The notes under the pieces are model-generated. The model made no database searches. It saw only the letters and a program-made list of their open reading frames with translations, and was not told where the DNA came from. Below, piece after piece: positions 1 through 64,000 of a stretch of DNA of 64,000 nucleotides. Numbering within the stretch: position 1 is the first letter of the stretch; every line of letters starts with the position of its first letter. A program made the translations under genes and the position numbers. Source of the stretch: a virus; the IMG/VR virus record IMGVR_UViG_3300034198_009439, positions 1 to 64,000 of that record; one strand, 5' to 3'.

Positions 1-400
1 GCAGCATCACTAGCTGTTAATTTTTGTTCTTGTACCCAACTAGTTCCGTTATATCTATATACATACGCACTACCAGCATCAGTAAATCCACTATGATCGT
101 TGTAAGCTGATCCAACTACAATAAGATCACCACTTATACTTACTGAATTTCCAAAAATATCACTTTCAGCGGCATCACTAGCTGTTAATTTTTGTTCTTG
201 TACCCAACTAGTTCCGTTATATCTATATACATACGCACTACCAGCATCAGTAACTCCGCTATGATCGTCGTTTGTTGATCCAACTACTATTACATTACCA
301 CTTATACTTACTGAATATCCAAAATAATCACTACCAGCAGCATCACTAGCTATAATTTTTCTTTCTGTGTATTTGTATTTAATAGTTTCAAAACTACTAT
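1..400. repeat. 168-bp tandem coding repeats
   Basis: Copies begin at 1, 169 and 337 with an exact 168-bp period, marked by the string GC(A/G)GCATCACTAGCT. The first two copies are nearly identical in DNA, including silent positions; the third is cut short by the N-terminal region of the protein. The period equals 56 codons, so copy number can change without breaking the frame. The array probably continues left of the window. Confidence 0.85.
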
Positions 401-431
401 AAGAACTTGCGGCTAAAAGTGATCCAGACAT
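1..431 (-). CDS. FG-GAP repeat (beta-propeller) protein, C-terminal part outside window
   Basis: The minus strand is open from an ATG at 429-431 to the window edge (143 codons seen). After about 30 residues it reads as tandem 56-residue blocks of the form ASDAA-x-SD-x-FG-x-SVSISG-x-x-IVVGS, then DAGSAYVYRYNGTSWVQEQ. These are FG-GAP/integrin-alpha-like blades of a beta-propeller, a fold common in phage fibre and adhesin proteins. AAGG about 8 bases upstream of the ATG is a ribosome-binding site, and ACTAAATATA at 447-456 (minus) resembles the late promoter motif of this phage. A role as a surface or tail adhesin is inference. The giant protein at 31057 carries a similar propeller segment. The far end of the gene is not visible. 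Confidence 0.8.
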   Translation of the reverse strand, partial: MSGSLLAASSYSSFETIKYKYTERKIIASDAAGSDYFGYSVSISGNVIVVGSTNDDHSGVTDAGSAYVYRYNGTSWVQEQKLTASDAAESDIFGNSVSISGDLIVVGSAYNDHSGFTDAGSAYVYRYNGTSWVQEQKLTASDA

Positions 432-605
432 TTTTTTACCTTATACTATATTTAGTACACAAATAAAAAGAGGAACCATCTCTGATCCCTCTAGTCTTCC
501 CATCCCGATTGTGAAGATACAGTATTTATTCCGTTTGACCAAAATAATTGATTTAACATGACGGATTGTGTATTTTGATATATATTATAGAAAGCAGATA
601 CGTCC

Positions 606-2063
606 ATGCGTGATCAAGTACTTGAAATTATTAATAATCATCCGAAACACTATAGTTTACTGATTAAACGAAACACTGCTCTACATAATTGGGTAAAAGA
701 TAACTCGCAGATTGATTGCGATCATTTTCCAACTATGATTTACAGCGCTGTATACGGAGTTAATCCAATCTGTAATAATAATAAGCTAAAAAAGCTAACA
801 AGATGGTCAAGTGGGCTTGTTAACTGCGGCGCGGCAAATGTCTGTGCGTGTACTAAAGCTGATATCTCTAAAAATGTAAGCACGACTAAACAAAATTATA
901 GTGAGCGGCGCAAAACAGAAATAGAAGACAAAAGAAAAAGCACAATGCTGCTCAATTACGGGGTTGAATATAACAGTCAGCGTGAATCAGTAAAGACAAT
1001 ATTAAAAACATCAAAATTAAAAGAGCATCAATTCAACACATTAATTGATCGTGACTGGTTACAGCGTGAATATGTTGATAACAAACGAACCGCAGTTGAT
1101 ATTGCGAAAGAATTAGATTGTCACGATAGTGCGGTTAGACGATATGTAGCACTACACGGATTTGAAGTTAGAAATTACAGTCTTCGTAGCTCACAAGAAT
1201 CAATGATTTGTCGTTGGCTAGATCAGCATAATATCAACTATGAGTTTTGTAACAGAACTGTATTAAATGGATCAGAAATAGATATATACATACCAACTCA
1301 TAATTTGGGCATTGAAGTTAATGGGTTGTTGTATCATAGTTATAATCCCAATTCCTTTCATATTCTGAGACAAAAAACTCAAAAAGAAGAACGAACGAGA
1401 CATCTAAATAAAACTTTACTAGCCTCAGAAAAACAAATTCAATTACTACACTTCAATGATCATCAAATAAAAAATAAATGGGATATCGTAACCAACATAC
1501 TGTCAAGTAAATTAAAGTTACAAAATAAAATATGGGCTAGAGAATGCGAAATTATAGAAGTTAATTCTGCTGAGCAACGAGAATTTTTTAATCGTGTTCA
1601 TATTCAAGGATGGGTAGCAGCAAAAAAAGCGTATGGACTATACTACAACGATAAGTTAGTTCAATGTATTAGTGTTGGAAATAATCGGTATCGTTCTAAT
1701 GAGTTAGAGATTTTAAGATTCGCTAGTGAAATGAATACTACGGTAGTTGGCGGATTGAGTAGATTACTAAAACATATTCAATCAATATTCTCAAATATCA
1801 CTATAACAACTTACTGTGATAGAGATATCAGTAACGGTAACGGGTATATCAGCGCTGGATTTAAAATTATTGAGTATACTAAACCTGGATATTTTTGGAC
1901 TGACGGCACAGAGATTATTAGTAGATACAAAACTCAGAAGACTCAATTAAGTAAATGGCTACCGCAATACAATCCTAATGAGAGTGAAAGTGTAAATATG
2001 TTTCGTGCTGGGTATCTTAGATATTGGAATACTGGTAATGTAGTATTACGCTATGAGAAATGA
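606..2063 (+). CDS. Free-standing homing endonuclease, Vsr-like / PD-(D/E)XK type
   Basis: The 485-residue protein has a Cys-rich N-terminal segment (VNPICNNN, LVNCGAANVCACTK), a helix-turn-helix-like stretch (TAVDIAKELDCHDSAVRRYV, about residues 162-181) and then a very-short-patch-repair-like nuclease core, with E-x-DIYIP and LGIEVNGLLYHS near residues 226-246. This layout fits phage homing endonucleases of the EDxHD/Vsr-fold group. It sits alone on the plus strand between a fibre-like gene and the capsid gene, both on the minus strand, which is typical of a mobile gene. Family-level function would be cutting a cognate site in a related genome to spread itself. The C-terminal 200 residues look like a further conserved domain of unknown role. 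The exact cleavage site cannot be read from the sequence. Confidence 0.7.
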   Translation: MRDQVLEIINNHPKHYSLLIKRNTALHNWVKDNSQIDCDHFPTMIYSAVYGVNPICNNNKLKKLTRWSSGLVNCGAANVCACTKADISKNVSTTKQNYSERRKTEIEDKRKSTMLLNYGVEYNSQRESVKTILKTSKLKEHQFNTLIDRDWLQREYVDNKRTAVDIAKELDCHDSAVRRYVALHGFEVRNYSLRSSQESMICRWLDQHNINYEFCNRTVLNGSEIDIYIPTHNLGIEVNGLLYHSYNPNSFHILRQKTQKEERTRHLNKTLLASEKQIQLLHFNDHQIKNKWDIVTNILSSKLKLQNKIWARECEIIEVNSAEQREFFNRVHIQGWVAAKKAYGLYYNDKLVQCISVGNNRYRSNELEILRFASEMNTTVVGGLSRLLKHIQSIFSNITITTYCDRDISNGNGYISAGFKIIEYTKPGYFWTDGTEIISRYKTQKTQLSKWLPQYNPNESESVNMFRAGYLRYWNTGNVVLRYEK

Positions 2064-2087
2064 AAAAGGGACCCGAAGGTCCCTTTT
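2064..2087. terminator. Bidirectional intrinsic terminator
   Basis: A perfect 10-bp stem (AAAAGGGACC at 2064-2073 with GGTCCCTTTT at 2078-2087) closes a CGAA tetraloop. It lies between the convergent endonuclease and capsid genes. The A-run and T-run on the two sides let it serve both strands. Confidence 0.88.
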
Positions 2088-2105
2088 GTGTGATGTATTC
2101 CAATA

Positions 2106-3302
2106 TTATTGGAATGTAACATTGGAAATGTTAATTTCGCCAACGTAGTCGGCGGCATTGCCAAAACTGCTTGCGGTATTGGTAAGCTCAACGTAGCCAT
2201 AACGTGTCATAAATGATACGACTGGCTCAAATGTTGCTGGGTCTAGAACAACACCACTGCTCATCAATGGGATGTATGGGCAGTAGAACGCTGCGGCATC
2301 AGTTTCTGAAGAACCCTTGTAACCAACTAGTACAGGAGTTGAATCAGAAGCGTAGCTGTCAACGAATACGCGCATAGCGTTGTTTAGTGTACCAACTAGC
2401 TTGGTGTTAGTTGGAGCCTCAAATGTGCCCTCTGTTGTACGAGCGAAAGCACTTGTTGTAGCACTTTGTAGAACAGTTAGAGCTTGACTACTTACAACAG
2501 CCCAGTTACCAGCGCCACGACGAGTACGCTGAGCAATTAGGTTAGCAACACGATTGATTAGAACAGCTAGAGCAGCGTGTTCGTCACCAACGAATGTAGC
2601 GGTACCACTTACGGTAGCCTGGTTGTATGTGAACTCAGTAGCAGCAAGACTGCGTAGTGATAGGAGAATTTCCTGATCAATTTCAGCAGTGATTTCTTGT
2701 GCTAGAGCGGCCATGATTTCAGCTTCAACGTCGATGCCGTGCTGTGACTGTGCGTCTTGAGCGGCTTCGAATGTCCAGCGAGCTTGTAACTTGCGTGACT
2801 TGGCTTCAACAGCCTGACGTAGAATCTGAACGCTGATTTGCTTACCGCCATTGCCTTCTAGTGAGGCTGTATCAGCACCAGTGTATGCGCTTGTAGAAGC
2901 GGCGCCACTAGCGGTGCGTGAGTAAGCCTGAGCAATCTTGAATGGGCTTAGTGCCTCTTCGCCAGCCTGTACACTTGTAGCTGCTGCGCTGTTGTCTGTT
3001 AGACTGTTAGCGTAGCGAACACGTAGTGTGTGAATCTGACCAACTGGTCCTGTCATTGGCTGAACGCCTACCAATTCGTTAGCAATAACGGTTGGCATAA
3101 CACGACGAATAACTGGTAGAATTACACGATTTAGTGTAGCAATGTTACCAGCTACGGTTGTACCAGCTGAACTTTCAGCTAGTAGCTGCTTGCGAGTGTT
3201 TTCAAGAATAACACCCATCATTGAACGACGAGTTCCTTGGAGACCTTCTAGGAGGGCTTCCTTTGTTTCGCCCCAACGGCTCTCTAATAGTACTTTTGAC
3301 AT
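2106..3302 (-). CDS. 23: Major capsid protein (T4 gp23 family)
   Basis: This 398-residue protein forms the hexameric head shell. The segment ANELVGVQPMTGPVGQIHTL (about residues 74-93) is a signature of T4-type capsid proteins. A likely prohead-protease site, LAE then S, lies at residues 41-44, so the mature protein would start at Ser44; this matches the (L/I)xE rule of gp21. The C-terminal half has the expected MTRYGYVELTN-like ending. A strong AAGGAG lies 9 bases before the ATG. It follows the scaffold gene in the conserved order 20-(67)-(68)-21-22-23. It is shorter than T4 gp23 (521 residues), as in marine T4 relatives. Late expression is expected. Confidence 0.95.
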   Translation of the reverse strand: MSKVLLESRWGETKEALLEGLQGTRRSMMGVILENTRKQLLAESSAGTTVAGNIATLNRVILPVIRRVMPTVIANELVGVQPMTGPVGQIHTLRVRYANSLTDNSAAATSVQAGEEALSPFKIAQAYSRTASGAASTSAYTGADTASLEGNGGKQISVQILRQAVEAKSRKLQARWTFEAAQDAQSQHGIDVEAEIMAALAQEITAEIDQEILLSLRSLAATEFTYNQATVSGTATFVGDEHAALAVLINRVANLIAQRTRRGAGNWAVVSSQALTVLQSATTSAFARTTEGTFEAPTNTKLVGTLNNAMRVFVDSYASDSTPVLVGYKGSSETDAAAFYCPYIPLMSSGVVLDPATFEPVVSFMTRYGYVELTNTASSFGNAADYVGEINISNVTFQ

Positions 3303-3330
3303 TTATTTAATCTCCTTATTAATGTCTGTA

Positions 3331-4431
3331 TTAAAGCCCTGCCAGACGCTTGAAAGCGATCAGATTTTCTTGATCTTCACCCTCAATTTCTGTTTTCTTG
3401 GCAGATTTATCACCAGTCACAACACTTTCGGCAATTACTTGTTTCTTTTCAGCAACAGATTTGCTTTTACCATTGTTTAATACGGCTGGTAGATACTTAT
3501 CAAAAGCGTACTTTAGCTTTGGTGTTTGTACGCTTTCTAGTAAATTACGCATTACTTCGGACTTTTCTTCATTTAGTGTACCTAACAATTCTGTCATGGT
3601 ACGCTCACGTAGATTAGATTCCTTAATAATACGAACTTCACGTTCCTTTGATTCAACCAATTTCTTGGCTGTACTAACTTGCGTGGCAGATTCGGCTAAT
3701 TGTTTATCCTTTTTAGCTAATTGTGCTTGTAATTTACGTACTTCAGCTTTCTCATTGAGATGTGTAGCACCAAATTCAGCAGCAAACGCTTCAAATAAAC
3801 GACGACCAAAGGCACTCTCACGAGCAACTTTAATGTCTTCCTTCAATTGTCCGATTTCACCCTTTAACTGTCTAGTAACATTTTGGTTGAGCTTTTTGGC
3901 ACTTTCAACAATAAAATTTTGTTTGAGTGATTCCAATTGTGTTCTTGCTTCGGCTACTAGTTTAACTTTAGCCTCAACTACCGCACGCTTGTCTTGCTCA
4001 AATTCTTTGATTTCACGAGATAGAGCGTTCACTACGAACTTCTCTAGTTTACCACGGCCTTCCATTTGTGTTTTACGATCTGTACGTAATTCACGAATTT
4101 CTTCTGCCAATTTGGTTACCATGAACTCATTGAATTTTTTAGCAGCTTCTTGTAGTCGTGTTTGAGCACGAACTCTGTCTTCATTCATTGCTTTGCGTTC
4201 CTCGCGAAACTCGGCAATTTCTGCTGCTAATCCTGATGATACCATTTTGTCAAGGGCTTCTACCATCACATTTTTATCGTGCTCGTACTTGTTAGCGAAT
4301 TCTTCACGCAATTCAGCACGAACTTGTTCACGAGCCTCGTTTAACTTTGACTGCCAAGCTTCGTTAATAGCCTGAGCAGTTTCGCTATTAACGATTCCGC
4401 TTTCTAGTAATGGTTTGATAGCATCTAGCAT
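3331..4431 (-). CDS. 22: Prohead core scaffolding protein (T4 gp22-like)
   Basis: The 366-residue protein is almost wholly charged alpha-helix with long heptad stretches (residues about 25-290) rich in Glu, Lys, Arg and Ala, as expected for the internal core around which the capsid assembles. The segment ESAFGRRLFEAFAAEFGA, followed by HLNE, is a recognisable gp22-family landmark. It lies 28 bases upstream of the capsid gene and just after the protease gene, the T4 position of gene 22. In T4 the scaffold is degraded by gp21 during maturation. Assignment rests on position, composition and this landmark. The ATG at 4431 is preceded by GGGGA. Confidence 0.87.
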   Translation of the reverse strand: MLDAIKPLLESGIVNSETAQAINEAWQSKLNEAREQVRAELREEFANKYEHDKNVMVEALDKMVSSGLAAEIAEFREERKAMNEDRVRAQTRLQEAAKKFNEFMVTKLAEEIRELRTDRKTQMEGRGKLEKFVVNALSREIKEFEQDKRAVVEAKVKLVAEARTQLESLKQNFIVESAKKLNQNVTRQLKGEIGQLKEDIKVARESAFGRRLFEAFAAEFGATHLNEKAEVRKLQAQLAKKDKQLAESATQVSTAKKLVESKEREVRIIKESNLRERTMTELLGTLNEEKSEVMRNLLESVQTPKLKYAFDKYLPAVLNNGKSKSVAEKKQVIAESVVTGDKSAKKTEIEGEDQENLIAFKRLAGL

Positions 4432-4445
4432 AATATGCTTTCCCC

Positions 4446-5081
4446 TTATTTAATTTTCAAATCCTTGATGAGTCTCATTACTTCCTCACGCAAGTATTTT
4501 TGAACACGAGCATCATTACCAGCATCTTTAATGTTATCCAACACACGATGACCACCACGCATGTTCATTAAACCTTCGTATATGGCCTTTGGATAAGCAT
4601 TTGGAGCGCTGGGCTGAGCCACAATGTCCACGGTTACAATCTCAAAGTCACTAACTTTGCCAGAAGAATCGTCAACGTTACCGCTTCCTCTGCTACTGAC
4701 TCCAAGTTTGACTCCACTTTCCAACATAGTGCTAACTAATTGCCCCATTGGAGTAGGTAGAATTTTTAATTTTCCAAAGCCATTGGGTCCATCCATCCAC
4801 ATATTACTAATAAGATGACTTACCCGATCCAAATTAATTTTAAGATCGTCTGGGTGATCTACTTCACCCAATACACTGTTTCCTTCGGAAATTTGTTTGT
4901 TTAAATCTTCAACGGCTCTTTGAATTTCAGCAACGGGATAAACACGCTCATTAGCGTTGCGTACCCCGCCCTGAATGAAGATGCCCTTCATATAGAGCGC
5001 CTTCTGTTCACCTTCTTTGACACTTTCAACGACCATGCTAGCACGATCAAATGTCAAATTTTCTTTTAGATACAAAGCCAT
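4446..5081 (-). CDS. 21: Prohead core protein protease (T4 gp21-like)
   Basis: This 211-residue serine protease of the herpesvirus-assemblin-like fold cuts scaffold, core and capsid proteins at (I/L)xE sites. The N-terminal domain has YMKGIFIQGGVRNANERVYP. Likely catalytic residues are His76 in GEVDHPDD and Ser129 or Ser130 in LGVSSRGSG, followed by the conserved DFEIVTVDIVAQPSAP. Length is close to T4 gp21 (212 residues). It lies between the acidic core protein and scaffold genes. Its likely extra substrates in this genome are the V(A/T)E-motif proteins at 54704-64000. Confidence 0.93.
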   Translation of the reverse strand: MALYLKENLTFDRASMVVESVKEGEQKALYMKGIFIQGGVRNANERVYPVAEIQRAVEDLNKQISEGNSVLGEVDHPDDLKINLDRVSHLISNMWMDGPNGFGKLKILPTPMGQLVSTMLESGVKLGVSSRGSGNVDDSSGKVSDFEIVTVDIVAQPSAPNAYPKAIYEGLMNMRGGHRVLDNIKDAGNDARVQKYLREEVMRLIKDLKIK

Positions 5082-5093
5082 TTTATCTAAATC

Positions 5094-5957
5094 TTACTTA
5101 ACTATTCTTTTAGTAGCTTTTTTGGATTCTGCTACTGGGCTCTTAGCCTTGTGATCTTCGTTCTTTGGCGTAGGAGCGGCTTCGCCCTGTCCCTTAGATA
5201 ACTTGCCTGCGCCAGCAACAGTGTTCTTGAATGAACCAGCGCCTGGCAGATTACCTTGACCCTTTGTGTAAGCATTGCTTGGGGCTTTTGGACCGGTTGG
5301 AACAGACTCTGTGCCTTGAGTATGAACTGGCTTAACGTGTGCGCCAACTGAACCTTTTCCGCCAGCATTAGCAGCTACTGGGCTCTTAGCCTTGTGATCT
5401 TCGTGCTTTGCTTTAGGAGCAGCTTGTAGATCAACGCTTTCCATAACTTCTTCTGAATCTTCTTCATCGGACATTGGCGCTGGCTCTTCTTCATCACCGC
5501 CATGCATCATTGACTCAAATTCGGCCATTAATTCGTCTAGCTTGTCTTCTAGATTCATAATGTCGTCTTTTGTTGCTGGCTCGCCCTCAGACTCATCGTC
5601 CATGTCCATTTCTTCGTCTTCTTCGTCGTCCATGTCCATTTCGCCGTCAGCCGATTCTTCATCGTCCATGTCCATTTCGTCGTCCATGTCCATTTCGTCG
5701 TCAGCCGATTCTTCGTCGCCCATGTCCATTCCGTCATCCATGTCCATTTCGTCATCGGCTTCCATCATGTCGTCACTGCCAACAGATTCTGCTTCTAGTT
5801 CGCGGTATAGATCGCCTACACGTGGCTCTTCGTCCATTAAACTTTCATAGATTGCGCGACTTTGCTCAACGACAATCTCATGAAATAATTGTTCTGCTCG
5901 TTCTTGATCCTCGTTTAAAATTAGATCAATTAACTTTTCATATTTTGCTGTAGACAT
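5094..5957 (-). CDS. Acidic prohead core protein (T4 gp68 position)
   Basis: The 287-residue protein starts with a short helical domain (KYEKLIDLILNEDQERAEQL) resembling the N-terminus of T4-type core proteins. It then has a long acidic tract of MDMDDE/ESADDE repeats (about residues 65-125) and a Gly/Pro/Lys-rich tail in which HKAKSPVA occurs twice (about residues 190 and 270). LEAES near residue 55 fits a gp21 cut site. It occupies the slot of T4 gene 68 between the portal-side small gene and gene 21. A core or scaffold role is inferred from position and composition. AAAGGAG lies before the ATG, and TTAAATACT at 5990-5998 (minus) is a possible late promoter. Confidence 0.72.
   Translation of the reverse strand: MSTAKYEKLIDLILNEDQERAEQLFHEIVVEQSRAIYESLMDEEPRVGDLYRELEAESVGSDDMMEADDEMDMDDGMDMGDEESADDEMDMDDEMDMDDEESADGEMDMDDEEDEEMDMDDESEGEPATKDDIMNLEDKLDELMAEFESMMHGGDEEEPAPMSDEEDSEEVMESVDLQAAPKAKHEDHKAKSPVAANAGGKGSVGAHVKPVHTQGTESVPTGPKAPSNAYTKGQGNLPGAGSFKNTVAGAGKLSKGQGEAAPTPKNEDHKAKSPVAESKKATKRIVK
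5590..5765. repeat. Low-complexity repeat coding for MDMDDE
   Basis: Tandem and interspersed copies of CATGTCCATTTCGTCGTC and close variants encode the acidic core protein repeat. Copies share silent positions, which points to recent slippage or unequal recombination. Long open frames on the opposite strand and in the third frame here are by-products of this repeat. Confidence 0.8.
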
Positions 5958-6071
5958 TTTTTCTCCTTTAGGTAAATGGCTTTGCGTTGAGTATTTAACG
6001 CATAGACAAAAAAACAGCGTAATAACTGCTGTTTTTTTACATTTTTGTGTAAATTTGAGATATTCTAAAGT

Positions 6072-6293
6072 TTATAGACCTGGACCAGCTGCTGGTGGGC
6101 TATACTGCTGTCTAATCTTTTTGAGATTTTTTGCTCTCTCGTAAGCAGACACTTCATTCATACGACGAATTTTATTTATGGCCGATAGCGTTAATCTAGT
6201 CTTGCGGCTTTCCAACCAACGTGCTTGACTGTTATCAGCTTCAACGTCTTGATAATTTGTTGGAACTTTATCGTAAAATTCTAAGAGTAACAT
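6072..6293 (-). CDS. Small basic head protein (T4 gp67 position)
   Basis: I start this gene at the ATG at 6291-6293 (73 residues, MLLLEFYDKVPTNYQDVEAD), because the longer open frame would overlap the portal gene by about 50 bases. The product is basic and helical with a Pro-rich end. It sits between the portal gene and the acidic core gene, where T4 has the 80-residue core protein gp67. A GATAAATA string at 6299-6306 (minus) is very close to the start. Sequence similarity to gp67 is not evident to me, so the role is positional inference. Confidence 0.6.
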   Translation of the reverse strand: MLLLEFYDKVPTNYQDVEADNSQARWLESRKTRLTLSAINKIRRMNEVSAYERAKNLKKIRQQYSPPAAGPGL

Positions 6294-6306
6294 AAATCTA
6301 TTTATC

Positions 6307-8073
6307 TTAAACTGGCGGAGGAACTGCTGCTGGACCACCAGCTTCACCTGGTGTAGCAACCGGGGCAGTCGTTTCTGGAGGAAGTCCTAGTTGCTGCTCG
6401 GCACCCTCTGGCGGAACATTTTCGGCAGTTTCTAAATCGCCTTCAATATCACTAGTGCTTAGACCAATACTACGAAGATCGGTTCCTTTTGCTTCTGTTT
6501 CCTCATCTTCTGGTTTGCTACGCTCTTCATGCCACAACTTCTCATTTTCTTTAATCTCTTCTTGGCTTAGACCCAAGAATCGTTTCATAGCAAATCTAGT
6601 ACTCATATAGGGCAATTGAGAAACAGAACCAAACACGTTTACTCTAACTTGATCTATTTCACTTTGACGATAAGCGGCAAAATTTTGGGGAGGATTAAAA
6701 GCTAAGTCAAACAGACCAGCATCTATATTGAATCCACGCCAACGCAAGAACAATTTAAATTCTTCATTTAATTTACGAGCCATGTAACTCTGTAATCTTT
6801 CGCAGTACTGATTGAATCTATATTCTTGTATAAGTGCTGTTCCTACCTTGCCATCAACTAATGGACGCTCACTATCTTCTGGTCCAGTAGGTAAATAACT
6901 ACTTGGAACTCGCAGACCACGAGCAAGACGATTATTGAAATATTTCAGATCGTCAATTTCTCCAAGATTGCTTCCGCCCGCCAGAGTAGTAACATCACTT
7001 CCACGACCGTCTGCGGTAACTGGAAAGAAGTAGTCCTCATTTATGGAAAGTGGATTGTATGTGGCATCTAGCATGCTTTGACCACCGTGTACGCTGGGTA
7101 TACGACGTTGATGTATTTCGTCTTTAATTCTATTGACGAATGCCATAGCTAGATGACTAGGCATATTTCCTACGTCAATTTTAAATATTCTACGCTCAGG
7201 AGCACGTTGAACACGATAAATTAAGATAGCATCTTCTAACAATTCTTTTTGTTTATATACTTTAAATATGTTTTCTAGTATGCTTTGACCAAACGGCCAG
7301 TATCTATCTAGCCCTTCAGTTAAACTAAGATGCACAACGTGTTTTGCGTCAATGGCACTTTCATTTATACCTAAGCTAAATCTACTGCCAGTGGTTCCAT
7401 ACGGCTCATTTGGAACAGTGTAGCTGTAAGGAGCACTGTATCCAGCAGTTGGTGGTTGTGCTTGAAAGTCAGTGGTGGTTTTTTCTGCTACAGTTAAATT
7501 TTGTAAATTTGGATTAATATCCTTCAGCACATACTGTTCTGGTTCTTTGCCTTCGCTTTCATTTACTATGACTTTAACTACCTTAGTCATATCAACCCAA
7601 TATAGTTTGAAATTTTCTGGGTCGCGAACAAATACCTGATCACCGTACTTTACAGTGTTTCTAAATATTTTGAAGATTCTGGTGTTCATTTCATTTAGAT
7701 TACACCATTGCTGTAGTTGTTTGCTTATTAAATCAACTTCAGTAGTAGTTGGCTCTTCGTGAAACTGAATCTCAAATGGAGTTTTGTTATGTTCATTTTT
7801 TTGAGTACTAAACTCCGATAGTATATCAAGACAAGCATTTATTTCTGGGTCAACGTCCATCATTTCATACTGATTGTAACGCTCAATACGATTTGGGTGT
7901 CCTGTGTAAACTTCTGGCAGTCTACTTTGATAGTTTCTAAACGCAAATTCGTTTGACCAACCACCAGTTGGTTCCTTACCCATACCAGCATTCCAAGCTC
8001 CAGTATTACTATTGTTGCCGCTTATCGGACTTAATGCTCCGTGTATGTTTGTAAATTTGCGTTTGTACGTCAT
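6307..8073 (-). CDS. 20: Portal vertex protein (T4 gp20 family)
   Basis: The 588-residue protein forms the dodecameric portal through which DNA enters and leaves the head. Landmarks are YNQYEMMDVDPEINACLDIL near residue 65, the stretch KVYKQKELLEDAILIYRVQR with APERRIFKIDVGNMP after it near residues 265-305, and LPTGPEDSERPLVDGKVGTA near residues 395-414. All are typical of gp20 of T4 relatives. The C-terminus is a Pro/Ala/Glu-rich tail. It is the first gene of the head block reading leftwards. CTAAATACT at 8093-8101 (minus) lies about 20 bases before the ATG and resembles the late promoter. Confidence 0.95.
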   Translation of the reverse strand: MTYKRKFTNIHGALSPISGNNSNTGAWNAGMGKEPTGGWSNEFAFRNYQSRLPEVYTGHPNRIERYNQYEMMDVDPEINACLDILSEFSTQKNEHNKTPFEIQFHEEPTTTEVDLISKQLQQWCNLNEMNTRIFKIFRNTVKYGDQVFVRDPENFKLYWVDMTKVVKVIVNESEGKEPEQYVLKDINPNLQNLTVAEKTTTDFQAQPPTAGYSAPYSYTVPNEPYGTTGSRFSLGINESAIDAKHVVHLSLTEGLDRYWPFGQSILENIFKVYKQKELLEDAILIYRVQRAPERRIFKIDVGNMPSHLAMAFVNRIKDEIHQRRIPSVHGGQSMLDATYNPLSINEDYFFPVTADGRGSDVTTLAGGSNLGEIDDLKYFNNRLARGLRVPSSYLPTGPEDSERPLVDGKVGTALIQEYRFNQYCERLQSYMARKLNEEFKLFLRWRGFNIDAGLFDLAFNPPQNFAAYRQSEIDQVRVNVFGSVSQLPYMSTRFAMKRFLGLSQEEIKENEKLWHEERSKPEDEETEAKGTDLRSIGLSTSDIEGDLETAENVPPEGAEQQLGLPPETTAPVATPGEAGGPAAVPPPV

Positions 8074-8092
8074 TGTTATGATACCAGTTATA

Positions 8093-8101
8093 GTATTTAG
8101 C
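8093..8101 (-). promoter_or_regulatory. Late-promoter-like motif before portal gene
   Basis: CTAAATACT on the minus strand lies 20 bases before the portal ATG. It matches the ATAAATACT-type motif found before many structural genes here. It overlaps the stop of the tape measure gene. Confidence 0.45.
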
Positions 8102-10733
8102 TCATAGTATGAGTTAGTAGATTTCCTTGAATGCGTTTGCTAGCCATCAGTGTTTCATTTACATTACTGACATGTTGATTATTGACTTTGGATTCTTGTA
8201 TTAGCTCCAACAATCTAGCATTGGTTGCTTCTTGTTGTCGTTTAAGCTCAGCTATTGATTCTTTGAATGTGTTTGCCAAATTTTGAATTTCAAAGTTATC
8301 CAAATTCCCAACATTTGAATAACGTTGATTTTTAATCTCAACCGGTATTGTTCTGCCGTCTGGTAGTGGTACTACTGCCTCTGGACCACGTTCGCCTGCT
8401 ATTGATATGCCGCGTGTTATGCCGCCTTTTGCCATCATTTCTGCGTGAAAATGTGGGCCGGTCCAGTTCGGAGATTTTTTAAAGTATTCTTCACGATTTT
8501 TTCCAGTAAATCCCATATCTCCTAATAGTTTTACTATCTCGTCGGCTTCTTTTTCAGTTTTAGGCGCAGGATCAAGAGTGAAGTCAACTGCTTTTCCTTT
8601 AAGATGCTTGCTATCACTATCACGCTTAGCTAAATCATTAAAGGCTGTTATTCTAGTTCCAGGAAATTGTTTAGCAAATTCTTTTATTTTTGCTAGCAAC
8701 ATTTCATCAGTGTCGGCTCCGCCTTTTGTGGTTCCTCCGTATACTTCCGTGGATTTTATATTTAATCCTTCATATTTTCCAGTTCCGGGAATATATTCTT
8801 TACCTACTGTGGCAGGTGAACTGTTTGGGTTAGTCTGTCCAATACCAGATGCTTTTACAGTGCTAAGAGTTTGAGTTTTTTCTAAATCTGTTCTATTAGT
8901 TTTTATATCGTTTTGAACTCTGGCTAATTCAGATTCTGCTTTTGTTAACTCGATGTTCGCGTGTTTTAGTCTGGTCTCAGCGGCTGACACAGCCTGCGCC
9001 GTACCTGGCGTCAGGTTTTTCTCTTCTTTGCGGCTTTCTTGATGTAAGGCGTTGATTTGACTCTCAAGTTTTTGAATTATTTCTTTATCGTGTTCTGAAT
9101 CTAGCGATTTTTTTTCTTTATTTAGCGTTTCTATCTCTGATTCAAGCGTTTTTATACGTTTCACGCTTTGTTCTTCTTCTTCTTTTGTCGGTATTCTTCT
9201 TAAATCTTTAACTGTTTGTTGTTCTTTGTCTCTTGTTGTCTTTGCTTTCTTTAATTTTTCTTTAGCTTCTACCTCTTCTTTCATTGAGTCTATCAATTGT
9301 TTTTTAAGTTTTATTTCTTTAGGAACTTCTTGTCCGGCGAACTCAAACATCTTAGTAAGTACAGTGTATGTCCCGTCTGCTAATTTGTCCATTGCCCACG
9401 TGGCGGTTTTACTACTTACCATAAACTTTTCTATTTCTACTCCTAGATCGTATAATCGCTGTTTAGTGTTTGCCAATTCTGCGTTTTGTCCAGTAGTGGA
9501 TTCCAAAGTCTCTTTTCGTTTTTTTAAAATAGCATCCATTTCTTGTGGGGTTATTTCTTTACGATTAACTAGATTTCTTAATTCAGCGTAAGATTTCGTG
9601 TATAGAGAAGCGTCACCCACGTGTTGCGCTAGCTGTCCCATTGGTCCTATCACAGTGCCGGCAGCTTTTTTAATTTCGTTGAATCCGTCAATAGCACCCA
9701 ATGTGCCGTTTCTAATTCGTTGAACTATTTCTACGCCCATACCCCCAGTTTGTTGAACAAACTGTTTGGCAGCATCCGTACTAACACTGCCGCTCATCAT
9801 ATCGCGCAAACCCTGTGCTATAGACTCGGCGCCGGCTGATTTTAAGACTACGTTTAAATCGTTCGCTGATTTTTGAACGTGCTCAGGCAATTGAGCCATG
9901 GCGGCGGCAAATCTAGTTTCACTCATTGCCTGATCGCGCATTGTTTGAATGTCTTTTTTCTGTAATCCAGTTAATTTAGTAAGAGTGTCTAATTCTTCAA
10001 TGTAAGTTTTGGTGCCATCGCGCAGGTCTTTAGTATTTTTATTTCCAATCAACCCCCATTTTTGCTGCTGTGAGATATAAGTTAATTGAAGATCGTTGAA
10101 ATCGCCTACTGATATGCCCAACTTTTGAAAATCGTCTCTAATTCCTCTGGATGAAACTGCTACTAGTTCAAAGTCTTTACGACCGGATATTACAGAACCG
10201 CCATACGCACCTAGTTCTTTGCTAAATTTTGCCAGCACTTTTCCAGTGTCTGTAACATTCATTCCAGTTTTACTAATTGAAGATTCTAAATCTTCAAATT
10301 GCTGTAATACACCCGTATCTGCTAGTTGTTCAAAAATTCCATAGGTTTTGTCAAACGTTTTTATTAACTCAAGAGCTATATCGCCGCCGGCGTTAATAAT
10401 ACCCTGAGCTACACCACTTAACGGTCCTAATAATGAAGCAAATCCGGAAAGAGTTTTAGTTGCTAATCCTACAACCGTATTTAAAGATGAAAAACTTCCA
10501 GCTCCAGATGTCAATTGAGAGCTAAATGCTAAAGCACTATTTCCCAATCTTTGTAGTGATGCGGCAGTTTTTTCGTGTCGTGCTTTATTTGCTTCGTCTA
10601 ATTTCTTAGACTGTCCAATAGAAGAGTCAATCGCACCCCTAACACTGTTGCCACTTTCACGCGCAGCGGTTCCAAGTGTACGTAAGCCATCAACGATAGC
10701 TTCAATGTCTTGCGGATCTAAATTTTGAGCCAT
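8097..10733 (-). CDS. Tail tape measure protein with embedded M15-type peptidase domain
   Basis: The 878-residue protein has a hydrophobic N-terminal third (GFASLLGPLSGVAQGIINAG near residue 100), a long coiled coil (about residues 470-615), a peptidase-like domain and the tape-measure C-terminal motif MAKGGITRG, then IAGERGPEAVVPLPDGR. The peptidase-like domain (about 650-765) has HLKGKAVDF (His710, Asp717) and GPHFHAE (His761, His763), the zinc pattern of M15/VanY-like D,D-carboxypeptidases and phage endolysins. The protein would set tail length and, on ejection, cut peptidoglycan. T4 keeps its tail lysozyme in gp5 instead. The gene is divergent from the gp26-like chaperone gene. Tape measure identity is by motif and architecture, not by gp29 similarity. 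Confidence 0.8.
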   Translation of the reverse strand: MAQNLDPQDIEAIVDGLRTLGTAARESGNSVRGAIDSSIGQSKKLDEANKARHEKTAASLQRLGNSALAFSSQLTSGAGSFSSLNTVVGLATKTLSGFASLLGPLSGVAQGIINAGGDIALELIKTFDKTYGIFEQLADTGVLQQFEDLESSISKTGMNVTDTGKVLAKFSKELGAYGGSVISGRKDFELVAVSSRGIRDDFQKLGISVGDFNDLQLTYISQQQKWGLIGNKNTKDLRDGTKTYIEELDTLTKLTGLQKKDIQTMRDQAMSETRFAAAMAQLPEHVQKSANDLNVVLKSAGAESIAQGLRDMMSGSVSTDAAKQFVQQTGGMGVEIVQRIRNGTLGAIDGFNEIKKAAGTVIGPMGQLAQHVGDASLYTKSYAELRNLVNRKEITPQEMDAILKKRKETLESTTGQNAELANTKQRLYDLGVEIEKFMVSSKTATWAMDKLADGTYTVLTKMFEFAGQEVPKEIKLKKQLIDSMKEEVEAKEKLKKAKTTRDKEQQTVKDLRRIPTKEEEEQSVKRIKTLESEIETLNKEKKSLDSEHDKEIIQKLESQINALHQESRKEEKNLTPGTAQAVSAAETRLKHANIELTKAESELARVQNDIKTNRTDLEKTQTLSTVKASGIGQTNPNSSPATVGKEYIPGTGKYEGLNIKSTEVYGGTTKGGADTDEMLLAKIKEFAKQFPGTRITAFNDLAKRDSDSKHLKGKAVDFTLDPAPKTEKEADEIVKLLGDMGFTGKNREEYFKKSPNWTGPHFHAEMMAKGGITRGISIAGERGPEAVVPLPDGRTIPVEIKNQRYSNVGNLDNFEIQNLANTFKESIAELKRQQEATNARLLELIQESKVNNQHVSNVNETLMASKRIQGNLLTHTMS

Positions 10734-10748
10734 ATATTACCAAATAAA

Positions 10749-10756
10749 TATTTATA
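10749..10756 (-). promoter_or_regulatory. T4-type late promoter TATAAATA
   Basis: TATAAATA on the minus strand is an exact match to the T4 late promoter. It lies 16 bases before the start of the tape measure gene. Confidence 0.6.
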
Positions 10757-10797
10757 AGTATTTATTCTTTTGAATTTTACTAACTTAGGACTAATAA

Positions 10798-11622
10798 ATG
10801 AGCAACAACCCACTTCAACAATATTTTCGTAGACCCGCAATTTACATCAAACTTCCAAGTCTTGGTAGATACTACGATGATACAGTGATTGAACGAACAG
10901 AAACAGATGAGCTTCCTGTTTACCCAATGACTACCATAGACGAAATCACTAGTAAAACTCCAGACGCAGTTTTTAATGGACACGCGGTAGTAGATATTAT
11001 TCATAGCTGTGTTCCAAATATTAAAAACGCCTGGAAAATCAACACCATTGACTTAGACGCTATTATAGTAGCCATAAAGGTAGCCAGTAACGGAGAAAAA
11101 ATGGAAATAGAGTCGGTTTGCCCTAGCTGCGAAACTGACGCTACGTATGATATCAATCTGATAAGCGTACTTAGTCAGCAAAAAAATGTTGACTATGAGC
11201 GCACATTGAATTTAAGAGAACTGGAAATAAAATTTAAACCTATAACATACGCAGAAGCAAATAAAAATGGTATGGCTCAGTATGAGTTACAGAAATTTTT
11301 ACAGGATCTACAACAAGCCGAAGAATCGGAAGAAAAACAAAATATGATTCGTGAAACCGTTGCTAAACTAAATGAAAAATTTTCCGAAATAGTAGGCGGA
11401 ACCGTTGAGTATATTAAAACGCCAGACTGTACCGTTTATGAAGCCGAGTTCATAAAAGAGTTTTTAACTAAGTGCGACCGAAATACAAGCACCGCAATTA
11501 GAGAACACAGTGTGCGATTAAAAAACGAAAATCAATTAAAGCCCTTAAAAATCAAATGTATGAATTGTTCACACGAATACGAACAACAATTAGTACTGAA
11601 TATCAGTGATTTTTTCGGTTAA
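10798..11622 (+). CDS. 26: gp26-like protein, probable tail assembly chaperone (zero-frame product)
   Basis: The 274-residue protein begins MSNNPLQQYFRRPAIYIKLP and contains LPVYPMTTIDEITSKTPDA, a pattern I associate with proteins annotated gp26 (baseplate hub) in marine T4 relatives. Two zinc-ribbon-like pairs, CPSC (near residue 110) and CMNC (near 258), flank an acidic coiled region. The gene ends in GATTTTTTCGGTTAA, where T TTT TTC is a -1 slippery heptamer two codons before the stop. In many tailed phages the gene next to the tape measure makes a chaperone and, by -1 frameshift, a longer chaperone. Position beside the tape measure and the frameshift signal support that role here. Family assignment is from memory of conserved words. 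Confidence 0.75.
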   Translation: MSNNPLQQYFRRPAIYIKLPSLGRYYDDTVIERTETDELPVYPMTTIDEITSKTPDAVFNGHAVVDIIHSCVPNIKNAWKINTIDLDAIIVAIKVASNGEKMEIESVCPSCETDATYDINLISVLSQQKNVDYERTLNLRELEIKFKPITYAEANKNGMAQYELQKFLQDLQQAEESEEKQNMIRETVAKLNEKFSEIVGGTVEYIKTPDCTVYEAEFIKEFLTKCDRNTSTAIREHSVRLKNENQLKPLKIKCMNCSHEYEQQLVLNISDFFG

Positions 11623-11659
11623 AGCTTCTTCATTTAGACCACGATCAAATGAAGAAGCT
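11610..11659 (+). promoter_or_regulatory. Programmed -1 ribosomal frameshift element
   Basis: The slippery heptamer T TTT TTC (11610-11616) is in the correct phase of the zero frame (GAT TTT TTC GGT TAA). After a 6-base spacer a perfect 13-bp stem starts: AGCTTCTTCATTT (11623-11635) pairs with AAATGAAGAAGCT (11647-11659) around an 11-base loop. A -1 slip continues into the frame of the 65-codon reading frame that ends at 11846. The nearest upstream stop in that frame is at 11607-11609, just before the slippery site. Spacing and structure match known signals such as P2 E/E' and lambda G/T. Confidence 0.9.
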
Positions 11660-11846
11660 GGGTGAGCAAATGTGGAATGATGCCACTAGTCTCAAGGCTC
11701 TATCAATGAAGTTAGCTTGGTACACTCGTGGTTCAATGAGCTACGCAGATGTTCTTAACTTAAGCAAAGAAGAGATGGATCAGTTGAATAAACTAATAGA
11801 CCAAAACTTAGAAACTACTAAGAAAACTAAGTTGCCTTTTTTCTAA
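11649..11846 (+). CDS. 51: gp51-like region, expected as -1 frameshift extension of gp26-like protein
   Basis: The frame encodes 65 residues from the ATG at 11649 (MKKLGEQMWNDATSLKALSM), or 76 residues if entered at 11616 by frameshift. The words KLAWYTRGSMSYADVLNLSK and the ending TKLPFF resemble the small gene called gp51 (baseplate hub assembly catalyst) next to gp26 in marine T4 relatives. There is no ribosome-binding site before the ATG, and the ATG lies inside the frameshift stem-loop, so independent initiation looks poor. The fusion would be 349 residues and the counterpart of lambda gpGT. A terminator follows about 50 bases downstream. Confidence 0.75.
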   Translation: MKKLGEQMWNDATSLKALSMKLAWYTRGSMSYADVLNLSKEEMDQLNKLIDQNLETTKKTKLPFF

Positions 11847-11897
11847 TATGTTTTTATAAAAATGGAACCTTGAGTTCGCCATAAGTCCAAAAAGATT

Positions 11898-11924
11898 AAC
11901 CGATTTTGATATCGGTTATTTTTT
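11898..11924 (+). terminator. Intrinsic terminator after gp26/gp51-like genes
   Basis: A 7-bp stem, AACCGAT (11898-11904) with ATCGGTT (11911-11917), has a 6-base loop and is followed by ATTTTTT. It closes the short rightward operon. Confidence 0.7.
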
Positions 11925-11956
11925 AAGATAATGATTTAGATGAGTGTTTAGTTTAA

Positions 11957-11978
11957 GAATGGGTCGCAAGACCCATTC
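11957..11978. other. GNRA-capped hairpin
   Basis: GAATGGGTC (11957-11965) pairs perfectly with GACCCATTC (11970-11978) around GCAA, a stable GNRA tetraloop. No T-run follows directly. It stands between two terminators, so it may stabilise the 3' end of the transcript. Confidence 0.6.
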
Positions 11979-12008
11979 GCCAGTAGACCTAACGGCTACT
12001 GGCCTTTT
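11979..12008 (+). terminator. Second intrinsic terminator
   Basis: GCCAGTAG (11979-11986) pairs with CTACTGGC (11996-12003), with two more C-G pairs possible beyond a bulged A, and CTTTTTC follows. It is stacked directly behind the GCAA hairpin. Confidence 0.7.
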
Positions 12009-12090
12009 TCTTACTTTCTTTTACTTTAAGATTACTTTTCTTTGACTTCACATCTCAGATAGATGTGATAGATATTAATAAAAAGAAATT

Positions 12091-12166
12091 GTGTTGTTGT
12101 CAGCCGCAACGAGTGAAACGAGTTGTATGACAACAACACGGGTTGTTGAGTGAAACGAGACAACCC
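12091..12166. other. Two adjacent hairpins with the same loop sequence
   Basis: Hairpin A has a perfect 12-bp stem (GTGTTGTTGTCA at 12091-12102 with TGACAACAACAC at 12128-12139). Hairpin B starts at the next base with a 7-bp stem (GGGTTGT at 12140-12146 with ACAACCC at 12160-12166). Both loops carry the same 12-mer, GAGTGAAACGAG (12111-12122 and 12148-12159). There is no coding frame across them. A structured RNA or protein-binding element is possible. Confidence 0.6.
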
Positions 12167-12660
12167 TTGATACTAAGAAATATCTCAATGAAGAAATCTC
12201 ATTTAAAAATATTCAAAAGAATCTTGTTTTAAGAATCTCCAAAGAAAAGACCTACAGTTCAAAAACCGCATGCTCTAGGACTCTTCATAGTTTATCAGGC
12301 TATAGTTTTGATGCCATCACGCATCTATGTTGTTTTGTTCTCGTAACGTTTTGCATAACAGCCTACCTTCATTACACGATGGCTGAAACGGCTCTGCGCC
12401 GCGGCTCACAGTCCGGCTACACTCTCATCCAAGAGTGTCCTGACGATACATCAGGCCTATCACTTCACAACACACTAGACAAATCATTTTACGCTGTTTA
12501 TCACGATAAGCGGGAATCGGCGCAGTTGTAGCATTTGTAAGCTCTGATCCTCATCCATTTGTCGCCTGTTTATTCCCTTGGCTGTGTCTGCCGCCTATAT
12601 CCGATACTGATATAGTGTTATAAATCCGTTGATCGCTTTCGTCCATATAACCGGGAGGGC
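12167..12660. other. Non-coding stretch, higher GC, several hairpins
   Basis: About 490 bases without a credible gene on either strand. Base composition is less AT-rich than the neighbours, especially 12350-12600. Small perfect hairpins occur back to back: ACACTCT/AGAGTGT (12419-12438) and CCTGA/TCAGG (12439-12455). A self-complementary GCCGCGGC lies near 12400. I see no tRNA (no T-loop consensus or cloverleaf) and no intron core. It may hold a non-coding RNA or be the remains of a displaced gene. Confidence 0.4.
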
Positions 12661-12664
12661 TAGG

Positions 12665-12946
12665 TCAAAGCCCCTTTTTTTCTTTGCGTTCAGTAAAAAG
12701 AGATGGCTCTCTGCGCCTTAGCTCAGCGACTAAATCATTGAGTAAATGATCATCCTCAAAATTTAGTATAGCCCACTTGAGATAACCGTCTGGTAAAGAA
12801 CGATACTCCCAGTGTTTGTATTTTCCAAATCTCATTACTTTACGTCTTAGTGTTGGGTTTGCGTACTCTACTTTGGGTCCATTTACAACTGGCTGTTTTG
12901 ACAGACGTTTTTGTCTTGCTGCTCGTTGATAATTTAATTTTGCCAT
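12665..12946 (-). CDS. Small DUF3820-like protein
   Basis: The 93-residue basic protein has the core MRFGKYKHWEYRSLPDGYL followed by KWAI (about residues 38-60), close to the FGKYKG-x-x-L-x-DLP-x-YL-x-W pattern of DUF3820-type proteins, small domains often found near phage and plasmid nucleases. Conserved function is not established. It lies just downstream of the PD-(D/E)XK nuclease in the same direction, 21 bases apart, and is probably co-transcribed with it. The N-terminus is Arg/Lys/Gln-rich and may bind nucleic acid. Confidence 0.6.
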   Translation of the reverse strand: MAKLNYQRAARQKRLSKQPVVNGPKVEYANPTLRRKVMRFGKYKHWEYRSLPDGYLKWAILNFEDDHLLNDLVAELRRREPSLFTERKEKKGL

Positions 12947-12967
12947 AGTAGAGAGTTAAACTCATAG

Positions 12968-13477
12968 TTATTTTTTTGATAATGTTCTCACATTATCAAT
13001 ATTTAACTCAAAAAAACTCTCTAGTGAAAAAAGTATCCATCCTCCCCATTTCTTAGTTTTGTAACGTAGTGTATTACAATCTTGCTTCCACACTATAGTA
13101 TCTTGTACAGCAACAAAGCGTCCACGACGATTTATCTTAATAAACAATATGTTTAGATCGTCACTATCAGCGGCGATCATTAGTTGTTCTATCCAATCTT
13201 CAAGTTGCTTACACTCTGTAAAAAGTTGATGAAATCCAAAATCAGAATAAAATTTGGCCTCGCAATTTAGTAGAGGGAAATTTTCTCCTGGGACAATATC
13301 TCCTTTGAAACTGCGAACTTGGTTTTCGTGTAGTGATTTGCGACGATAGCTGTTGCTACCACCAGTGTAAGCGCCGCTACCAGGAGCACGAATAAAAGAT
13401 TCGCCGTACAGAGTACTTAAGTATTTGGCAATTTCCCTTTCAAATCCGGAACCTTTAATTTTGCTAGCAGAGGGCAT
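12968..13477 (-). CDS. PD-(D/E)XK nuclease, Holliday-junction-resolvase-like
   Basis: The 169-residue protein starts KIKGSGFEREIAKYLSTLYG, followed by an Arg/Ser/Gly-rich loop, KGDIVPGENFPLLN and CEAKFYSDF. The spacing E (residue 14), D (in GDI, near 59) and E-A-K (near 73) is that of the PD-(D/E)XK core of RecU/Hjc-like resolvases. It would cut branched DNA during replication, recombination or packaging; T4 uses the unrelated endonuclease VII (gp49). It lies beside gp46/gp47, consistent with a recombination role. Exact substrate is inference. Confidence 0.65.
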   Translation of the reverse strand: MPSASKIKGSGFEREIAKYLSTLYGESFIRAPGSGAYTGGSNSYRRKSLHENQVRSFKGDIVPGENFPLLNCEAKFYSDFGFHQLFTECKQLEDWIEQLMIAADSDDLNILFIKINRRGRFVAVQDTIVWKQDCNTLRYKTKKWGGWILFSLESFFELNIDNVRTLSKK

Positions 13478-13488
13478 ACATTACTTAT

Positions 13489-14247
13489 TCAACAACAAAC
13501 ACTCTCTGAAATTTTAGATTCAAATTTCCATCCATTCTTATTTTTTCTGCACCAACTTATTATGGTTGCCTTGTCTTTTACTCCAGCAAATTTTGCCGCT
13601 TTTCTAGAGGAATCAAATTTTTCTCCACATGGAGATATCCAATATCCTATGAATCCTGGATTTTTGTTTCCTTTAACTCTTTCTATTAATTTTGGATTTC
13701 CTTTAAGGCTTTTAGCGATGTTTTCATTGTGTTTAGCTGGTCTATTACTACTATAAATTTTTAAAGCATTGCTTTGTTTTTGTTTTATTTCTTGACTATG
13801 AGGTATACCGTAAAGTGGGGAATTAACTCCTGTTTTCCCATACATTGGATTTTTCTCTCCTAATCTGGCAATGCTTTTTTTCTTTCTGGTTTCGTCTGAT
13901 TCTTTTATACCTGTTTTTGTATACCAGTCTAATCCCCACTCTGGAGTAAGATTGGCCCACATAGGAGAATTTACTATATCGTTTTCGCGTGAAAAGTGTA
14001 TGGCGACATCATGAATTTCTTGTGGGCAGTAATACCAGTCTGAGACACACAACGTTTGTATTTTTTCTTTTCCGTATTTCTTAATAAGACTCTTCCATTT
14101 ACATCCAGAACCTTTGTATTTGTAAATATCCTTTTTTGTGCTTTTACAAAAATAATAAACATTGTTTATTTTTTTGATGCAGAGTCTAGTTGGTTTGAAA
14201 TTTTGTATTATTGTATCGGATAAGACTAAAGACTGATAAATATTCAC
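13489..14247 (-). CDS. Homing endonuclease, degenerate GIY-YIG with NUMOD-like motifs
   Basis: The 252-residue protein starts at GTG (14245-14247) with GAGG upstream. The N-terminal ~95 residues (VYYFCKSTKKDIYKYKGSGC, KSLIKKYGKEKIQTL) look like a diverged GIY-YIG catalytic domain. The middle carries NUMOD3-type repeats (GEKNPMYGKTGVNSPLYG), and the end carries a NUMOD1-like DNA-binding unit (SSRKAAKFAGVKDKATIISW). Free-standing genes of this layout spread by cutting related phages. It separates the resolvase-like gene from gp46. The canonical GIY and YIG words are not intact, so catalytic activity is uncertain. Confidence 0.65.
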   Translation of the reverse strand: MNIYQSLVLSDTIIQNFKPTRLCIKKINNVYYFCKSTKKDIYKYKGSGCKWKSLIKKYGKEKIQTLCVSDWYYCPQEIHDVAIHFSRENDIVNSPMWANLTPEWGLDWYTKTGIKESDETRKKKSIARLGEKNPMYGKTGVNSPLYGIPHSQEIKQKQSNALKIYSSNRPAKHNENIAKSLKGNPKLIERVKGNKNPGFIGYWISPCGEKFDSSRKAAKFAGVKDKATIISWCRKNKNGWKFESKISESVCC

Positions 14248-14272
14248 GCTGATGATCCTCGTAATCGTTAGA

Positions 14273-14303
14273 GTGAGTGGGTGTTGGTAGCACCGCGACT
14301 CAC
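14273..14303. other. Hairpin between homing endonuclease and gp46
   Basis: GTGAGT (14273-14278) pairs with ACTCAC (14298-14303), with an inner GGTG/CACC pairing. No T-run follows on either strand. It lies after the gp46 stop and before the endonuclease start on the minus-strand transcript. Confidence 0.4.
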
Positions 14304-14309
14304 ACTTAT

Positions 14310-16391
14310 TTATTCTTCTATTTCGTTAAAGGACGTAAATCCGTTTTCTTTTACTACTTTTAGAATATTATTGACTCTGCTAGTTAGCTCATCGCGATGA
14401 CTTACTAGCCATACTGATTTGTTTCGCGCTCTGCAAAAATCTTTTAACAGCGCTAATCCATTTTCAAGACCGATAATGTCTAATCCAGAATCCATAAGTT
14501 CATCAATAAACAACAGATTACAACTGTGATACAGATTCTCATACACATCACGAAATGCGAATGACAGTCCTAGAACAACTCTTGTACGCTCTCCTCTACT
14601 AAGTGAGTCAAAGTCCAACTCACGACCTAATTCGGTAATCTCAACGCTCAAATCATTCTGAAACACTACACGATGCGGCAATCCCATCTTGTCTAGATAG
14701 TGTGTCAGTCTGGCATTCAGATAAGACAGATTCTGCTCAATGATCTTCTTGCGAACAAATGACTTCTTGTTAGTCAACAAGTCAAGCAAATAATCCTGAT
14801 GCTGTAGAACTCTAGTCAGGCGATTCATCTCTGTAAAATCAACCGCAACAATAGCGTTGTTCTGCATGTCAGCAATTTGATCAGCATATGGATCCTCTTC
14901 ACTGTGCTTCTTTTCAATCTGGTCCAACAGTGTTTGAACACGACCACTGTGCTTGAATGCCGCTTCTTCAGTGTCGTAGTGTGTAGTTGGAATTGTACCT
15001 AACACAACACCACTGTTCTCTAGCAGTTGCTCAGCATAGGGATCAGTCTCACTACTCTTTGCTTTTATTTGAGTCTTGATATTTTCCAACTCACTACTAT
15101 GTTTGATTGCTTCTGTTTCTGTTTTATAGTGTGTGATGGGCTTAGTAATTACATGAATCGGATTTTTTACTAGTTCATCTAGTTGAAACTTTAAATCCGA
15201 TAGAGTGCTTTTACACTCACTCAACAAAGAGATTTTGTTTTCTAAAACGGTGGTGTGTTGATCGTCATGAAATTCTTGACCACAGGCGTAACACCGGTGT
15301 TCTTGTAATGTTTTTACTTCGGCTTCAAGTTTCTTTAGATTTTTGTCTTCACGCGCAATATCTTTGCGTAAACTTTCTAGCTTACTGTCATACGCAGCCT
15401 TTAGTGTGACTTGATCGTTATAAACTTTCAGATCAGTGTGTGCTTGTAATTCAGCAGCAATGTCAATACTGCTGAGACTATCAAACGACTGTTGTAAGTC
15501 GGCGATTTCATTGTCTAACTTTTGACGCCAGACAGTTTGTCTAGCAAGCAGCGCGTTATAACGATTCAAACGCTCTACATTGGCTGAGTATACTGCTAGA
15601 TCCTTGTGCGCACGTAGTTCAGCATCAATATCAATCTTACACAGTTCATCATACTCAGTGATCAACTTAGTCAAGTCTTCGTCGTGTTTTGCTACCCATA
15701 ATTTCTGACGCTTCTTCAAACTGTCAATCTGCTCAGTGATGCGCTTGTTGGCAGTTTCAATACCGTTGACTCTAAACTCTTCACGCTGAATATCTTCTTT
15801 TGTTTTTCGGTTTAGTTCTTTGATTGCTTCTGCCTTTTCGCTAAGCAGAGTAATACCAAGCAACTGCTCAATGATTGCTCGTTGATCACTGACCTTCATG
15901 CTTAGAAATGGCGTAGTGTAACTATTGAGCCCAACGATGTGCTGAAACATATCATTCGTCATAGCAAGAATACGTTCAATCGCTTGTTGAGTTTCTTTGT
16001 TCTCACCCTGAGCATCACTGTCAGTATCACTCTGCTCTCTCTGCTCTTTGTCATTGACGAAGAACTTTAGCACATTTGGCTTGCGACCACGAATGATTTT
16101 ATAATCAACGCCATTGACACTGAACTCAACCGTAGCAACCATATGCTTGCCATTGGTTCGGTTTATCAGATTGTCTTTCTTTATTTGATTAATCGGACTA
16201 CCGAATAGAGCATAACTAAGCCCCTGTAGAATAGTAGTCTTGCCAGTTCCATTTCTAGCACCATCTCCGCCCAAGTCCAAGTTCTCGCCTAGAATCAGTG
16301 TCAGATTCTTACGATCAAACTTTATTTCTTGAGCAACATTTCCAATGCTTAAGAAATTCTTAAGAGTTAAAGTCTTGATTATAATAGTCAT
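14310..16391 (-). CDS. 46: Recombination endonuclease subunit gp46 (Rad50/SbcC-like)
   Basis: The 693-residue SMC-type ATPase pairs with gp47 to process DNA ends for recombination-dependent replication and host DNA breakdown. Visible parts are the Walker A region GENLDLGGDGARNGTGKTT (residues 35-53), two long coiled-coil arms, the zinc hook CYAC (Cys367, Cys370), the ABC signature SLSRGERTRVVLGLSFA and Walker B LLFIDELMDSGLD near residue 600. Length is near that of T4 gp46 (560) plus longer arms. The start overlaps the gp47 stop by ATGA, so the two are translationally coupled. Confidence 0.95.
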   Translation of the reverse strand: MTIIIKTLTLKNFLSIGNVAQEIKFDRKNLTLILGENLDLGGDGARNGTGKTTILQGLSYALFGSPINQIKKDNLINRTNGKHMVATVEFSVNGVDYKIIRGRKPNVLKFFVNDKEQREQSDTDSDAQGENKETQQAIERILAMTNDMFQHIVGLNSYTTPFLSMKVSDQRAIIEQLLGITLLSEKAEAIKELNRKTKEDIQREEFRVNGIETANKRITEQIDSLKKRQKLWVAKHDEDLTKLITEYDELCKIDIDAELRAHKDLAVYSANVERLNRYNALLARQTVWRQKLDNEIADLQQSFDSLSSIDIAAELQAHTDLKVYNDQVTLKAAYDSKLESLRKDIAREDKNLKKLEAEVKTLQEHRCYACGQEFHDDQHTTVLENKISLLSECKSTLSDLKFQLDELVKNPIHVITKPITHYKTETEAIKHSSELENIKTQIKAKSSETDPYAEQLLENSGVVLGTIPTTHYDTEEAAFKHSGRVQTLLDQIEKKHSEEDPYADQIADMQNNAIVAVDFTEMNRLTRVLQHQDYLLDLLTNKKSFVRKKIIEQNLSYLNARLTHYLDKMGLPHRVVFQNDLSVEITELGRELDFDSLSRGERTRVVLGLSFAFRDVYENLYHSCNLLFIDELMDSGLDIIGLENGLALLKDFCRARNKSVWLVSHRDELTSRVNNILKVVKENGFTSFNEIEE

Positions 16392-17401
16392 AGATTTTGA
16401 TAAATGTCTAGGAGTAATTTCTTGTCAAATGCGCCTTCAGATAATTGCTGAATCTGTTCTTGTATGATACTATCAACCGACTCAAATTTCATATTTGTGT
16501 AGTCCGTATCGTCTTGTTCTAAATCAACCTTCATGGGAATTAAGGTCATCTCTCGTAGTTGATATTTTGGAAGTAATTGCTCACGAATGAAGTTGCTTTC
16601 TTCGTAGGTAACATCAACATCTAAGTTAATACGCACATGCATGTCCCGTTCCAATAGTGTTTCGTCTGAAAGTATGTCGCTTAATTTATATACACGAAAT
16701 TTAGGTTGATTGGGCCAGCTAACGAATTTAGCTTCGCCACTCCAATCCAGTATCATCATACCGCGATCATCATCGTTCACATCAGCGTAGTTATGTGGAA
16801 ATGCGTTTCCAATATAGGTAATGTTTTTACGAAACTGTCGCTTGTGAAAGTGACCGCTGAACACTCTTTCAAAACCACTCATGTGTTCTGCCTGTAGTTC
16901 TCCGTGATCTGGCATTTCAACCAACGCATTCATATAAAAATGTGGAAGCTCAAAATGTCCAAACATATACTTGCCAGACATGTTCTTGAGTTTTTTCCAA
17001 TCTTCTTGAACTAGCCACGGAGCAATTGTTACGTCACCACTATGAAAAAAGTCATTGATAATTTGTACACGAGACAAATGCTTGGCCCATTCTACGCTGT
17101 GAATGTCGCGCTTATCTCTGTAATAGAGATCATGATTCCCCGGAATGAAAAATACTTGATCAAAAGCAGCATTCAATTGCTCAAGTGCTCGCAATCCAAA
17201 TTGTAGTGTTTGAATATTGATGCTAGCGCGATGATGGTTCCAATCTCCAAGAAAGAAGCATACATCACAGCCGTGTTTCTTGGCGGTATCTATAAACCAT
17301 TCTACGAAATTGGTACAGTCTAGATTGTGTTGAACACTGTTGCTCTTAAGTCCCCAGTGAATATCAGAGCAAACTGCCGCACGATTAAAAAGTTTTCCCA
17401 T
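16388..17401 (-). CDS. 47: Recombination endonuclease subunit gp47 (Mre11/SbcD-like)
   Basis: The 337-residue calcineurin-like phosphoesterase has the metal-binding motif series CSDIHWG (residues 12-18), FFLGDWNHH (near 50), FIPGNHDLYYRDKRD (near 96) and FSGHFHKRQF (near 185). It is the nuclease partner of gp46. Length matches T4 gp47 (339). AAAGGAAA before the ATG lies inside the end of the upstream homing endonuclease gene, whose stop overlaps this gene by 17 bases. gp46 follows with an ATGA overlap. Confidence 0.95.
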   Translation of the reverse strand: MGKLFNRAAVCSDIHWGLKSNSVQHNLDCTNFVEWFIDTAKKHGCDVCFFLGDWNHHRASINIQTLQFGLRALEQLNAAFDQVFFIPGNHDLYYRDKRDIHSVEWAKHLSRVQIINDFFHSGDVTIAPWLVQEDWKKLKNMSGKYMFGHFELPHFYMNALVEMPDHGELQAEHMSGFERVFSGHFHKRQFRKNITYIGNAFPHNYADVNDDDRGMMILDWSGEAKFVSWPNQPKFRVYKLSDILSDETLLERDMHVRINLDVDVTYEESNFIREQLLPKYQLREMTLIPMKVDLEQDDTDYTNMKFESVDSIIQEQIQQLSEGAFDKKLLLDIYQNL

Positions 17402-18158
17402 TTATTTCCTTTAAAAAATATCCATTGTGAAACAAGCCAATCGCCGATTTTTCTCTGATAGTACACATCCATTGACCTGTTTTTCGTTGAAACTCGCTTA
17501 CACTATTGTATACTTCTATGCTACCATCTTCACGCAAAACGGTAACTTTCTTTGAATTTTTTTCAGCTCCCTTTAGTCCATTTTGAATACTATAGTGCTT
17601 TACGAGTTCAGGATTTTCTTCTCTCCATTTTTTAATTCCAGCACTATGTTTATCCTTTGATCCCGGCACATATTCATAGTATCGCTTTAACGTTTCGGAC
17701 CTATTTGTGTTAGCCTCATTAGTGTGACAGTGCTTTATCATTTCTTTTCTTTGTTCAAATGTAGTATTACTCCACCGTTTTTGATTAAATACTCTCCATT
17801 GTTCTCCTAATGCTTCGCGTATGATTTCTATTTCATCATCGTTAAACATTGTTAGATCGTTATTTAACCCATCACCGCCTGGAGTACTGTTTAATCCATT
17901 TTTATAAGAATCGTAATGTTTGATATACTTTATTTCGGATAATGCAAGTTGAGAAATTGATGTAAAACCGCTATCAATTACTTCATATACACAATTTTTA
18001 GAACCGTATTTGTGTATAGCCTGATGAAATTTTCCTTTTGGATTAGTGATAGAATTTTTGAGGTGAGTTTTCCATCTACTCATTTTGTATTCTGGCTTTG
18101 TGTCTAAGCCAATATAAACTTGATTGAGTGGAATTATCGTGACTTTGTATATAAACAT
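17385..18158 (-). CDS. GIY-YIG homing endonuclease (Seg-like)
   Basis: The 257-residue protein opens FIYKVTIIPLNQVYIGLDTK, the GIY-YIG core in the variant IYK...VYIG. The catalytic Arg and helix (KMSRWKTHLKNS), AIHKYGSKNCVYEVI and a conserved Glu (ALSEIKYIKHYDSYKNGLNS) follow, the signature of T4 Seg-type enzymes. The C-terminal part has a NUMOD-like DNA-binding repeat (VYNSVSEFQRKTGQWMCTI). It is inserted between gp55 and gp47 and its end overlaps gp47 by 17 bases, so it was fitted in without breaking the operon. GATAAATA at 18186-18193 (minus) may give it its own late promoter. Confidence 0.85.
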   Translation of the reverse strand: MFIYKVTIIPLNQVYIGLDTKPEYKMSRWKTHLKNSITNPKGKFHQAIHKYGSKNCVYEVIDSGFTSISQLALSEIKYIKHYDSYKNGLNSTPGGDGLNNDLTMFNDDEIEIIREALGEQWRVFNQKRWSNTTFEQRKEMIKHCHTNEANTNRSETLKRYYEYVPGSKDKHSAGIKKWREENPELVKHYSIQNGLKGAEKNSKKVTVLREDGSIEVYNSVSEFQRKTGQWMCTIREKSAIGLFHNGYFLKEINGKTF

Positions 18159-18185
18159 ATTTTATCCCCAAATGAATGATAGGTT

Positions 18186-18193
18186 TATTTATC
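18186..18193 (-). promoter_or_regulatory. Late-promoter-like GATAAATA before homing endonuclease
   Basis: GATAAATA on the minus strand lies 28 bases before the ATG of the GIY-YIG gene, within the gap after the gp55 stop. Confidence 0.45.
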
Positions 18194-18217
18194 ACTCAGG
18201 GATAAAGACATTACCAA

Positions 18218-19102
18218 TTATTCGTCTGAATGATGACCTTCGCTATTCTGTCTGCTCCAACTTGGATTCAATCCATTCATTTCCAAAATATCGTCGCGAA
18301 TGTTTTGATTTCGTTTTTCCGAATTTAGTACTCGTCTAAAGCTGTTGTTTATGGCGGCCGTGTAGTATGCAAATGGATTTTGACTTTTGGATTCGTTGAA
18401 TCTCAGCCCAACATATGTTAGCTGAAGTATTGCAGAGCCACGCATTTCATCTACATAAGTATAACCTCGCCAGTTAAAACGCATGGCGTATTTCTCGCAC
18501 AGCATCAAATACATCTTGGCTAATTTGTTTGTGATATGACCGTGATCCTTTGAAAAAGAACCAGTGCTTAAATCTCCAGCCCAATGACTTTTACCAACAC
18601 AAATTAGATTATCGTATTCGTCAAACTTGTAATGCTGAAATGGAGGAAAATTAACACGAATATGAACCATATCATCCATACCCATTTCTTTTGCCAATTC
18701 ACTATCTTCTAAATCATCAAATGATACTGCTGCTGCTTCATCATCGTCAAAGTCAAAAATTTCTTTAGCGCTCTTTGGTTTAACTGTTTTTCTTGGTTGT
18801 TTGGGTGCTAGTGGAATATGATCCCAAGTCATGACTCTGAATATTAAGTCTGTTTTCTTTATGTCACTGATATCTATTTTTTCTTTATCCGCTTTTGCTT
18901 CTATTGCGTTTTGAATAGTGCTGGGACGAGAAGTGTACTCTAGATTTTTTTCTAAACTACTGTTGTCTTCGTAGTCAATGATATAGTCATACTTGTGATA
19001 TTCTGGGTCACTATACACGCAGTAGGTGTTTTTGCTTAGATGAATCTCTTTGAGAATATCTTTATTGTTTAGATAGTTTACGGGTTTTTTTTGTATACTC
19101 AT
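18218..19102 (-). CDS. 55: Late sigma factor gp55 with long N-terminal extension
   Basis: The C-terminal ~120 residues contain KLAKMYLMLCEKYAMRFNWR, then YTYVDEMRGSAILQLTYVGL, then FAYYTAAINNSFRRVLNSEK. This is the sigma region 2-like block of T4 gp55, which directs RNA polymerase to TATAAATA promoters. The first ~170 residues are extra: T4 gp55 has only 185 residues, this protein 294. The extension starts PVNYLNNKDILKEIHLSKNT, has an acidic patch (FDFDDDEAAAVSFDDLEDSE) and looks like a separate conserved phage domain fused to the sigma. A sliding-clamp-binding C-terminus is not obvious. A sigma70-like promoter lies upstream, as expected for pre-late expression. Confidence 0.88.
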   Translation of the reverse strand: MSIQKKPVNYLNNKDILKEIHLSKNTYCVYSDPEYHKYDYIIDYEDNSSLEKNLEYTSRPSTIQNAIEAKADKEKIDISDIKKTDLIFRVMTWDHIPLAPKQPRKTVKPKSAKEIFDFDDDEAAAVSFDDLEDSELAKEMGMDDMVHIRVNFPPFQHYKFDEYDNLICVGKSHWAGDLSTGSFSKDHGHITNKLAKMYLMLCEKYAMRFNWRGYTYVDEMRGSAILQLTYVGLRFNESKSQNPFAYYTAAINNSFRRVLNSEKRNQNIRDDILEMNGLNPSWSRQNSEGHHSDE

Positions 19103-19126
19103 TATTAAAGGTTGTTATATGTTAGT

Positions 19127-19154
19127 AGTGTATCATAAAGACAACACAAGTCAA
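19127..19154 (-). promoter_or_regulatory. Possible host-type sigma70 promoter for gp55
   Basis: On the minus strand TTGACT (19154-19149), a 16-base spacer and TACACT (19132-19127) lie about 25 bases before the gp55 ATG. The -35 is 5 of 6 and the -10 is 4 of 6 to consensus. A non-late promoter would make sense for the late sigma gene. Confidence 0.4.
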
Positions 19155-19218
19155 TAGAAGTGGAATGAAAAAGTCGCATATTATTTAGGACTAAATATGT
19201 TATAGGAATCTATAGATT

Positions 19219-20997
19219 ATGGCCGACAATAAAACTGCTAATGAATGGAAACAATCTGCTACTACTCTGAATGCTCAAATTGATAAACTTCAAGCAGATC
19301 AAGATAATGTTGCGGATAAAATAAGTCAGCTCACTCAACAGCAAATTAAATTATTAGGGGTAACTAGAAATCTTCCAGCTGGCAGTGCTGAGCGTAACGC
19401 TGCCAATAAAGAATATGGCGAGTTAACGTCACAGATTCAACAATTAACGTCTCAAAAAAATCAATTAAGTCAACAAATAGTAGATATAGATTCACAAGTG
19501 CAAGCTGCTGAGCGTCAAGCCGGTATCGCCAATGCTGCTGTTGATGACACTAAAAAAAATACGCCGCCTGCCAATTCAAACCCAGGAAATAATACTGACG
19601 TAGCTACTACTTCTGAACCATCATCAAGCACTGGTACTACCGCACAATCAGTTGATTCTCCGACAAACAACAATACAACTGAAAACCCAAATTTAGTTCG
19701 TCCGCCGACCGTGGCAGAAACTAGTCCCGATACTTCAACTCCTTCAGTACAATCTCTGTCTAGTGGCACTAATTTAGAACCATCGCCTCCAGCAATACAA
19801 GTTCCTGACGAATTATCTCAGCAAGCTTCGTCGAGTGAATCTGCTAGCACTCCGACAGTAAGTGAAGCGCCTGCGGATGAGCCATACACTGATCCTAATC
19901 AAAGAATAGATATTACATATCAAATCACTGGAAGATATCCAGGCATACAAAAAGCTCCACTGCCAGTACTGACACCGAATCTGTCGGCCACTGGTGACAT
20001 TCCAGTAAATATAACTATACCTCCAGTAGTCCCGGCCGAGGAGCCGCAAACTCCATTTACAGCAGAAGATTTACAACCAGGAAGAACAGGGGTAAATCCA
20101 CCCATCCCAGACGAGCCGCCGCAAACTCCATTTACAGCAGAAGATTTACAACCAGGAAGAACAGGGGTAAATCCACCTGCGCCTCCACCGGCCCCACGTT
20201 CACCGCCTCCAATCATAGCTACTAAGAAAAAAACAGACTGGAGATTTAGAATCAGTTTATCCGATAAAGCAGAGTACTTCTATAAAATAGCCGAGCGTGG
20301 ACACTTGTTACATCCACTAAAGACAACCAATGGAGTTATATTTCCGTACACTCCGGACATATCAGTATCATACGTGGCTAATTATGAGCCTACTGAAATC
20401 ACACACTCAAACTACAGAATTCATAACTACAAGAGTAGTGCCATAGAAAACATTACTATTAATGGAGAATTTACGGCACAAGATTCGATAGAAGCGGAAT
20501 ACGTATTGGCGGTAATACACTTTTTTAGATGTGCTACTAAGATGTTTTACGGAAAAGACACTAGCCCAAAAGCAGGAACTCCACCACCGCTGTGTTATAT
20601 GAGTGGGCACGGAACATACGGGTTTGATAATCATCCAATAGTAATTACTAATTTTACTCTTAGCTATCCAAACGATGTTGACTATATAAGTACTGGTGAC
20701 AATACCAATTACGCTTTACCGACGTACAACAAACCAATAATCGGTCAACCAACTAGATTACAACGTCTTATGAAATCCGGATTGAAACCTGATGGCAGCG
20801 CAGTCTCCGCGCCAAAAGTAAACACACAAACAAGCACTACGGAAATAACAAGAATTCCGTCTAAATTAAAAATAAGTATAAGTGCTATACCGATAGTAAC
20901 TAGAAATGATATCAGTAATAATTTTAGTCTAGCTGAGTACGCTAGTGGAGCGTTATTACGTGCGGATAAAAATAAAACAAAAAGAGGAATGTGGTAA
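19219..20997 (+). CDS. 48: Baseplate tail-tube cap gp48-like, with long N-terminal extension
   Basis: Residues about 335-592 match the gp48/gp54 tail-tube cap family: FPYTPDISVSYVANYEPTEI, then HSNYRIHNYKSSAIENITIN, then AEYVLAVIHFFRCATKMFYG. This protein would cap the baseplate hub and start tail-tube growth. The first ~105 residues form a Gln-rich coiled coil (KLQADQDNVADKISQLTQQQ). Residues 110-330 are Pro/Thr/Ser-rich and probably disordered, with a perfect 25-residue tandem repeat. T4 gp48 is 364 residues, so the extension is unusual. A GACTAAATAT string near 19191 may be its late promoter. The gene ends TAATG, overlapping gp53. Confidence 0.8.
   Translation: MADNKTANEWKQSATTLNAQIDKLQADQDNVADKISQLTQQQIKLLGVTRNLPAGSAERNAANKEYGELTSQIQQLTSQKNQLSQQIVDIDSQVQAAERQAGIANAAVDDTKKNTPPANSNPGNNTDVATTSEPSSSTGTTAQSVDSPTNNNTTENPNLVRPPTVAETSPDTSTPSVQSLSSGTNLEPSPPAIQVPDELSQQASSSESASTPTVSEAPADEPYTDPNQRIDITYQITGRYPGIQKAPLPVLTPNLSATGDIPVNITIPPVVPAEEPQTPFTAEDLQPGRTGVNPPIPDEPPQTPFTAEDLQPGRTGVNPPAPPPAPRSPPPIIATKKKTDWRFRISLSDKAEYFYKIAERGHLLHPLKTTNGVIFPYTPDISVSYVANYEPTEITHSNYRIHNYKSSAIENITINGEFTAQDSIEAEYVLAVIHFFRCATKMFYGKDTSPKAGTPPPLCYMSGHGTYGFDNHPIVITNFTLSYPNDVDYISTGDNTNYALPTYNKPIIGQPTRLQRLMKSGLKPDGSAVSAPKVNTQTSTTEITRIPSKLKISISAIPIVTRNDISNNFSLAEYASGALLRADKNKTKRGMW
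20044..20177. repeat. Perfect 59-bp direct repeat (75-bp period) in gp48-like gene
   Basis: The 59-bp unit starting CCGCAAACTCCATTTACAGC occurs at 20044-20102 and again at 20119-20177 with no mismatch that I can see. It encodes PQTPFTAEDLQPGRTGVNPP twice in the disordered region. Confidence 0.9.
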
Positions 20998-21296
20998 TGG
21001 CATATCCAGCAAACAGTGTGTACTTTGATAGTAGTATAGTTAACAATCAATATCTGGATGTAATGATTAATCGTCCAGTGCTTGGCGATCAATCGGATGT
21101 GTATTGGAAAATTACGTCCACATATAACTTACGACCGGACTTACTAGCTTATGACTTGTACAACGATAGTAAATTATGGTGGATATTTGCTCAGCGAAAT
21201 CCAAACACACTTAAGGATCCATTATTTGACTTTGTAACAGGAGTCAGTATATATATTCCAAATCAAACTCAATTAACTACAGCACTAGGACTATAA
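20997..21296 (+). CDS. 53: Baseplate wedge protein gp53
   Basis: I choose the ATG at 20997 (99 residues), which overlaps the gp48-like stop as TAATG, over a GTG six bases upstream. MAYPANSVYFDSSIVNNQYL, then YDLYNDSKLWWIFAQRNPNT is the LysM-like gp53 pattern (T4 gp53 is 196 residues). gp53 joins baseplate wedges around the hub. It is followed directly by the next structural gene (stop TAA, then ATG at 21297). AGAGG lies about 12 bases upstream. Confidence 0.88.
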   Translation: MAYPANSVYFDSSIVNNQYLDVMINRPVLGDQSDVYWKITSTYNLRPDLLAYDLYNDSKLWWIFAQRNPNTLKDPLFDFVTGVSIYIPNQTQLTTALGL

Positions 21297-23819
21297 ATGA
21301 CTGTTGTAAGCGACGAAAATCTAAAGTCTCAGGCTGCTGCTCCCGAGAAATCAAAAGATGTAATTACAACAGCCTTAAGAAGAAAAAATCCACTAGGGCA
21401 CTATAGTAGCTACACTTATAACATTACGTTGTATATGGCAACACCAGAAGCCATAGCAAAATTTATAAATTCTGGAAAATTTGAAAGACGCGGTGGAGGA
21501 TATTATATAGTAGCTCAGAGTGGTGGCATAAGTCCAGCCGAGCCGCGATTAATGACTTCAAGCGGTAAACTAGGCCCGGGTGCTGGTCTAGATTTTTACA
21601 TAGATGATTTAGATTTTGAAATATTAATGCCAGGTGGAGACAAAACTCCATCTGTTGGAACACAACTAAATTTCAAAATAATTGAGCCAATTGGATTTAC
21701 ATTGTTCACTAAATTGTCTCAGGCGTGCGCTCTTATAAATCAAGAAAGCGATATACTTAAAGAGGGTCCAAAACCAAACTTGTTTCAACAGCATTACGTT
21801 ATTGGAATAAGATTTTATGGGTACGATGAGGCTGGAAATATTATTACAGGAAAAGAATTCAGCAGAAAAGAACAGTCGGGTTACGTAGACGCTGAAACCG
21901 CTATCACTGATGATTACGCATCGTTTGAAAGATTTTTTCCTATTGTAATGAACAAAGCCACGTATAAACTAGATGGACGCACAGTGACCTACAATGTAGA
22001 AGCATCATCTCTAAATCTACAAGCTAGTTTCGGCGCAAAACGTGGCATGGTAAAAAAACAGTCTACTATAGTGGCGGGAACAGTAGACGAGGCACTACAG
22101 TCGGAAGGAAAATCAAGCGCTACTAGTCGAGGACTCATGCAGATACTAAACGAACAAGAGCTTGACGAAGTGTCTAATAAGTTAATTAATGAGCCTTCCA
22201 AGTACTCAATTGAATGGAACTTAAAAGAAAGTATCAAAACTGAAAAATTAAACAGTGATAAGGAGTATCAAAATCAGCTAGCGGTTCTTCCAGGAATAGC
22301 AAGAACGTCGGATGTTGATGTTAAAGCGTCAGCAAGCTCACAATCTATTCCATCTGGAAAACAATTAATACCAATAGCAGCGGGAACATCTATACTAAGT
22401 GTAATAGACAATGTAATTACAAAAAGTGAATACGTAAGCAAGGCATTGATAGCACAAAACACTAGTGCGATTGAAACTGCTACGAAGAAAAATGAAACCA
22501 CGTTGGAATTGAATTGGTTTACGGTAAATCCCGTTGTTTATCCACTGAAATTTGATCCAAAGACAAATGACTGGGCATACAACATTACCTATCAAATACA
22601 AGAGTACAAGGTTCCTTATCTTAGAACACTGTACAAGGCAAAAAATACCAGATATTACGGCCCGCATAAGGAGTATAACTTTTTCTTAACTGGTAAGAAT
22701 ACCGAAGTAATTAGCTACGAACAAAGCTACGATAATCAATTTTATATTATTGCTGCTATGTCTACTTCAAATGATGTGGACACTACAGCAAACGTTGGAT
22801 CGGTTCCAGTTAGACCACAAGTCACTAGCACTGGATCGCCAGCTATGGGTAAACAGAACAAGGGTAGTGAAATTAACACAAATGTAAGAGCTAATTTATT
22901 CAGCGTTGCTGATCAGGCTATGGCCAAAATAAGAATATTGGGCGATCCCGATTATCTCATGCAGAACATCAGTGCTGCGCCAAAATTTACTAGCGACAAT
23001 TTTAAAAAGATGTACGGCGGCGATGGGTTCAGTATTAATCCATACGGCGGACAAATATTTGTCGAGATAATTTTTAAATTAGCAGAAGATTATCAAGACA
23101 ATGGATTGCTAGATGTTAATAATCAAATAAAATTTTACTCTACGTTTGACGCCACTCAGAGCAAAATTCAGGGCGTAGTATACAGAGTTGCGGGAGTAAA
23201 GAACTTGTTCAGTCGTGGACAATTTACTCAGGAATTGGACTTGATTCTCATACAAGATAGTCAGTTAAATCTAGATGATAAGCCAAATGGAATACAAGCA
23301 CCGCGCGCTGAACCTGGGGCTATTAATTCCTCTACCGATAGAACATCAAAGCAAATAGAGGAAGCAAAAAGAGTGGAACAAGAGGGTGGATGGAAATATA
23401 GAACGGTCTTAACGGATCAGCAAGCAAGGGATGCCGATAAAAGAGTGGTTGGAGCCCCGCTAAATGATATTAGACAGCGAGAGACTAACAAACCGAACTT
23501 GGCTAATGCTTCATCGGTCTTTAAACAAAGTTCTGATAATTCTTCAAGACCGAATTACACAATTACCGATACTGTTCCGAGATACAACCCAAAAAATTTT
23601 TACTCAGTGCCGGTAAATATAGACACTCCGAATGGACCAGTCGTGGATGAAGAGGGAACTATTACTAAAAAAGATGATAAAAAATCAGATACTCAATCGG
23701 TGTCTGTTAACCAACGACTCACTGAAGCTTTTAGTGGGGGAAATAAGAATCTCATCAATCAGTTACGCTCTAAATTAGGAATACCAGTAGGCGGTACTGG
23801 TGGGGGTCGCGGTGGATAA
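21297..23819 (+). CDS. Putative baseplate hub structural protein
   Basis: The 840-residue protein begins after a short charged leader with NPLGHYSSYTYNITLYMATP, a start I associate with large virion proteins of myoviruses. It continues with beta-rich segments (DFYIDDLDFEILMPGGDKTP; YNVEASSLNLQASFGAKRG) and a charged, Gly-rich C-terminus. It lies between gp53 and the gp5-like needle gene, starting right after the gp53 stop and ending two bases before the next ATG. T4 has hub protein gp27 as the direct partner of gp5, so a gp27-like role is a reasonable positional guess; I see no clear gp27 motif. Confidence 0.6.
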   Translation: MTVVSDENLKSQAAAPEKSKDVITTALRRKNPLGHYSSYTYNITLYMATPEAIAKFINSGKFERRGGGYYIVAQSGGISPAEPRLMTSSGKLGPGAGLDFYIDDLDFEILMPGGDKTPSVGTQLNFKIIEPIGFTLFTKLSQACALINQESDILKEGPKPNLFQQHYVIGIRFYGYDEAGNIITGKEFSRKEQSGYVDAETAITDDYASFERFFPIVMNKATYKLDGRTVTYNVEASSLNLQASFGAKRGMVKKQSTIVAGTVDEALQSEGKSSATSRGLMQILNEQELDEVSNKLINEPSKYSIEWNLKESIKTEKLNSDKEYQNQLAVLPGIARTSDVDVKASASSQSIPSGKQLIPIAAGTSILSVIDNVITKSEYVSKALIAQNTSAIETATKKNETTLELNWFTVNPVVYPLKFDPKTNDWAYNITYQIQEYKVPYLRTLYKAKNTRYYGPHKEYNFFLTGKNTEVISYEQSYDNQFYIIAAMSTSNDVDTTANVGSVPVRPQVTSTGSPAMGKQNKGSEINTNVRANLFSVADQAMAKIRILGDPDYLMQNISAAPKFTSDNFKKMYGGDGFSINPYGGQIFVEIIFKLAEDYQDNGLLDVNNQIKFYSTFDATQSKIQGVVYRVAGVKNLFSRGQFTQELDLILIQDSQLNLDDKPNGIQAPRAEPGAINSSTDRTSKQIEEAKRVEQEGGWKYRTVLTDQQARDADKRVVGAPLNDIRQRETNKPNLANASSVFKQSSDNSSRPNYTITDTVPRYNPKNFYSVPVNIDTPNGPVVDEEGTITKKDDKKSDTQSVSVNQRLTEAFSGGNKNLINQLRSKLGIPVGGTGGGRGG

Positions 23820-23821
23820 TT

Positions 23822-26479
23822 ATGGCAAATGACATACAGAAAAAACTAGGCACAGTAGAGTCATACAAAAATGATCGTGACGGCGCGGTATTAATTACTC
23901 ACCCTGTTATAGGTATTGTAAAAAACAATATTGATCCTACGCGTAATGGAGTGGTGTGGGTATATATAGAAAATTACGGCGGTATAGACCCAGACGATAT
24001 AAAAAATTGGTTCCCAGTAAAATATATGAGCCCTTATTTTGGAAGCTCTTCTAGTGGAGAATCTCAGCGCGGTGGAGAAAATACTGGATTTGGGTCTTAT
24101 ATTAAAAACCCTCACAGCTATGGAATGTGGACTGGTTCTCCCAGTATAGGATCTAAAGTAATATGTATTTTTATCAATGGAAGAACCGAACAGGGCTACT
24201 ACATCGGGTATGTGCCTGATGTTGGCTCTCACTCTATGGTTCCTGCTTTGGGAGCATCCAGTAATGTAGTCCCGAATGAGTCAGAGTCTAAGAGTTATGG
24301 AGGAGCAACTAGATTACCAACTACCGAGGTTAATTTACAGAACTCGTCTATAAAAAATAGCAGAACTATAAACACAGAACCAAAACCTATACATAGCTAT
24401 CAAGCATCTATATTGAGTAGTCAAGGATTGGTTCGAGACAATATTAGAGGTGTTATAGGTAGTAGTAGCACTAGAGAATCTCCTAGCGCAGTAGTGGGTA
24501 TTAGCACTCCTGGGCGACCAATATACGAGGGTGGATATAACAGCAGCACTATACAAGATGCTATAAAGACTGGTGATCGTAGTAAATTAAAACAAATAGG
24601 TAGTCTAGGCGGGCATAGTTTTGTAATGGACGATGGCGCACTAACTGGCGAGGATCAATTAATTCGCATAAGAACTAGTGCCGGACATCAAATAACAATG
24701 AGTGACAGTGGACAATCATTGTTTATCATTCACAGTAATGGTCACAGTTGGATAGAATTAGGTAAAGAAGGCACCGTTGATATATATGCTGCCAACAGTT
24801 TTAATGTAAGAACAGTAGGGGATATAAATTTTCACGCTGATCGTGATATCAACTTACACGCTAAGAGAAATCTTAATATGTACGGAGAGTCAGTTAAAAT
24901 AGACAGTGATAAAAACACAATGCTGTATGCCGGAGGAAATGTCGCCACTGAGACTGTTGGAAAATACAGTGTAAAAGTCGGCGGCACAGTAAGCATTGAA
25001 AGCGAAGGAAATAGTAACTACAGCAGCAAGGGAACTAATTACATAGTGGGTAAGCCAATACACTTAAATACTGGCTCGGGCCCAGCCGCGGATTCAGTTC
25101 CAAAGGCTAGTTTTAGAAATCACAAAGACGCCACTTACAGTGAAGAAGTGGGTTGGATGCAGCCAGCTAAAGAACCACTAATCAGCATCACTACTAGAAC
25201 ACCTACACATCAACCCTGGGATGCCGCAAACAAGGGCGTGGATGTTGAGATAAAACAAACTGCCGGCGCCGCTGATCCCGAACCTACTAAAGAAGTTCAA
25301 GCCGCTAATGATAGCGCCCGGGAAACGCCTAGAATCACTACTACTCCAGAGGCAGCGCAAACAGTGCCGGCACAGCCAGCGGTAAAGGCTGGATCTGACA
25401 CTCTAATGAATGCTTCTACGGTACAAGCGGCCGTATCGCAACAGGCAGCCACCAACACTACTCTTAGTGCCGCGGAAAAAATCGCACAGGGCGTAGTGCC
25501 CGGACCAGCAGGCTTGACTCTAAAACAAATTGAAGGAACGGTTACCAAGCCTGGGACAGCAGACTTTATAGCAGACAAAATAAAAGTTGGAGTTCCTCTA
25601 GCAGAGGCAATGGGTAAAACGTTAATGACTGGAGCAGAGGGTGCTAAAACAGCGCAGCAGCTAGTATCAAACCCAATGGCTCAAATTAAGACGGTTGCCG
25701 GCAGTCTTCAGGAATCTGCCACTGGATTAATAGCACGTGGCATTTTAACTGGAAAAGAGATGGCATCAAAGGCCACCGGTGTTGTTATGGCCGCCGCATC
25801 GTTTGGACTAACAACTGTAGCTAACGTACTAAAGTCTCCCGCTAATGCTGTACTAGGGGCAGTCACTGGTGGAATTCAGAAAGTAAAAGCAATAGGTGAT
25901 ATGATAGCCGGAGGAAACGCGGTCGCTGGAATGGCAGATAAGCTAATGTCCGGAATGAAGGGCGTGGCCGCGCTAACTGGAGTGGCTGGGTTAGCTAGTA
26001 AATTACAGGATGTAGCAAAACAAGCATTTAAGATGGTAGAGTCTTCGTTTGGAAAATTAAAGGCAGGTCTACCGAATCCTCTTGGAGGACTAAAGCAAGC
26101 ACGCGAACTAAGTGAAGCCGAAAAAACTGTATCCAAATTAAATGCTGCTGCCGACGAGGTATCTCAAGCTCAGTTTAATTTAAGAGAAATGAAAAGGCTA
26201 GCTAGAAGTTCTGGTGATCAAGATAGTAACGTAGAGGTACAAAAGGCAGAAAGTGCTCTAGCACAAGCGAAGCAAAAAGTGGCGCAACTGTCATCACAAA
26301 TAACTAGCGGAGCTAGCAACGCAGAAACTGTAGCAAAATCAGTCGAAAGCACCGGTATAAATTCGTTGCCTGGTGGTATAGGTGCTTTTGCTGCGCAGAT
26401 AAAGAGTGGCGTCTCAAATGCTATCGGTAATCTTAAATCGGCAGCGTCAAACATACTTGATAACTTAGGGAAAAAATAA
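23822..26479 (+). CDS. 5: Baseplate hub needle protein gp5-like, lysozyme domain absent
   Basis: The 885-residue protein has an N-terminal OB-fold-like domain (about 1-135; GVVWVYIENYGGIDPDDIKN, then SYGMWTGSPSIGSKVICIF). A linker follows, then a triple-stranded beta-helix region of VGDINFHADRDINLHAKRNL-type repeats (about 290-395) as in the gp5/VgrG needle. T4 gp5 has a lysozyme between these parts; here only a Ser/Asn-rich linker is present. A further ~480 residues after the needle are Ala-rich helices with repeated small-residue segments, not found in T4. The tape measure protein carries a peptidase that could replace the lysozyme. The stop overlaps the next ATG (TAATG). Confidence 0.82.
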   Translation: MANDIQKKLGTVESYKNDRDGAVLITHPVIGIVKNNIDPTRNGVVWVYIENYGGIDPDDIKNWFPVKYMSPYFGSSSSGESQRGGENTGFGSYIKNPHSYGMWTGSPSIGSKVICIFINGRTEQGYYIGYVPDVGSHSMVPALGASSNVVPNESESKSYGGATRLPTTEVNLQNSSIKNSRTINTEPKPIHSYQASILSSQGLVRDNIRGVIGSSSTRESPSAVVGISTPGRPIYEGGYNSSTIQDAIKTGDRSKLKQIGSLGGHSFVMDDGALTGEDQLIRIRTSAGHQITMSDSGQSLFIIHSNGHSWIELGKEGTVDIYAANSFNVRTVGDINFHADRDINLHAKRNLNMYGESVKIDSDKNTMLYAGGNVATETVGKYSVKVGGTVSIESEGNSNYSSKGTNYIVGKPIHLNTGSGPAADSVPKASFRNHKDATYSEEVGWMQPAKEPLISITTRTPTHQPWDAANKGVDVEIKQTAGAADPEPTKEVQAANDSARETPRITTTPEAAQTVPAQPAVKAGSDTLMNASTVQAAVSQQAATNTTLSAAEKIAQGVVPGPAGLTLKQIEGTVTKPGTADFIADKIKVGVPLAEAMGKTLMTGAEGAKTAQQLVSNPMAQIKTVAGSLQESATGLIARGILTGKEMASKATGVVMAAASFGLTTVANVLKSPANAVLGAVTGGIQKVKAIGDMIAGGNAVAGMADKLMSGMKGVAALTGVAGLASKLQDVAKQAFKMVESSFGKLKAGLPNPLGGLKQARELSEAEKTVSKLNAAADEVSQAQFNLREMKRLARSSGDQDSNVEVQKAESALAQAKQKVAQLSSQITSGASNAETVAKSVESTGINSLPGGIGAFAAQIKSGVSNAIGNLKSAASNILDNLGKK

Positions 26480-27159
26480 TGAATCCATTAAGTAAAATAA
26501 TTGATCCTTCAAAGTTGACCGGAGACTTGGTAAACAATTTTCAATCAGCGCTAACTGAAATGTCTAACAGTACAGCAGTTAATTTGCTATCTAAATCAAA
26601 AACCATATCGGATAATTTATCTACTGGAATATCAACTTTAACGGGTGGCATATCAGGCGCAGCGAGCGCACTGAATAAATTAGAAGGAGAGGGATCAAAG
26701 CTTTTAAGCGCGGTAACTGATCCAGCTGGAATGCTAGACAAACTGGCCAAAAATGCCACTGGAGCCTTCTCTCAGGTTCAAAGCTTGTTAGATAGCGTCG
26801 GCAATATGAGCGGACAAATAAAAGCTCCAGTATTCGCCAGTGGTACTATAGATACCAGTGCTATAACAGCAAAAATGGGCAAGCTGCTTGGAGACGCTAG
26901 AATTTCAGTGCCGAAATTTGAGGAATTTCCAGCTGAGATGCCTGCCAACGCATTTCAGGAAGCGCAAGCTAGTGCTATCGGGAAATTAACAGAGGTTGAA
27001 AGCAAAATAGAGCTACTAAAGATAAAACTTTCTGGGGTCAATACTAAAGAGAGTAATTTTGGAGACAAGATAGCTCAATTAAATCGAGAACTTAGTGCGT
27101 TGAGTGAACAACTAGGTACAGCGCAGCGAGCTTATGAGCGCACTATAACTGGATCATAA
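26479..27159 (+). CDS. Small structural protein of unknown function downstream of gp5
   Basis: The 226-residue product is helical and rich in Ser, Ala, Thr and Leu. It begins PLSKIIDPSKLTGDLVNNFQ and ends in a coiled coil (LTEVESKIELLKIKLS; QLNRELSALSEQLGTAQRAY). It overlaps the gp5-like gene by one base and precedes gp25, so it belongs to the baseplate operon. Its style resembles the helical C-terminal extension of the gp5-like protein, which suggests the two interact. I do not recognise a family. Confidence 0.55.
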   Translation: MNPLSKIIDPSKLTGDLVNNFQSALTEMSNSTAVNLLSKSKTISDNLSTGISTLTGGISGAASALNKLEGEGSKLLSAVTDPAGMLDKLAKNATGAFSQVQSLLDSVGNMSGQIKAPVFASGTIDTSAITAKMGKLLGDARISVPKFEEFPAEMPANAFQEAQASAIGKLTEVESKIELLKIKLSGVNTKESNFGDKIAQLNRELSALSEQLGTAQRAYERTITGS

Positions 27160-27163
27160 ATAC
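27155..27163 (+). promoter_or_regulatory. Late-promoter-like CATAAATAC before gp25
   Basis: CATAAATAC overlaps the stop of the preceding gene and lies just before the gp25 ATG at 27167, close enough that the start site could sit at the ATG itself. Confidence 0.35.
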
Positions 27164-27166
27164 TGT

Positions 27167-27619
27167 ATGGCAATTTACACTGGATTCAGCACTCAAGACG
27201 TAAACAAGCGTATACAAAATTTAGATCCAACGGTGGGCGGGGGAATATCAACTATTACTCAGCAAGCACAAATAGGAAAAAAATTTCGTCTTACTGATGA
27301 TAAATTAATAATTAGAGACTTGATAAACGCTCTTAGTATAAAACAGGGCGATAAAGTGGGTCAACCCGAATATGGTACCACCATATGGGAATATATGTTT
27401 GAGCCTAATACCGATGATGTAGTGGTTGAGATTGAAAAAGAAATCCGTAGAGTAGTTGGCTCAGATCCAAGAGTTACTCTGGATAATATCAACGCATATA
27501 GTTATGAAAATGGGATTTTAGTGGAGCTACAGATTACTATATTAGTAATAGATACTTATCTAGAGTTCGGATTATTAATAGATAAGCAAACTGGTACAAT
27601 ACAAGCGCTTAGTGCTTAA
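27167..27619 (+). CDS. 25: Baseplate wedge protein gp25 (TssE-like)
   Basis: The 150-residue protein has the gp25/TssE core: INALSIKQGDKVGQPEYGTT, IWEYMFEPNTDDVVVEIEKE, and EIRRVVGSDPRV. gp25 sits at the inner baseplate ring, contacts gp6 and starts sheath polymerisation. Length is close to T4 gp25 (132). It lies directly before gp6, as in many contractile systems. Confidence 0.93.
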   Translation: MAIYTGFSTQDVNKRIQNLDPTVGGGISTITQQAQIGKKFRLTDDKLIIRDLINALSIKQGDKVGQPEYGTTIWEYMFEPNTDDVVVEIEKEIRRVVGSDPRVTLDNINAYSYENGILVELQITILVIDTYLEFGLLIDKQTGTIQALSA

Positions 27620-27639
27620 AACACTCCAAATTTGAATAT

Positions 27640-27649
27640 GATAAATACT
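27640..27649 (+). promoter_or_regulatory. Late-promoter-like GATAAATACT before gp6
   Basis: GATAAATACT lies 22 bases before the gp6 ATG in the 52-base gap after gp25. Confidence 0.5.
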
Positions 27650-27671
27650 TTATCATAGGGTAATTACAAAA

Positions 27672-30600
27672 ATGGCAACCAGCAGTAGACAAAGTGCGTT
27701 ATTTGGCATACAAGATTGGAAAAGATTCTATCAAACTTATCGCGAGGCGGATTTTCAAAGCTATGATTATGAAACTTTACGCAAAAGTTTCATAGATTAT
27801 CTAACTCAGTATTACCCAGAAACGTTTAATGACTATATAGAAAGCAGTGAATATGTAGCACTACTAGATGTTATAGCCTTTATGGGTCAGGCTCTGGCAT
27901 TTCGCAATGATTTAAATGCCCGCGAAAATTTTATTGATACTGCTGAACGTAGAGATAGCGTAGTAAAGCTTGCCAACTTAGTTGGATATACTCCCAAGAG
28001 AAACGTAGCTGGACAGGGCTTATTAAAAATAGCAGCCATAAGTACCACAGAAAACGTTATTGATATAAACGGCAATAATTTAAGTAATACAACTGTACTC
28101 TGGAATGATAGTGCCAACAGAAATTGGGTTGAACAATTCAATTTAATAATTAATTCTAGTCTAGTTAATAGTCAGCGAATTGGCAATCCTGGTAATTCTA
28201 ACGATATTATCGGAGTTAAAAGCGACGAGTACAGTATTAATATATTACCAGATCAAACACCTGTGGTTCCATTTAAGGCAGAAATAGATGGAACCTCTAT
28301 GAACTTTGAACTAGTAAGTATAACTAGTGCCAATAGTGAAAGCTATTATGAATTACCACCCGCGCCCAATGGTCAGTTTATTATGGTATATCGCAACGAT
28401 AAGCTTGGGTATGGTAGCGCGGATACTGGATTCTTTTTTTATTTTAAACAGGGCACATTAAAAGCTTTTGATTTTAGTTTTCAAGAAAGAATAGAAAATA
28501 ATATACAAAGTATTGATATTATGGGTATCAATGATACTGATACTTGGTTATATGAACTAGATGACGCTGATAATCCTAGATTTTTATGGACTCAAGTTGA
28601 TAATATCTTTACTAATAACTCAGTTCAAAACAGTAATACACGAAAGATATTCTCAGTAACTAGCAGATTTAACGATCAAGTAAATTATTTGTTTGGAGAC
28701 GGAACGTTTGGAGAGATTCCGGTAGGTACATTTCGCGCTTATACTCGTGCTGGAAATGCCGCGCAGTATACTATTAATACAAATGAAATGTCGGGCATAG
28801 TAATTAATCTAGAGTACGTTAGTAGAACAAATAAAACAGAAACTTTGACTATGACGTTGAATTTACAAACAACGGTCAATATCGCACAAGAAAGAGAGCC
28901 ATTAACTAAAGTAAAAGAACGCGCGCCAGCAAGATACTATACTCAAAATCGTATGGTCAATGGAGAAGACTATAGTAATTTTCCATATTCTCAATTCAAC
29001 AGTATTATAAAAAGCAAAGCACTAAATCGTAGCAGTATAGGAATAAGTCGCAATTTAGACTTATTAGACCCTACCTCTAAGTACAGTAGTACCAATGTAT
29101 TTGCTGATGACGGCGCATTATATACAGACGATGAGTATAGTATTTCTACATTTAGTACTCTTAGTATAAATTCAGCACTAGAATTTATTAACAGTACATT
29201 ATCTACTTTATTAGCTAAACCTTCTGCCATTCAATATTATCAAAAATACTACACCAGATTTAATCCAGATTCTAATAATTTAATATACTGGAATGCTTCT
29301 ACTGTAACTGTTGGAATGACTACTGGATACTTTTATTTGCCAAGTCAGCCCACTGGAATCCCTATTAGTGCTGGTATAGCTTCCAGTACTAATATGCGTT
29401 ACGTCACTAAGGGAGCGCAATTAAAGTTTGTAGCGCCCGCGGGAAAATATTTTGATAAGACTAATAGATTACGAACTGGTACTCCTAACTCAACAAATGA
29501 GGGTAAAACTTATATATGGGCTGGAGTATTGGATGTAGTAGGAGATGGTAAAAACTTTGGTTCAGGAAATTTAGCTGATAATACCGGTCCAGTAAAACTT
29601 AATATCTACGTACCGTCCGATGCTAGAATGACGTCAGTTATTCCTGTATTTGATAATACAGTTGGCTCAACCATTACCTCTCAAATGCTAGATTTAATTA
29701 AGAAAGAACAAGAGTTTTATCTAGTATTTGATAATACTATTCCAAGTAATTTAACTCGTTGGTCATTATCAACCACAGTGCCCAATAATTGGTTTGTAAA
29801 ATTTGTACACAACAGTGTAAATTCTACATACACAGTATATATTCGCAATACTAATTATTATTTTGGCAGTGTATATGATGTTAGATTTTCGTTTGACGAG
29901 AGCAAAAGAGTTTACGATCAAAAAAGCGGACAAATACTAAGTGATTTTATAAGCATATTAAAGACAAATTCAATTAACTACAATACTGTATTAAATGTAA
30001 CCGATCAGCCTACACTAAGTGACGGATATCCAGATGACTATCAGGTAAAGGTAAGCAGCGTTAATTCAGTGACTGGATTTAGTACTGATCCAGACTTTTT
30101 TACAAATATAGTAACTACTCAGAATGATTATGTATTCTTCAAAAAATACTACAGTAGTAATTCTTTGTATGGATCACAATTATTAAAAGACTCAAGTGTG
30201 ATTTATGATTATAATACTTTAGCCGAAATGCTAACAGTGTTATATGAATATGCTCCTGGAACAGTTTTCTACGTAAGCGGAGAATCATCGCCCGCATTCT
30301 ACCAAACATATCAAGTGGCGGGTACTATTCCAGTGGTTCTTAAATACAAAGACGTTACTAATGAGTATCAACAAAAACGTGGGCGAGGTAGTATAAACTT
30401 TCAATACAGACATAATAGCGACAATACTACTAGAATAGATGCTGCTACCACCAATATTATTGACTTGTATTTGGTCACACAGAGTTATTATACTCAGTAT
30501 AGAAACTGGATAAATGACTCTACTAATACGGTCAAAGAACCCAGCAAACCAACGATTGATGAATTACAGCAGTTATATGGAAAATTAAATAATTACAAAA

Positions 30601-31007
30601 TGATTTCCGACAACGTAATAATGAATAGTGTTACGTTTAAGCCCTTATTTGGCAGTAAGGCTATATCTGCGCTACAGGGTAAAATCAAAGTTATTAAAAA
30701 TACAAATATAACTATTAGCGATAGTCAAATTCGCAGCAGTGTTCTAAGTGCGCTAAACACTTATTTTACGCTTGATAAATGGGATTTTGGAGACACTTTT
30801 TATTTCAGTGAATTATCAGCCTATTTACATCTTCAATTAGGTGGTATTATTAGTTCTGTTGTTATAGTTCCAAATGACCCCACTCAGACTTTTGGAGACT
30901 TATATGAGATTCGTAGTGCTCCCAATGAGATATTCGTAAACGGAGCAACTGCTAACGATATTATAGTAATCAGCGCTCTAACAAATCAAATACTACAGCG
31001 TAACTAA
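27672..31007 (+). CDS. 6: Baseplate wedge protein gp6 (baseplate J-like)
   Basis: The 1,111-residue protein begins with the gp6 N-terminal pattern: FQSYDYETLRKSFIDYLTQY, then NDYIESSEYVALLDVIAFMG, then ENFIDTAERRDSVVKLANLV. It contains the baseplate-J type core and a C-terminal SALQGKIKVIKNTNITISDS region. gp6 forms the dimeric ring that drives baseplate opening. T4 gp6 is 660 residues; this one is longer, with inserted Ser/Asn/Tyr-rich domains between about 480 and 900. It follows gp25 and precedes the giant wedge-position protein. Confidence 0.9.
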   Translation: MATSSRQSALFGIQDWKRFYQTYREADFQSYDYETLRKSFIDYLTQYYPETFNDYIESSEYVALLDVIAFMGQALAFRNDLNARENFIDTAERRDSVVKLANLVGYTPKRNVAGQGLLKIAAISTTENVIDINGNNLSNTTVLWNDSANRNWVEQFNLIINSSLVNSQRIGNPGNSNDIIGVKSDEYSINILPDQTPVVPFKAEIDGTSMNFELVSITSANSESYYELPPAPNGQFIMVYRNDKLGYGSADTGFFFYFKQGTLKAFDFSFQERIENNIQSIDIMGINDTDTWLYELDDADNPRFLWTQVDNIFTNNSVQNSNTRKIFSVTSRFNDQVNYLFGDGTFGEIPVGTFRAYTRAGNAAQYTINTNEMSGIVINLEYVSRTNKTETLTMTLNLQTTVNIAQEREPLTKVKERAPARYYTQNRMVNGEDYSNFPYSQFNSIIKSKALNRSSIGISRNLDLLDPTSKYSSTNVFADDGALYTDDEYSISTFSTLSINSALEFINSTLSTLLAKPSAIQYYQKYYTRFNPDSNNLIYWNASTVTVGMTTGYFYLPSQPTGIPISAGIASSTNMRYVTKGAQLKFVAPAGKYFDKTNRLRTGTPNSTNEGKTYIWAGVLDVVGDGKNFGSGNLADNTGPVKLNIYVPSDARMTSVIPVFDNTVGSTITSQMLDLIKKEQEFYLVFDNTIPSNLTRWSLSTTVPNNWFVKFVHNSVNSTYTVYIRNTNYYFGSVYDVRFSFDESKRVYDQKSGQILSDFISILKTNSINYNTVLNVTDQPTLSDGYPDDYQVKVSSVNSVTGFSTDPDFFTNIVTTQNDYVFFKKYYSSNSLYGSQLLKDSSVIYDYNTLAEMLTVLYEYAPGTVFYVSGESSPAFYQTYQVAGTIPVVLKYKDVTNEYQQKRGRGSINFQYRHNSDNTTRIDAATTNIIDLYLVTQSYYTQYRNWINDSTNTVKEPSKPTIDELQQLYGKLNNYKMISDNVIMNSVTFKPLFGSKAISALQGKIKVIKNTNITISDSQIRSSVLSALNTYFTLDKWDFGDTFYFSELSAYLHLQLGGIISSVVIVPNDPTQTFGDLYEIRSAPNEIFVNGATANDIIVISALTNQILQRN

Positions 31008-31056
31008 AACTGCTAATATATAAAGATGATAAGTAATAGTATACAGACTTAAAATT

Positions 31057-34000
31057 ATGGTTAATAAAGTACGAACACTTGATTTCTTGCCCGAAATATT
31101 TAGAACTGAAAGTAATAGACAGTTTCTAAGTGCCACGTTGGATGTTTTAACGGCTCAACCAGAGCTAAACAGAGTTCAGGGATATATAGGCTCTAAGTTT
31201 GGCTATGGTATTAACGCCGCTGATAATTATGTAATTGAATCTACAGATACCAGAAGTAATTATCAACTGGACCCAAGTGTAGTATTTCTAAAACCCGATA
31301 CTCAAACTCCAATCGACTTTGTAAATTATAATGGAATACTAAAGTCTTTACAGAATGCTGGTGGTATAGTTAATAATCACAATAGACTTTTTGAAAATGA
31401 GTTTTATAGTTGGGACCCATTCGTAGACTACGATAAAATAGTAAACTACTCTCAATACTATTGGCTACCATTGGGCCCAGATGCTATTGAAATTAATAAC
31501 GCTAATCTGGCTAAAGTCAGTGAGTATGTTTTTAAAAGCACTAGCGGCGGGCTAACATTATCAACTGAGCCAGGCGCAAACCCTATAATCAATTTAGTTC
31601 GTGGACAAACCTACACCTTTAAATTAGAAACTACTGATGTAAATGAACAGTTATGGGTTCAAGGTATACCTGGATTATCTGCCGTTCAAGGTACTACCAA
31701 TACTAGAAACGTGTTGGGTGTTACCAATAACGGAACTAAGACTATTACATTTACTGTTCCCGAAGTAGACGCTCAGAGCGAATATAATATATTGGGCAAT
31801 ATCACTGTTGACTTAGTTACTACTAAACTATATTCAGAGATAAATGGATCATCGGTTTCTGTAATTGACGGAATCGGTTCTATACACGATAAGACATTAT
31901 TGTTTTTTAATTCAGAGAATAAAACTGATCTATATAAAATAACTGTAGATGGAAATGGAGTAATATCCTTAGGCATACAATCGCCCATAGCACAGAATAA
32001 AAAGATAATAGTAAATGGCGGTCTTAATTTTGCTGGTCAAATATTCTACAGAAACTCCGCCGATCAAATAGTACAAATTCCTTATCTTAGCTCCGTACTT
32101 AATAAGCTATATTATCAAAGCAGTACTAATAAAAACTCCTACGGAGAAATCAATATATTTGAGTCAAATACTGTATCAGTTATTAACGTTGATGATATAG
32201 TAGGTAGAAAGAACTATACCAGCCCTAGTGGTATAACATTTACCAATGGTCTAAAGATTAAATTCAATACTAACGTAATACCAGCTGAATTTGAAAACGG
32301 TGAATTTTATGTAGAGGGAGTTGGAGCCAGTATTAAACTGCTACCAGTCACAGACTATGTGGTAACTGAATTACATACCGATATAGTATTTAATTTATGG
32401 TCTAATATACCCTGGGACATCGATGGTAATAACTGGGACAGCGACGGATATGCTCCTACTACCCCAGATTATATTACTATTAATAGAAACAGTAGAGATT
32501 TAAATGCGTGGACTAGAAGCAATAGATGGTTTCATCAAACAGTAATTGATACCACTATCGCAGCTACTGGCGCAGTAAGTAGTAAATTATCTAATATTCC
32601 AAAAAGAGCAGAGCGTCCTATAATTGAGTTTCGTGGAAATCTACAGTTATTCAATAGCGGGTTTATTAGTGCTGGCGCAGTTACTTACGTAGATAACGTA
32701 ACTACTGACCCACTAGTACAAATAAATGGAAATGAATCATACAGTGTAGATGAGGCATTATTAAAAAATAATGATAGAGTTGTATTTGCTAATGCCACTG
32801 ATATTGATGTTCGTAGAACAGTATATCTAGTATCAGTGATACTATTAGACGAAGAACCGATATTAAACTTATCACCAGTAAGTACAGTAGAGGATAATTA
32901 TCAAGTTACCGTACAGTATGGTACAAAAAATCGCGGCACAACCTGGGCTTGGAGTGAAAATACCAGCTCCTGGAGATTATCACAAAAGAAAACATCTGTA
33001 AATCAGCCACCATTATTTGATATTGTGGATTCTAATTTAATCAGCTTAAGTAATACCGATTACTACCCAAATACAACGTTTACGGGAACAAAATTATTTA
33101 GTTACACAGTTGGAAGTGGATCAAATGATACTGTACTTGGATTCCCAATTCAGTACAGTAGTGTTAATAACATAGGCGACATTAATTTTACAGTTGACTT
33201 TAATAAAGATGATTACTCATATCTTGAAGATTTTATTAAAGTCAATAAGAGTGTAAATACTGGCTACGTTAAGCATAATGTAACTGATACCGAATATGAG
33301 AAACTAACTGGATGGATAAGAGCGGCTGATAATAGCTTTCAGTATCAAGTATTCAAATACGATTTGAACGCAGAAGATACCAGGATTGTTTGCGACATAC
33401 CTGCCAAGTTAAATACTAATTGGAATTCTGTACAGTTGTATTTTGACGATACTGTATTAGATAGTTCCGAATATACAGTTACAGTGCTGAATAATAAAAC
33501 TACAATTGAATTTACCAATTCAATTTCTAGTGCGGTTACAGCCACGCTATTAATATACAGTGATGTAGCAGCAGAAAATAGTTACTACACTGTACCAAGT
33601 AACTTACAAAGTAATCCGTTCAACGCTAATATCACTACAGTGGATGTGGGCGATATTAGAAATCAGTATAGAACTATATACTCTAACGCTTCAAACGTTA
33701 CTGGAACTTTATATGGGTCCAATAATATACACGATTTAGGCCCACTATATCAATACGGCACCAGTATTATACAGAGTAGTTCTCCAATGGTATTACCTGG
33801 ACTATTTCTAAGACGCAATGACGTATCGTTCTTTGACGCACTACAGTACAACAGTAATGAGTACTACAATTATAAAGAGCTATTAACTGATATTGCGTTT
33901 AAAAATGACTACAGTGTATATCAAACTCCGGCGCAGATTTTAGACAATATTATTGCTGAAATAATATCAATCAAAAGTAACTCTAGTTCATTTTTATGGA

Positions 34001-37000
34001 CCGATGTATTGTTTACTGGCAGTCCATATGTTACTAATACCTACAAGTTTGAAGTAGCTCCGACCGCTCAAACATTCTCATTAAGTAGAGTATATGACTT
34101 TACTAAATCTAATTACAATGGTATAGGAGTTTACTTAACTAGAGTTGTAAATGGGCGATCAATAACTACGCAATTATTAAGAAATATAGAATATACAGTA
34201 AATACCGACAGTCCAAGTTTAACTATAACTATACCATTATTGAATAACGATAGTCTCATAATAAATGAATACAATCAAACATACGGCAGTTATTGTCCAA
34301 GTACTCCTACTACGCTTGGATTATATCCAGCTACCGTTCCAGAGGTATATTTAGATACTACATATGGAGCTAATTCCTATTTTATTATAGGACACGATGG
34401 TAGTTATAATAAGTTGTATGGAACATATAATAATGGAATCTTAGACGATTTTCGCGATATAGCACTGCTTGAGTTTGAAAAGAGAATATTCAATAATATA
34501 AAGACCGACGGTCGTATACCACTAATTAGTGAAGCGGTAATTCCCGGTCATTTTAGAAAAACTGAATATGAGTATAGTGAAACACAAAACATATACTCTC
34601 CTAATTTCTTAAATTGGGTAGGAACTAATAGAGTTGATTTTAAACAGCAGAACTATAATCTACTTAATAAGTTTAGCTATAATTATGGTCAATCCAGCAA
34701 TAAATTAAATAGCTCTCAATTATTACAGGGTTATTGGAGAGGAATCTATCGTTGGTTATATGATACTGATCATCCTCATACTAAACCCTGGGAGCTATTA
34801 GGGTTTACTATTAAACCAACTTGGTGGGATACTAGATACGGTGCCGCTCCCTATACCAGTGATAATCAATATATGTGGGAAGAAATATCTCGTGGATATA
34901 TTTGGAATAACGGAGACTCATATATTGACGAGACGCGAATTCGTCCAGAGTTATTAAAGATAATACCCACAGACGCCAGCGGACAACTTAAAAATCCATT
35001 TGACGTAATAGTAGGAAATTATAATAGCTTAACCTTTAATCGTGATTGGAAGGTGGGAGATACTGCCCCAACAGAGACCGCATATCTGCGATCAAGTGCT
35101 TGGCCCTATGATTTAATGCGTATATTAGCGTTAACAAAACCCGCTAAGTTCTTTAACTTATTCGTTGATATGGACTCGTATTCCTGGAATACTGAATTCA
35201 GTCAATATTTATATAATGATAGATATCATTTAGATACCAGACAATTGAGCGTATATGGTAATGGACAAGCCAAGCGCAGCTATATAAATTGGATAGTAGA
35301 TTATGTAAATGTTCGCGGAGTTAGCGGGCACGATGTAGTAACTACATACTTACGCAACGTTGATGTTCGTCTTACTTATAATATAGCCGGGTTTAGCTCC
35401 AAGAACTATCTTAAATTCTATATTGAACGTGCTACCCCGAATAGTAAAAATACTAGCTTTTTGATTCCAGATGAAAGCTACACTGTATTACTTTATAATA
35501 ACGTTCCCGAAACAGTAATATCATATAGTTCCGTTATATTACAGCGTGTTAAAAATGGATGGACACTATGGGGTAATAATCAATCTCAGCAGTACTTTAA
35601 GACTTTAGTTCCTAAACCAACAGGCAAAGATACCATACTTAACGTAGACGGAACTAAAATAAGAATTACTAATTCTTGGTATAATGAGCGAGAGCAAATA
35701 ATACCCTACGGAACATTATTTCACAGTCAGCAATCTGTGTGTGAGTTTATGAACGCCTACGGTCAATATATGATGAATCAGGGCGTCAAATTTGAAAACG
35801 TCGATGGAGTAATACAGCAGAATTGGACCAGAATGATTGAGGAATTCATAGCGTGGTCACAACAGGAATGGGATTATGGTAGCACTATCTCTATTAACCC
35901 TAATGCTAGAAAATTCTCTGTAGAAAAGTCTGGACTAATTGTTCAGCCATTAGGAATACAAGATAAAAATTACATTTTAAATCAAAATTTATTACCTGTT
36001 CAAACGCAAAATTCTGTGGTATATAGAGATAATCAATCGTTCAGTGTTGAAATATTAAATGAGGGCGATACTGTTGCTCATACTAATTTGAATATGAATA
36101 GTATTGAACACGCCGTTATATTTGATAATAATACAGTGTTCAACGATTTGATTTATAGTTTACCTACAGGATTACGTCAGCAACGCTTAATACTAAAGGG
36201 ATATAAAACCGCTAATTGGTCTGGGTACGTAGACGCAGCTGGCTTTATTTTGAACGAAGATAATATCAAAGAATGGACTCCCAATACCAAGTATTCTAAG
36301 GGAATTATTGTTCTTAATAAGAATTTATATTGGGCGGCAAATAAGCTGATTGAACCTAGCGCCGTGTTTAATCAATCTGATTGGAAGCAAATTGATTACG
36401 AAAATGTAAAAACAGGGTTACTAAGCAATCCAAGTACTAATGCTTATGAAAGCTTATACTACTACGACACCTATAGAGCTAATCTCAAATTAGACGAAAA
36501 CTTATTAGCTTATAGTTTAATAGGATACAGACCACGTGATTATTTGAATGCCGCTGATTTAAGTGATACCACACAAGTCAATGTGTTTAAGAATATAGTG
36601 ACTGAAAAGGGAACACCAGCATTAGCTAATTCCTTCAAGGGCACACAATTTGATCAGGGTGCTATATCGTACAATATTAATGAAATATGGGCAATAAACA
36701 CTGGAACTTTTGGAAATATTCTAAACAGTAATTTTGTGGATATACCACTGGACGAGTCGGTGTTGAATGGAAACCCAACGCTAATTGGTTTCAGTGAAGC
36801 TGACCCTATTCAAAATGTACAACAAACTGTAACAATTAGTCAATTTGAGAATTGGGAAAGACCTCCGCTAAGTAATAACTTCTTGCCAGAACTAAGTGCG
36901 AATGAGACTACTGATGCTCTACCAACCGCTGGTTATGTTGATATTAGAGACACCGATTATCAAGTGTATGAGTTTGATGATTTAAATGAAGACTTGACTA

Positions 37001-40000
37001 TAATAAACACAGTAACGGTTAATAAAACAATTTGGATAGCAAAGTATAATTCTAGTTGGAACATATTCACGATTAGACCAGTGGGTGCCAATCCCGTACA
37101 GATAGAAAATAATCAAAATGGTACTGTGACCATAGTTTTTGATCGTCAGCATAAACTTAAAGCTGGCGACCATTTTGCCATTAATAATTTTGATACTCTA
37201 GTAAACAAGTTTTACACAGTTAGCTCAGTGACTTCATTGAATAGAGTTACGGTTGAATATAGTCTGGACGACACTATTATCAAATTAAATGGCTTTGGAA
37301 CGGCAATGCGATTGGTATCACGTAGATACGCTCAGGCCGCCGACGCTGTTAACTCTACTCTGGAACACACTGAGTTTGATACTCGCAAGATTTGGGTAGA
37401 TAGTGATATTGATAATCGTTGGGCGGTATGGCAAACAGCTCCAGTATTCGCAGAAAAGTCAATATCAATTCCTACTAGCGTAGATGTGGGCAAAACAGTT
37501 GATAGCGGTGACGAAATAGGACAATTATTTGGAGACCCAACCGCTGGCAACGTATATTGCTATCGCCCGAATAAAACAGTTATAACAATATCTGGATCAA
37601 ATAATTTTGGAGTGGCAATAAAGGCGACAAAAAATCGATTGTTTATTGCGTCCGACACTCAAGTAAGTTGCTATAACAATCTAATAACACTTACACAAGT
37701 TCTTCCAGTCGCCAACATTACCAGTATTGCGATCAGTGATAACAATCGTTGGATGTATTTGTTTAAGCAATCTACTAGCACGGTGTATGTGTATCACTTG
37801 AATTCTAATAATGTATATCAACTGGCGAATACTGCTGTTATTGCTAACGCAACTGGATCAGTAATCGCTACTACCACTGATGGTCGTAAGCTAATAGCTG
37901 GTGCTCCAACGGAAGTAGTTAATGGGTTATCCGAGGCTGGAGCAGTTTACATATATAGTAGAGCCGTACAGAGATTTATTTCCGACGGAACACAAACTGA
38001 ATATTCGCTAGTTAACGGAGCTCCTAATAATATTGCTGATGTTTATTTAAATGGAGTCTTGACTAGTGCTGTAACTGTGACTGATAACAAAATTAAATTA
38101 AACACACCCGCTCCTGCTGGTATAACAGTTTCTATAGAAACGGCAACTCTACAGCTAACACAAAGATTGGTCAGCACACAGCCAAAAATTGGAGCACGTT
38201 ACGGGCACAGCATTGATACGAATCGTTGGGGGTCTACTGTAGTTGTTGGTTCTCCGTTTGACTTAAATACTGACGATATAGTTTCAAATATTGAAGGCAG
38301 CGTAGCTGTTTACATCAATGGTGCTCAGCGATACGGAACAATAACACTAAATGATCCTGTTGTTAATAGCGGTGATTGGTTTTTAATAGATGGATATGTA
38401 GTAGCGTTTTCAGTCAATACTGAAAACGTCAACACCATTGCCGCGACAATCAACGATCAGACGCCCACCAACATTGTTGCCACTGCTAGCGACAATCAGA
38501 TTGTCTTAACAGTGTTGGACAGTACCGCGGAAACACCATATGATATTATTGATATAGTTGCCAACTTGGGTCTACAGGAGCGTTTGCGATTAGAGCCCTA
38601 TAGTTTGACTCAAACTATACTAAGTGTTAATCGCTCACAAACTGCTGAGTTTGGATATGCGGTATCAATGAACGAGCGTGACGGATTGATAATTTCTGCT
38701 CCTAGAACCAATAAAGTCGGAAAAACTACTTTTGATAAAGCTAATAGCTGTGTTGATGATTACACTACTTTTGATAATGGAGTAACTACCTTCGTTGAGA
38801 GCTTTGTCGGAGTTGGTATGGTCTATGCGTATGAGTATTTGCCTGCCTCTAACGAAAGTATTACTAATCCAGGCAAATACGTATTTGGACAATATATTGT
38901 AAGTGGAGATACCAATTATGGCTCTCAATCTAGATTTGGACACAGCGTAAAGTATCATCAAAATATGATATTAGTCGGCGCCCCAAATTGGAGTAAAACT
39001 TTCGGAGGATTCGCAACTCTATTTACAAGTGGAGTGGACAATACTGATCCTTGTATACCGCGCAAGGTCACAACGTGGCACATTGATAAGAAACCGGTCA
39101 ATCAAGTAAACATCAATAAGATTAATAATATCAACATATTCAATCGTTTAACAGATAAAACTTTAGACGTTCTGGACTATATAGACCCAGTACAGGGAAA
39201 AATGCTGGGAGCAGTTTCTGTTAACATAGATTTCATTAGTTCCTATGATCCAGCTGGGTATGAGATAAATGATTTACAATGGGGACGCTCTCACGTTGGC
39301 ACAGTGTGGTTAGACACTAATAATTTACGTATGTTAAATTACAATCAACAAGACGTAAATTACAATGCTAAGTATTGGGGAGTTGCTTTCCCCGGAAGTT
39401 CGGCCGACGTCTATACTTGGATAGAAAGCGCGGACACTCCTTTAAATTATACTGGCAGCGGATTCCCGGTAGCATACGATAAGTACGTTACATCGGCCGA
39501 GCTAAATGTGGCTTCCAACACTATAGTGGTTCGCTATTACTTCTGGGTAAAAAATTACGATGCTATCCCTGAGGGTAAAACTCTTAGTCCACTGATTATT
39601 AGTCAATACGTATTGAATCCTCAAAGTAGTGGAATCTCATACTTGGCTCCAATTACCACGAACATTGTTGCGCTATACAATAGCAATCAATACATCAACG
39701 ATAGCACTAGTACTTTACATTTAGGTTATGGAAATTCTATATACGATGATGGAAAGCACGTTTCTTGGAAGCTAGTTCGTAGCAACAGCGATGACTTTTT
39801 GCCTGGAATCCCAGACAAGAATAATGTTAATCCAGTCGGATTGTACTTAAAGTATTTGGACAGTTTTAGTGGAGCAGATTCCGCTGGAAATTTCGTTCCT
39901 GATATAAGATTACCAGCAATGGTAAAGTCTGGAGTCAGTTTCAGTCCGCGTCAAACAATGTTTATTGATAGAAATGTAGCGGTAAAGAACTTTATAAATT

Positions 40001-42339
40001 ATGCTAATAATATTCTCATTCAGCATCCTGTTACTGAAACACGACCAAATTTAAGCTTTATCAACACAAATGTTACCAATACATACGACACTAGAAAATA
40101 CTGGAAATATGTAAATTGGTGGGCTAGTGGTTACAATGATCAAACCAAGGCCTTGATAGAAGTAAATCAATACGTTGATCTTATTAAGATTGGCGATTCG
40201 CAGCTAATAACTGGAATCAACGGATTAGTACTTGCTCTTAAAGATGGACTGATAGTAAAAGTAAAATCTAACTCTCAGGGACTAAGCGAGCATTATGTCT
40301 ATAAGAATTCTCAATGGACTCGCATCGGGGTAGAGAATGGAACCATACAATTTTTGACTACATTATGGGAGCAAATTTATGGATGGGATACCGATTTGTG
40401 GGGAACTCAATGGGACGGAAATCCATCAAAAGAAGTTTACTGGATTATACGTTGGATAAATGAGGTTCTTTACACTGATGATCTGCTAGCGGAAAGAAAT
40501 AATAGCTTGATGCTGATGTTTAATTACTCACAAAGCGAGATACTAAATGAGAAAAATTACAATCAGTGGTTAATGAAGACTAGTATGATTGACGTTAATC
40601 ATACTATTAGAAAGCTATCTCCGTATAAAAAGTATCAACGCGACAACACTGAATTCTTAAGTGGGTACTTAAACGAAATTAAACCTTTCCACGTTTACAT
40701 AAAAGACTTTGTGTATGCGTATGATGGTATTGACACGGCTCGCACTGATGTTACCGATTTTGATTTACCGGCTCAGTACAATAATTCACAGCGTAAATTT
40801 ATAACTCCACAGTTGAGGTACAGCGGTAACGTCAACGTTGGCGAGTATATGCCAACTTCTAATATATGGAGCGACACTGATTACGTTAAATGGTTTGAAA
40901 ATTATGGACTATCGCTTTCGGAGTCAGTTAAAGAGCCAATTAAAGTTGCTACACTAGCGGAAAAAGTATTAGATACTGCGACCGCCATTAGATTATCTAC
41001 GGTGTATGGACTTCAAGCAGGTGATGTAATCATTATTGATGATGAGCAGATTCAGGTTAATAACGTAGATAGAATCAGCAATCGTGTTACTGGATTAACT
41101 CGTGGGTATAACAGCACTGTTATTAGCGAACACAAGGCTAAGTCCAATGTGTTTGTTGCCCATAGGTCTTCTTTTGTATTGGATTCTGGACGTGGATACG
41201 ATTCCACTGAGGAATTAATAAGCATTACTTCGGACACAGTGAATTATCCAAGTCCTAGACAAGAAATTGTTTTAAGTCCCGCAGTGGCTAACACTAGAAT
41301 AACTTCGATTAATACGGTAAACAGTGGCGGTGGTTATTCGGTAGCACCAGAAATTAAATTTCTGCCCAGCAATTTGTACAAAGAGTTTTCTGGTTCTAAT
41401 GTAAATGCTACCACAAATACAATTACGATTAATAATCACGGCTTTGAAACTGGCGATAGTGTAATTTACACAAACACTAGTACGATTAACTACGGCTTAA
41501 AACACAACTCTTATTATTATGTAAGAGCAATTAACGCCAATACTATTGCTCTGTATCAAAATTACAAACACGCTGCTGATGGTGGAACACAATTTGAACA
41601 AAAGCAGGAGCTTGACGCAAGAAGAGTTAAGCTAAAGTCGTCATCGTCAACTGTGCTAACTCGTCTATCAATAATAGCAAGAGCGCAGTTTATGTACGAG
41701 AGCTATCCAATAAGAACAATCAAAACTACTATAGCATTTGATAGAGTTTCCTATACCGCTCGTGACGATAATGGCTGGGACAATTCATACTATTACTGGG
41801 ACGTACTTCCTTGGGACGGTGAAGAGGACAGTGACACAGCGGCCACAAGAATTAAAAAGTACTATACTCCTACTGTTAATATGCCAGGCAAAGATTTAAG
41901 ACAACTAATGTCTGGCGTTATTTATCCTAATTCTATACTAAGCGGTATCGATTTCGCTCCAGCGATTCCAGTAACTCCTGATATTGAGATTGAGAGTCCA
42001 GTGGACGAAACTGAAACTGATATTATCGTTGACGGTGGAGATTTCATTGACGGATACGGACCAGAAGAATTAGTTTCCGGATATGTCACTGATACAGTCA
42101 ACATTACTGTTACTACTGACCCAACAAAAGAGCCAGGCGGTACAGGACCAACTTGGACTCATAGAATTTTTGTAAATTACGACGGAAAAGCAAGAGCTTA
42201 TTCTAATAGTAATCAAAGATTAGCTTGGCAATATCTAAAGAGATGGTGGTATGGATCGGACGGGGGCAATCCCGCTAATGCTAATACTACACTAACCGCA
42301 GATGTAACTAATACTGCTGCCACATTCTTAAAAAGCTAG
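31057..42339 (+). CDS. Giant structural protein (3,760 residues) in the gp7/gp8 position
   Basis: The N-terminus (KVRTLDFLPEIFRTESNRQF, then YSWDPFVDYDKIVNYSQYYW) is one I associate with very large virion proteins of marine T4 relatives. Residues about 2270-2660 hold FG-GAP beta-propeller blades (LIAGAPTEV, GARYGHSID, FGYAVSM, SRFGHSVKYHQNMILVGAP). A late segment (EILNEKNYNQWLMKTSMIDV, then FLSGYLNEIKPFHVYIKDFV, near 3160-3230) looks strongly conserved. In T4 the next gene after 6 is gene 7 (1,032 residues), the wedge backbone, so this may combine wedge and fibre-attachment roles; that is positional inference. It takes up 11.3 kb, a sixth of the window, in one frame without internal stops. 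Confidence 0.75.
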   Translation: MVNKVRTLDFLPEIFRTESNRQFLSATLDVLTAQPELNRVQGYIGSKFGYGINAADNYVIESTDTRSNYQLDPSVVFLKPDTQTPIDFVNYNGILKSLQNAGGIVNNHNRLFENEFYSWDPFVDYDKIVNYSQYYWLPLGPDAIEINNANLAKVSEYVFKSTSGGLTLSTEPGANPIINLVRGQTYTFKLETTDVNEQLWVQGIPGLSAVQGTTNTRNVLGVTNNGTKTITFTVPEVDAQSEYNILGNITVDLVTTKLYSEINGSSVSVIDGIGSIHDKTLLFFNSENKTDLYKITVDGNGVISLGIQSPIAQNKKIIVNGGLNFAGQIFYRNSADQIVQIPYLSSVLNKLYYQSSTNKNSYGEINIFESNTVSVINVDDIVGRKNYTSPSGITFTNGLKIKFNTNVIPAEFENGEFYVEGVGASIKLLPVTDYVVTELHTDIVFNLWSNIPWDIDGNNWDSDGYAPTTPDYITINRNSRDLNAWTRSNRWFHQTVIDTTIAATGAVSSKLSNIPKRAERPIIEFRGNLQLFNSGFISAGAVTYVDNVTTDPLVQINGNESYSVDEALLKNNDRVVFANATDIDVRRTVYLVSVILLDEEPILNLSPVSTVEDNYQVTVQYGTKNRGTTWAWSENTSSWRLSQKKTSVNQPPLFDIVDSNLISLSNTDYYPNTTFTGTKLFSYTVGSGSNDTVLGFPIQYSSVNNIGDINFTVDFNKDDYSYLEDFIKVNKSVNTGYVKHNVTDTEYEKLTGWIRAADNSFQYQVFKYDLNAEDTRIVCDIPAKLNTNWNSVQLYFDDTVLDSSEYTVTVLNNKTTIEFTNSISSAVTATLLIYSDVAAENSYYTVPSNLQSNPFNANITTVDVGDIRNQYRTIYSNASNVTGTLYGSNNIHDLGPLYQYGTSIIQSSSPMVLPGLFLRRNDVSFFDALQYNSNEYYNYKELLTDIAFKNDYSVYQTPAQILDNIIAEIISIKSNSSSFLWTDVLFTGSPYVTNTYKFEVAPTAQTFSLSRVYDFTKSNYNGIGVYLTRVVNGRSITTQLLRNIEYTVNTDSPSLTITIPLLNNDSLIINEYNQTYGSYCPSTPTTLGLYPATVPEVYLDTTYGANSYFIIGHDGSYNKLYGTYNNGILDDFRDIALLEFEKRIFNNIKTDGRIPLISEAVIPGHFRKTEYEYSETQNIYSPNFLNWVGTNRVDFKQQNYNLLNKFSYNYGQSSNKLNSSQLLQGYWRGIYRWLYDTDHPHTKPWELLGFTIKPTWWDTRYGAAPYTSDNQYMWEEISRGYIWNNGDSYIDETRIRPELLKIIPTDASGQLKNPFDVIVGNYNSLTFNRDWKVGDTAPTETAYLRSSAWPYDLMRILALTKPAKFFNLFVDMDSYSWNTEFSQYLYNDRYHLDTRQLSVYGNGQAKRSYINWIVDYVNVRGVSGHDVVTTYLRNVDVRLTYNIAGFSSKNYLKFYIERATPNSKNTSFLIPDESYTVLLYNNVPETVISYSSVILQRVKNGWTLWGNNQSQQYFKTLVPKPTGKDTILNVDGTKIRITNSWYNEREQIIPYGTLFHSQQSVCEFMNAYGQYMMNQGVKFENVDGVIQQNWTRMIEEFIAWSQQEWDYGSTISINPNARKFSVEKSGLIVQPLGIQDKNYILNQNLLPVQTQNSVVYRDNQSFSVEILNEGDTVAHTNLNMNSIEHAVIFDNNTVFNDLIYSLPTGLRQQRLILKGYKTANWSGYVDAAGFILNEDNIKEWTPNTKYSKGIIVLNKNLYWAANKLIEPSAVFNQSDWKQIDYENVKTGLLSNPSTNAYESLYYYDTYRANLKLDENLLAYSLIGYRPRDYLNAADLSDTTQVNVFKNIVTEKGTPALANSFKGTQFDQGAISYNINEIWAINTGTFGNILNSNFVDIPLDESVLNGNPTLIGFSEADPIQNVQQTVTISQFENWERPPLSNNFLPELSANETTDALPTAGYVDIRDTDYQVYEFDDLNEDLTIINTVTVNKTIWIAKYNSSWNIFTIRPVGANPVQIENNQNGTVTIVFDRQHKLKAGDHFAINNFDTLVNKFYTVSSVTSLNRVTVEYSLDDTIIKLNGFGTAMRLVSRRYAQAADAVNSTLEHTEFDTRKIWVDSDIDNRWAVWQTAPVFAEKSISIPTSVDVGKTVDSGDEIGQLFGDPTAGNVYCYRPNKTVITISGSNNFGVAIKATKNRLFIASDTQVSCYNNLITLTQVLPVANITSIAISDNNRWMYLFKQSTSTVYVYHLNSNNVYQLANTAVIANATGSVIATTTDGRKLIAGAPTEVVNGLSEAGAVYIYSRAVQRFISDGTQTEYSLVNGAPNNIADVYLNGVLTSAVTVTDNKIKLNTPAPAGITVSIETATLQLTQRLVSTQPKIGARYGHSIDTNRWGSTVVVGSPFDLNTDDIVSNIEGSVAVYINGAQRYGTITLNDPVVNSGDWFLIDGYVVAFSVNTENVNTIAATINDQTPTNIVATASDNQIVLTVLDSTAETPYDIIDIVANLGLQERLRLEPYSLTQTILSVNRSQTAEFGYAVSMNERDGLIISAPRTNKVGKTTFDKANSCVDDYTTFDNGVTTFVESFVGVGMVYAYEYLPASNESITNPGKYVFGQYIVSGDTNYGSQSRFGHSVKYHQNMILVGAPNWSKTFGGFATLFTSGVDNTDPCIPRKVTTWHIDKKPVNQVNINKINNINIFNRLTDKTLDVLDYIDPVQGKMLGAVSVNIDFISSYDPAGYEINDLQWGRSHVGTVWLDTNNLRMLNYNQQDVNYNAKYWGVAFPGSSADVYTWIESADTPLNYTGSGFPVAYDKYVTSAELNVASNTIVVRYYFWVKNYDAIPEGKTLSPLIISQYVLNPQSSGISYLAPITTNIVALYNSNQYINDSTSTLHLGYGNSIYDDGKHVSWKLVRSNSDDFLPGIPDKNNVNPVGLYLKYLDSFSGADSAGNFVPDIRLPAMVKSGVSFSPRQTMFIDRNVAVKNFINYANNILIQHPVTETRPNLSFINTNVTNTYDTRKYWKYVNWWASGYNDQTKALIEVNQYVDLIKIGDSQLITGINGLVLALKDGLIVKVKSNSQGLSEHYVYKNSQWTRIGVENGTIQFLTTLWEQIYGWDTDLWGTQWDGNPSKEVYWIIRWINEVLYTDDLLAERNNSLMLMFNYSQSEILNEKNYNQWLMKTSMIDVNHTIRKLSPYKKYQRDNTEFLSGYLNEIKPFHVYIKDFVYAYDGIDTARTDVTDFDLPAQYNNSQRKFITPQLRYSGNVNVGEYMPTSNIWSDTDYVKWFENYGLSLSESVKEPIKVATLAEKVLDTATAIRLSTVYGLQAGDVIIIDDEQIQVNNVDRISNRVTGLTRGYNSTVISEHKAKSNVFVAHRSSFVLDSGRGYDSTEELISITSDTVNYPSPRQEIVLSPAVANTRITSINTVNSGGGYSVAPEIKFLPSNLYKEFSGSNVNATTNTITINNHGFETGDSVIYTNTSTINYGLKHNSYYYVRAINANTIALYQNYKHAADGGTQFEQKQELDARRVKLKSSSSTVLTRLSIIARAQFMYESYPIRTIKTTIAFDRVSYTARDDNGWDNSYYYWDVLPWDGEEDSDTAATRIKKYYTPTVNMPGKDLRQLMSGVIYPNSILSGIDFAPAIPVTPDIEIESPVDETETDIIVDGGDFIDGYGPEELVSGYVTDTVNITVTTDPTKEPGGTGPTWTHRIFVNYDGKARAYSNSNQRLAWQYLKRWWYGSDGGNPANANTTLTADVTNTAATFLKS

Positions 42340-42352
42340 TAATACTAATAGG

Positions 42353-42360
42353 CATAAATA
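42353..42360 (+). promoter_or_regulatory. Late-promoter-like CATAAATA
   Basis: CATAAATA lies 6 bases before the ATG of the 44-codon gene and 140 bases before the 209-residue structural gene. Confidence 0.35.
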
Positions 42361-42366
42361 ATTTAT

Positions 42367-42501
42367 ATGAGCACACAACCAGTTAACCCCCAACCACTCC
42401 CACCAACGACAAAAGAGCATTCCGAGTTTCAGTTGTCGAGTTTTATTAAAATTACTGATCCAAAAACTGGGCAGGTGTTGGTACAAAAACGATGTGAATA
42501 A
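42367..42501 (+). CDS. 44-residue protein resembling the N-terminus of the next gene
   Basis: The short frame encodes MSTQPVNPQPLPPTTKEHSE, then a stretch containing FIKITDPKTGQVLVQKRCE, and ends TAATGG, overlapping the next start. KITDPKTGQVLVQKR lines up with KIYDPKNGQVFVDKK of the downstream 209-residue protein, so the two are probably related by partial duplication. The Pro-rich leader differs. Coupling by TAATG supports a real gene. Function unknown; perhaps a competitor or trimer-capping form of the N-terminal domain. Confidence 0.55.
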   Translation: MSTQPVNPQPLPPTTKEHSEFQLSSFIKITDPKTGQVLVQKRCE

Positions 42502-43130
42502 TGGAACAGAATATGAGCAATATTATTGGTTTAGACGTTACGGGATCATTAAAAATATATGATCCCAAGAATGGTCAAGTTTTTGTGGACAAGAAAAATG
42601 CCATACATTACGAAAATATGTCCTATGCTATGGCACTTACTTTAAGTAATCGTGGAACAGGAACTATCTATCAAATGGCATTTGGAAATGGTGGGGCCAG
42701 CGTTGATGCTACTGGAATTATTACCTATTTGCCCCCTAATGCGTCTGGGCAAAATGCCGCGCTTTACAATCAAACATACGCAAAGATAGTAGATGATACG
42801 CTGATATCTAATTTTTCTCCACTGTCTAATAAGATGATCGTCAATCATACTACCGGCAAGATTTATACTGATGTATTGATTCAGTGTTTGTTGGATTACG
42901 AAGAGCCCTCTGGACAGGCAGCGTTTGATAACGGCACAAACACCAATAGTGATTATGTTTTTGACGAGATAGGACTTTTGGCTAACAACGGAATAGATGC
43001 TGACGGTAACGTAACCACGAAACTACTTACTCACGTTATCTTTCACCCAATACAGAAATCACTGAACAGACAAATTCAAATTGATTACACTATCAGAATT
43101 CAAACACTGACCAATATGTTAACAATTTGA
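42501..43130 (+). CDS. Structural protein, baseplate/fibre region
   Basis: The 209-residue protein has SLKIYDPKNGQVFVDKKNAI, then YQMAFGNGGASVDATGIITY and LPPNASGQNAALYNQTYAKI, words I associate with conserved virion proteins of marine myoviruses. The ATG at 42501 overlaps the previous stop; an ATG at 42513 with GGAAC upstream is an alternative. Its place between the giant protein and the fibre genes suggests a fibre-attachment or baseplate rim role, but no domain name is secure. Confidence 0.6.
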   Translation: MEQNMSNIIGLDVTGSLKIYDPKNGQVFVDKKNAIHYENMSYAMALTLSNRGTGTIYQMAFGNGGASVDATGIITYLPPNASGQNAALYNQTYAKIVDDTLISNFSPLSNKMIVNHTTGKIYTDVLIQCLLDYEEPSGQAAFDNGTNTNSDYVFDEIGLLANNGIDADGNVTTKLLTHVIFHPIQKSLNRQIQIDYTIRIQTLTNMLTI

Positions 43131-43133
43131 ATA

Positions 43134-43150
43134 CATAAATACTATAAATA
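43134..43150 (+). promoter_or_regulatory. Double late promoter CATAAATACTATAAATA
   Basis: CATAAATACT (43134-43143) runs into TATAAATA (43143-43150), an exact T4 late promoter, 22 bases before the ATG at 43173. It opens the fibre gene cluster. Confidence 0.65.
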
Positions 43151-43172
43151 GTTTAATACGAGGTTATTTAAG

Positions 43173-44069
43173 ATGCCATACAACATACAGCTAGTCAACA
43201 CCAGTATAACGGTAAATGATGGATCATTGAACGGGTCAACTGGATTACAATTGCCAGGTAGAAATTTCGCTGGTTATGGACAGCCAATTAATCAGAGCTT
43301 GGTAGATTTACTACAGCATTTTGCTAGACTTCCATCTACCGATCAGGGTCCTGATACAGCAGTCGTGGGGCAAATTTGGTTTGATAAGGGCGATCCAACT
43401 GCCACCCCTCCTCGTCCGGAATCATTAAAAGTAAAAACAGCCGCTTCTGCCAATTATGGTTGGAAAAAAATAATTACCGAAGGCAGCACTTTTAATACTA
43501 GCGAAATCACTGCTACTACTATAAACAGTGACGATATCATAACCGATACATTGACTAGCAGACTAGTAACTGTTAGTGGCACTCTTACTACTACTAAAAT
43601 TACTACTGGATCCGCTTCTACTGCCGGAACATTAACAGGAGACTGGACACTAACCGACGGATCTAGATTAAATGCTACATATGCGGACTTGGCTGAGCGA
43701 TTTGAGGCAGACTGCGAATATGATCCAGGCACAGTAGTTGAGTTAGGCGGAGAAAAAGAAATAACAGCGGTAAAAGAAGACTGTAGCGAAACTGTATTTG
43801 GAGTAATAAGCACTAATGCTGCCTATCTAATGAACAGTGGCGCTGGAAATAACGCAACACACCCTGCTATAGCGATTGCCGGAAGAGTCCCTGTAAAAGT
43901 ACGCGGGCAAATTCGCAAGGGTGATCGATTGGTGAGCGCTGGTAATGGAGTTGCTAGAGCCGCTCGCAAGGGAGAAGCTACAGCATTCAACACTATAGGA
44001 CGATCTTTAGAAAACAAAAACACAGATGCGTATGGTAGCGTTCTAGCGACAGTTACTGCTAAAATGTAA
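43173..44069 (+). CDS. Tail-fibre-like protein with conserved C-terminal assembly domain
   Basis: The 298-residue protein starts with a fibre base (NFAGYGQPINQSLVDLLQHF, then QGPDTAVVGQIWFD). It continues with Thr/Ile-rich beta repeats (about 105-165) and ends in a domain with ATYADLAERFEADCEYDPGT, then IAIAGRVPVKVRGQIRKGDR. The last part recurs at the ends of marine phage fibre proteins, sometimes as a removable chaperone-like domain. Three Cys residues are present (in ADCEYD and EDCSE). Host recognition or fibre assembly is the expected role. Autocleavage is not demonstrated by motif. Confidence 0.65.
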   Translation: MPYNIQLVNTSITVNDGSLNGSTGLQLPGRNFAGYGQPINQSLVDLLQHFARLPSTDQGPDTAVVGQIWFDKGDPTATPPRPESLKVKTAASANYGWKKIITEGSTFNTSEITATTINSDDIITDTLTSRLVTVSGTLTTTKITTGSASTAGTLTGDWTLTDGSRLNATYADLAERFEADCEYDPGTVVELGGEKEITAVKEDCSETVFGVISTNAAYLMNSGAGNNATHPAIAIAGRVPVKVRGQIRKGDRLVSAGNGVARAARKGEATAFNTIGRSLENKNTDAYGSVLATVTAKM

Positions 44070-44082
44070 TATGGAATAAATT

Positions 44083-46398
44083 ATGGCTTACACAGTAGGA
44101 CAAACAGTACAAGCTGCTGATTATAACGGATTCAGAACGAGCGTAAACACTGCTTGGAGCGTTGGTACTGGAAACGCTGGGTACGGCCAGCCAGAGTTTA
44201 CACAAGTTAATGTCGGCGACTTGATCCAAGCTAGAGCATCAACCGTTACTCCTGGAAATCCAAATAGCAATGTGCCTCCAACCTGGAGTACTACTCCGGA
44301 ATGGCGATCATTGGTTAACGCAATAAATTCTATGTCCAAGCATCAAGTTGGTGGAGCCGACATAGTAACTGCCAGCAGTTTTGCTGCTAGTAATAGTTTG
44401 CCAACTTCAGCAGCATCAATCACTGGTTTGATAGCGCATTCCTCTACCGTTAGCAACGGTATTACTGCCGTAACTGGTAATCAAAGATTAAATGCCGCCG
44501 CGCAGGGCACTACGTCTACGACTGTATTAACAAATAACGCCGGCGCTTGGTCAGACAAATTAGTGTTTACATTTGAAGTAAATTTCTCAAATGTAAATCG
44601 TCTACGCTACTACTTTAATGCTGGTGGACAGATAAGTTTAAATATGAGTCACAGCGGTTCTGGTGATGCTAACTCTTTATTCTCAAACATAGCTTCAGAA
44701 GCGGGACAAATTTATTTAAGTAGCACAAACGCATTTCCACTTACAATAGCGGGTCAAACTTACGACGGAGTTACAAAAGTTGGAGGTGTGGTCAGTAGCA
44801 GAACTACTATTAACAACTTGGGATTCTATCAATTAACCGGTACGCCAGTTCAAATATACAAACAAACCGGTAGTAGTCCATCTACACCATATACCAGTGA
44901 TAGTGCTATAACTATAACTGCTGCTCATGATGGTGCTGGAAAGTTAATCTTTGTAGTTACTTGGGACTTAATACCGAATGGAGTCTCTGTCAGTAGCGGA
45001 TCAATTACTAATTTAAGTTTGCTACCGCCAAGTACTGCGAACATTGTTGACACATGGGGCACTCCTACTGTTACAACAAACGTTGAACTAACTCAAGCAC
45101 CAAACTGTATTACACCGACTGTTGGATCAGTGTCATCGAACGCATTTAAGGCTACAGTTGCCTATAATGGAACAATCACCGTTACAAATGCTACCGATGC
45201 TAGCATAACTAGTGGTCTGCCAAGTGGAATTACGTATACGGGTGCTGCTAATGGAAATAATTATGTTCTGACTTTAACGGGAACTCCCACTACTGGAAAT
45301 CAATCATACAATATTTTGGTGACTGCTACCAATAGTGGTCTTGGATGCGTTTCTGCCACATTACCGAGTCCGGTATCTGCTGGATCAGGAACAGTAGAAG
45401 AAACACTATGCGACACTCCAGTGTCATCAGCAGCGTTTGCCGCTAACTCATTTACAGCCAACGTTGCCTATGGACCAGTTACTTGGACTGTATCTAAGGC
45501 AACCTCTGCTACACTCAGTGGATTCCCAACTGGAATTACAGTAACTGGGCAACAAGTAGGGGCCGACTATCAATTCACAGTTAGTGGTACGCCAGGCGTA
45601 TCTACTGGTGGAAGTACGTGGACCGCATTAGTAACCGCAACTAATAATTGTGGCGGCGGTAAGACACAATCAACACTAGCTTCCACTCAAGTGGGAACAG
45701 GAACCGTAGGCGCTCTAGCAAACTGCGTGGCTCCTACGGTGGGAACAGTAAGCGCCAATTCGTTCCAAGTTGGCGTAAGTTACACAGGCACTATTACCGT
45801 ACAAAACGCCACTAGTGCTACCATAACTGGTGGTCTGCCAAGTGGAATTACTTCCAACGCAGGCGCGGCATCTGGATCAAATTACGTATTTAATTTAAGT
45901 GGTACTCCGACAAGCTCCGGAGAAGCATACGACATTCGTGTAAATGCTACTAACTCAGGAGCTACTTGTACTACTGTAACAGTAACAAATCAACAAGCTG
46001 GTTCTGGAACGGTTATAGCTCAAGCACAATGTGCTGCCCCAGTAATTGGAGCTATAACTCCAAATCTAGCAAGCCCGCCATCATTCAAGGTTGGACAAGC
46101 ATACAGCGGTACAGTTACTATCACTAACACTACGTCCACTGGTCAAGGAAATATAGGAACTGTTATAGTACCGGGAGTTACGATAACAGCGGCCAATCTT
46201 GCTGGAACCACTCTAACATATACTATATCAGGCACCCCGACTACTACTGGGCAATATGATATATCATTTACTGCTACGAATAATTGCGGAGGAGGCTCAG
46301 CACCAACCACTACTACTAGTAGCATCGGATTAATTACTGTATCTGCTGCCGCCGCCTGTGCGAATCCAGTAATAGCGGCTAATATAATAGAAGTGTAG
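44083..46398 (+). CDS. Fibre/adhesin with tandem putative-Ig (PIG-like) repeats
   Basis: The N-terminal ~90 residues (MAYTVGQTVQAADYNGFRTS, then GNAGYGQPEFTQVNVGDLIQ) are a fibre-base module. After a beta-rich middle, residues about 345-770 carry four to five ~85-residue repeats of the form NAT-x-ASIT-x-GLPSGI...SGTPT...Y-x-I-x-VTATN, each opened by a Cys-x-x-P word, as in He_PIG/Ig-like adhesion domains. The final repeat is cut off after CANPVIAANIIEV by TAG. The next gene starts in the same frame 18 bases later with the rest of a repeat, so the two look like one fibre split in place. Confidence 0.65.
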   Translation: MAYTVGQTVQAADYNGFRTSVNTAWSVGTGNAGYGQPEFTQVNVGDLIQARASTVTPGNPNSNVPPTWSTTPEWRSLVNAINSMSKHQVGGADIVTASSFAASNSLPTSAASITGLIAHSSTVSNGITAVTGNQRLNAAAQGTTSTTVLTNNAGAWSDKLVFTFEVNFSNVNRLRYYFNAGGQISLNMSHSGSGDANSLFSNIASEAGQIYLSSTNAFPLTIAGQTYDGVTKVGGVVSSRTTINNLGFYQLTGTPVQIYKQTGSSPSTPYTSDSAITITAAHDGAGKLIFVVTWDLIPNGVSVSSGSITNLSLLPPSTANIVDTWGTPTVTTNVELTQAPNCITPTVGSVSSNAFKATVAYNGTITVTNATDASITSGLPSGITYTGAANGNNYVLTLTGTPTTGNQSYNILVTATNSGLGCVSATLPSPVSAGSGTVEETLCDTPVSSAAFAANSFTANVAYGPVTWTVSKATSATLSGFPTGITVTGQQVGADYQFTVSGTPGVSTGGSTWTALVTATNNCGGGKTQSTLASTQVGTGTVGALANCVAPTVGTVSANSFQVGVSYTGTITVQNATSATITGGLPSGITSNAGAASGSNYVFNLSGTPTSSGEAYDIRVNATNSGATCTTVTVTNQQAGSGTVIAQAQCAAPVIGAITPNLASPPSFKVGQAYSGTVTITNTTSTGQGNIGTVIVPGVTITAANLAGTTLTYTISGTPTTTGQYDISFTATNNCGGGSAPTTTTSSIGLITVSAAAACANPVIAANIIEV

Positions 46399-46416
46399 TA
46401 TTATCAGGAATAATTT

Positions 46417-47739
46417 ATGCCATTAGTAGTAGGACAATCATATTCTTCTTATATAGAAATAACTGGAGCAACAAGTGCCACTGTTACTAGTGGATCACTT
46501 CCCACAGGAATAACTGGCTCTCTCAATACAGGTACCGGACGATATAATTTGTCTGGTACACCAACTGCGGCTGGTATTTATGATTTTACCATCACTGCGA
46601 CTAATGAATGTGGCACCGGTGGAGCTACTGGGTCCGCTGCTATCCCCTTCACTTTAACTGTGGGCGATTTTTCTCCGCAAACTGCGCTAACTTTTTATCA
46701 TACCAACACTCTCTCACTTATGGCGCGGGACCTTAATAATCAACAGCCATTTTCTACCCGATATTTAGTAGCATCTACGTACAATTATAATGAGTGGCAA
46801 ACGCAAGCAAATCAGCCATTTAATCCACTTGTTTCTGGAATATCACCGTCGGCTTTTGGATCAATTGGTGGTTCTGTGTCTACCACTGTTCTTTCTATAG
46901 GAGTCGGAATAGATGATTACGATAACAGTCCACAAGGCAATATCAAAGATTGGACTAATTTGGTGTGGGAAGGAAGTGATAGCTATTCATTCCCAAATCA
47001 AATAGTCGGAAACACTGCTCAGGAATACGGGGGCGGAGCAGGAGTGTGGAATATACAAGAGGGTCTATCAACATTTAACGGCAATACAACTGTAACTATA
47101 GCAAATGGATTGGCCGGCAGTGGAGGAATAGATCGTGCTACTATAGCACACTGTGCCTTTATTCCTGGTAACTGGAGAGCAACTACCGTGTACTCTCCCC
47201 CAGCAGCCACTCTTGTTAGCGGAAATGGAGGGTATCCAGTATCAAGTGCTCTTGGATTGACCACTAGTGTTTCCGAAATAGCAGAATACACTGTTACGGT
47301 TCCAGCCTTTTCTTTTATTCTCGTGGCAGCCTCAACCGCAATCTATTACTACACATTAAATGACGATACTAATCTCAAGTATCATCAATTTTTTGATATA
47401 CCAGCTGGATGTGTGACCTCATATGAAAGAGTTTTTGATGATGGCGGATATAACTCTGCCCTATCGACGATAATATGTAATTTAACTGCTAGTCAAAAGA
47501 CTGTAAAAGTTAAATTGCCATCAACTATTAGTTATAACGACGTTGATTTTGAAGGAAACCCGACCACTGGAACCGTGAGTCAAACACTAGGAAAGCAATG
47601 CGGCATATTTGTTTTTGAACCTATGACTCAGTTTAATACAGTAATTTCCAAACCGACTTCTGCTCCAACTTGGCCTGGAGGCGGTGGTGGAGGCGGAGGC
47701 GGAGGTGGAGGAATCACTTACCCAGTATCTAATCAGTAA
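46417..47739 (+). CDS. Ig-like adhesin with poly-Gly C-terminus
   Basis: The 440-residue protein starts MPLVVGQSYSSYIEITGATS, an Ig-like repeat of about 90 residues, then a unique domain (QTALTFYHTNTLSLMARDLN onward) and a 12-Gly run before ITYPVSNQ. The first ~90 residues are a near copy of those of the next gene. AGGA lies 8 bases before the ATG. It shares the reading frame of the genes on both sides, separated only by stop codons. An adhesive fibre-tip role is inferred from the repeats and position. Confidence 0.6.
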   Translation: MPLVVGQSYSSYIEITGATSATVTSGSLPTGITGSLNTGTGRYNLSGTPTAAGIYDFTITATNECGTGGATGSAAIPFTLTVGDFSPQTALTFYHTNTLSLMARDLNNQQPFSTRYLVASTYNYNEWQTQANQPFNPLVSGISPSAFGSIGGSVSTTVLSIGVGIDDYDNSPQGNIKDWTNLVWEGSDSYSFPNQIVGNTAQEYGGGAGVWNIQEGLSTFNGNTTVTIANGLAGSGGIDRATIAHCAFIPGNWRATTVYSPPAATLVSGNGGYPVSSALGLTTSVSEIAEYTVTVPAFSFILVAASTAIYYYTLNDDTNLKYHQFFDIPAGCVTSYERVFDDGGYNSALSTIICNLTASQKTVKVKLPSTISYNDVDFEGNPTTGTVSQTLGKQCGIFVFEPMTQFNTVISKPTSAPTWPGGGGGGGGGGGGITYPVSNQ

Positions 47740-47745
47740 CACATT

Positions 47746-49404
47746 ATGCCATTAGTAGTAGGACAATCATACAATGCTTATATAGAAATAACTGGAGCTA
47801 CAAGCGCTAGTATTACTAGTGGCGCATTACCGGGTGGATTAGTTGGATCGTACAACGCCGGCACTAGTAGATTTACTATAACAGGCACGCCAGAGACAGC
47901 CGCAACCTATAATTTTACTATCACCGCCATTAACGCTTGCGGATCAGGTGGATCCGATGGAAGTTTCGTCAGAGATTATTCTTTAACTGTAGCCTCCCCG
48001 CCTGCTATGTCTGCTAGTATAGGCATTCCAACTCCTCAATATGTCAACGAAGGAGATGTAGTTGTATTCACTTACACTATAACAAATCGTCAAAATCAAA
48101 ACGTATATTGGAGAGTAGAGGCCACGTCCCCAACATCATCCGCGGCGATTACCTCTGATGATTTTTCTACTCCAAGTAGCGGAGTTATTAATACCGACTC
48201 TGGCAATATTACATTAACTATTAGCAGTGATTTAACAACAGAAAACTTTGAACGATTCCGTCTTGTTTTTTATACAAATGGGACCTACACGGATTTATTA
48301 ACACTTTCTACTTTCGTGGAAATCGTTGACACATCAGTTACTCCACCGTCTACTTGTGCCACTCCAACTCTAGTATCAAACATTACTCCAAGTGCTGCCA
48401 CTCAGGGAACTTATACTGGAACTATACAATTATCAAACACAAGCAGTGTTGGAGTAACTTTAAATAGTCCGCCAGATTGGTCTGTTGCGTCATACGATAA
48501 AGCCACTGGAACATTAACTATTAGTGGACCATCCAGTCCGGGCTCATATAGTGTTAGCATTAACGCAATTAATAATGAAATTCCAGCAGGCTGTAATACT
48601 ACTGAAATTGTTTCAATAAACGCCGGCAGCGTTACGATTTGTAACGAAGCAACATCGGCAACTCAAACAGTAACTGGGTCATTAACTGGCACCACAGTGT
48701 GGGGCTCAAATCCTTACACTCAAGATTCTGACTTTGCTGTAGCCGCTGTTCACGCTGGGTTGGTGGCACCAGGCGCCACCGCTACTATAACTAAAACTTT
48801 TGTTGGGTACTTACAAAATTATTCAGGCACCACAGCCAATGGAGTCACAACCACAAACTGGACTACTGGATGGTGTGGCGTTCAAATTTCTCTAGCATCT
48901 GGAGGCGGTGGAGGTTCCACCTGTTTTGCTTATGGAACAAAAATACTAATGAGTGATGGTACGTCAAAGAATATTGAAGACTTACAAGAAAACGATATTA
49001 TAAAAACAGTAAGCATAGCTGATTTAGATACACAAGAGACTGCGTGGGAATACTGGAGTTCAAACTCATTCGTTACTAGCAATGCCACGGCCACAGTCAA
49101 GAGCATATATGTACACACCGCAACACACTACTATAACATCAATAATGGATTATTGAAGGTAACAGATAGCCATCCAATATTAGTAGAAAAAAATGGAATT
49201 TATAGATTCAAGCGCGTGGACTCACTAACAACCGAAGATCGTCTATTCAACGTCAACGACGGATGGATACCAATTAATTCCATTCAAATTATTAATGAAC
49301 AGTTAGCCACTATAAATATAGATGTTGAAGAGCAAGACACTTACTTTGCTAATGGAATTCTTGTACACAATAAGAACGAAGAAAATCAACAATCAAATCA
49401 ATAA
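47746..49404 (+). CDS. Adhesin with Ig-like, LCCL-like and C-terminal Hint domains
   Basis: The 552-residue protein has an Ig-like start identical in its first nine residues to the preceding gene (1-90), a Calx-beta-like segment (about 95-205; YVNEGDVVVFTYTITN), another Ig-like repeat (about 205-295), an LCCL-like domain (about 300-383; TVWGSNPYTQDSDFAVAAVH, then NYSGTTANGVTTTNW), a Gly linker, and a Hint (hedgehog/intein) domain from Cys393 to Asn542. Hint landmarks are CFAYGTKILMSDGTSKNIED, VTDSHPILVE (the T-x-x-H block) and TYFANGILVHN. Hint domains cut themselves at the first Cys, so the adhesin part could be released or linked to a nucleophile. There is no C-extein worth splicing: only KNEENQQSNQ follows. 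No ribosome-binding site is clear; the start is 7 bases after the preceding stop. Confidence 0.75.
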   Translation: MPLVVGQSYNAYIEITGATSASITSGALPGGLVGSYNAGTSRFTITGTPETAATYNFTITAINACGSGGSDGSFVRDYSLTVASPPAMSASIGIPTPQYVNEGDVVVFTYTITNRQNQNVYWRVEATSPTSSAAITSDDFSTPSSGVINTDSGNITLTISSDLTTENFERFRLVFYTNGTYTDLLTLSTFVEIVDTSVTPPSTCATPTLVSNITPSAATQGTYTGTIQLSNTSSVGVTLNSPPDWSVASYDKATGTLTISGPSSPGSYSVSINAINNEIPAGCNTTEIVSINAGSVTICNEATSATQTVTGSLTGTTVWGSNPYTQDSDFAVAAVHAGLVAPGATATITKTFVGYLQNYSGTTANGVTTTNWTTGWCGVQISLASGGGGGSTCFAYGTKILMSDGTSKNIEDLQENDIIKTVSIADLDTQETAWEYWSSNSFVTSNATATVKSIYVHTATHYYNINNGLLKVTDSHPILVEKNGIYRFKRVDSLTTEDRLFNVNDGWIPINSIQIINEQLATINIDVEEQDTYFANGILVHNKNEENQQSNQ

Positions 49405-49409
49405 CGATT

Positions 49410-50831
49410 ATGAAATACATAATATCTTTTATCAAAAATACAACTGACGAACACGTTGAACAGTATATGTTGGCGAATAATATTCAAGTTTTAGAACACT
49501 TGAAAAATTTAGATCACATTTACTTAACAGAGACTGACACAGTGCCCCCTCCAGACAACAATGTAGACTACATTGTTGAAAGTGAGCTAACAAAAATTAC
49601 ATTGGTATCCAATAATTGTGCTAGCATACAAACAGAAACTGATGAAAATTGGTGGAAACTGTCTACGTTGAATATTGATGAGTTTGATAGCACTGGAGTG
49701 TATCATTGTAAAAATGTAACTCCTGTTAATGTTTATGTAATGGATAGTGGACTAAATCACTCACACAGCGAATTCTCGGGAATAAACGTGGAAAATGTTT
49801 ATACTTATGATGAATCCTACAGTGATGAGAGTGGTCACGGCACCGCGGTATCGTCGCTAATAGCAGGCAATACGCTAAGCTTGGCTAATGTAAATCTTAA
49901 AGTTGTGAAAGTACTTGGTACAAAGGATACTTATCTAGTTGATTTATTGCGTGGATTAGACGCTATTATTGGATCAGCAGTCAACAGCGAATACATTTCC
50001 ATAGTAAACATTAGCTGGGTCATGCCAAAGTTTACATTCTTTGAAAATCAACTTGAAAAGCTGTTTGATAAAAATATTTTAGTAGTCTGCGCGGCTGGAA
50101 ATGCTGATATGGATATAGCGTTTGTTAGTCCCGCTTCAATGAATAACGCAATTTGCGTAGGCGCATATGATGAATATTTTAGACCCTGTAATTATTCGGA
50201 CTATACTGGAGAACTATCAACAATATCTAGTTGGAGTAATTACGGATCAATAAATGTCTGGGCGCCAGGCTCAAACATAAAAGTGGCTAATATTGCTGAC
50301 CAATATTCAATAGCTGGCGGAACATCTTTGGCATCTGCTATACACGCGGCTAGCGTTGCTTACGCACTTGGAAATTATTACAATATGGGTTCAGTTCCAC
50401 TACGTAGCAACTTTAACTTCTATATGAGCGTGGTGTCTACCTTATCTGGCGTCAATTCCGGATTAATTGATTTTAGACACAGTTATGGACAATATAGTAA
50501 TATTTCTACTGCTAGAACTAGCTTGGTCAAATCACAAGTAAATCAATCAACTGACGTACTTATGGCACCAAATTCTTCTAATTTCTCTGTTAAAAATAAT
50601 GGCGTGACTTTTGTAAAATGTATTCTCACCTCTTCTATAAAAGATGTAAGCATATCTGGATTGCCAGATGGACTATCTCTTACTGACGGTTGGATAATAG
50701 GAAAACCAACAATAGAATTTCCAGAGGACGAATCGGTAAAACAGTTAAATTTTGATTGTGTAATACAGTTCACTGTTATGAATCAAACGGAACCACAATC
50801 ATTGCCAATTAAAGTTATTGTTAGAAGGTAA
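49410..50831 (+). CDS. Subtilisin-like serine protease (S8) with propeptide-like and Ig-like parts
   Basis: The 473-residue protein has an N-terminal ~65 residues shaped like an I9 propeptide (KYIISFIKNTTDEHVEQYML...), then the S8 catalytic series Asp112 (VYVMDSG), His143 (SGHGTAVSS), oxyanion Asn231 (VCAAGNAD) and Ser306 (GGTSLASA). The last ~100 residues contain SGLPDGLSLTDGWIIGKPT, the same PIG-like word as in the neighbouring adhesins. There is no signal peptide. It starts 5 bases after the Hint adhesin stop, so the two are surely co-expressed. It may mature the fibres, or be a virion protease acting on host surface proteins; the shared Ig-like domain favours a virion-attached enzyme. Confidence 0.85.
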   Translation: MKYIISFIKNTTDEHVEQYMLANNIQVLEHLKNLDHIYLTETDTVPPPDNNVDYIVESELTKITLVSNNCASIQTETDENWWKLSTLNIDEFDSTGVYHCKNVTPVNVYVMDSGLNHSHSEFSGINVENVYTYDESYSDESGHGTAVSSLIAGNTLSLANVNLKVVKVLGTKDTYLVDLLRGLDAIIGSAVNSEYISIVNISWVMPKFTFFENQLEKLFDKNILVVCAAGNADMDIAFVSPASMNNAICVGAYDEYFRPCNYSDYTGELSTISSWSNYGSINVWAPGSNIKVANIADQYSIAGGTSLASAIHAASVAYALGNYYNMGSVPLRSNFNFYMSVVSTLSGVNSGLIDFRHSYGQYSNISTARTSLVKSQVNQSTDVLMAPNSSNFSVKNNGVTFVKCILTSSIKDVSISGLPDGLSLTDGWIIGKPTIEFPEDESVKQLNFDCVIQFTVMNQTEPQSLPIKVIVRR

Positions 50832-50835
50832 TAAA

Positions 50836-51147
50836 ATGAAATTTTTGGAAAGATTACAGCAACGAAAGCAGGACATAGCAAATAAGGTACAAGATGCTAC
50901 CGATTTTGTGATAAAAGAAACAACTCAAGTAGCCACTATGGTTACCAATACTGTGGTAGATGCGATCAAAGAAAACATAATTGATCCGATCATAGAAACC
51001 GATCAAGAAATTGTAGATAAAAGATTCAATACTTGTCTAGCGTGTGATAAGTTTAATCACAGTTCACAGCGCTGTAACGAATGTGGATGCTTCATGCAGG
51101 TAAAAACAAAATTTAAGCACGTTACTTGCCCGCTTAATAAGTGGTAA
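50836..51147 (+). CDS. Small zinc-ribbon protein
   Basis: I use the ATG at 50836 (103 residues) with AGAAGG upstream, rather than a TTG 18 bases earlier. The first ~60 residues form an amphipathic helix (KFLERLQQRKQDIANKVQDA). The end is a four-Cys ribbon: CLACDKF, RCNECGCFMQVKTK, and HVTCPLNKW. Proteins with this CPL-x-KW ending are common in marine T4 relatives and of unknown function. It overlaps nothing and follows the protease by 4 bases. Confidence 0.7.
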   Translation: MKFLERLQQRKQDIANKVQDATDFVIKETTQVATMVTNTVVDAIKENIIDPIIETDQEIVDKRFNTCLACDKFNHSSQRCNECGCFMQVKTKFKHVTCPLNKW

Positions 51148-51197
51148 TTTGCTCAAAACGCTTGATTTTTATAGCTCAGTAGCGTACTATATCGTTT

Positions 51198-51380
51198 ATG
51201 AACGACGATACTCTTTTTGATTTCAGCAATTTACCTCCAAAAAAGAAAAAGAATGTTGTAGACGATGTACGCAACATTCTTATAGTTGAATTTCCTGGCG
51301 ACAAAGCTGGAGAACAACGTGCGAAACAATTGTTTGAAGAATTGCGTGATCGTGGTTACACATTAAAGATAATGACATGA
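51198..51380 (+). CDS. Small protein coupled to ATPase-acetyltransferase gene
   Basis: The 60-residue basic/acidic protein contains NVVDDVRNILIVEFPGDKAG and QRAKQLFEELRDRGYTLKIM. Its TGA overlaps the next ATG (ATGA), so it is translated together with the ABC/GNAT fusion. No ribosome-binding site is evident. It may be a subunit or regulator of that enzyme; no family recognised. Confidence 0.55.
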   Translation: MNDDTLFDFSNLPPKKKKNVVDDVRNILIVEFPGDKAGEQRAKQLFEELRDRGYTLKIMT

Positions 51381-52498
51381 ACAATTCAAGAACATTTGAA
51401 GTAACGCTAAAGACTGACGCGCCCAATGATTTCTATTGTATCAAGGCTGCGAACAGCGTTGACTTGGATATAGAGAAGAAGTTAACTCATCACTTAAAGG
51501 TCACTGCTGACATAGATTCCGACTACAACATAGGGTTGATCATAGGCAACAGTGGTAGTGGTAAGACAACACTAGCCAAGCACATCTGGGGCGACGAGTG
51601 CTTTGACACACTGCTAGACAAAGATCGTGCGATAATTAGTCAATTTGATGATAGTTATGGCTATGATGAACGAGTTCAATTTTTGAGCGGCGTTGGTCTA
51701 GCAAGTCCAACGTGCTGGATCGCACCAGCAAAGACGCTATCCAACGGTCAACAAGCACGAGCCGAGATAGCACTACAGATGGCTCGCACTGACGGTAAGT
51801 TTACTGTTATAGATGAGTGGACAAGTGTAGTAGACAGAACAGTTGCCAAGGCAATGAGTCACGCTATTCAAAAGCATGCTCGTAAAACTGGCAAAACAAT
51901 TGTGTTGTTAAGTTGTCACTATGATGTAGTTGAGTGGTTGAATCCAGATTGGATCATTGACTGTAATCTACAAGAGTATACTGACCGGAGGTCACTTTGT
52001 CGAGGGTTTACCAGATCCGAGCAACTTGTTTTTGGGATTAGACAGCTTACCGACTCAAAAAGTTGGGGTGTCTTTAGCAAATATCACTATTTAACTGATA
52101 CACTTCCTCCGGGAAAGACCTTAATGTTTGGTCTGTTTCACGAAGACACGCAGATAGGATTTATTGCGTACTCAAATTACGTGATGTGGAAGCAAGAGCA
52201 TAAAGACAAGGGTTTGCCAATGGTCATGCATGCCAACCGAATAGTAGTACATCCAGATTACTGCGGGTTTGGTCTTGGAGGAAAATTAACTGATATTACT
52301 GCTGACTATCTACAGAACACACTCGGATATGATGTTCAAATCAAACTAAGTAGTGTCAGTATGGCTAATCTGCTAAAGCGTAATACACGCTGGGAGTTAC
52401 GTGACGTTAGCAGAAACGTCAACAACATCTGGGGTAATCATAAAGGCAGAACTGGTCGCATAGACGTTAAGACATACTCATTTAAATTTTTAGGATAA
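51377..52498 (+). CDS. ABC-type ATPase fused to GNAT acetyltransferase (COG2401-like)
   Basis: The 373-residue protein has an ABC ATPase half with Walker A GLIIGNSGSGKTTLAKHIWG (about residue 54), the signature LSNGQQARAEIALQMA (near 134), Walker B FTVIDEW (near 152) and a switch His (LLSCHYD, near 180). The second half is a GNAT fold: HANRIVVHPDYCGFGLGGKL (near 285-304) has the acyl-CoA-binding R/Q-x-x-G-x-G/A-type loop. This fusion is known as COG2401. GNAT enzymes of the Mu Mom type modify adenine in phage DNA, so a DNA-modification or anti-restriction role is a reasonable inference, with ATP hydrolysis controlling access. No transmembrane segments, so it is not a transporter. Confidence 0.75.
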   Translation: MNNSRTFEVTLKTDAPNDFYCIKAANSVDLDIEKKLTHHLKVTADIDSDYNIGLIIGNSGSGKTTLAKHIWGDECFDTLLDKDRAIISQFDDSYGYDERVQFLSGVGLASPTCWIAPAKTLSNGQQARAEIALQMARTDGKFTVIDEWTSVVDRTVAKAMSHAIQKHARKTGKTIVLLSCHYDVVEWLNPDWIIDCNLQEYTDRRSLCRGFTRSEQLVFGIRQLTDSKSWGVFSKYHYLTDTLPPGKTLMFGLFHEDTQIGFIAYSNYVMWKQEHKDKGLPMVMHANRIVVHPDYCGFGLGGKLTDITADYLQNTLGYDVQIKLSSVSMANLLKRNTRWELRDVSRNVNNIWGNHKGRTGRIDVKTYSFKFLG

Positions 52499-52503
52499 TT
52501 ATT

Positions 52504-52644
52504 GTGGACTTTTTATTCTTTTTAGTTGTTGCGGTATCAATAATTGCTATAGTTGGTAGTATGATATACTTATTGATTAACCCAGAACAGGATGATATTG
52601 ATGAAATCATTACAAAAAACACTGCTGATATTGTTGATCGCTAA
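52504..52644 (+). CDS. Small single-pass membrane protein
   Basis: A GTG at 52504 opens 46 codons: MDFLFFLVVAVSIIAIVGSM, then IYLLINPEQDDIDE, and ends at 52644. One N-terminal membrane helix is followed by an acidic cytoplasmic tail. It starts 5 bases after the fusion gene stop. Its end overlaps the next small membrane protein in another frame, an arrangement seen in holin and spanin pairs, but no lipobox is present. Gene reality is moderate. Confidence 0.45.
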   Translation: MDFLFFLVVAVSIIAIVGSMIYLLINPEQDDIDEIITKNTADIVDR

Positions 52645-52780
52645 TCTACTGGTACTACTACTAGTAATAGTATTCGGAATCAAATTCAGTTCCGATATAC
52701 ACGTACAATGTACAAGTTGGGTTGAAATTCAGGGCACAAACTCATTGTACAAAGAACGTATGTGTAACGTCGCTCAATAA
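52601..52780 (+). CDS. Small membrane-anchored or exported protein
   Basis: From the ATG at 52601 the frame gives 59 residues (an in-frame ATG at 52592 would give 62). KSLQKTLLILLIANLLVLLL, then VIVFGIKF is a membrane anchor or uncleaved signal; the short outer part has two Cys (VQCTSW, RMCNVAQ) that could form a disulfide in the periplasm. It overlaps the preceding membrane gene out of frame. A lysis-related or superinfection role is possible but not shown. Confidence 0.5.
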   Translation: MKSLQKTLLILLIANLLVLLLVIVFGIKFSSDIHVQCTSWVEIQGTNSLYKERMCNVAQ

Positions 52781-52808
52781 GTACGCACATTTAATCACAG
52801 TGACTCTC

Positions 52809-52817
52809 TTAAATACT
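52809..52817 (+). promoter_or_regulatory. Late-promoter-like TTAAATACT
   Basis: TTAAATACT lies 17 bases before the ATG of the exported 122-residue protein. An AAGGAG ribosome site lies between them. Confidence 0.45.
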
Positions 52818-52833
52818 ATTTTAAGGAGCCACT

Positions 52834-53202
52834 ATGATTAAAAAAATATTAGTGGCGTTCCTATTCTGCTTAGCAAGCACCATAGCCAACGCCAACGCAT
52901 TCAAAGTAAATAGAGAATTAGCGTGTAACACACTATCCGAGATAGCAAAAATTCTAAATGAGTTTGATGAAAAGTATGTTTGGCAAGGAAAAAATTCTCA
53001 AAAATTGCAGACAATGTTGGTAGTCAATACTAAATCTCAAACCTGGACTTTAGTTATGACTGATGGTCAATTGGCTTGCGTGCTTGATTCTGGCGAAGGA
53101 TTTCTGTTGCCAGGGCAATCAGAAAAAAAATCTGAAGTAAAACCACAAGCAGACAAGAAAAAAGATTCTAAGAATTTAGTTGATATTAACTTTGTTCAGT
53201 AG
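52834..53202 (+). CDS. Exported periplasmic protein of unknown function
   Basis: The 122-residue protein has a clear signal peptide: KK, then ILVAFLFCLASTIANANA with likely cleavage after ANA (residues 20-22). The mature part has two Cys (ELACNTL, QLACVLD), a WTLVMTDGQLACVLDSGEGF word and a Lys-rich tail. The strong AAGGAG and promoter-like TTAAATACT show it is made in quantity. Its 3' end overlaps the convergent lipoprotein gene by 17 bases. A role in the host periplasm is inferred only from export. Confidence 0.7.
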   Translation: MIKKILVAFLFCLASTIANANAFKVNRELACNTLSEIAKILNEFDEKYVWQGKNSQKLQTMLVVNTKSQTWTLVMTDGQLACVLDSGEGFLLPGQSEKKSEVKPQADKKKDSKNLVDINFVQ

Positions 53203-54025
53203 AACGTTTACGATTTTTATAAGCCCACAGTAATAGCGGTAGTACTATAGTACTGACAATCCACTGCCAGTACTTGCTAAACCACGCAACGATAATTTGT
53301 GTGGCGGTAATTTCTATCTCTACGGTTTTCTTAAATGTTTTTATTTGATACTCGGTTTCTTCATGATCTAGTTTTATAATAGCCACTATACCAACATCTA
53401 TTTTATGTTTGCCAACTGACTTTGGTTTAAGTGTCCATAACCAGGTTGTATTATCGGTTCTATTTAAAATTTGACGTTCTGGGGTTACAGCTTTTACTTC
53501 AAAGTCGGGAGCTGTTAATGTGACTGCCACAGTTCTAGTAACAAACACAGGAGCAGCAAATTGCTTACCACTCTCACTTAAATCAAGTGCTAACTTGTTG
53601 GCTTCTTTTACTAAACTTATTAATAATTCAACACGAACATCGTCGGTTATGTTAGCCTGCTCCGGGATGCTAAGTGCCGTGTTTGCGTTTAGTAATTGCT
53701 TTTTGAATTCATCATCATAGTCTATTGATGGTGTTATGACAGTAGGTATTTTTGGTTGATTCTTTTTTGAAGCCAGTACTAATCGTTCTCTATTGTTTAT
53801 TTTTGGTTCTGTTACCGTCGGCGATGATGTCATCGGTGCTGGTGGCGGTGGGGGTAGAATCAATACTGTTGTCCTTGAAGGATTCGTCATAGCGGGAGCA
53901 GCGGCTGTAACTGGCTCAGAAATCTTTTCTTCTACTGCTGAATACTCGGTGATTGTCGCTCTTTCGTACTGAGCGCAGCTTGCTACAGCCAGTGATATTC
54001 CAATTGCCAGTAGTAATAGTTTCAT
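53186..54025 (-). CDS. Lipoprotein with C-terminal membrane segment
   Basis: The 279-residue protein starts MKLLLLAIGISLAVASCAQY, with a lipobox (VASC) at Cys17, so the N-terminus would be acylated after signal peptidase II cleavage. A Pro-rich linker (ILPPPPPAPMTSSP) follows, then a beta-rich domain with ITPERQ-like VTPERQILNRTDNTTWLWTL and a C-terminal membrane helix (WIVSTIVLPLLLWAY) ending in basic residues. Being tied to membrane at both ends is a spanin-like (u-spanin) layout, which is a possibility rather than an assignment. It is the only minus-strand gene in the right part of the window. Confidence 0.65.
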   Translation of the reverse strand: MKLLLLAIGISLAVASCAQYERATITEYSAVEEKISEPVTAAAPAMTNPSRTTVLILPPPPPAPMTSSPTVTEPKINNRERLVLASKKNQPKIPTVITPSIDYDDEFKKQLLNANTALSIPEQANITDDVRVELLISLVKEANKLALDLSESGKQFAAPVFVTRTVAVTLTAPDFEVKAVTPERQILNRTDNTTWLWTLKPKSVGKHKIDVGIVAIIKLDHEETEYQIKTFKKTVEIEITATQIIVAWFSKYWQWIVSTIVLPLLLWAYKNRKRSTEQS

Positions 54026-54045
54026 CGTCTTGCCTATTCTATGTT

Positions 54046-54055
54046 GTATTTATTG
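54046..54055 (-). promoter_or_regulatory. Late-promoter-like CAATAAATAC for lipoprotein gene
   Basis: CAATAAATAC on the minus strand lies 20 bases before the lipoprotein ATG. Confidence 0.4.
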
Positions 54056-54101
54056 TTAAAGATGATATTCTAAATGATTGAAATTAGAATAAATATTCAC
54101 T

Positions 54102-54194
54102 ATGATTGAAGTTTGTTTAATATTTGTTCTGATCGCTGTCATAGTTTGGTTTGACGATTACTATTATAAGCAATACTATTTTGCTAGTAGATAA
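54102..54194 (+). CDS. Possible 30-residue membrane peptide
   Basis: The short frame reads MIEVCLIFVLIAVIVWFDDY, then YYKQYYFASR, a single membrane helix followed by aromatic and basic residues. GAATAAATATTC lies just upstream. No good ribosome-binding site is seen. It may be chance; it is listed because the rest of this 230-base gap is otherwise empty apart from promoter-like strings. Confidence 0.3.
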   Translation: MIEVCLIFVLIAVIVWFDDYYYKQYYFASR

Positions 54195-54255
54195 CATGTC
54201 ATCAATGACGAAATTGGTATAAAATTTAACTTTAATACGTTAATGGAGAACAATT

Positions 54256-54669
54256 ATGGAAATATTAGCTGTGATTCTTGCTTTTTTACAAGTCGCTGAT
54301 ATAGCAATGAAAGTAAAAAGTGCTATTACAAGCGACGGCCAGGAAAATAAAAACAAGATTGCCGATCTTTTTGATGAGATTGGTAATTTAATGTCCGAAG
54401 TTGCCGATGATTTAACAAATAATATATATCCGCACGATAAATGTGCCAAGATGGCGGGTTTATTACACAAGTTTAAAACTGCTCTAACTGGAAAATTAGA
54501 TGATTCTGATATTACTAGATTGGAAGATATATTGGATCGTGCCAGTAGAGTTGAACAATTGTTTGGTGATTTGAATAGATGTTCACCTGAAAATAAACAT
54601 CAACAATTATTGATTCTACGTCAATCTGCTGGAACATTTAACGCTGAAGCACTACTGCTAAGAATATAA
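54256..54669 (+). CDS. Helical protein of unknown function
   Basis: The 137-residue protein opens with a hydrophobic stretch (EILAVILAFLQVADIAMKVK) and continues as acidic amphipathic helices (KIADLFDEIGNLMSEVADDL). GGAG lies 9 bases upstream of the ATG. The neighbours are small accessory genes, with no clear operon link. I recognise no family. Confidence 0.6.
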   Translation: MEILAVILAFLQVADIAMKVKSAITSDGQENKNKIADLFDEIGNLMSEVADDLTNNIYPHDKCAKMAGLLHKFKTALTGKLDDSDITRLEDILDRASRVEQLFGDLNRCSPENKHQQLLILRQSAGTFNAEALLLRI

Positions 54670-54673
54670 TTTT

Positions 54674-54683
54674 GATAAATACT
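54674..54683 (+). promoter_or_regulatory. Late-promoter-like GATAAATACT opening the head-polyprotein region
   Basis: GATAAATACT lies 20 bases before the ATG at 54704 and just after the stop of the preceding gene. Confidence 0.5.
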
Positions 54684-54703
54684 TTATATTTTTGGAAAAT
54701 AAA

Positions 54704-56290
54704 ATGTCGGACATAAGAAAACTAATAGACTTACTAAGTGAGTCAAGCGTTGGGGCCACTGCCAGTGGTAATGTTGCCACTGTTGAGCAGTCTGCGTTTA
54801 CTCAATCTCGTTCTACCGCAGTAGAAGCTTCACCTGTGCTAGAGTATGGCAACTGGGAAAATAGCGCACTGTCTACTAGTAAAAAGTTAAAGAAGACTCG
54901 TACTAAAGCAAGCAAGCTTGTAAAGAGCATTTACGGCGAAGATGCGATTGTTAAAGAGTCAAAGAGTGATGTGGCGGAAGCAAAATCTCCGGCAGAATTT
55001 ATTGGACAGATGAAAAAGTTGACCAGCACAGAACAACAATTCAACGTCGGTGATTGGGTAACTATTGATCCTAATGAAACCAGTGGGTACGCAAGTAGTG
55101 GAATGACAGGACGCATAGTTGAATTATACACCGACGAAGGTGAACAAATGGCCAAAATTGATGTTGGCGGAGGCGGTGGTGTGCAAACAAAAATGAAAAC
55201 TTATGGAGGCACATTTGGGCCACCAGGCACCACGATAGGCCTAGGTAAAGGTGTTCGTAGTTATGGCACATATACCGTGGTTCCAACCTCAATCCTGCAA
55301 AAAGATGATCCACAAGGTGTGGCGGAAGGCTTAGCCGAAGCAATTGCGAGTGGTAATTATAGCGTAGGACTAGAGGATATTGGCAAACGAGTAACAGTTA
55401 ATGGCGATACTGGAGGCAAGACTGGTTATGTGCTTGTGAGTATTAGATATTCACCACGTGGATTGGACGCAGAAATAGTTGATCGCAAAAACGGCAGTAC
55501 TGGCTGGTACAACTTGACTGATATTTCAAAGTCAAATGATCAACATTTAGGCGAGCAAGGTGTGGCGGAAGGCTCCTTAAATGAGATTGGCTATTCAGAC
55601 AAATTGGGCAATCTAAATGTATCAGACTCTGAAATTATTGCCTCTGCTACACAAGTTGGAACAATAAGTCAGAAACCTGTGATGAAGTATGAAAAGCACA
55701 ATACTACATTGTTCTTTTTTTCCGATGATGAAAAAATTTCAGCTTTGATATTATTAGTTGACGGAAATAAATTACGAGCAATTAAAAATTTCTCTGGACA
55801 AGCTGGGCAGATTTATGCTCTGATAAATTATATCGTAAACATTGACAATAGAAGATTAGTTATAACATCAGACGAGCCATTGACCAAGGAAGGGTTCAAC
55901 TGGATTGCGAGATTAATCAAAGAGCCGACAGGGATAAAAGTATCAACTTTAGATGGAGCATCGGTTGATGTTAAAACATTACACAACGAATGGCTAAAAT
56001 CTAAATCAACTCGGGGAACCGAATCTGGAGAAACTGGTTTAGTCATCAGCGAATCATCACAAAAATGGAAAAATAAACTACAAGAAAATGAAACAAGATT
56101 AATTCCACATCATTATTTTAATGTTACGAGTAAATCCAGAGAACAAGATGTGGCGGAAGAGCAGATTGACGAAGTTGCTGGTGCTCAAAAATGCTGGTCA
56201 GGTCATCGTAAAGTAGGCACTCAACCCGGCACTGGAAAAAATGCCGGTCAGCCAGTCAATAAATGTAAAAAGATATCCAAGTCTAAGTAA
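54704..56290 (+). CDS. Putative capsid-targeted polyprotein 1 (V(A/T)E-motif family)
   Basis: I start at the ATG at 54704 (528 residues) with GGAA upstream, not the TTG at 54692. MSDIRKLIDLLSESSVG resembles T4 capsid-targeting sequences ending in x-x-E. Inside are three motif copies at DNA 55313 (QGVAEG), 55556 (QGVAEGSLNE) and 56144 (QDVAEE). Between the first and second lies a domain starting VGLEDIGKRVTV, and between the second and third the ~180-residue domain repeated in two later genes (SDSEIIASATQVGTI ... RLIPHHYFN). A Cys/Lys/Gly-rich tail ends NKCKKISKSK. Cutting by gp21 at each VAE would give separate internal head proteins. Domain functions unknown. The stop overlaps the next ATG. 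Confidence 0.65.
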   Translation: MSDIRKLIDLLSESSVGATASGNVATVEQSAFTQSRSTAVEASPVLEYGNWENSALSTSKKLKKTRTKASKLVKSIYGEDAIVKESKSDVAEAKSPAEFIGQMKKLTSTEQQFNVGDWVTIDPNETSGYASSGMTGRIVELYTDEGEQMAKIDVGGGGGVQTKMKTYGGTFGPPGTTIGLGKGVRSYGTYTVVPTSILQKDDPQGVAEGLAEAIASGNYSVGLEDIGKRVTVNGDTGGKTGYVLVSIRYSPRGLDAEIVDRKNGSTGWYNLTDISKSNDQHLGEQGVAEGSLNEIGYSDKLGNLNVSDSEIIASATQVGTISQKPVMKYEKHNTTLFFFSDDEKISALILLVDGNKLRAIKNFSGQAGQIYALINYIVNIDNRRLVITSDEPLTKEGFNWIARLIKEPTGIKVSTLDGASVDVKTLHNEWLKSKSTRGTESGETGLVISESSQKWKNKLQENETRLIPHHYFNVTSKSREQDVAEEQIDEVAGAQKCWSGHRKVGTQPGTGKNAGQPVNKCKKISKSK

Positions 56291-57435
56291 TGAAAGCACA
56301 CGAAATTGTTTCAGAAAGTTGGAGCGAAAAATACAAACGCTCCATTGACTGCTCTCGTCCCAAAGGTTTCTCTCAACGCGCACACTGTCAAGGTCGTAAG
56401 AAAAAAGTAAAAGAAGATATTCCGGTAAATTTAGTATTCAACAGTATAGAACTGTCAGAATCTAGCATATCAACATACGCAAAACACTATTACTCAGCGC
56501 ATCAAATTGAACAATCGCATGTGAAATTTACTTCTAATGTAAAACTTTTAGGAAAAAATAAATTAGCAGAATCAAAAGAAAATTCAGAAATAAAATCGTT
56601 TATAGACGCTATTAATCAACTTGATACTGTAAAAAAAATAAAAATAGGTGATAAATTTTCTGTATTGGCGTTTGAAATCAGATTTGCCTGGAGAGAAATT
56701 GATGCTATGGGATTCATAGAGTCAAAGACAGTATCAGATATAAACCTCAACGATAACGGAACTATTAACTACGTCATGTTTACTGATGGAGATCGTTATC
56801 CTAGACATGTTCAAGCAACTTACAATAATAAACTCGTAATACACACTGCGTATTTTAATAATTCTCAAGAGGCTAAAAAAGCACTGACATTTTTGGTGTT
56901 AAATGTTCCGGATAATTGGGGCTTGGACATTTCGGAAATAAAAGATGCTGACGGTGTAAATGAGACAAAAGATTCAAGTACGCTTCAAGATGATTTGATT
57001 TACATAATTTATATTAATAATCAACCAGTTGTAAGACATACTTCTAAAGAAGATGTCGAGCGCGATGTTGCTGTCGTACTAAAAAAGTATCCAACGACAA
57101 AAATTGAAATACGAACCAAATCAAAAAATTCAGTAGAAGAAGATAACAACGGGTTGTCACCAACTACAAAAATGTTTCTTGAAAAAGAACAGATATTATC
57201 GACGCTAAATCGCAAACAGCACACAACGGAAGCACTTAATTCAGATAATAGACTTCCAGATATTCCAACGACTACAACGTACATACTGTACAAGAATGTT
57301 GGAAATGAGTGGAATCCAGTTGCTAGATACCCAACTGAAGAACAGGCACGTGACGCTGGTCGCGAAATGGCTCAAGAACTTGGCGGAAAATATCGGGTAA
57401 AACAAGTAGAGTACCCGACTACAAAATACGAATGA
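56290..57435 (+). CDS. Putative capsid-targeted protein 2
   Basis: The 381-residue protein begins MKAHEIVSESWSEKYKRSID, a short helical leader with V-S-E and W-S-E sites, then CSRPKGFSQRAHCQGRKKK, a basic Cys/His cluster that I recall from other proteins of this kind. KLAESKENS near residue 95 fits the (L/I)xE rule. A middle domain (SFIDAINQLDTVKKIKIGDK onward) and a C-terminal YILYKNVGNEWNPVARYPTE segment are unrecognised. It overlaps the preceding gene by one base (TAATG), so it belongs to the same operon. Confidence 0.6.
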   Translation: MKAHEIVSESWSEKYKRSIDCSRPKGFSQRAHCQGRKKKVKEDIPVNLVFNSIELSESSISTYAKHYYSAHQIEQSHVKFTSNVKLLGKNKLAESKENSEIKSFIDAINQLDTVKKIKIGDKFSVLAFEIRFAWREIDAMGFIESKTVSDINLNDNGTINYVMFTDGDRYPRHVQATYNNKLVIHTAYFNNSQEAKKALTFLVLNVPDNWGLDISEIKDADGVNETKDSSTLQDDLIYIIYINNQPVVRHTSKEDVERDVAVVLKKYPTTKIEIRTKSKNSVEEDNNGLSPTTKMFLEKEQILSTLNRKQHTTEALNSDNRLPDIPTTTTYILYKNVGNEWNPVARYPTEEQARDAGREMAQELGGKYRVKQVEYPTTKYE

Positions 57436-57443
57436 GGTAAATC

Positions 57444-57884
57444 ATGTTAGCAGACGAACTAAAAAAACTACTGGGCACTACCTTTGTGTTGTACACAAAA
57501 GTGCATGGCTTCCACTTTAATGTAGAAGGCCCTGACTTCCCACAATATCATCAACTACTTGGAGATATTTACGAAGACATTTATTCATCTATAGATAAGA
57601 TAGGCGAATACATACGCACACTAGACAGTTACACGCCCGGCAGTTTAGCCCGTATGCTAGAACTCAGTGTCATACAAGAGCAGCCAAAGATACCACGTGC
57701 TGAGTTGATGTTTGCTGAACTTATCGAGAACAACACGGACTACATTTGCCTGTTGAACGAATGCTTCAAGTGTGCAGACGAAGAGAATCAACAAGGTATA
57801 GCAGACTTCATTGCTGGGCGTCTAGATGCTATGAACAAACATCAGTGGATGATGAAGGCTATAATGAAGCGTCAGCGGGCGTGA
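57444..57884 (+). CDS. Dps/ferritin-like protein
   Basis: The 146-residue protein has the Dps signature LYTKVHGFHFNVEGPDF and YEDIYSSIDKIGEYIRTLDS. The usual ferroxidase residues appear kept: His21, His36, Asp51 and Glu55. Dps proteins oxidise and store iron and shield DNA. GAGG lies 7 bases before the ATG. Lying within a cluster of presumed internal head proteins, it might be packaged or protect phage DNA from oxidative damage; that is inference. The Lys/Arg-rich C-terminus (MMKAIMKRQRA) could bind DNA. A second, diverged copy of its last 31 codons follows downstream. Confidence 0.85.
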   Translation: MLADELKKLLGTTFVLYTKVHGFHFNVEGPDFPQYHQLLGDIYEDIYSSIDKIGEYIRTLDSYTPGSLARMLELSVIQEQPKIPRAELMFAELIENNTDYICLLNECFKCADEENQQGIADFIAGRLDAMNKHQWMMKAIMKRQRA

Positions 57885-57912
57885 TAGATCATGCGTATAC
57901 AAGAAAGAAAGA

Positions 57913-58008
57913 CAAGAAGGCATTGCCAACTTCTTAGCAGAAAGATTAGAAGCAATGAACAAGCACGCCTGGATGATGCGCAGCATACTTAAAAAAGAAC
58001 GAGCATGA
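57913..58008 (+). pseudogene. Duplicated C-terminal fragment of a Dps-like gene
   Basis: The frame reads QEGIANFLAERLEAMNKHAW, then MMRSILKKERA and stop, matching the end of the intact Dps-like protein (QQGIADFIAGRLDAMNKHQW, then MMKAIMKRQRA) at about 20 of 31 positions. There is no start or N-terminal part. Its TGA overlaps the ATG of the kinase gene. It looks like the remnant of a second Dps gene left by recombination that replaced the body of the gene. Confidence 0.8.
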
Positions 58009-59027
58009 AAATAGTTGAGTTACTAGAGAACATTAATGTAACAGAGGGTGTACATGACCCTGCCATATTCAAAGTGGTGTTCATCATAGGCGGCCCTGGT
58101 AGCGGTAAGAGTAGAGTGGCGCATATGCTAGCTTTAAAATCGTTGGGATTTGTAAGCGTCAATAGTGATGAAGCGTTCTCTCATTTGTTGAAAAAGTCTG
58201 GGTTGAATTTAAAGATGCCTCCAGAAGAAGAGGCTCAACGCAGTAGCGTTCGTGCTAGAGCTAAAGAGATCACTGCTAACAAGATGCAGCTAGCGCTTGA
58301 TGGGCGTCTTGGTATAGTAATTGACGGCACGGGCGAAGACTACAGAAAGATAGAGGGCATACACGCTAACTTAAGTGAGATGGGCTACGAGAGTTTCTTG
58401 GTAGTGGTCTATGCTAATCTAGAGACTGCCAAGCGTAGAAATGCTGCCAGAGAGCGCAGCGTACCCGAACATGTTGTTGAGAAGAAGTGGTACGGCGTTC
58501 AACAGAACTTGGACAACTTTTTGACGATGTTTGACAATAGTGTAATCATTGACAATAATGGTACCGTATCTGATTTGACTCCACAGACCGAGCATGCTTA
58601 CAAGATGATAGCGCGATGGTCACGAGTCAAATCTAGCTCACCCGAGGCGCAAAATTGGATCAATGATCAACTTGGTAACGACGATGACGATGATGTTGAA
58701 GACGATGATGTTGAAGACGATGATGTTGAAGATGAAGACATTCCAGAGCCTGAAGACGAAGTTACAGATGAGCCAGTGAAAGAGGGCTATTACAAAAATA
58801 AAGTCATAGCACAGCAAGAGTTAATGAATAAGCAAACTGGTCAGTGGCCTACAGTTGATAATGCTGTTAGTCAAATAAAACCTAAATTTTGGAATGTAGA
58901 GATAAACGGCAAAATTTGGAAAAAATGGCGTGAACCTGTTAAGATTCCAGATAGTAGAATAGATCGTGTTATTGATTCCATTCGTGGTCCGCAAGATGTA
59001 GTTAAAAAAATACCGGCAAAATCATGA
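58005..59027 (+). CDS. P-loop kinase (zeta-toxin/polynucleotide-kinase-like) with capsid-targeting-like leader
   Basis: The 340-residue protein begins MKIVELLENINVTEGV, a short helix ending V-T-E then G, like the presumed cut sites of neighbouring genes. Residues 24-210 form a kinase fold with Walker A FIIGGPGSGKSRVAHML, a SVNSDEAF word after it, GIVIDGTGED (Walker B-like) and a lid Arg cluster (ETAKRRNAARERSVPEH). A tandem DDDVE repeat (DNA 58680-58735) links to a ~90-residue C-terminal part. Zeta toxins phosphorylate UDP-sugars, and related kinases act on nucleic acid or metabolites; the substrate here is unknown. If head-packaged, it could act early in infection. Confidence 0.7.
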   Translation: MKIVELLENINVTEGVHDPAIFKVVFIIGGPGSGKSRVAHMLALKSLGFVSVNSDEAFSHLLKKSGLNLKMPPEEEAQRSSVRARAKEITANKMQLALDGRLGIVIDGTGEDYRKIEGIHANLSEMGYESFLVVVYANLETAKRRNAARERSVPEHVVEKKWYGVQQNLDNFLTMFDNSVIIDNNGTVSDLTPQTEHAYKMIARWSRVKSSSPEAQNWINDQLGNDDDDDVEDDDVEDDDVEDEDIPEPEDEVTDEPVKEGYYKNKVIAQQELMNKQTGQWPTVDNAVSQIKPKFWNVEINGKIWKKWREPVKIPDSRIDRVIDSIRGPQDVVKKIPAKS

Positions 59028-59443
59028 CTAATTGGATGGAATACGTCAAGGCAAGTTATGACTTGATTATGTTGGCTCAGCAACGAGCGTCTACTGAGTT
59101 AGACTATGATGTTGGCGCCTTTGTTGTTCATACATTTGCCAAGTATATGACCACCACTATTAGAACAGAAGAGCCAGTCGCAATCAAATTATTGACCGCT
59201 GTAAACAGTACTGGTGAATTGCGCAAACAACGCCTGATAGAAGTATCTGAAGAGTGCATGTTGATTGACGGACTTGAATTAAACAAGTCTCGTTGGGTAA
59301 GCAATGACTACTATCAGAACATTGGTATCATCGCACTAGAGCATCGTGCATATAGTGAGCGTCCCCCAGAGTTACTTTACGATAGAATCGCTCAACAATT
59401 CAAAGACATTTCCAGAGTATTACATGCTGTAAGATTAGTATAA
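59024..59443 (+). CDS. Protein of unknown function coupled to kinase gene
   Basis: The 139-residue protein (MTNWMEYVKASYDLIMLAQQ ...) overlaps the kinase stop by ATGA. It is a mixed helix and strand protein without Cys-rich or membrane parts, and without a V(A/T)E motif. Its stop lies within the late-promoter-like TATAAATACT. Translational coupling suggests a partner or antidote of the kinase, which I offer only as a possibility. Confidence 0.6.
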   Translation: MTNWMEYVKASYDLIMLAQQRASTELDYDVGAFVVHTFAKYMTTTIRTEEPVAIKLLTAVNSTGELRKQRLIEVSEECMLIDGLELNKSRWVSNDYYQNIGIIALEHRAYSERPPELLYDRIAQQFKDISRVLHAVRLV

Positions 59444-59448
59444 ATACT
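59439..59448 (+). promoter_or_regulatory. Late promoter TATAAATACT
   Basis: TATAAATACT contains an exact TATAAATA and lies 6-7 bases before the ATG at 59455, overlapping the preceding stop. The start site may be at or just inside the annotated ATG, which would give a very short leader. Confidence 0.5.
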
Positions 59449-59454
59449 AACAGC

Positions 59455-60837
59455 ATGAATATATTTGAAGTTATTGCTGGCAAAACTATTACTCTAAATC
59501 GCCTATACGGAGGAAATTTTCCTGATCGTTACGAAGATTTTTGGGATCATGTTCGTTCGCATGAGCTTGATAAAGAATTGCCAGTTAGAGTTCTACCAGC
59601 GTTTAATTTAAAATTACTATTGACTAGTCAATATCGTAAAGAAGATATTGATGAAGTGTCAGAACTATTAAATGATGGACAGCGAGATATTATCAATCGC
59701 TATCAGAAGGACCCACAACTCAGCAGTAAGATAATAGTACTGTCTGGCAATAGAATTGTGGATGGCAATCATCGTGCTCTAGCCGCCGCGCTTAACAATG
59801 TAAGTATTAATTATGTTGATCTAGCAGACTTGGATGAACAAGATGTGACTGAAGATTCTCTAAATGAAGTCAGCAAAGACTGGCGCGAAAGAAGTTCAGC
59901 GGAAGATAAGATAGGAAAGATAGCGTCCAGCCGCGAAAGATCGGATCAATTTACGATTGACGACATAAATGAAGTAAAAAGACTGATCAAAATTACAGGG
60001 CGCGCCTCAGTTATTTACGGAGGCAAAGAATATAATAGGCTAGGAACAGCGGGCGGTATTTTAGATCATATGATTCATAACTATAGATTGAATCAAGCAA
60101 AATCTGGAGCAATGCCACAATTTACTGGAGTCGCAGCCAATGCTCGTGATATGGCCCGACAAATAGCAATGCAGACTAATGGAGATTATAATCAAAAATA
60201 TGCCAGAGTATGGACTACTGGATACGGACAGAGATATAAAGACCCATCTGACTTTGTTGAATATAAAACTGAAGAAGACTATGATAGTGCCTGGGACTGG
60301 GTACAAAGCAAGGGCAAAAAAGTTTACTACTATGATAATTTCAAGCATCTAAACACTGCTATAAAAATTGGAAGATATATAGTTGAGCCAGCTTCAGTTA
60401 CCAGAGGTGTGTTTAGTGGTAATCCAGAAACAACACATCAACTTAGTGTAAGAACGGCAGCAGTGATAAATCAAGCAGTTAGAAGACAAGCGGATATATC
60501 AGATCAACAAGCAATGGCACTCAAAGATATTGCTGCTACTAAAAACGCAAACGCTTTAGAAGGACTTAAACTTTTAATGAGTGTTCTTAAAGGTGAAGAA
60601 GACATTAAGAGTGTTATTGATAACTCTAAAAAGTTAGATCCCAAAGACAAGGCAAAGTTGGATGCCATAATTGCCGGCGCCAAAAATTTTAAAGAACCCG
60701 ATCAAGATATAGCGGAAGCACGAAAGAAAAAGCGTAAACGCAAAGTGAATCGTACACCAAGAAGCATAACCACTGGATGGTGGGGTGGCTTTTACGGTGA
60801 TAATAGTTCAGACGGCGAAGGTGGGGGTGGAGAGTGA
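59455..60837 (+). CDS. Putative head polyprotein 3 with ParB/Srx-like domain
   Basis: The 460-residue protein has an N-terminal ~125-residue domain containing IIVLSGNRIVDGNHRALAAA, the DG-x-HR word of the ParB/sulfiredoxin fold. It is followed by the motif QDVTEDSLNEV (DNA 59839), a central region (KLIKITGRASVIYGGKEYNR ...), QDIAEARKKKRKRKVNR near the end (DNA 60703) and a Gly/Trp/Asp-rich tail. ParB/Srx domains include CTPases, nucleases and ADP-dependent enzymes; which applies here is unknown. V-T-E and I-A-E fit gp21-like cutting. The stop overlaps the next start (GTGAGAG: TGA inside GTG start region). Confidence 0.6.
   Translation: MNIFEVIAGKTITLNRLYGGNFPDRYEDFWDHVRSHELDKELPVRVLPAFNLKLLLTSQYRKEDIDEVSELLNDGQRDIINRYQKDPQLSSKIIVLSGNRIVDGNHRALAAALNNVSINYVDLADLDEQDVTEDSLNEVSKDWRERSSAEDKIGKIASSRERSDQFTIDDINEVKRLIKITGRASVIYGGKEYNRLGTAGGILDHMIHNYRLNQAKSGAMPQFTGVAANARDMARQIAMQTNGDYNQKYARVWTTGYGQRYKDPSDFVEYKTEEDYDSAWDWVQSKGKKVYYYDNFKHLNTAIKIGRYIVEPASVTRGVFSGNPETTHQLSVRTAAVINQAVRRQADISDQQAMALKDIAATKNANALEGLKLLMSVLKGEEDIKSVIDNSKKLDPKDKAKLDAIIAGAKNFKEPDQDIAEARKKKRKRKVNRTPRSITTGWWGGFYGDNSSDGEGGGGE

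Positions 60838-64000: not shown

Follow-up and report, generated by a model that had tools for sequence, protein, structure and literature searches.

In the viral DNA analyzed here, an open reading frame (ORF) resembling gp26 of phage T4 ends at a stop codon across which the −1 frame stays open. Does this locus hold one gene or two, how is the −1 frame translated, and what do the products do? The locus lies in the window, i.e., the whole 64-kb stretch that we analyzed, which is taken out of a 101.7-kb virus record that is itself a fragment. A preliminary description of the window had proposed that a programmed −1 frameshift signal joins a gp26-like and a gp51-like gene and that the products form a tail assembly chaperone pair. 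With high probability, the locus holds just one gene, for a tail assembly chaperone of the T4 gp26/gp51 family (PF12322), which gives rise to two isoforms by programmed −1 ribosomal frameshifting.

Results

A PF12322 gene ends in an open −1 frame

The zero-frame ORF (10798-11622, + strand; 274 aa), which is preceded by a Shine-Dalgarno sequence, AGGA (10787-10790, +), 7 nt 5' of its ATG at 10798, matches Pfam family PF12322 (E=8e-16; 58.8 bits, exceeding the curated cut-off of 24.5) and phrog_150 in PHROGs (E=3e-16). We refer to its product as the gp26-like short form. The ORF ends in AGT GAT TTT TTC GGT TAA, in which the slippery heptamer T TTT TTC (11610-11616, +) lies in X_XXY_YYZ phase and is followed by a 6-nt spacer, GGTTAA (11617-11622, +), that includes the zero-frame stop TAA at 11620-11622. 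The −1 frame is open from the slippery site and closes at TAA 11844-11846. A −1 shift would, thus, yield a fusion, join(10798..11616,11616..11846), of 349 aa in which a 273-residue body is followed by a 76-residue extension (11616-11846 with the stop, +). Phase, spacer and fusion are exactly as first described.

An AlphaFold2 model of the 273-residue body has a pLDDT of 88.5. Among viral models, those closest to it in fold are baseplate hub assembly proteins and chaperones of T4-like phages. Searches of the PDB by sequence and by fold gave nothing; as no entry matches the fold of the body, no solved tail assembly chaperone serves as structural support. No Rfam family was found at gathering level at the frameshift locus. 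A terminator-like hairpin with a T-run (11897-11926, +) lies 3' of the −1 stop, so that the unit probably consists of the gp26-like gene alone. The 101.7-kb record contains a single PF12322 gene; as the record is a fragment, a second, gp51-type gene could lie elsewhere.

The slippery heptamer is conserved in relatives

The heptamer sequence TTTTTTC occurs 40 times in the window and is not significant alone; we, therefore, dropped its bare count as evidence and turned to relatives. Several lines of evidence argue that the site is maintained. First, in all 90 loci of a jumbo-type set, which includes 80 IMG/VR loci (30-75% identity) and nine named phages, T TTT TTC lies in phase and the −1 frame is open from the same point. 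Protein identity in this set falls to ∼30%, and RaK2, 121Q, PA5oct and Atu_ph07 belong to it. Junctions in related phages, thus, keep the two frames and the site together. The heptamer is also present in 84/84 further loci of cyanophage/Aeh1 type. T4 and its close kin are without it, whereas cyanophages and Aeh1-like T4 relatives have it; outliers are Vibrio phage 32 (T TTT TTT), RL38J1 (T TTT TTG) and Cygsa01 (none). Second, the Phe-Phe at the slippery site is encoded by TTT TTC every time, with the preceding codon ending in T, whereas Phe-Phe elsewhere in the same genes is TTC TTT or TTT TTT in 89 of 103 cases and TTT TTC in nine of 103. Third, the base 3' of the heptamer is G in 172/178 loci, which gives Arg in the −1 frame. 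The zero-frame stop lies anywhere from 1 to 11 codons 3' of the heptamer. For 49 less-redundant genes, and given their own codon usage, the joint chance of this conservation is ∼10^-50, a rough index that includes shared ancestry. Compared across relatives, a chance origin of the signal is untenable, and the conservation is decisive.

Transcriptional slippage on the T6 run in place of ribosomal frameshifting would have the same outcome at the protein level, and a homopolymer run is indeed there. However, 179 of 180 loci have exactly six T and no run exceeds seven, which is short for slippage by RNA polymerase, a process that usually involves runs of 8-9 or more. Moreover, the in-phase TTT TTC and the downstream structure (see below) fit slippage by the ribosome. 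We regard a transcriptional origin of the long form as very improbable and retain ribosomal frameshifting.

A second T TTT TTC in the window (11837-11843, +) lies in the phase of the −1 frame directly before its stop. Relatives use other codons for the same PFF, and we dropped this copy as a signal and consider it a probable coincidence.

The −1 frame encodes a domain under purifying selection

Across relatives, the length and residues of the −1 frame are kept while the zero-frame stop moves. Among 51 relatives, the invariant residues are FFR, a central W, R-G and N, and conservation begins at the slippery site itself, with the invariant FFR. Substitutions 3' of the zero-frame stop fall on codon positions 1:2:3 of the −1 frame in a ratio of 456:214:1070, counted over 60 disjoint locus pairs, not all of which are evolutionarily independent given that some loci are near-copies of one another. 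This pattern is the mark of a translated protein and, judged by these alignments, the −1 frame evolves under purifying selection. AlphaFold2 predicts a four-helix domain for the 76 residues (pLDDT 88.8). A fold search with this domain found nothing at E<0.001; hits to two tail chaperones had E about 5, which we treated as noise. The domain matches the −1 domain of RaK2-type phages firmly (1e-14).

In light of these findings, it is hardly conceivable that the Phe-Phe is kept simply as part of the protein and that the hairpin and the open −1 frame reflect coincidence or a decayed gene. T4 gp26 also keeps Phe-Phe near its end, in KEFFELL, and there is no frameshift there; however, its codons in T4 gp26 are TTC TTT, not a slippery sequence, in contrast to the T TTT TTC of 178 frameshift-type loci. 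In addition, the purifying selection on the −1 frame, the invariant residues and the confident helical model of its domain contradict such a reading. Heptamer conservation, codon choice and the substitution pattern of the −1 frame in effect refute it.

The −1 frame lacks a start of its own

The only early ATG of the −1 frame (11649-11651, +) is an unlikely start; it lies in the 3' arm of the downstream hairpin, and the sequence upstream of it, TTCTTCATTTAGACCACGATCAA, contains no Shine-Dalgarno sequence. In none of the 90 jumbo-type loci is the first ATG of the −1 frame preceded by a Shine-Dalgarno sequence, and in 39 of them it falls within the domain, at codon 38. The description of ATG 11649 as buried in the stem and lacking a ribosome site is, thus, confirmed, and the lack of a ribosome site extends to the relatives.

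These observations bear on a rival reading, in which a small gene of its own occupies the −1 frame and translation starts at ATG 11649, through re-initiation or an internal ribosome site. TAA 11620 is only 27 nt before this ATG, near enough for re-initiation; the −1 frame is annotated as a separate ORF in the records of Phosso, 121Q and P-SSM5; cyanophages have an ATG at −1 codon 5; and in Pseudomonas phage Cygsa01 the two ORFs overlap in TAATG with no heptamer. By contrast, a separate start would have to operate with the missing Shine-Dalgarno sequences and the ATGs at codon 38, and from within a hairpin. It would also leave unexplained why conservation begins upstream of any start and why the codons of the heptamer are chosen as they are. 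We consider a separate gene improbable. Programmed −1 frameshifting, as originally proposed, is strongly supported by the conserved heptamer, the open and selected −1 frame and the missing start.

The Cygsa01 locus (L112, 3300-3482), in which the gp26 ORF and the gp51-like ORF share the TAATG overlap, suggests re-initiation in place of frameshifting in this one long-branched case.

A downstream hairpin and its counterparts in relatives

A perfect hairpin (11623-11659, +) begins 6 nt 3' of the heptamer, within the ∼5-9 nt expected for a stimulatory structure. Its arms, AGCTTCTTCATTT (11623-11635) and AAATGAAGAAGCT (11647-11659), pair without a mismatch over 13 bp and enclose an 11-nt loop, matching the preliminary description to the base. 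It is the only perfect hairpin of at least 13 bp (loop 3-20 nt) in the 64-kb window, six dinucleotide shuffles of the window contained none each, and the 60-nt downstream fold has a z of −3.3. Based on its complementarity and fold score, this hairpin is a putative stimulator.

In relatives, the mean z of the downstream 60-nt fold is −2.23 in 44 jumbo-type loci versus about −0.1 in four control windows taken from these loci, and it is −1.64 in 15 T4-like and cyanophage loci. For the stem, the comparison of junctions gave a mixed result: most clades keep its position, but its sequence and architecture have changed, and there is no single conserved element. The window shares with L011 a GCTTCTT.../...AAGAAGC stem that includes one compensatory change from C-G to U-A. 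A large clade has a 10-bp stem, GCCTAAY/RTTAGGC, in which 95.7% of cells are paired; its covariation is 0.242 versus 0.149 in shuffled alignments (0/500 as high), with one pair changed on both sides and few events. In a third clade (L012-L027), the downstream structure is weak or long-range. By the fold z test, no significant nearby hairpin was found in L013, L018, L020, L023, L025, L006 and L007.

Two further elements were observed around the heptamer. In L012-L027 and L043, the stretch ∼10-95 nt after the heptamer holds a conserved GCCTCCT, with AGGAGGC ∼66 nt on as its nearest good partner; this potential pairing is present in most, though not all, members of the clade. The two resemble an anti-Shine-Dalgarno and a Shine-Dalgarno sequence, respectively, and AGGAGG precedes an in-frame ATG of the −1 frame; the pair could be a long-range stimulator or a mask over an internal start. 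In the cyanophage loci (L115-L194) and P-SSM5 (L108), a Shine-Dalgarno-like GGAGG or GAGGG lies no more than 20 nt 5' of the heptamer (79/90 T4-like/cyanophage loci) and resembles the upstream stimulator of dnaX. This element also encodes a conserved Glu-Gly and may have a protein-driven origin.

Other features of the window

Downstream of the terminator, a non-coding segment (12091-12166, +) contains two tandem hairpins (fold z = −6.8), both capped by the same 12-mer, GAGTGAAACGAG (12111-12122, 12148-12159), which has no further copy in the 101.7-kb record. Rfam gave nothing at gathering level for 12091-12166, which is a possible structured RNA. Farther on, the segment 13489-14247 (−), which adjoins gp46-like and gp47-like genes, matches NUMOD3 (E=5.5e-10), a motif found in homing endonucleases, and 17385-18158 (−) has no Pfam match, while its start resembles the GIY-YIG type by eye.

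The two products are very probably tail assembly chaperones

The gp26-like gene is 61 nt from a divergent gene for an 878-aa protein (8097-10733, −), next to which lies a T4-type portal protein gene (6307-8073, −; PF07230, E=6e-102). The 878-aa protein has the motif GERGPEAVVPL near its C terminus, and we take GPEAVVPL to be typical of the C termini of tape measure proteins. Syntenic genes are annotated as "similar to tail tape measure protein" in RaK2 and as "structural protein, ESI-MS/MS" in PA5oct. Pfam and PHROGs gave nothing for tape measure at a useful E-value with the 878-aa protein, and GP-E-A-V was present in only 2/81 neighboring genes. Judged by motif and syntenic annotations, this neighbor is a probable tape measure protein, in line with the placement of the locus beside the tape measure gene in the preliminary description.

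At the sequence level, the short and long forms share an N-terminal body, as in systems of the G/GT type, and the two products are very probably a tail assembly chaperone pair. We consider it unlikely that the frameshift is real and the pair is only a baseplate hub component or hub chaperone that does not act on the tape measure protein in the manner of lambda G/GT. T4 gp26 and gp51 figure in the literature as chaperones of hub assembly, and gp26 is sometimes counted as a hub subunit (PMC3004832); however, the logic of a short and a long isoform and the divergent arrangement with the probable tape measure gene argue against a role in the hub only. Moreover, tail assembly chaperones of T4-like phages have been identified in print. 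Citing Vladimirov, Gautam & Davidson 2022 (Virology 566:9-15), one paper states that some T4-like phages have short and long chaperone genes in place of frameshifting (PMC10885494), and another names it as the source on poly-T slippery sites in the chaperone (TAC-N) genes of T4-like phages (PMC12846349). The chaperone pair is the best reading of the two products. As far as these citing papers convey it, the chaperone reading of gp26 and gp51 had been put forward before, as had frameshifting at poly-T sites in T4-like phages, and neither is new.

Discussion

From the sequence, we infer that frameshifting takes place during infection, with what efficiency it does so and that the products act as chaperones; the mechanism that we propose is as follows. 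Most ribosomes would stop at TAA 11620-11622 and release the 274-aa short form. A minority would stall at the hairpin (11623-11659), where both tRNAs would slip one base back on T TTT TTC, and these ribosomes would then read the −1 frame to 11846 and make the 349-aa long form, which ends in an additional helical domain. If the products work as lambda G/GT does (PMC5009743), the short form, or the common body, would coat the probable tape measure protein encoded at 8097-10733, and the long form, made less often, would bring in subunits of the tail tube through its additional domain.

How do these isoforms relate to T4 gp26 and gp51? T4 genes 26 (minus strand) and 51 (plus strand) are separate and divergently transcribed. 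Both proteins match PF12322 and phrog_150, and they are, therefore, paralogues. T4 gp51 is ∼45 residues longer than gp26 at the C terminus, and this extension falls in the C-terminal part covered by phrog_634 ("baseplate hub assembly catalyst"). The proposal that a signal joins gp26-like and gp51-like genes has held as to the frameshift signal; however, given that T4 26 and 51 are paralogues, the window locus is, as its sequence reads, one gene with two products, a gp26-like short and a gp51-like long form. The −1 frame corresponds just to the ∼45-residue extension of gp51, and by sequence it does so weakly. The −1 domain of the window does not match phrog_634, and the comparison of the window-type domain with the T4 gp51 C terminus alone is not significant (hhalign E=0.056), for which reason we do not claim one-to-one homology. 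Against pooled T4-like C-terminal domains, the profile match is weak (E=6.6e-4), with a score of 21.9, and the highest score among 60 shuffled nulls was 14.2. The label gp51-like is, thus, appropriate by position and logic and weak by sequence.

In a tree of the body, T4 gp26 is in one clade and gp51 in another, and the two are joined with moderate support (90/86) inside a group with frameshifting Aeh1-type phages (95/93), within a larger frameshifting set. The simplest history suggested by this tree is an ancestral frameshift and, subsequently, a duplication that replaced it in the T4 lineage. On balance, we favor a broader version of this history, in which a frameshifted single-gene chaperone would be ancestral across PF12322, from RaK2/Atu_ph07-type phages to cyanophages. 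T4 26 and 51 would have arisen by a duplication that froze the short and the long product, with the slippery codons lost and Phe-Phe kept, and the stimulator would have been rewired repeatedly, as a near hairpin, as GCCTAAY/RTTAGGC and as long-range GCCTCCT/AGGAGGC with its ∼66-nt loop.

No frameshift annotation was found in the nine named jumbo-phage records. Likewise, a literature search on frameshifting in jumbo-phage tail chaperones found no paper on the RaK2/Atu_ph07-type lineage, the scope of Vladimirov et al. 2022 being taken from papers that cite it. The locus corrects the annotation of these jumbo-phage records, in which the second product is recorded as a separate hypothetical gene or is missing; it extends lambda-style frameshifting, the textbook mechanism, to distant relatives of T4, which is the standard exception; and it offers a clear-cut comparison in which gene duplication would have taken the place of a frameshift. 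How tail chaperones are understood to work is unchanged. The mechanism itself is well known in other phages, and the window is a solid further example in giant-phage relatives.

Among known systems, lambda G/GT is similar in having a short form, a −1 frameshifted long form that is unlikely to have its own start and an adjoining tape measure gene. It differs in its slippery site, G GGA AAG, in having no detectable sequence relation to the window's gene and in the tape measure gene, which is downstream in lambda and divergent in the window. P2 E/E', the tail chaperone of another myovirus system, also relies on a T-rich heptamer, T TTT TTG, for its −1 frameshift; however, the protein family and the gene order are different. 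The closest named relatives, RaK2, 121Q, PA5oct and Atu_ph07, have the heptamer and the −1 frame in common with the window at 29-32% identity, and most share the order of portal, structural-protein and gp26 genes; the upstream neighbors differ in Atu_ph07. The "gp26" and "gp51" ORFs of cyanophages and Aeh1-like phages (P-SSM5, phiAS5, S13) have T TTT TTC in the same place after a PF12322 body, and some records of cyanophage/Aeh1 and S13 type label the −1 product as a separate "gp51" or "baseplate hub assembly catalyst". Their −1 frame, of 59-64 aa, encodes a shorter C-terminal domain than that of the window and clearly matches the T4 gp51 C terminus (hhalign E=6e-9), and cyanophages, in contrast to the window, add GGAGG or GAGGG 5' of the heptamer. 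The tail chaperones of T4-like phages, as far as the citing papers describe them, share with the window the PF12322/phrog_150 family, short and long forms of one body, a tail gene context and poly-T sites. T4 itself, with a gp51 C-terminal domain that is only weakly similar, makes the two forms from two genes, whereas in the window a single gene would give both by means of T TTT TTC and the hairpin.
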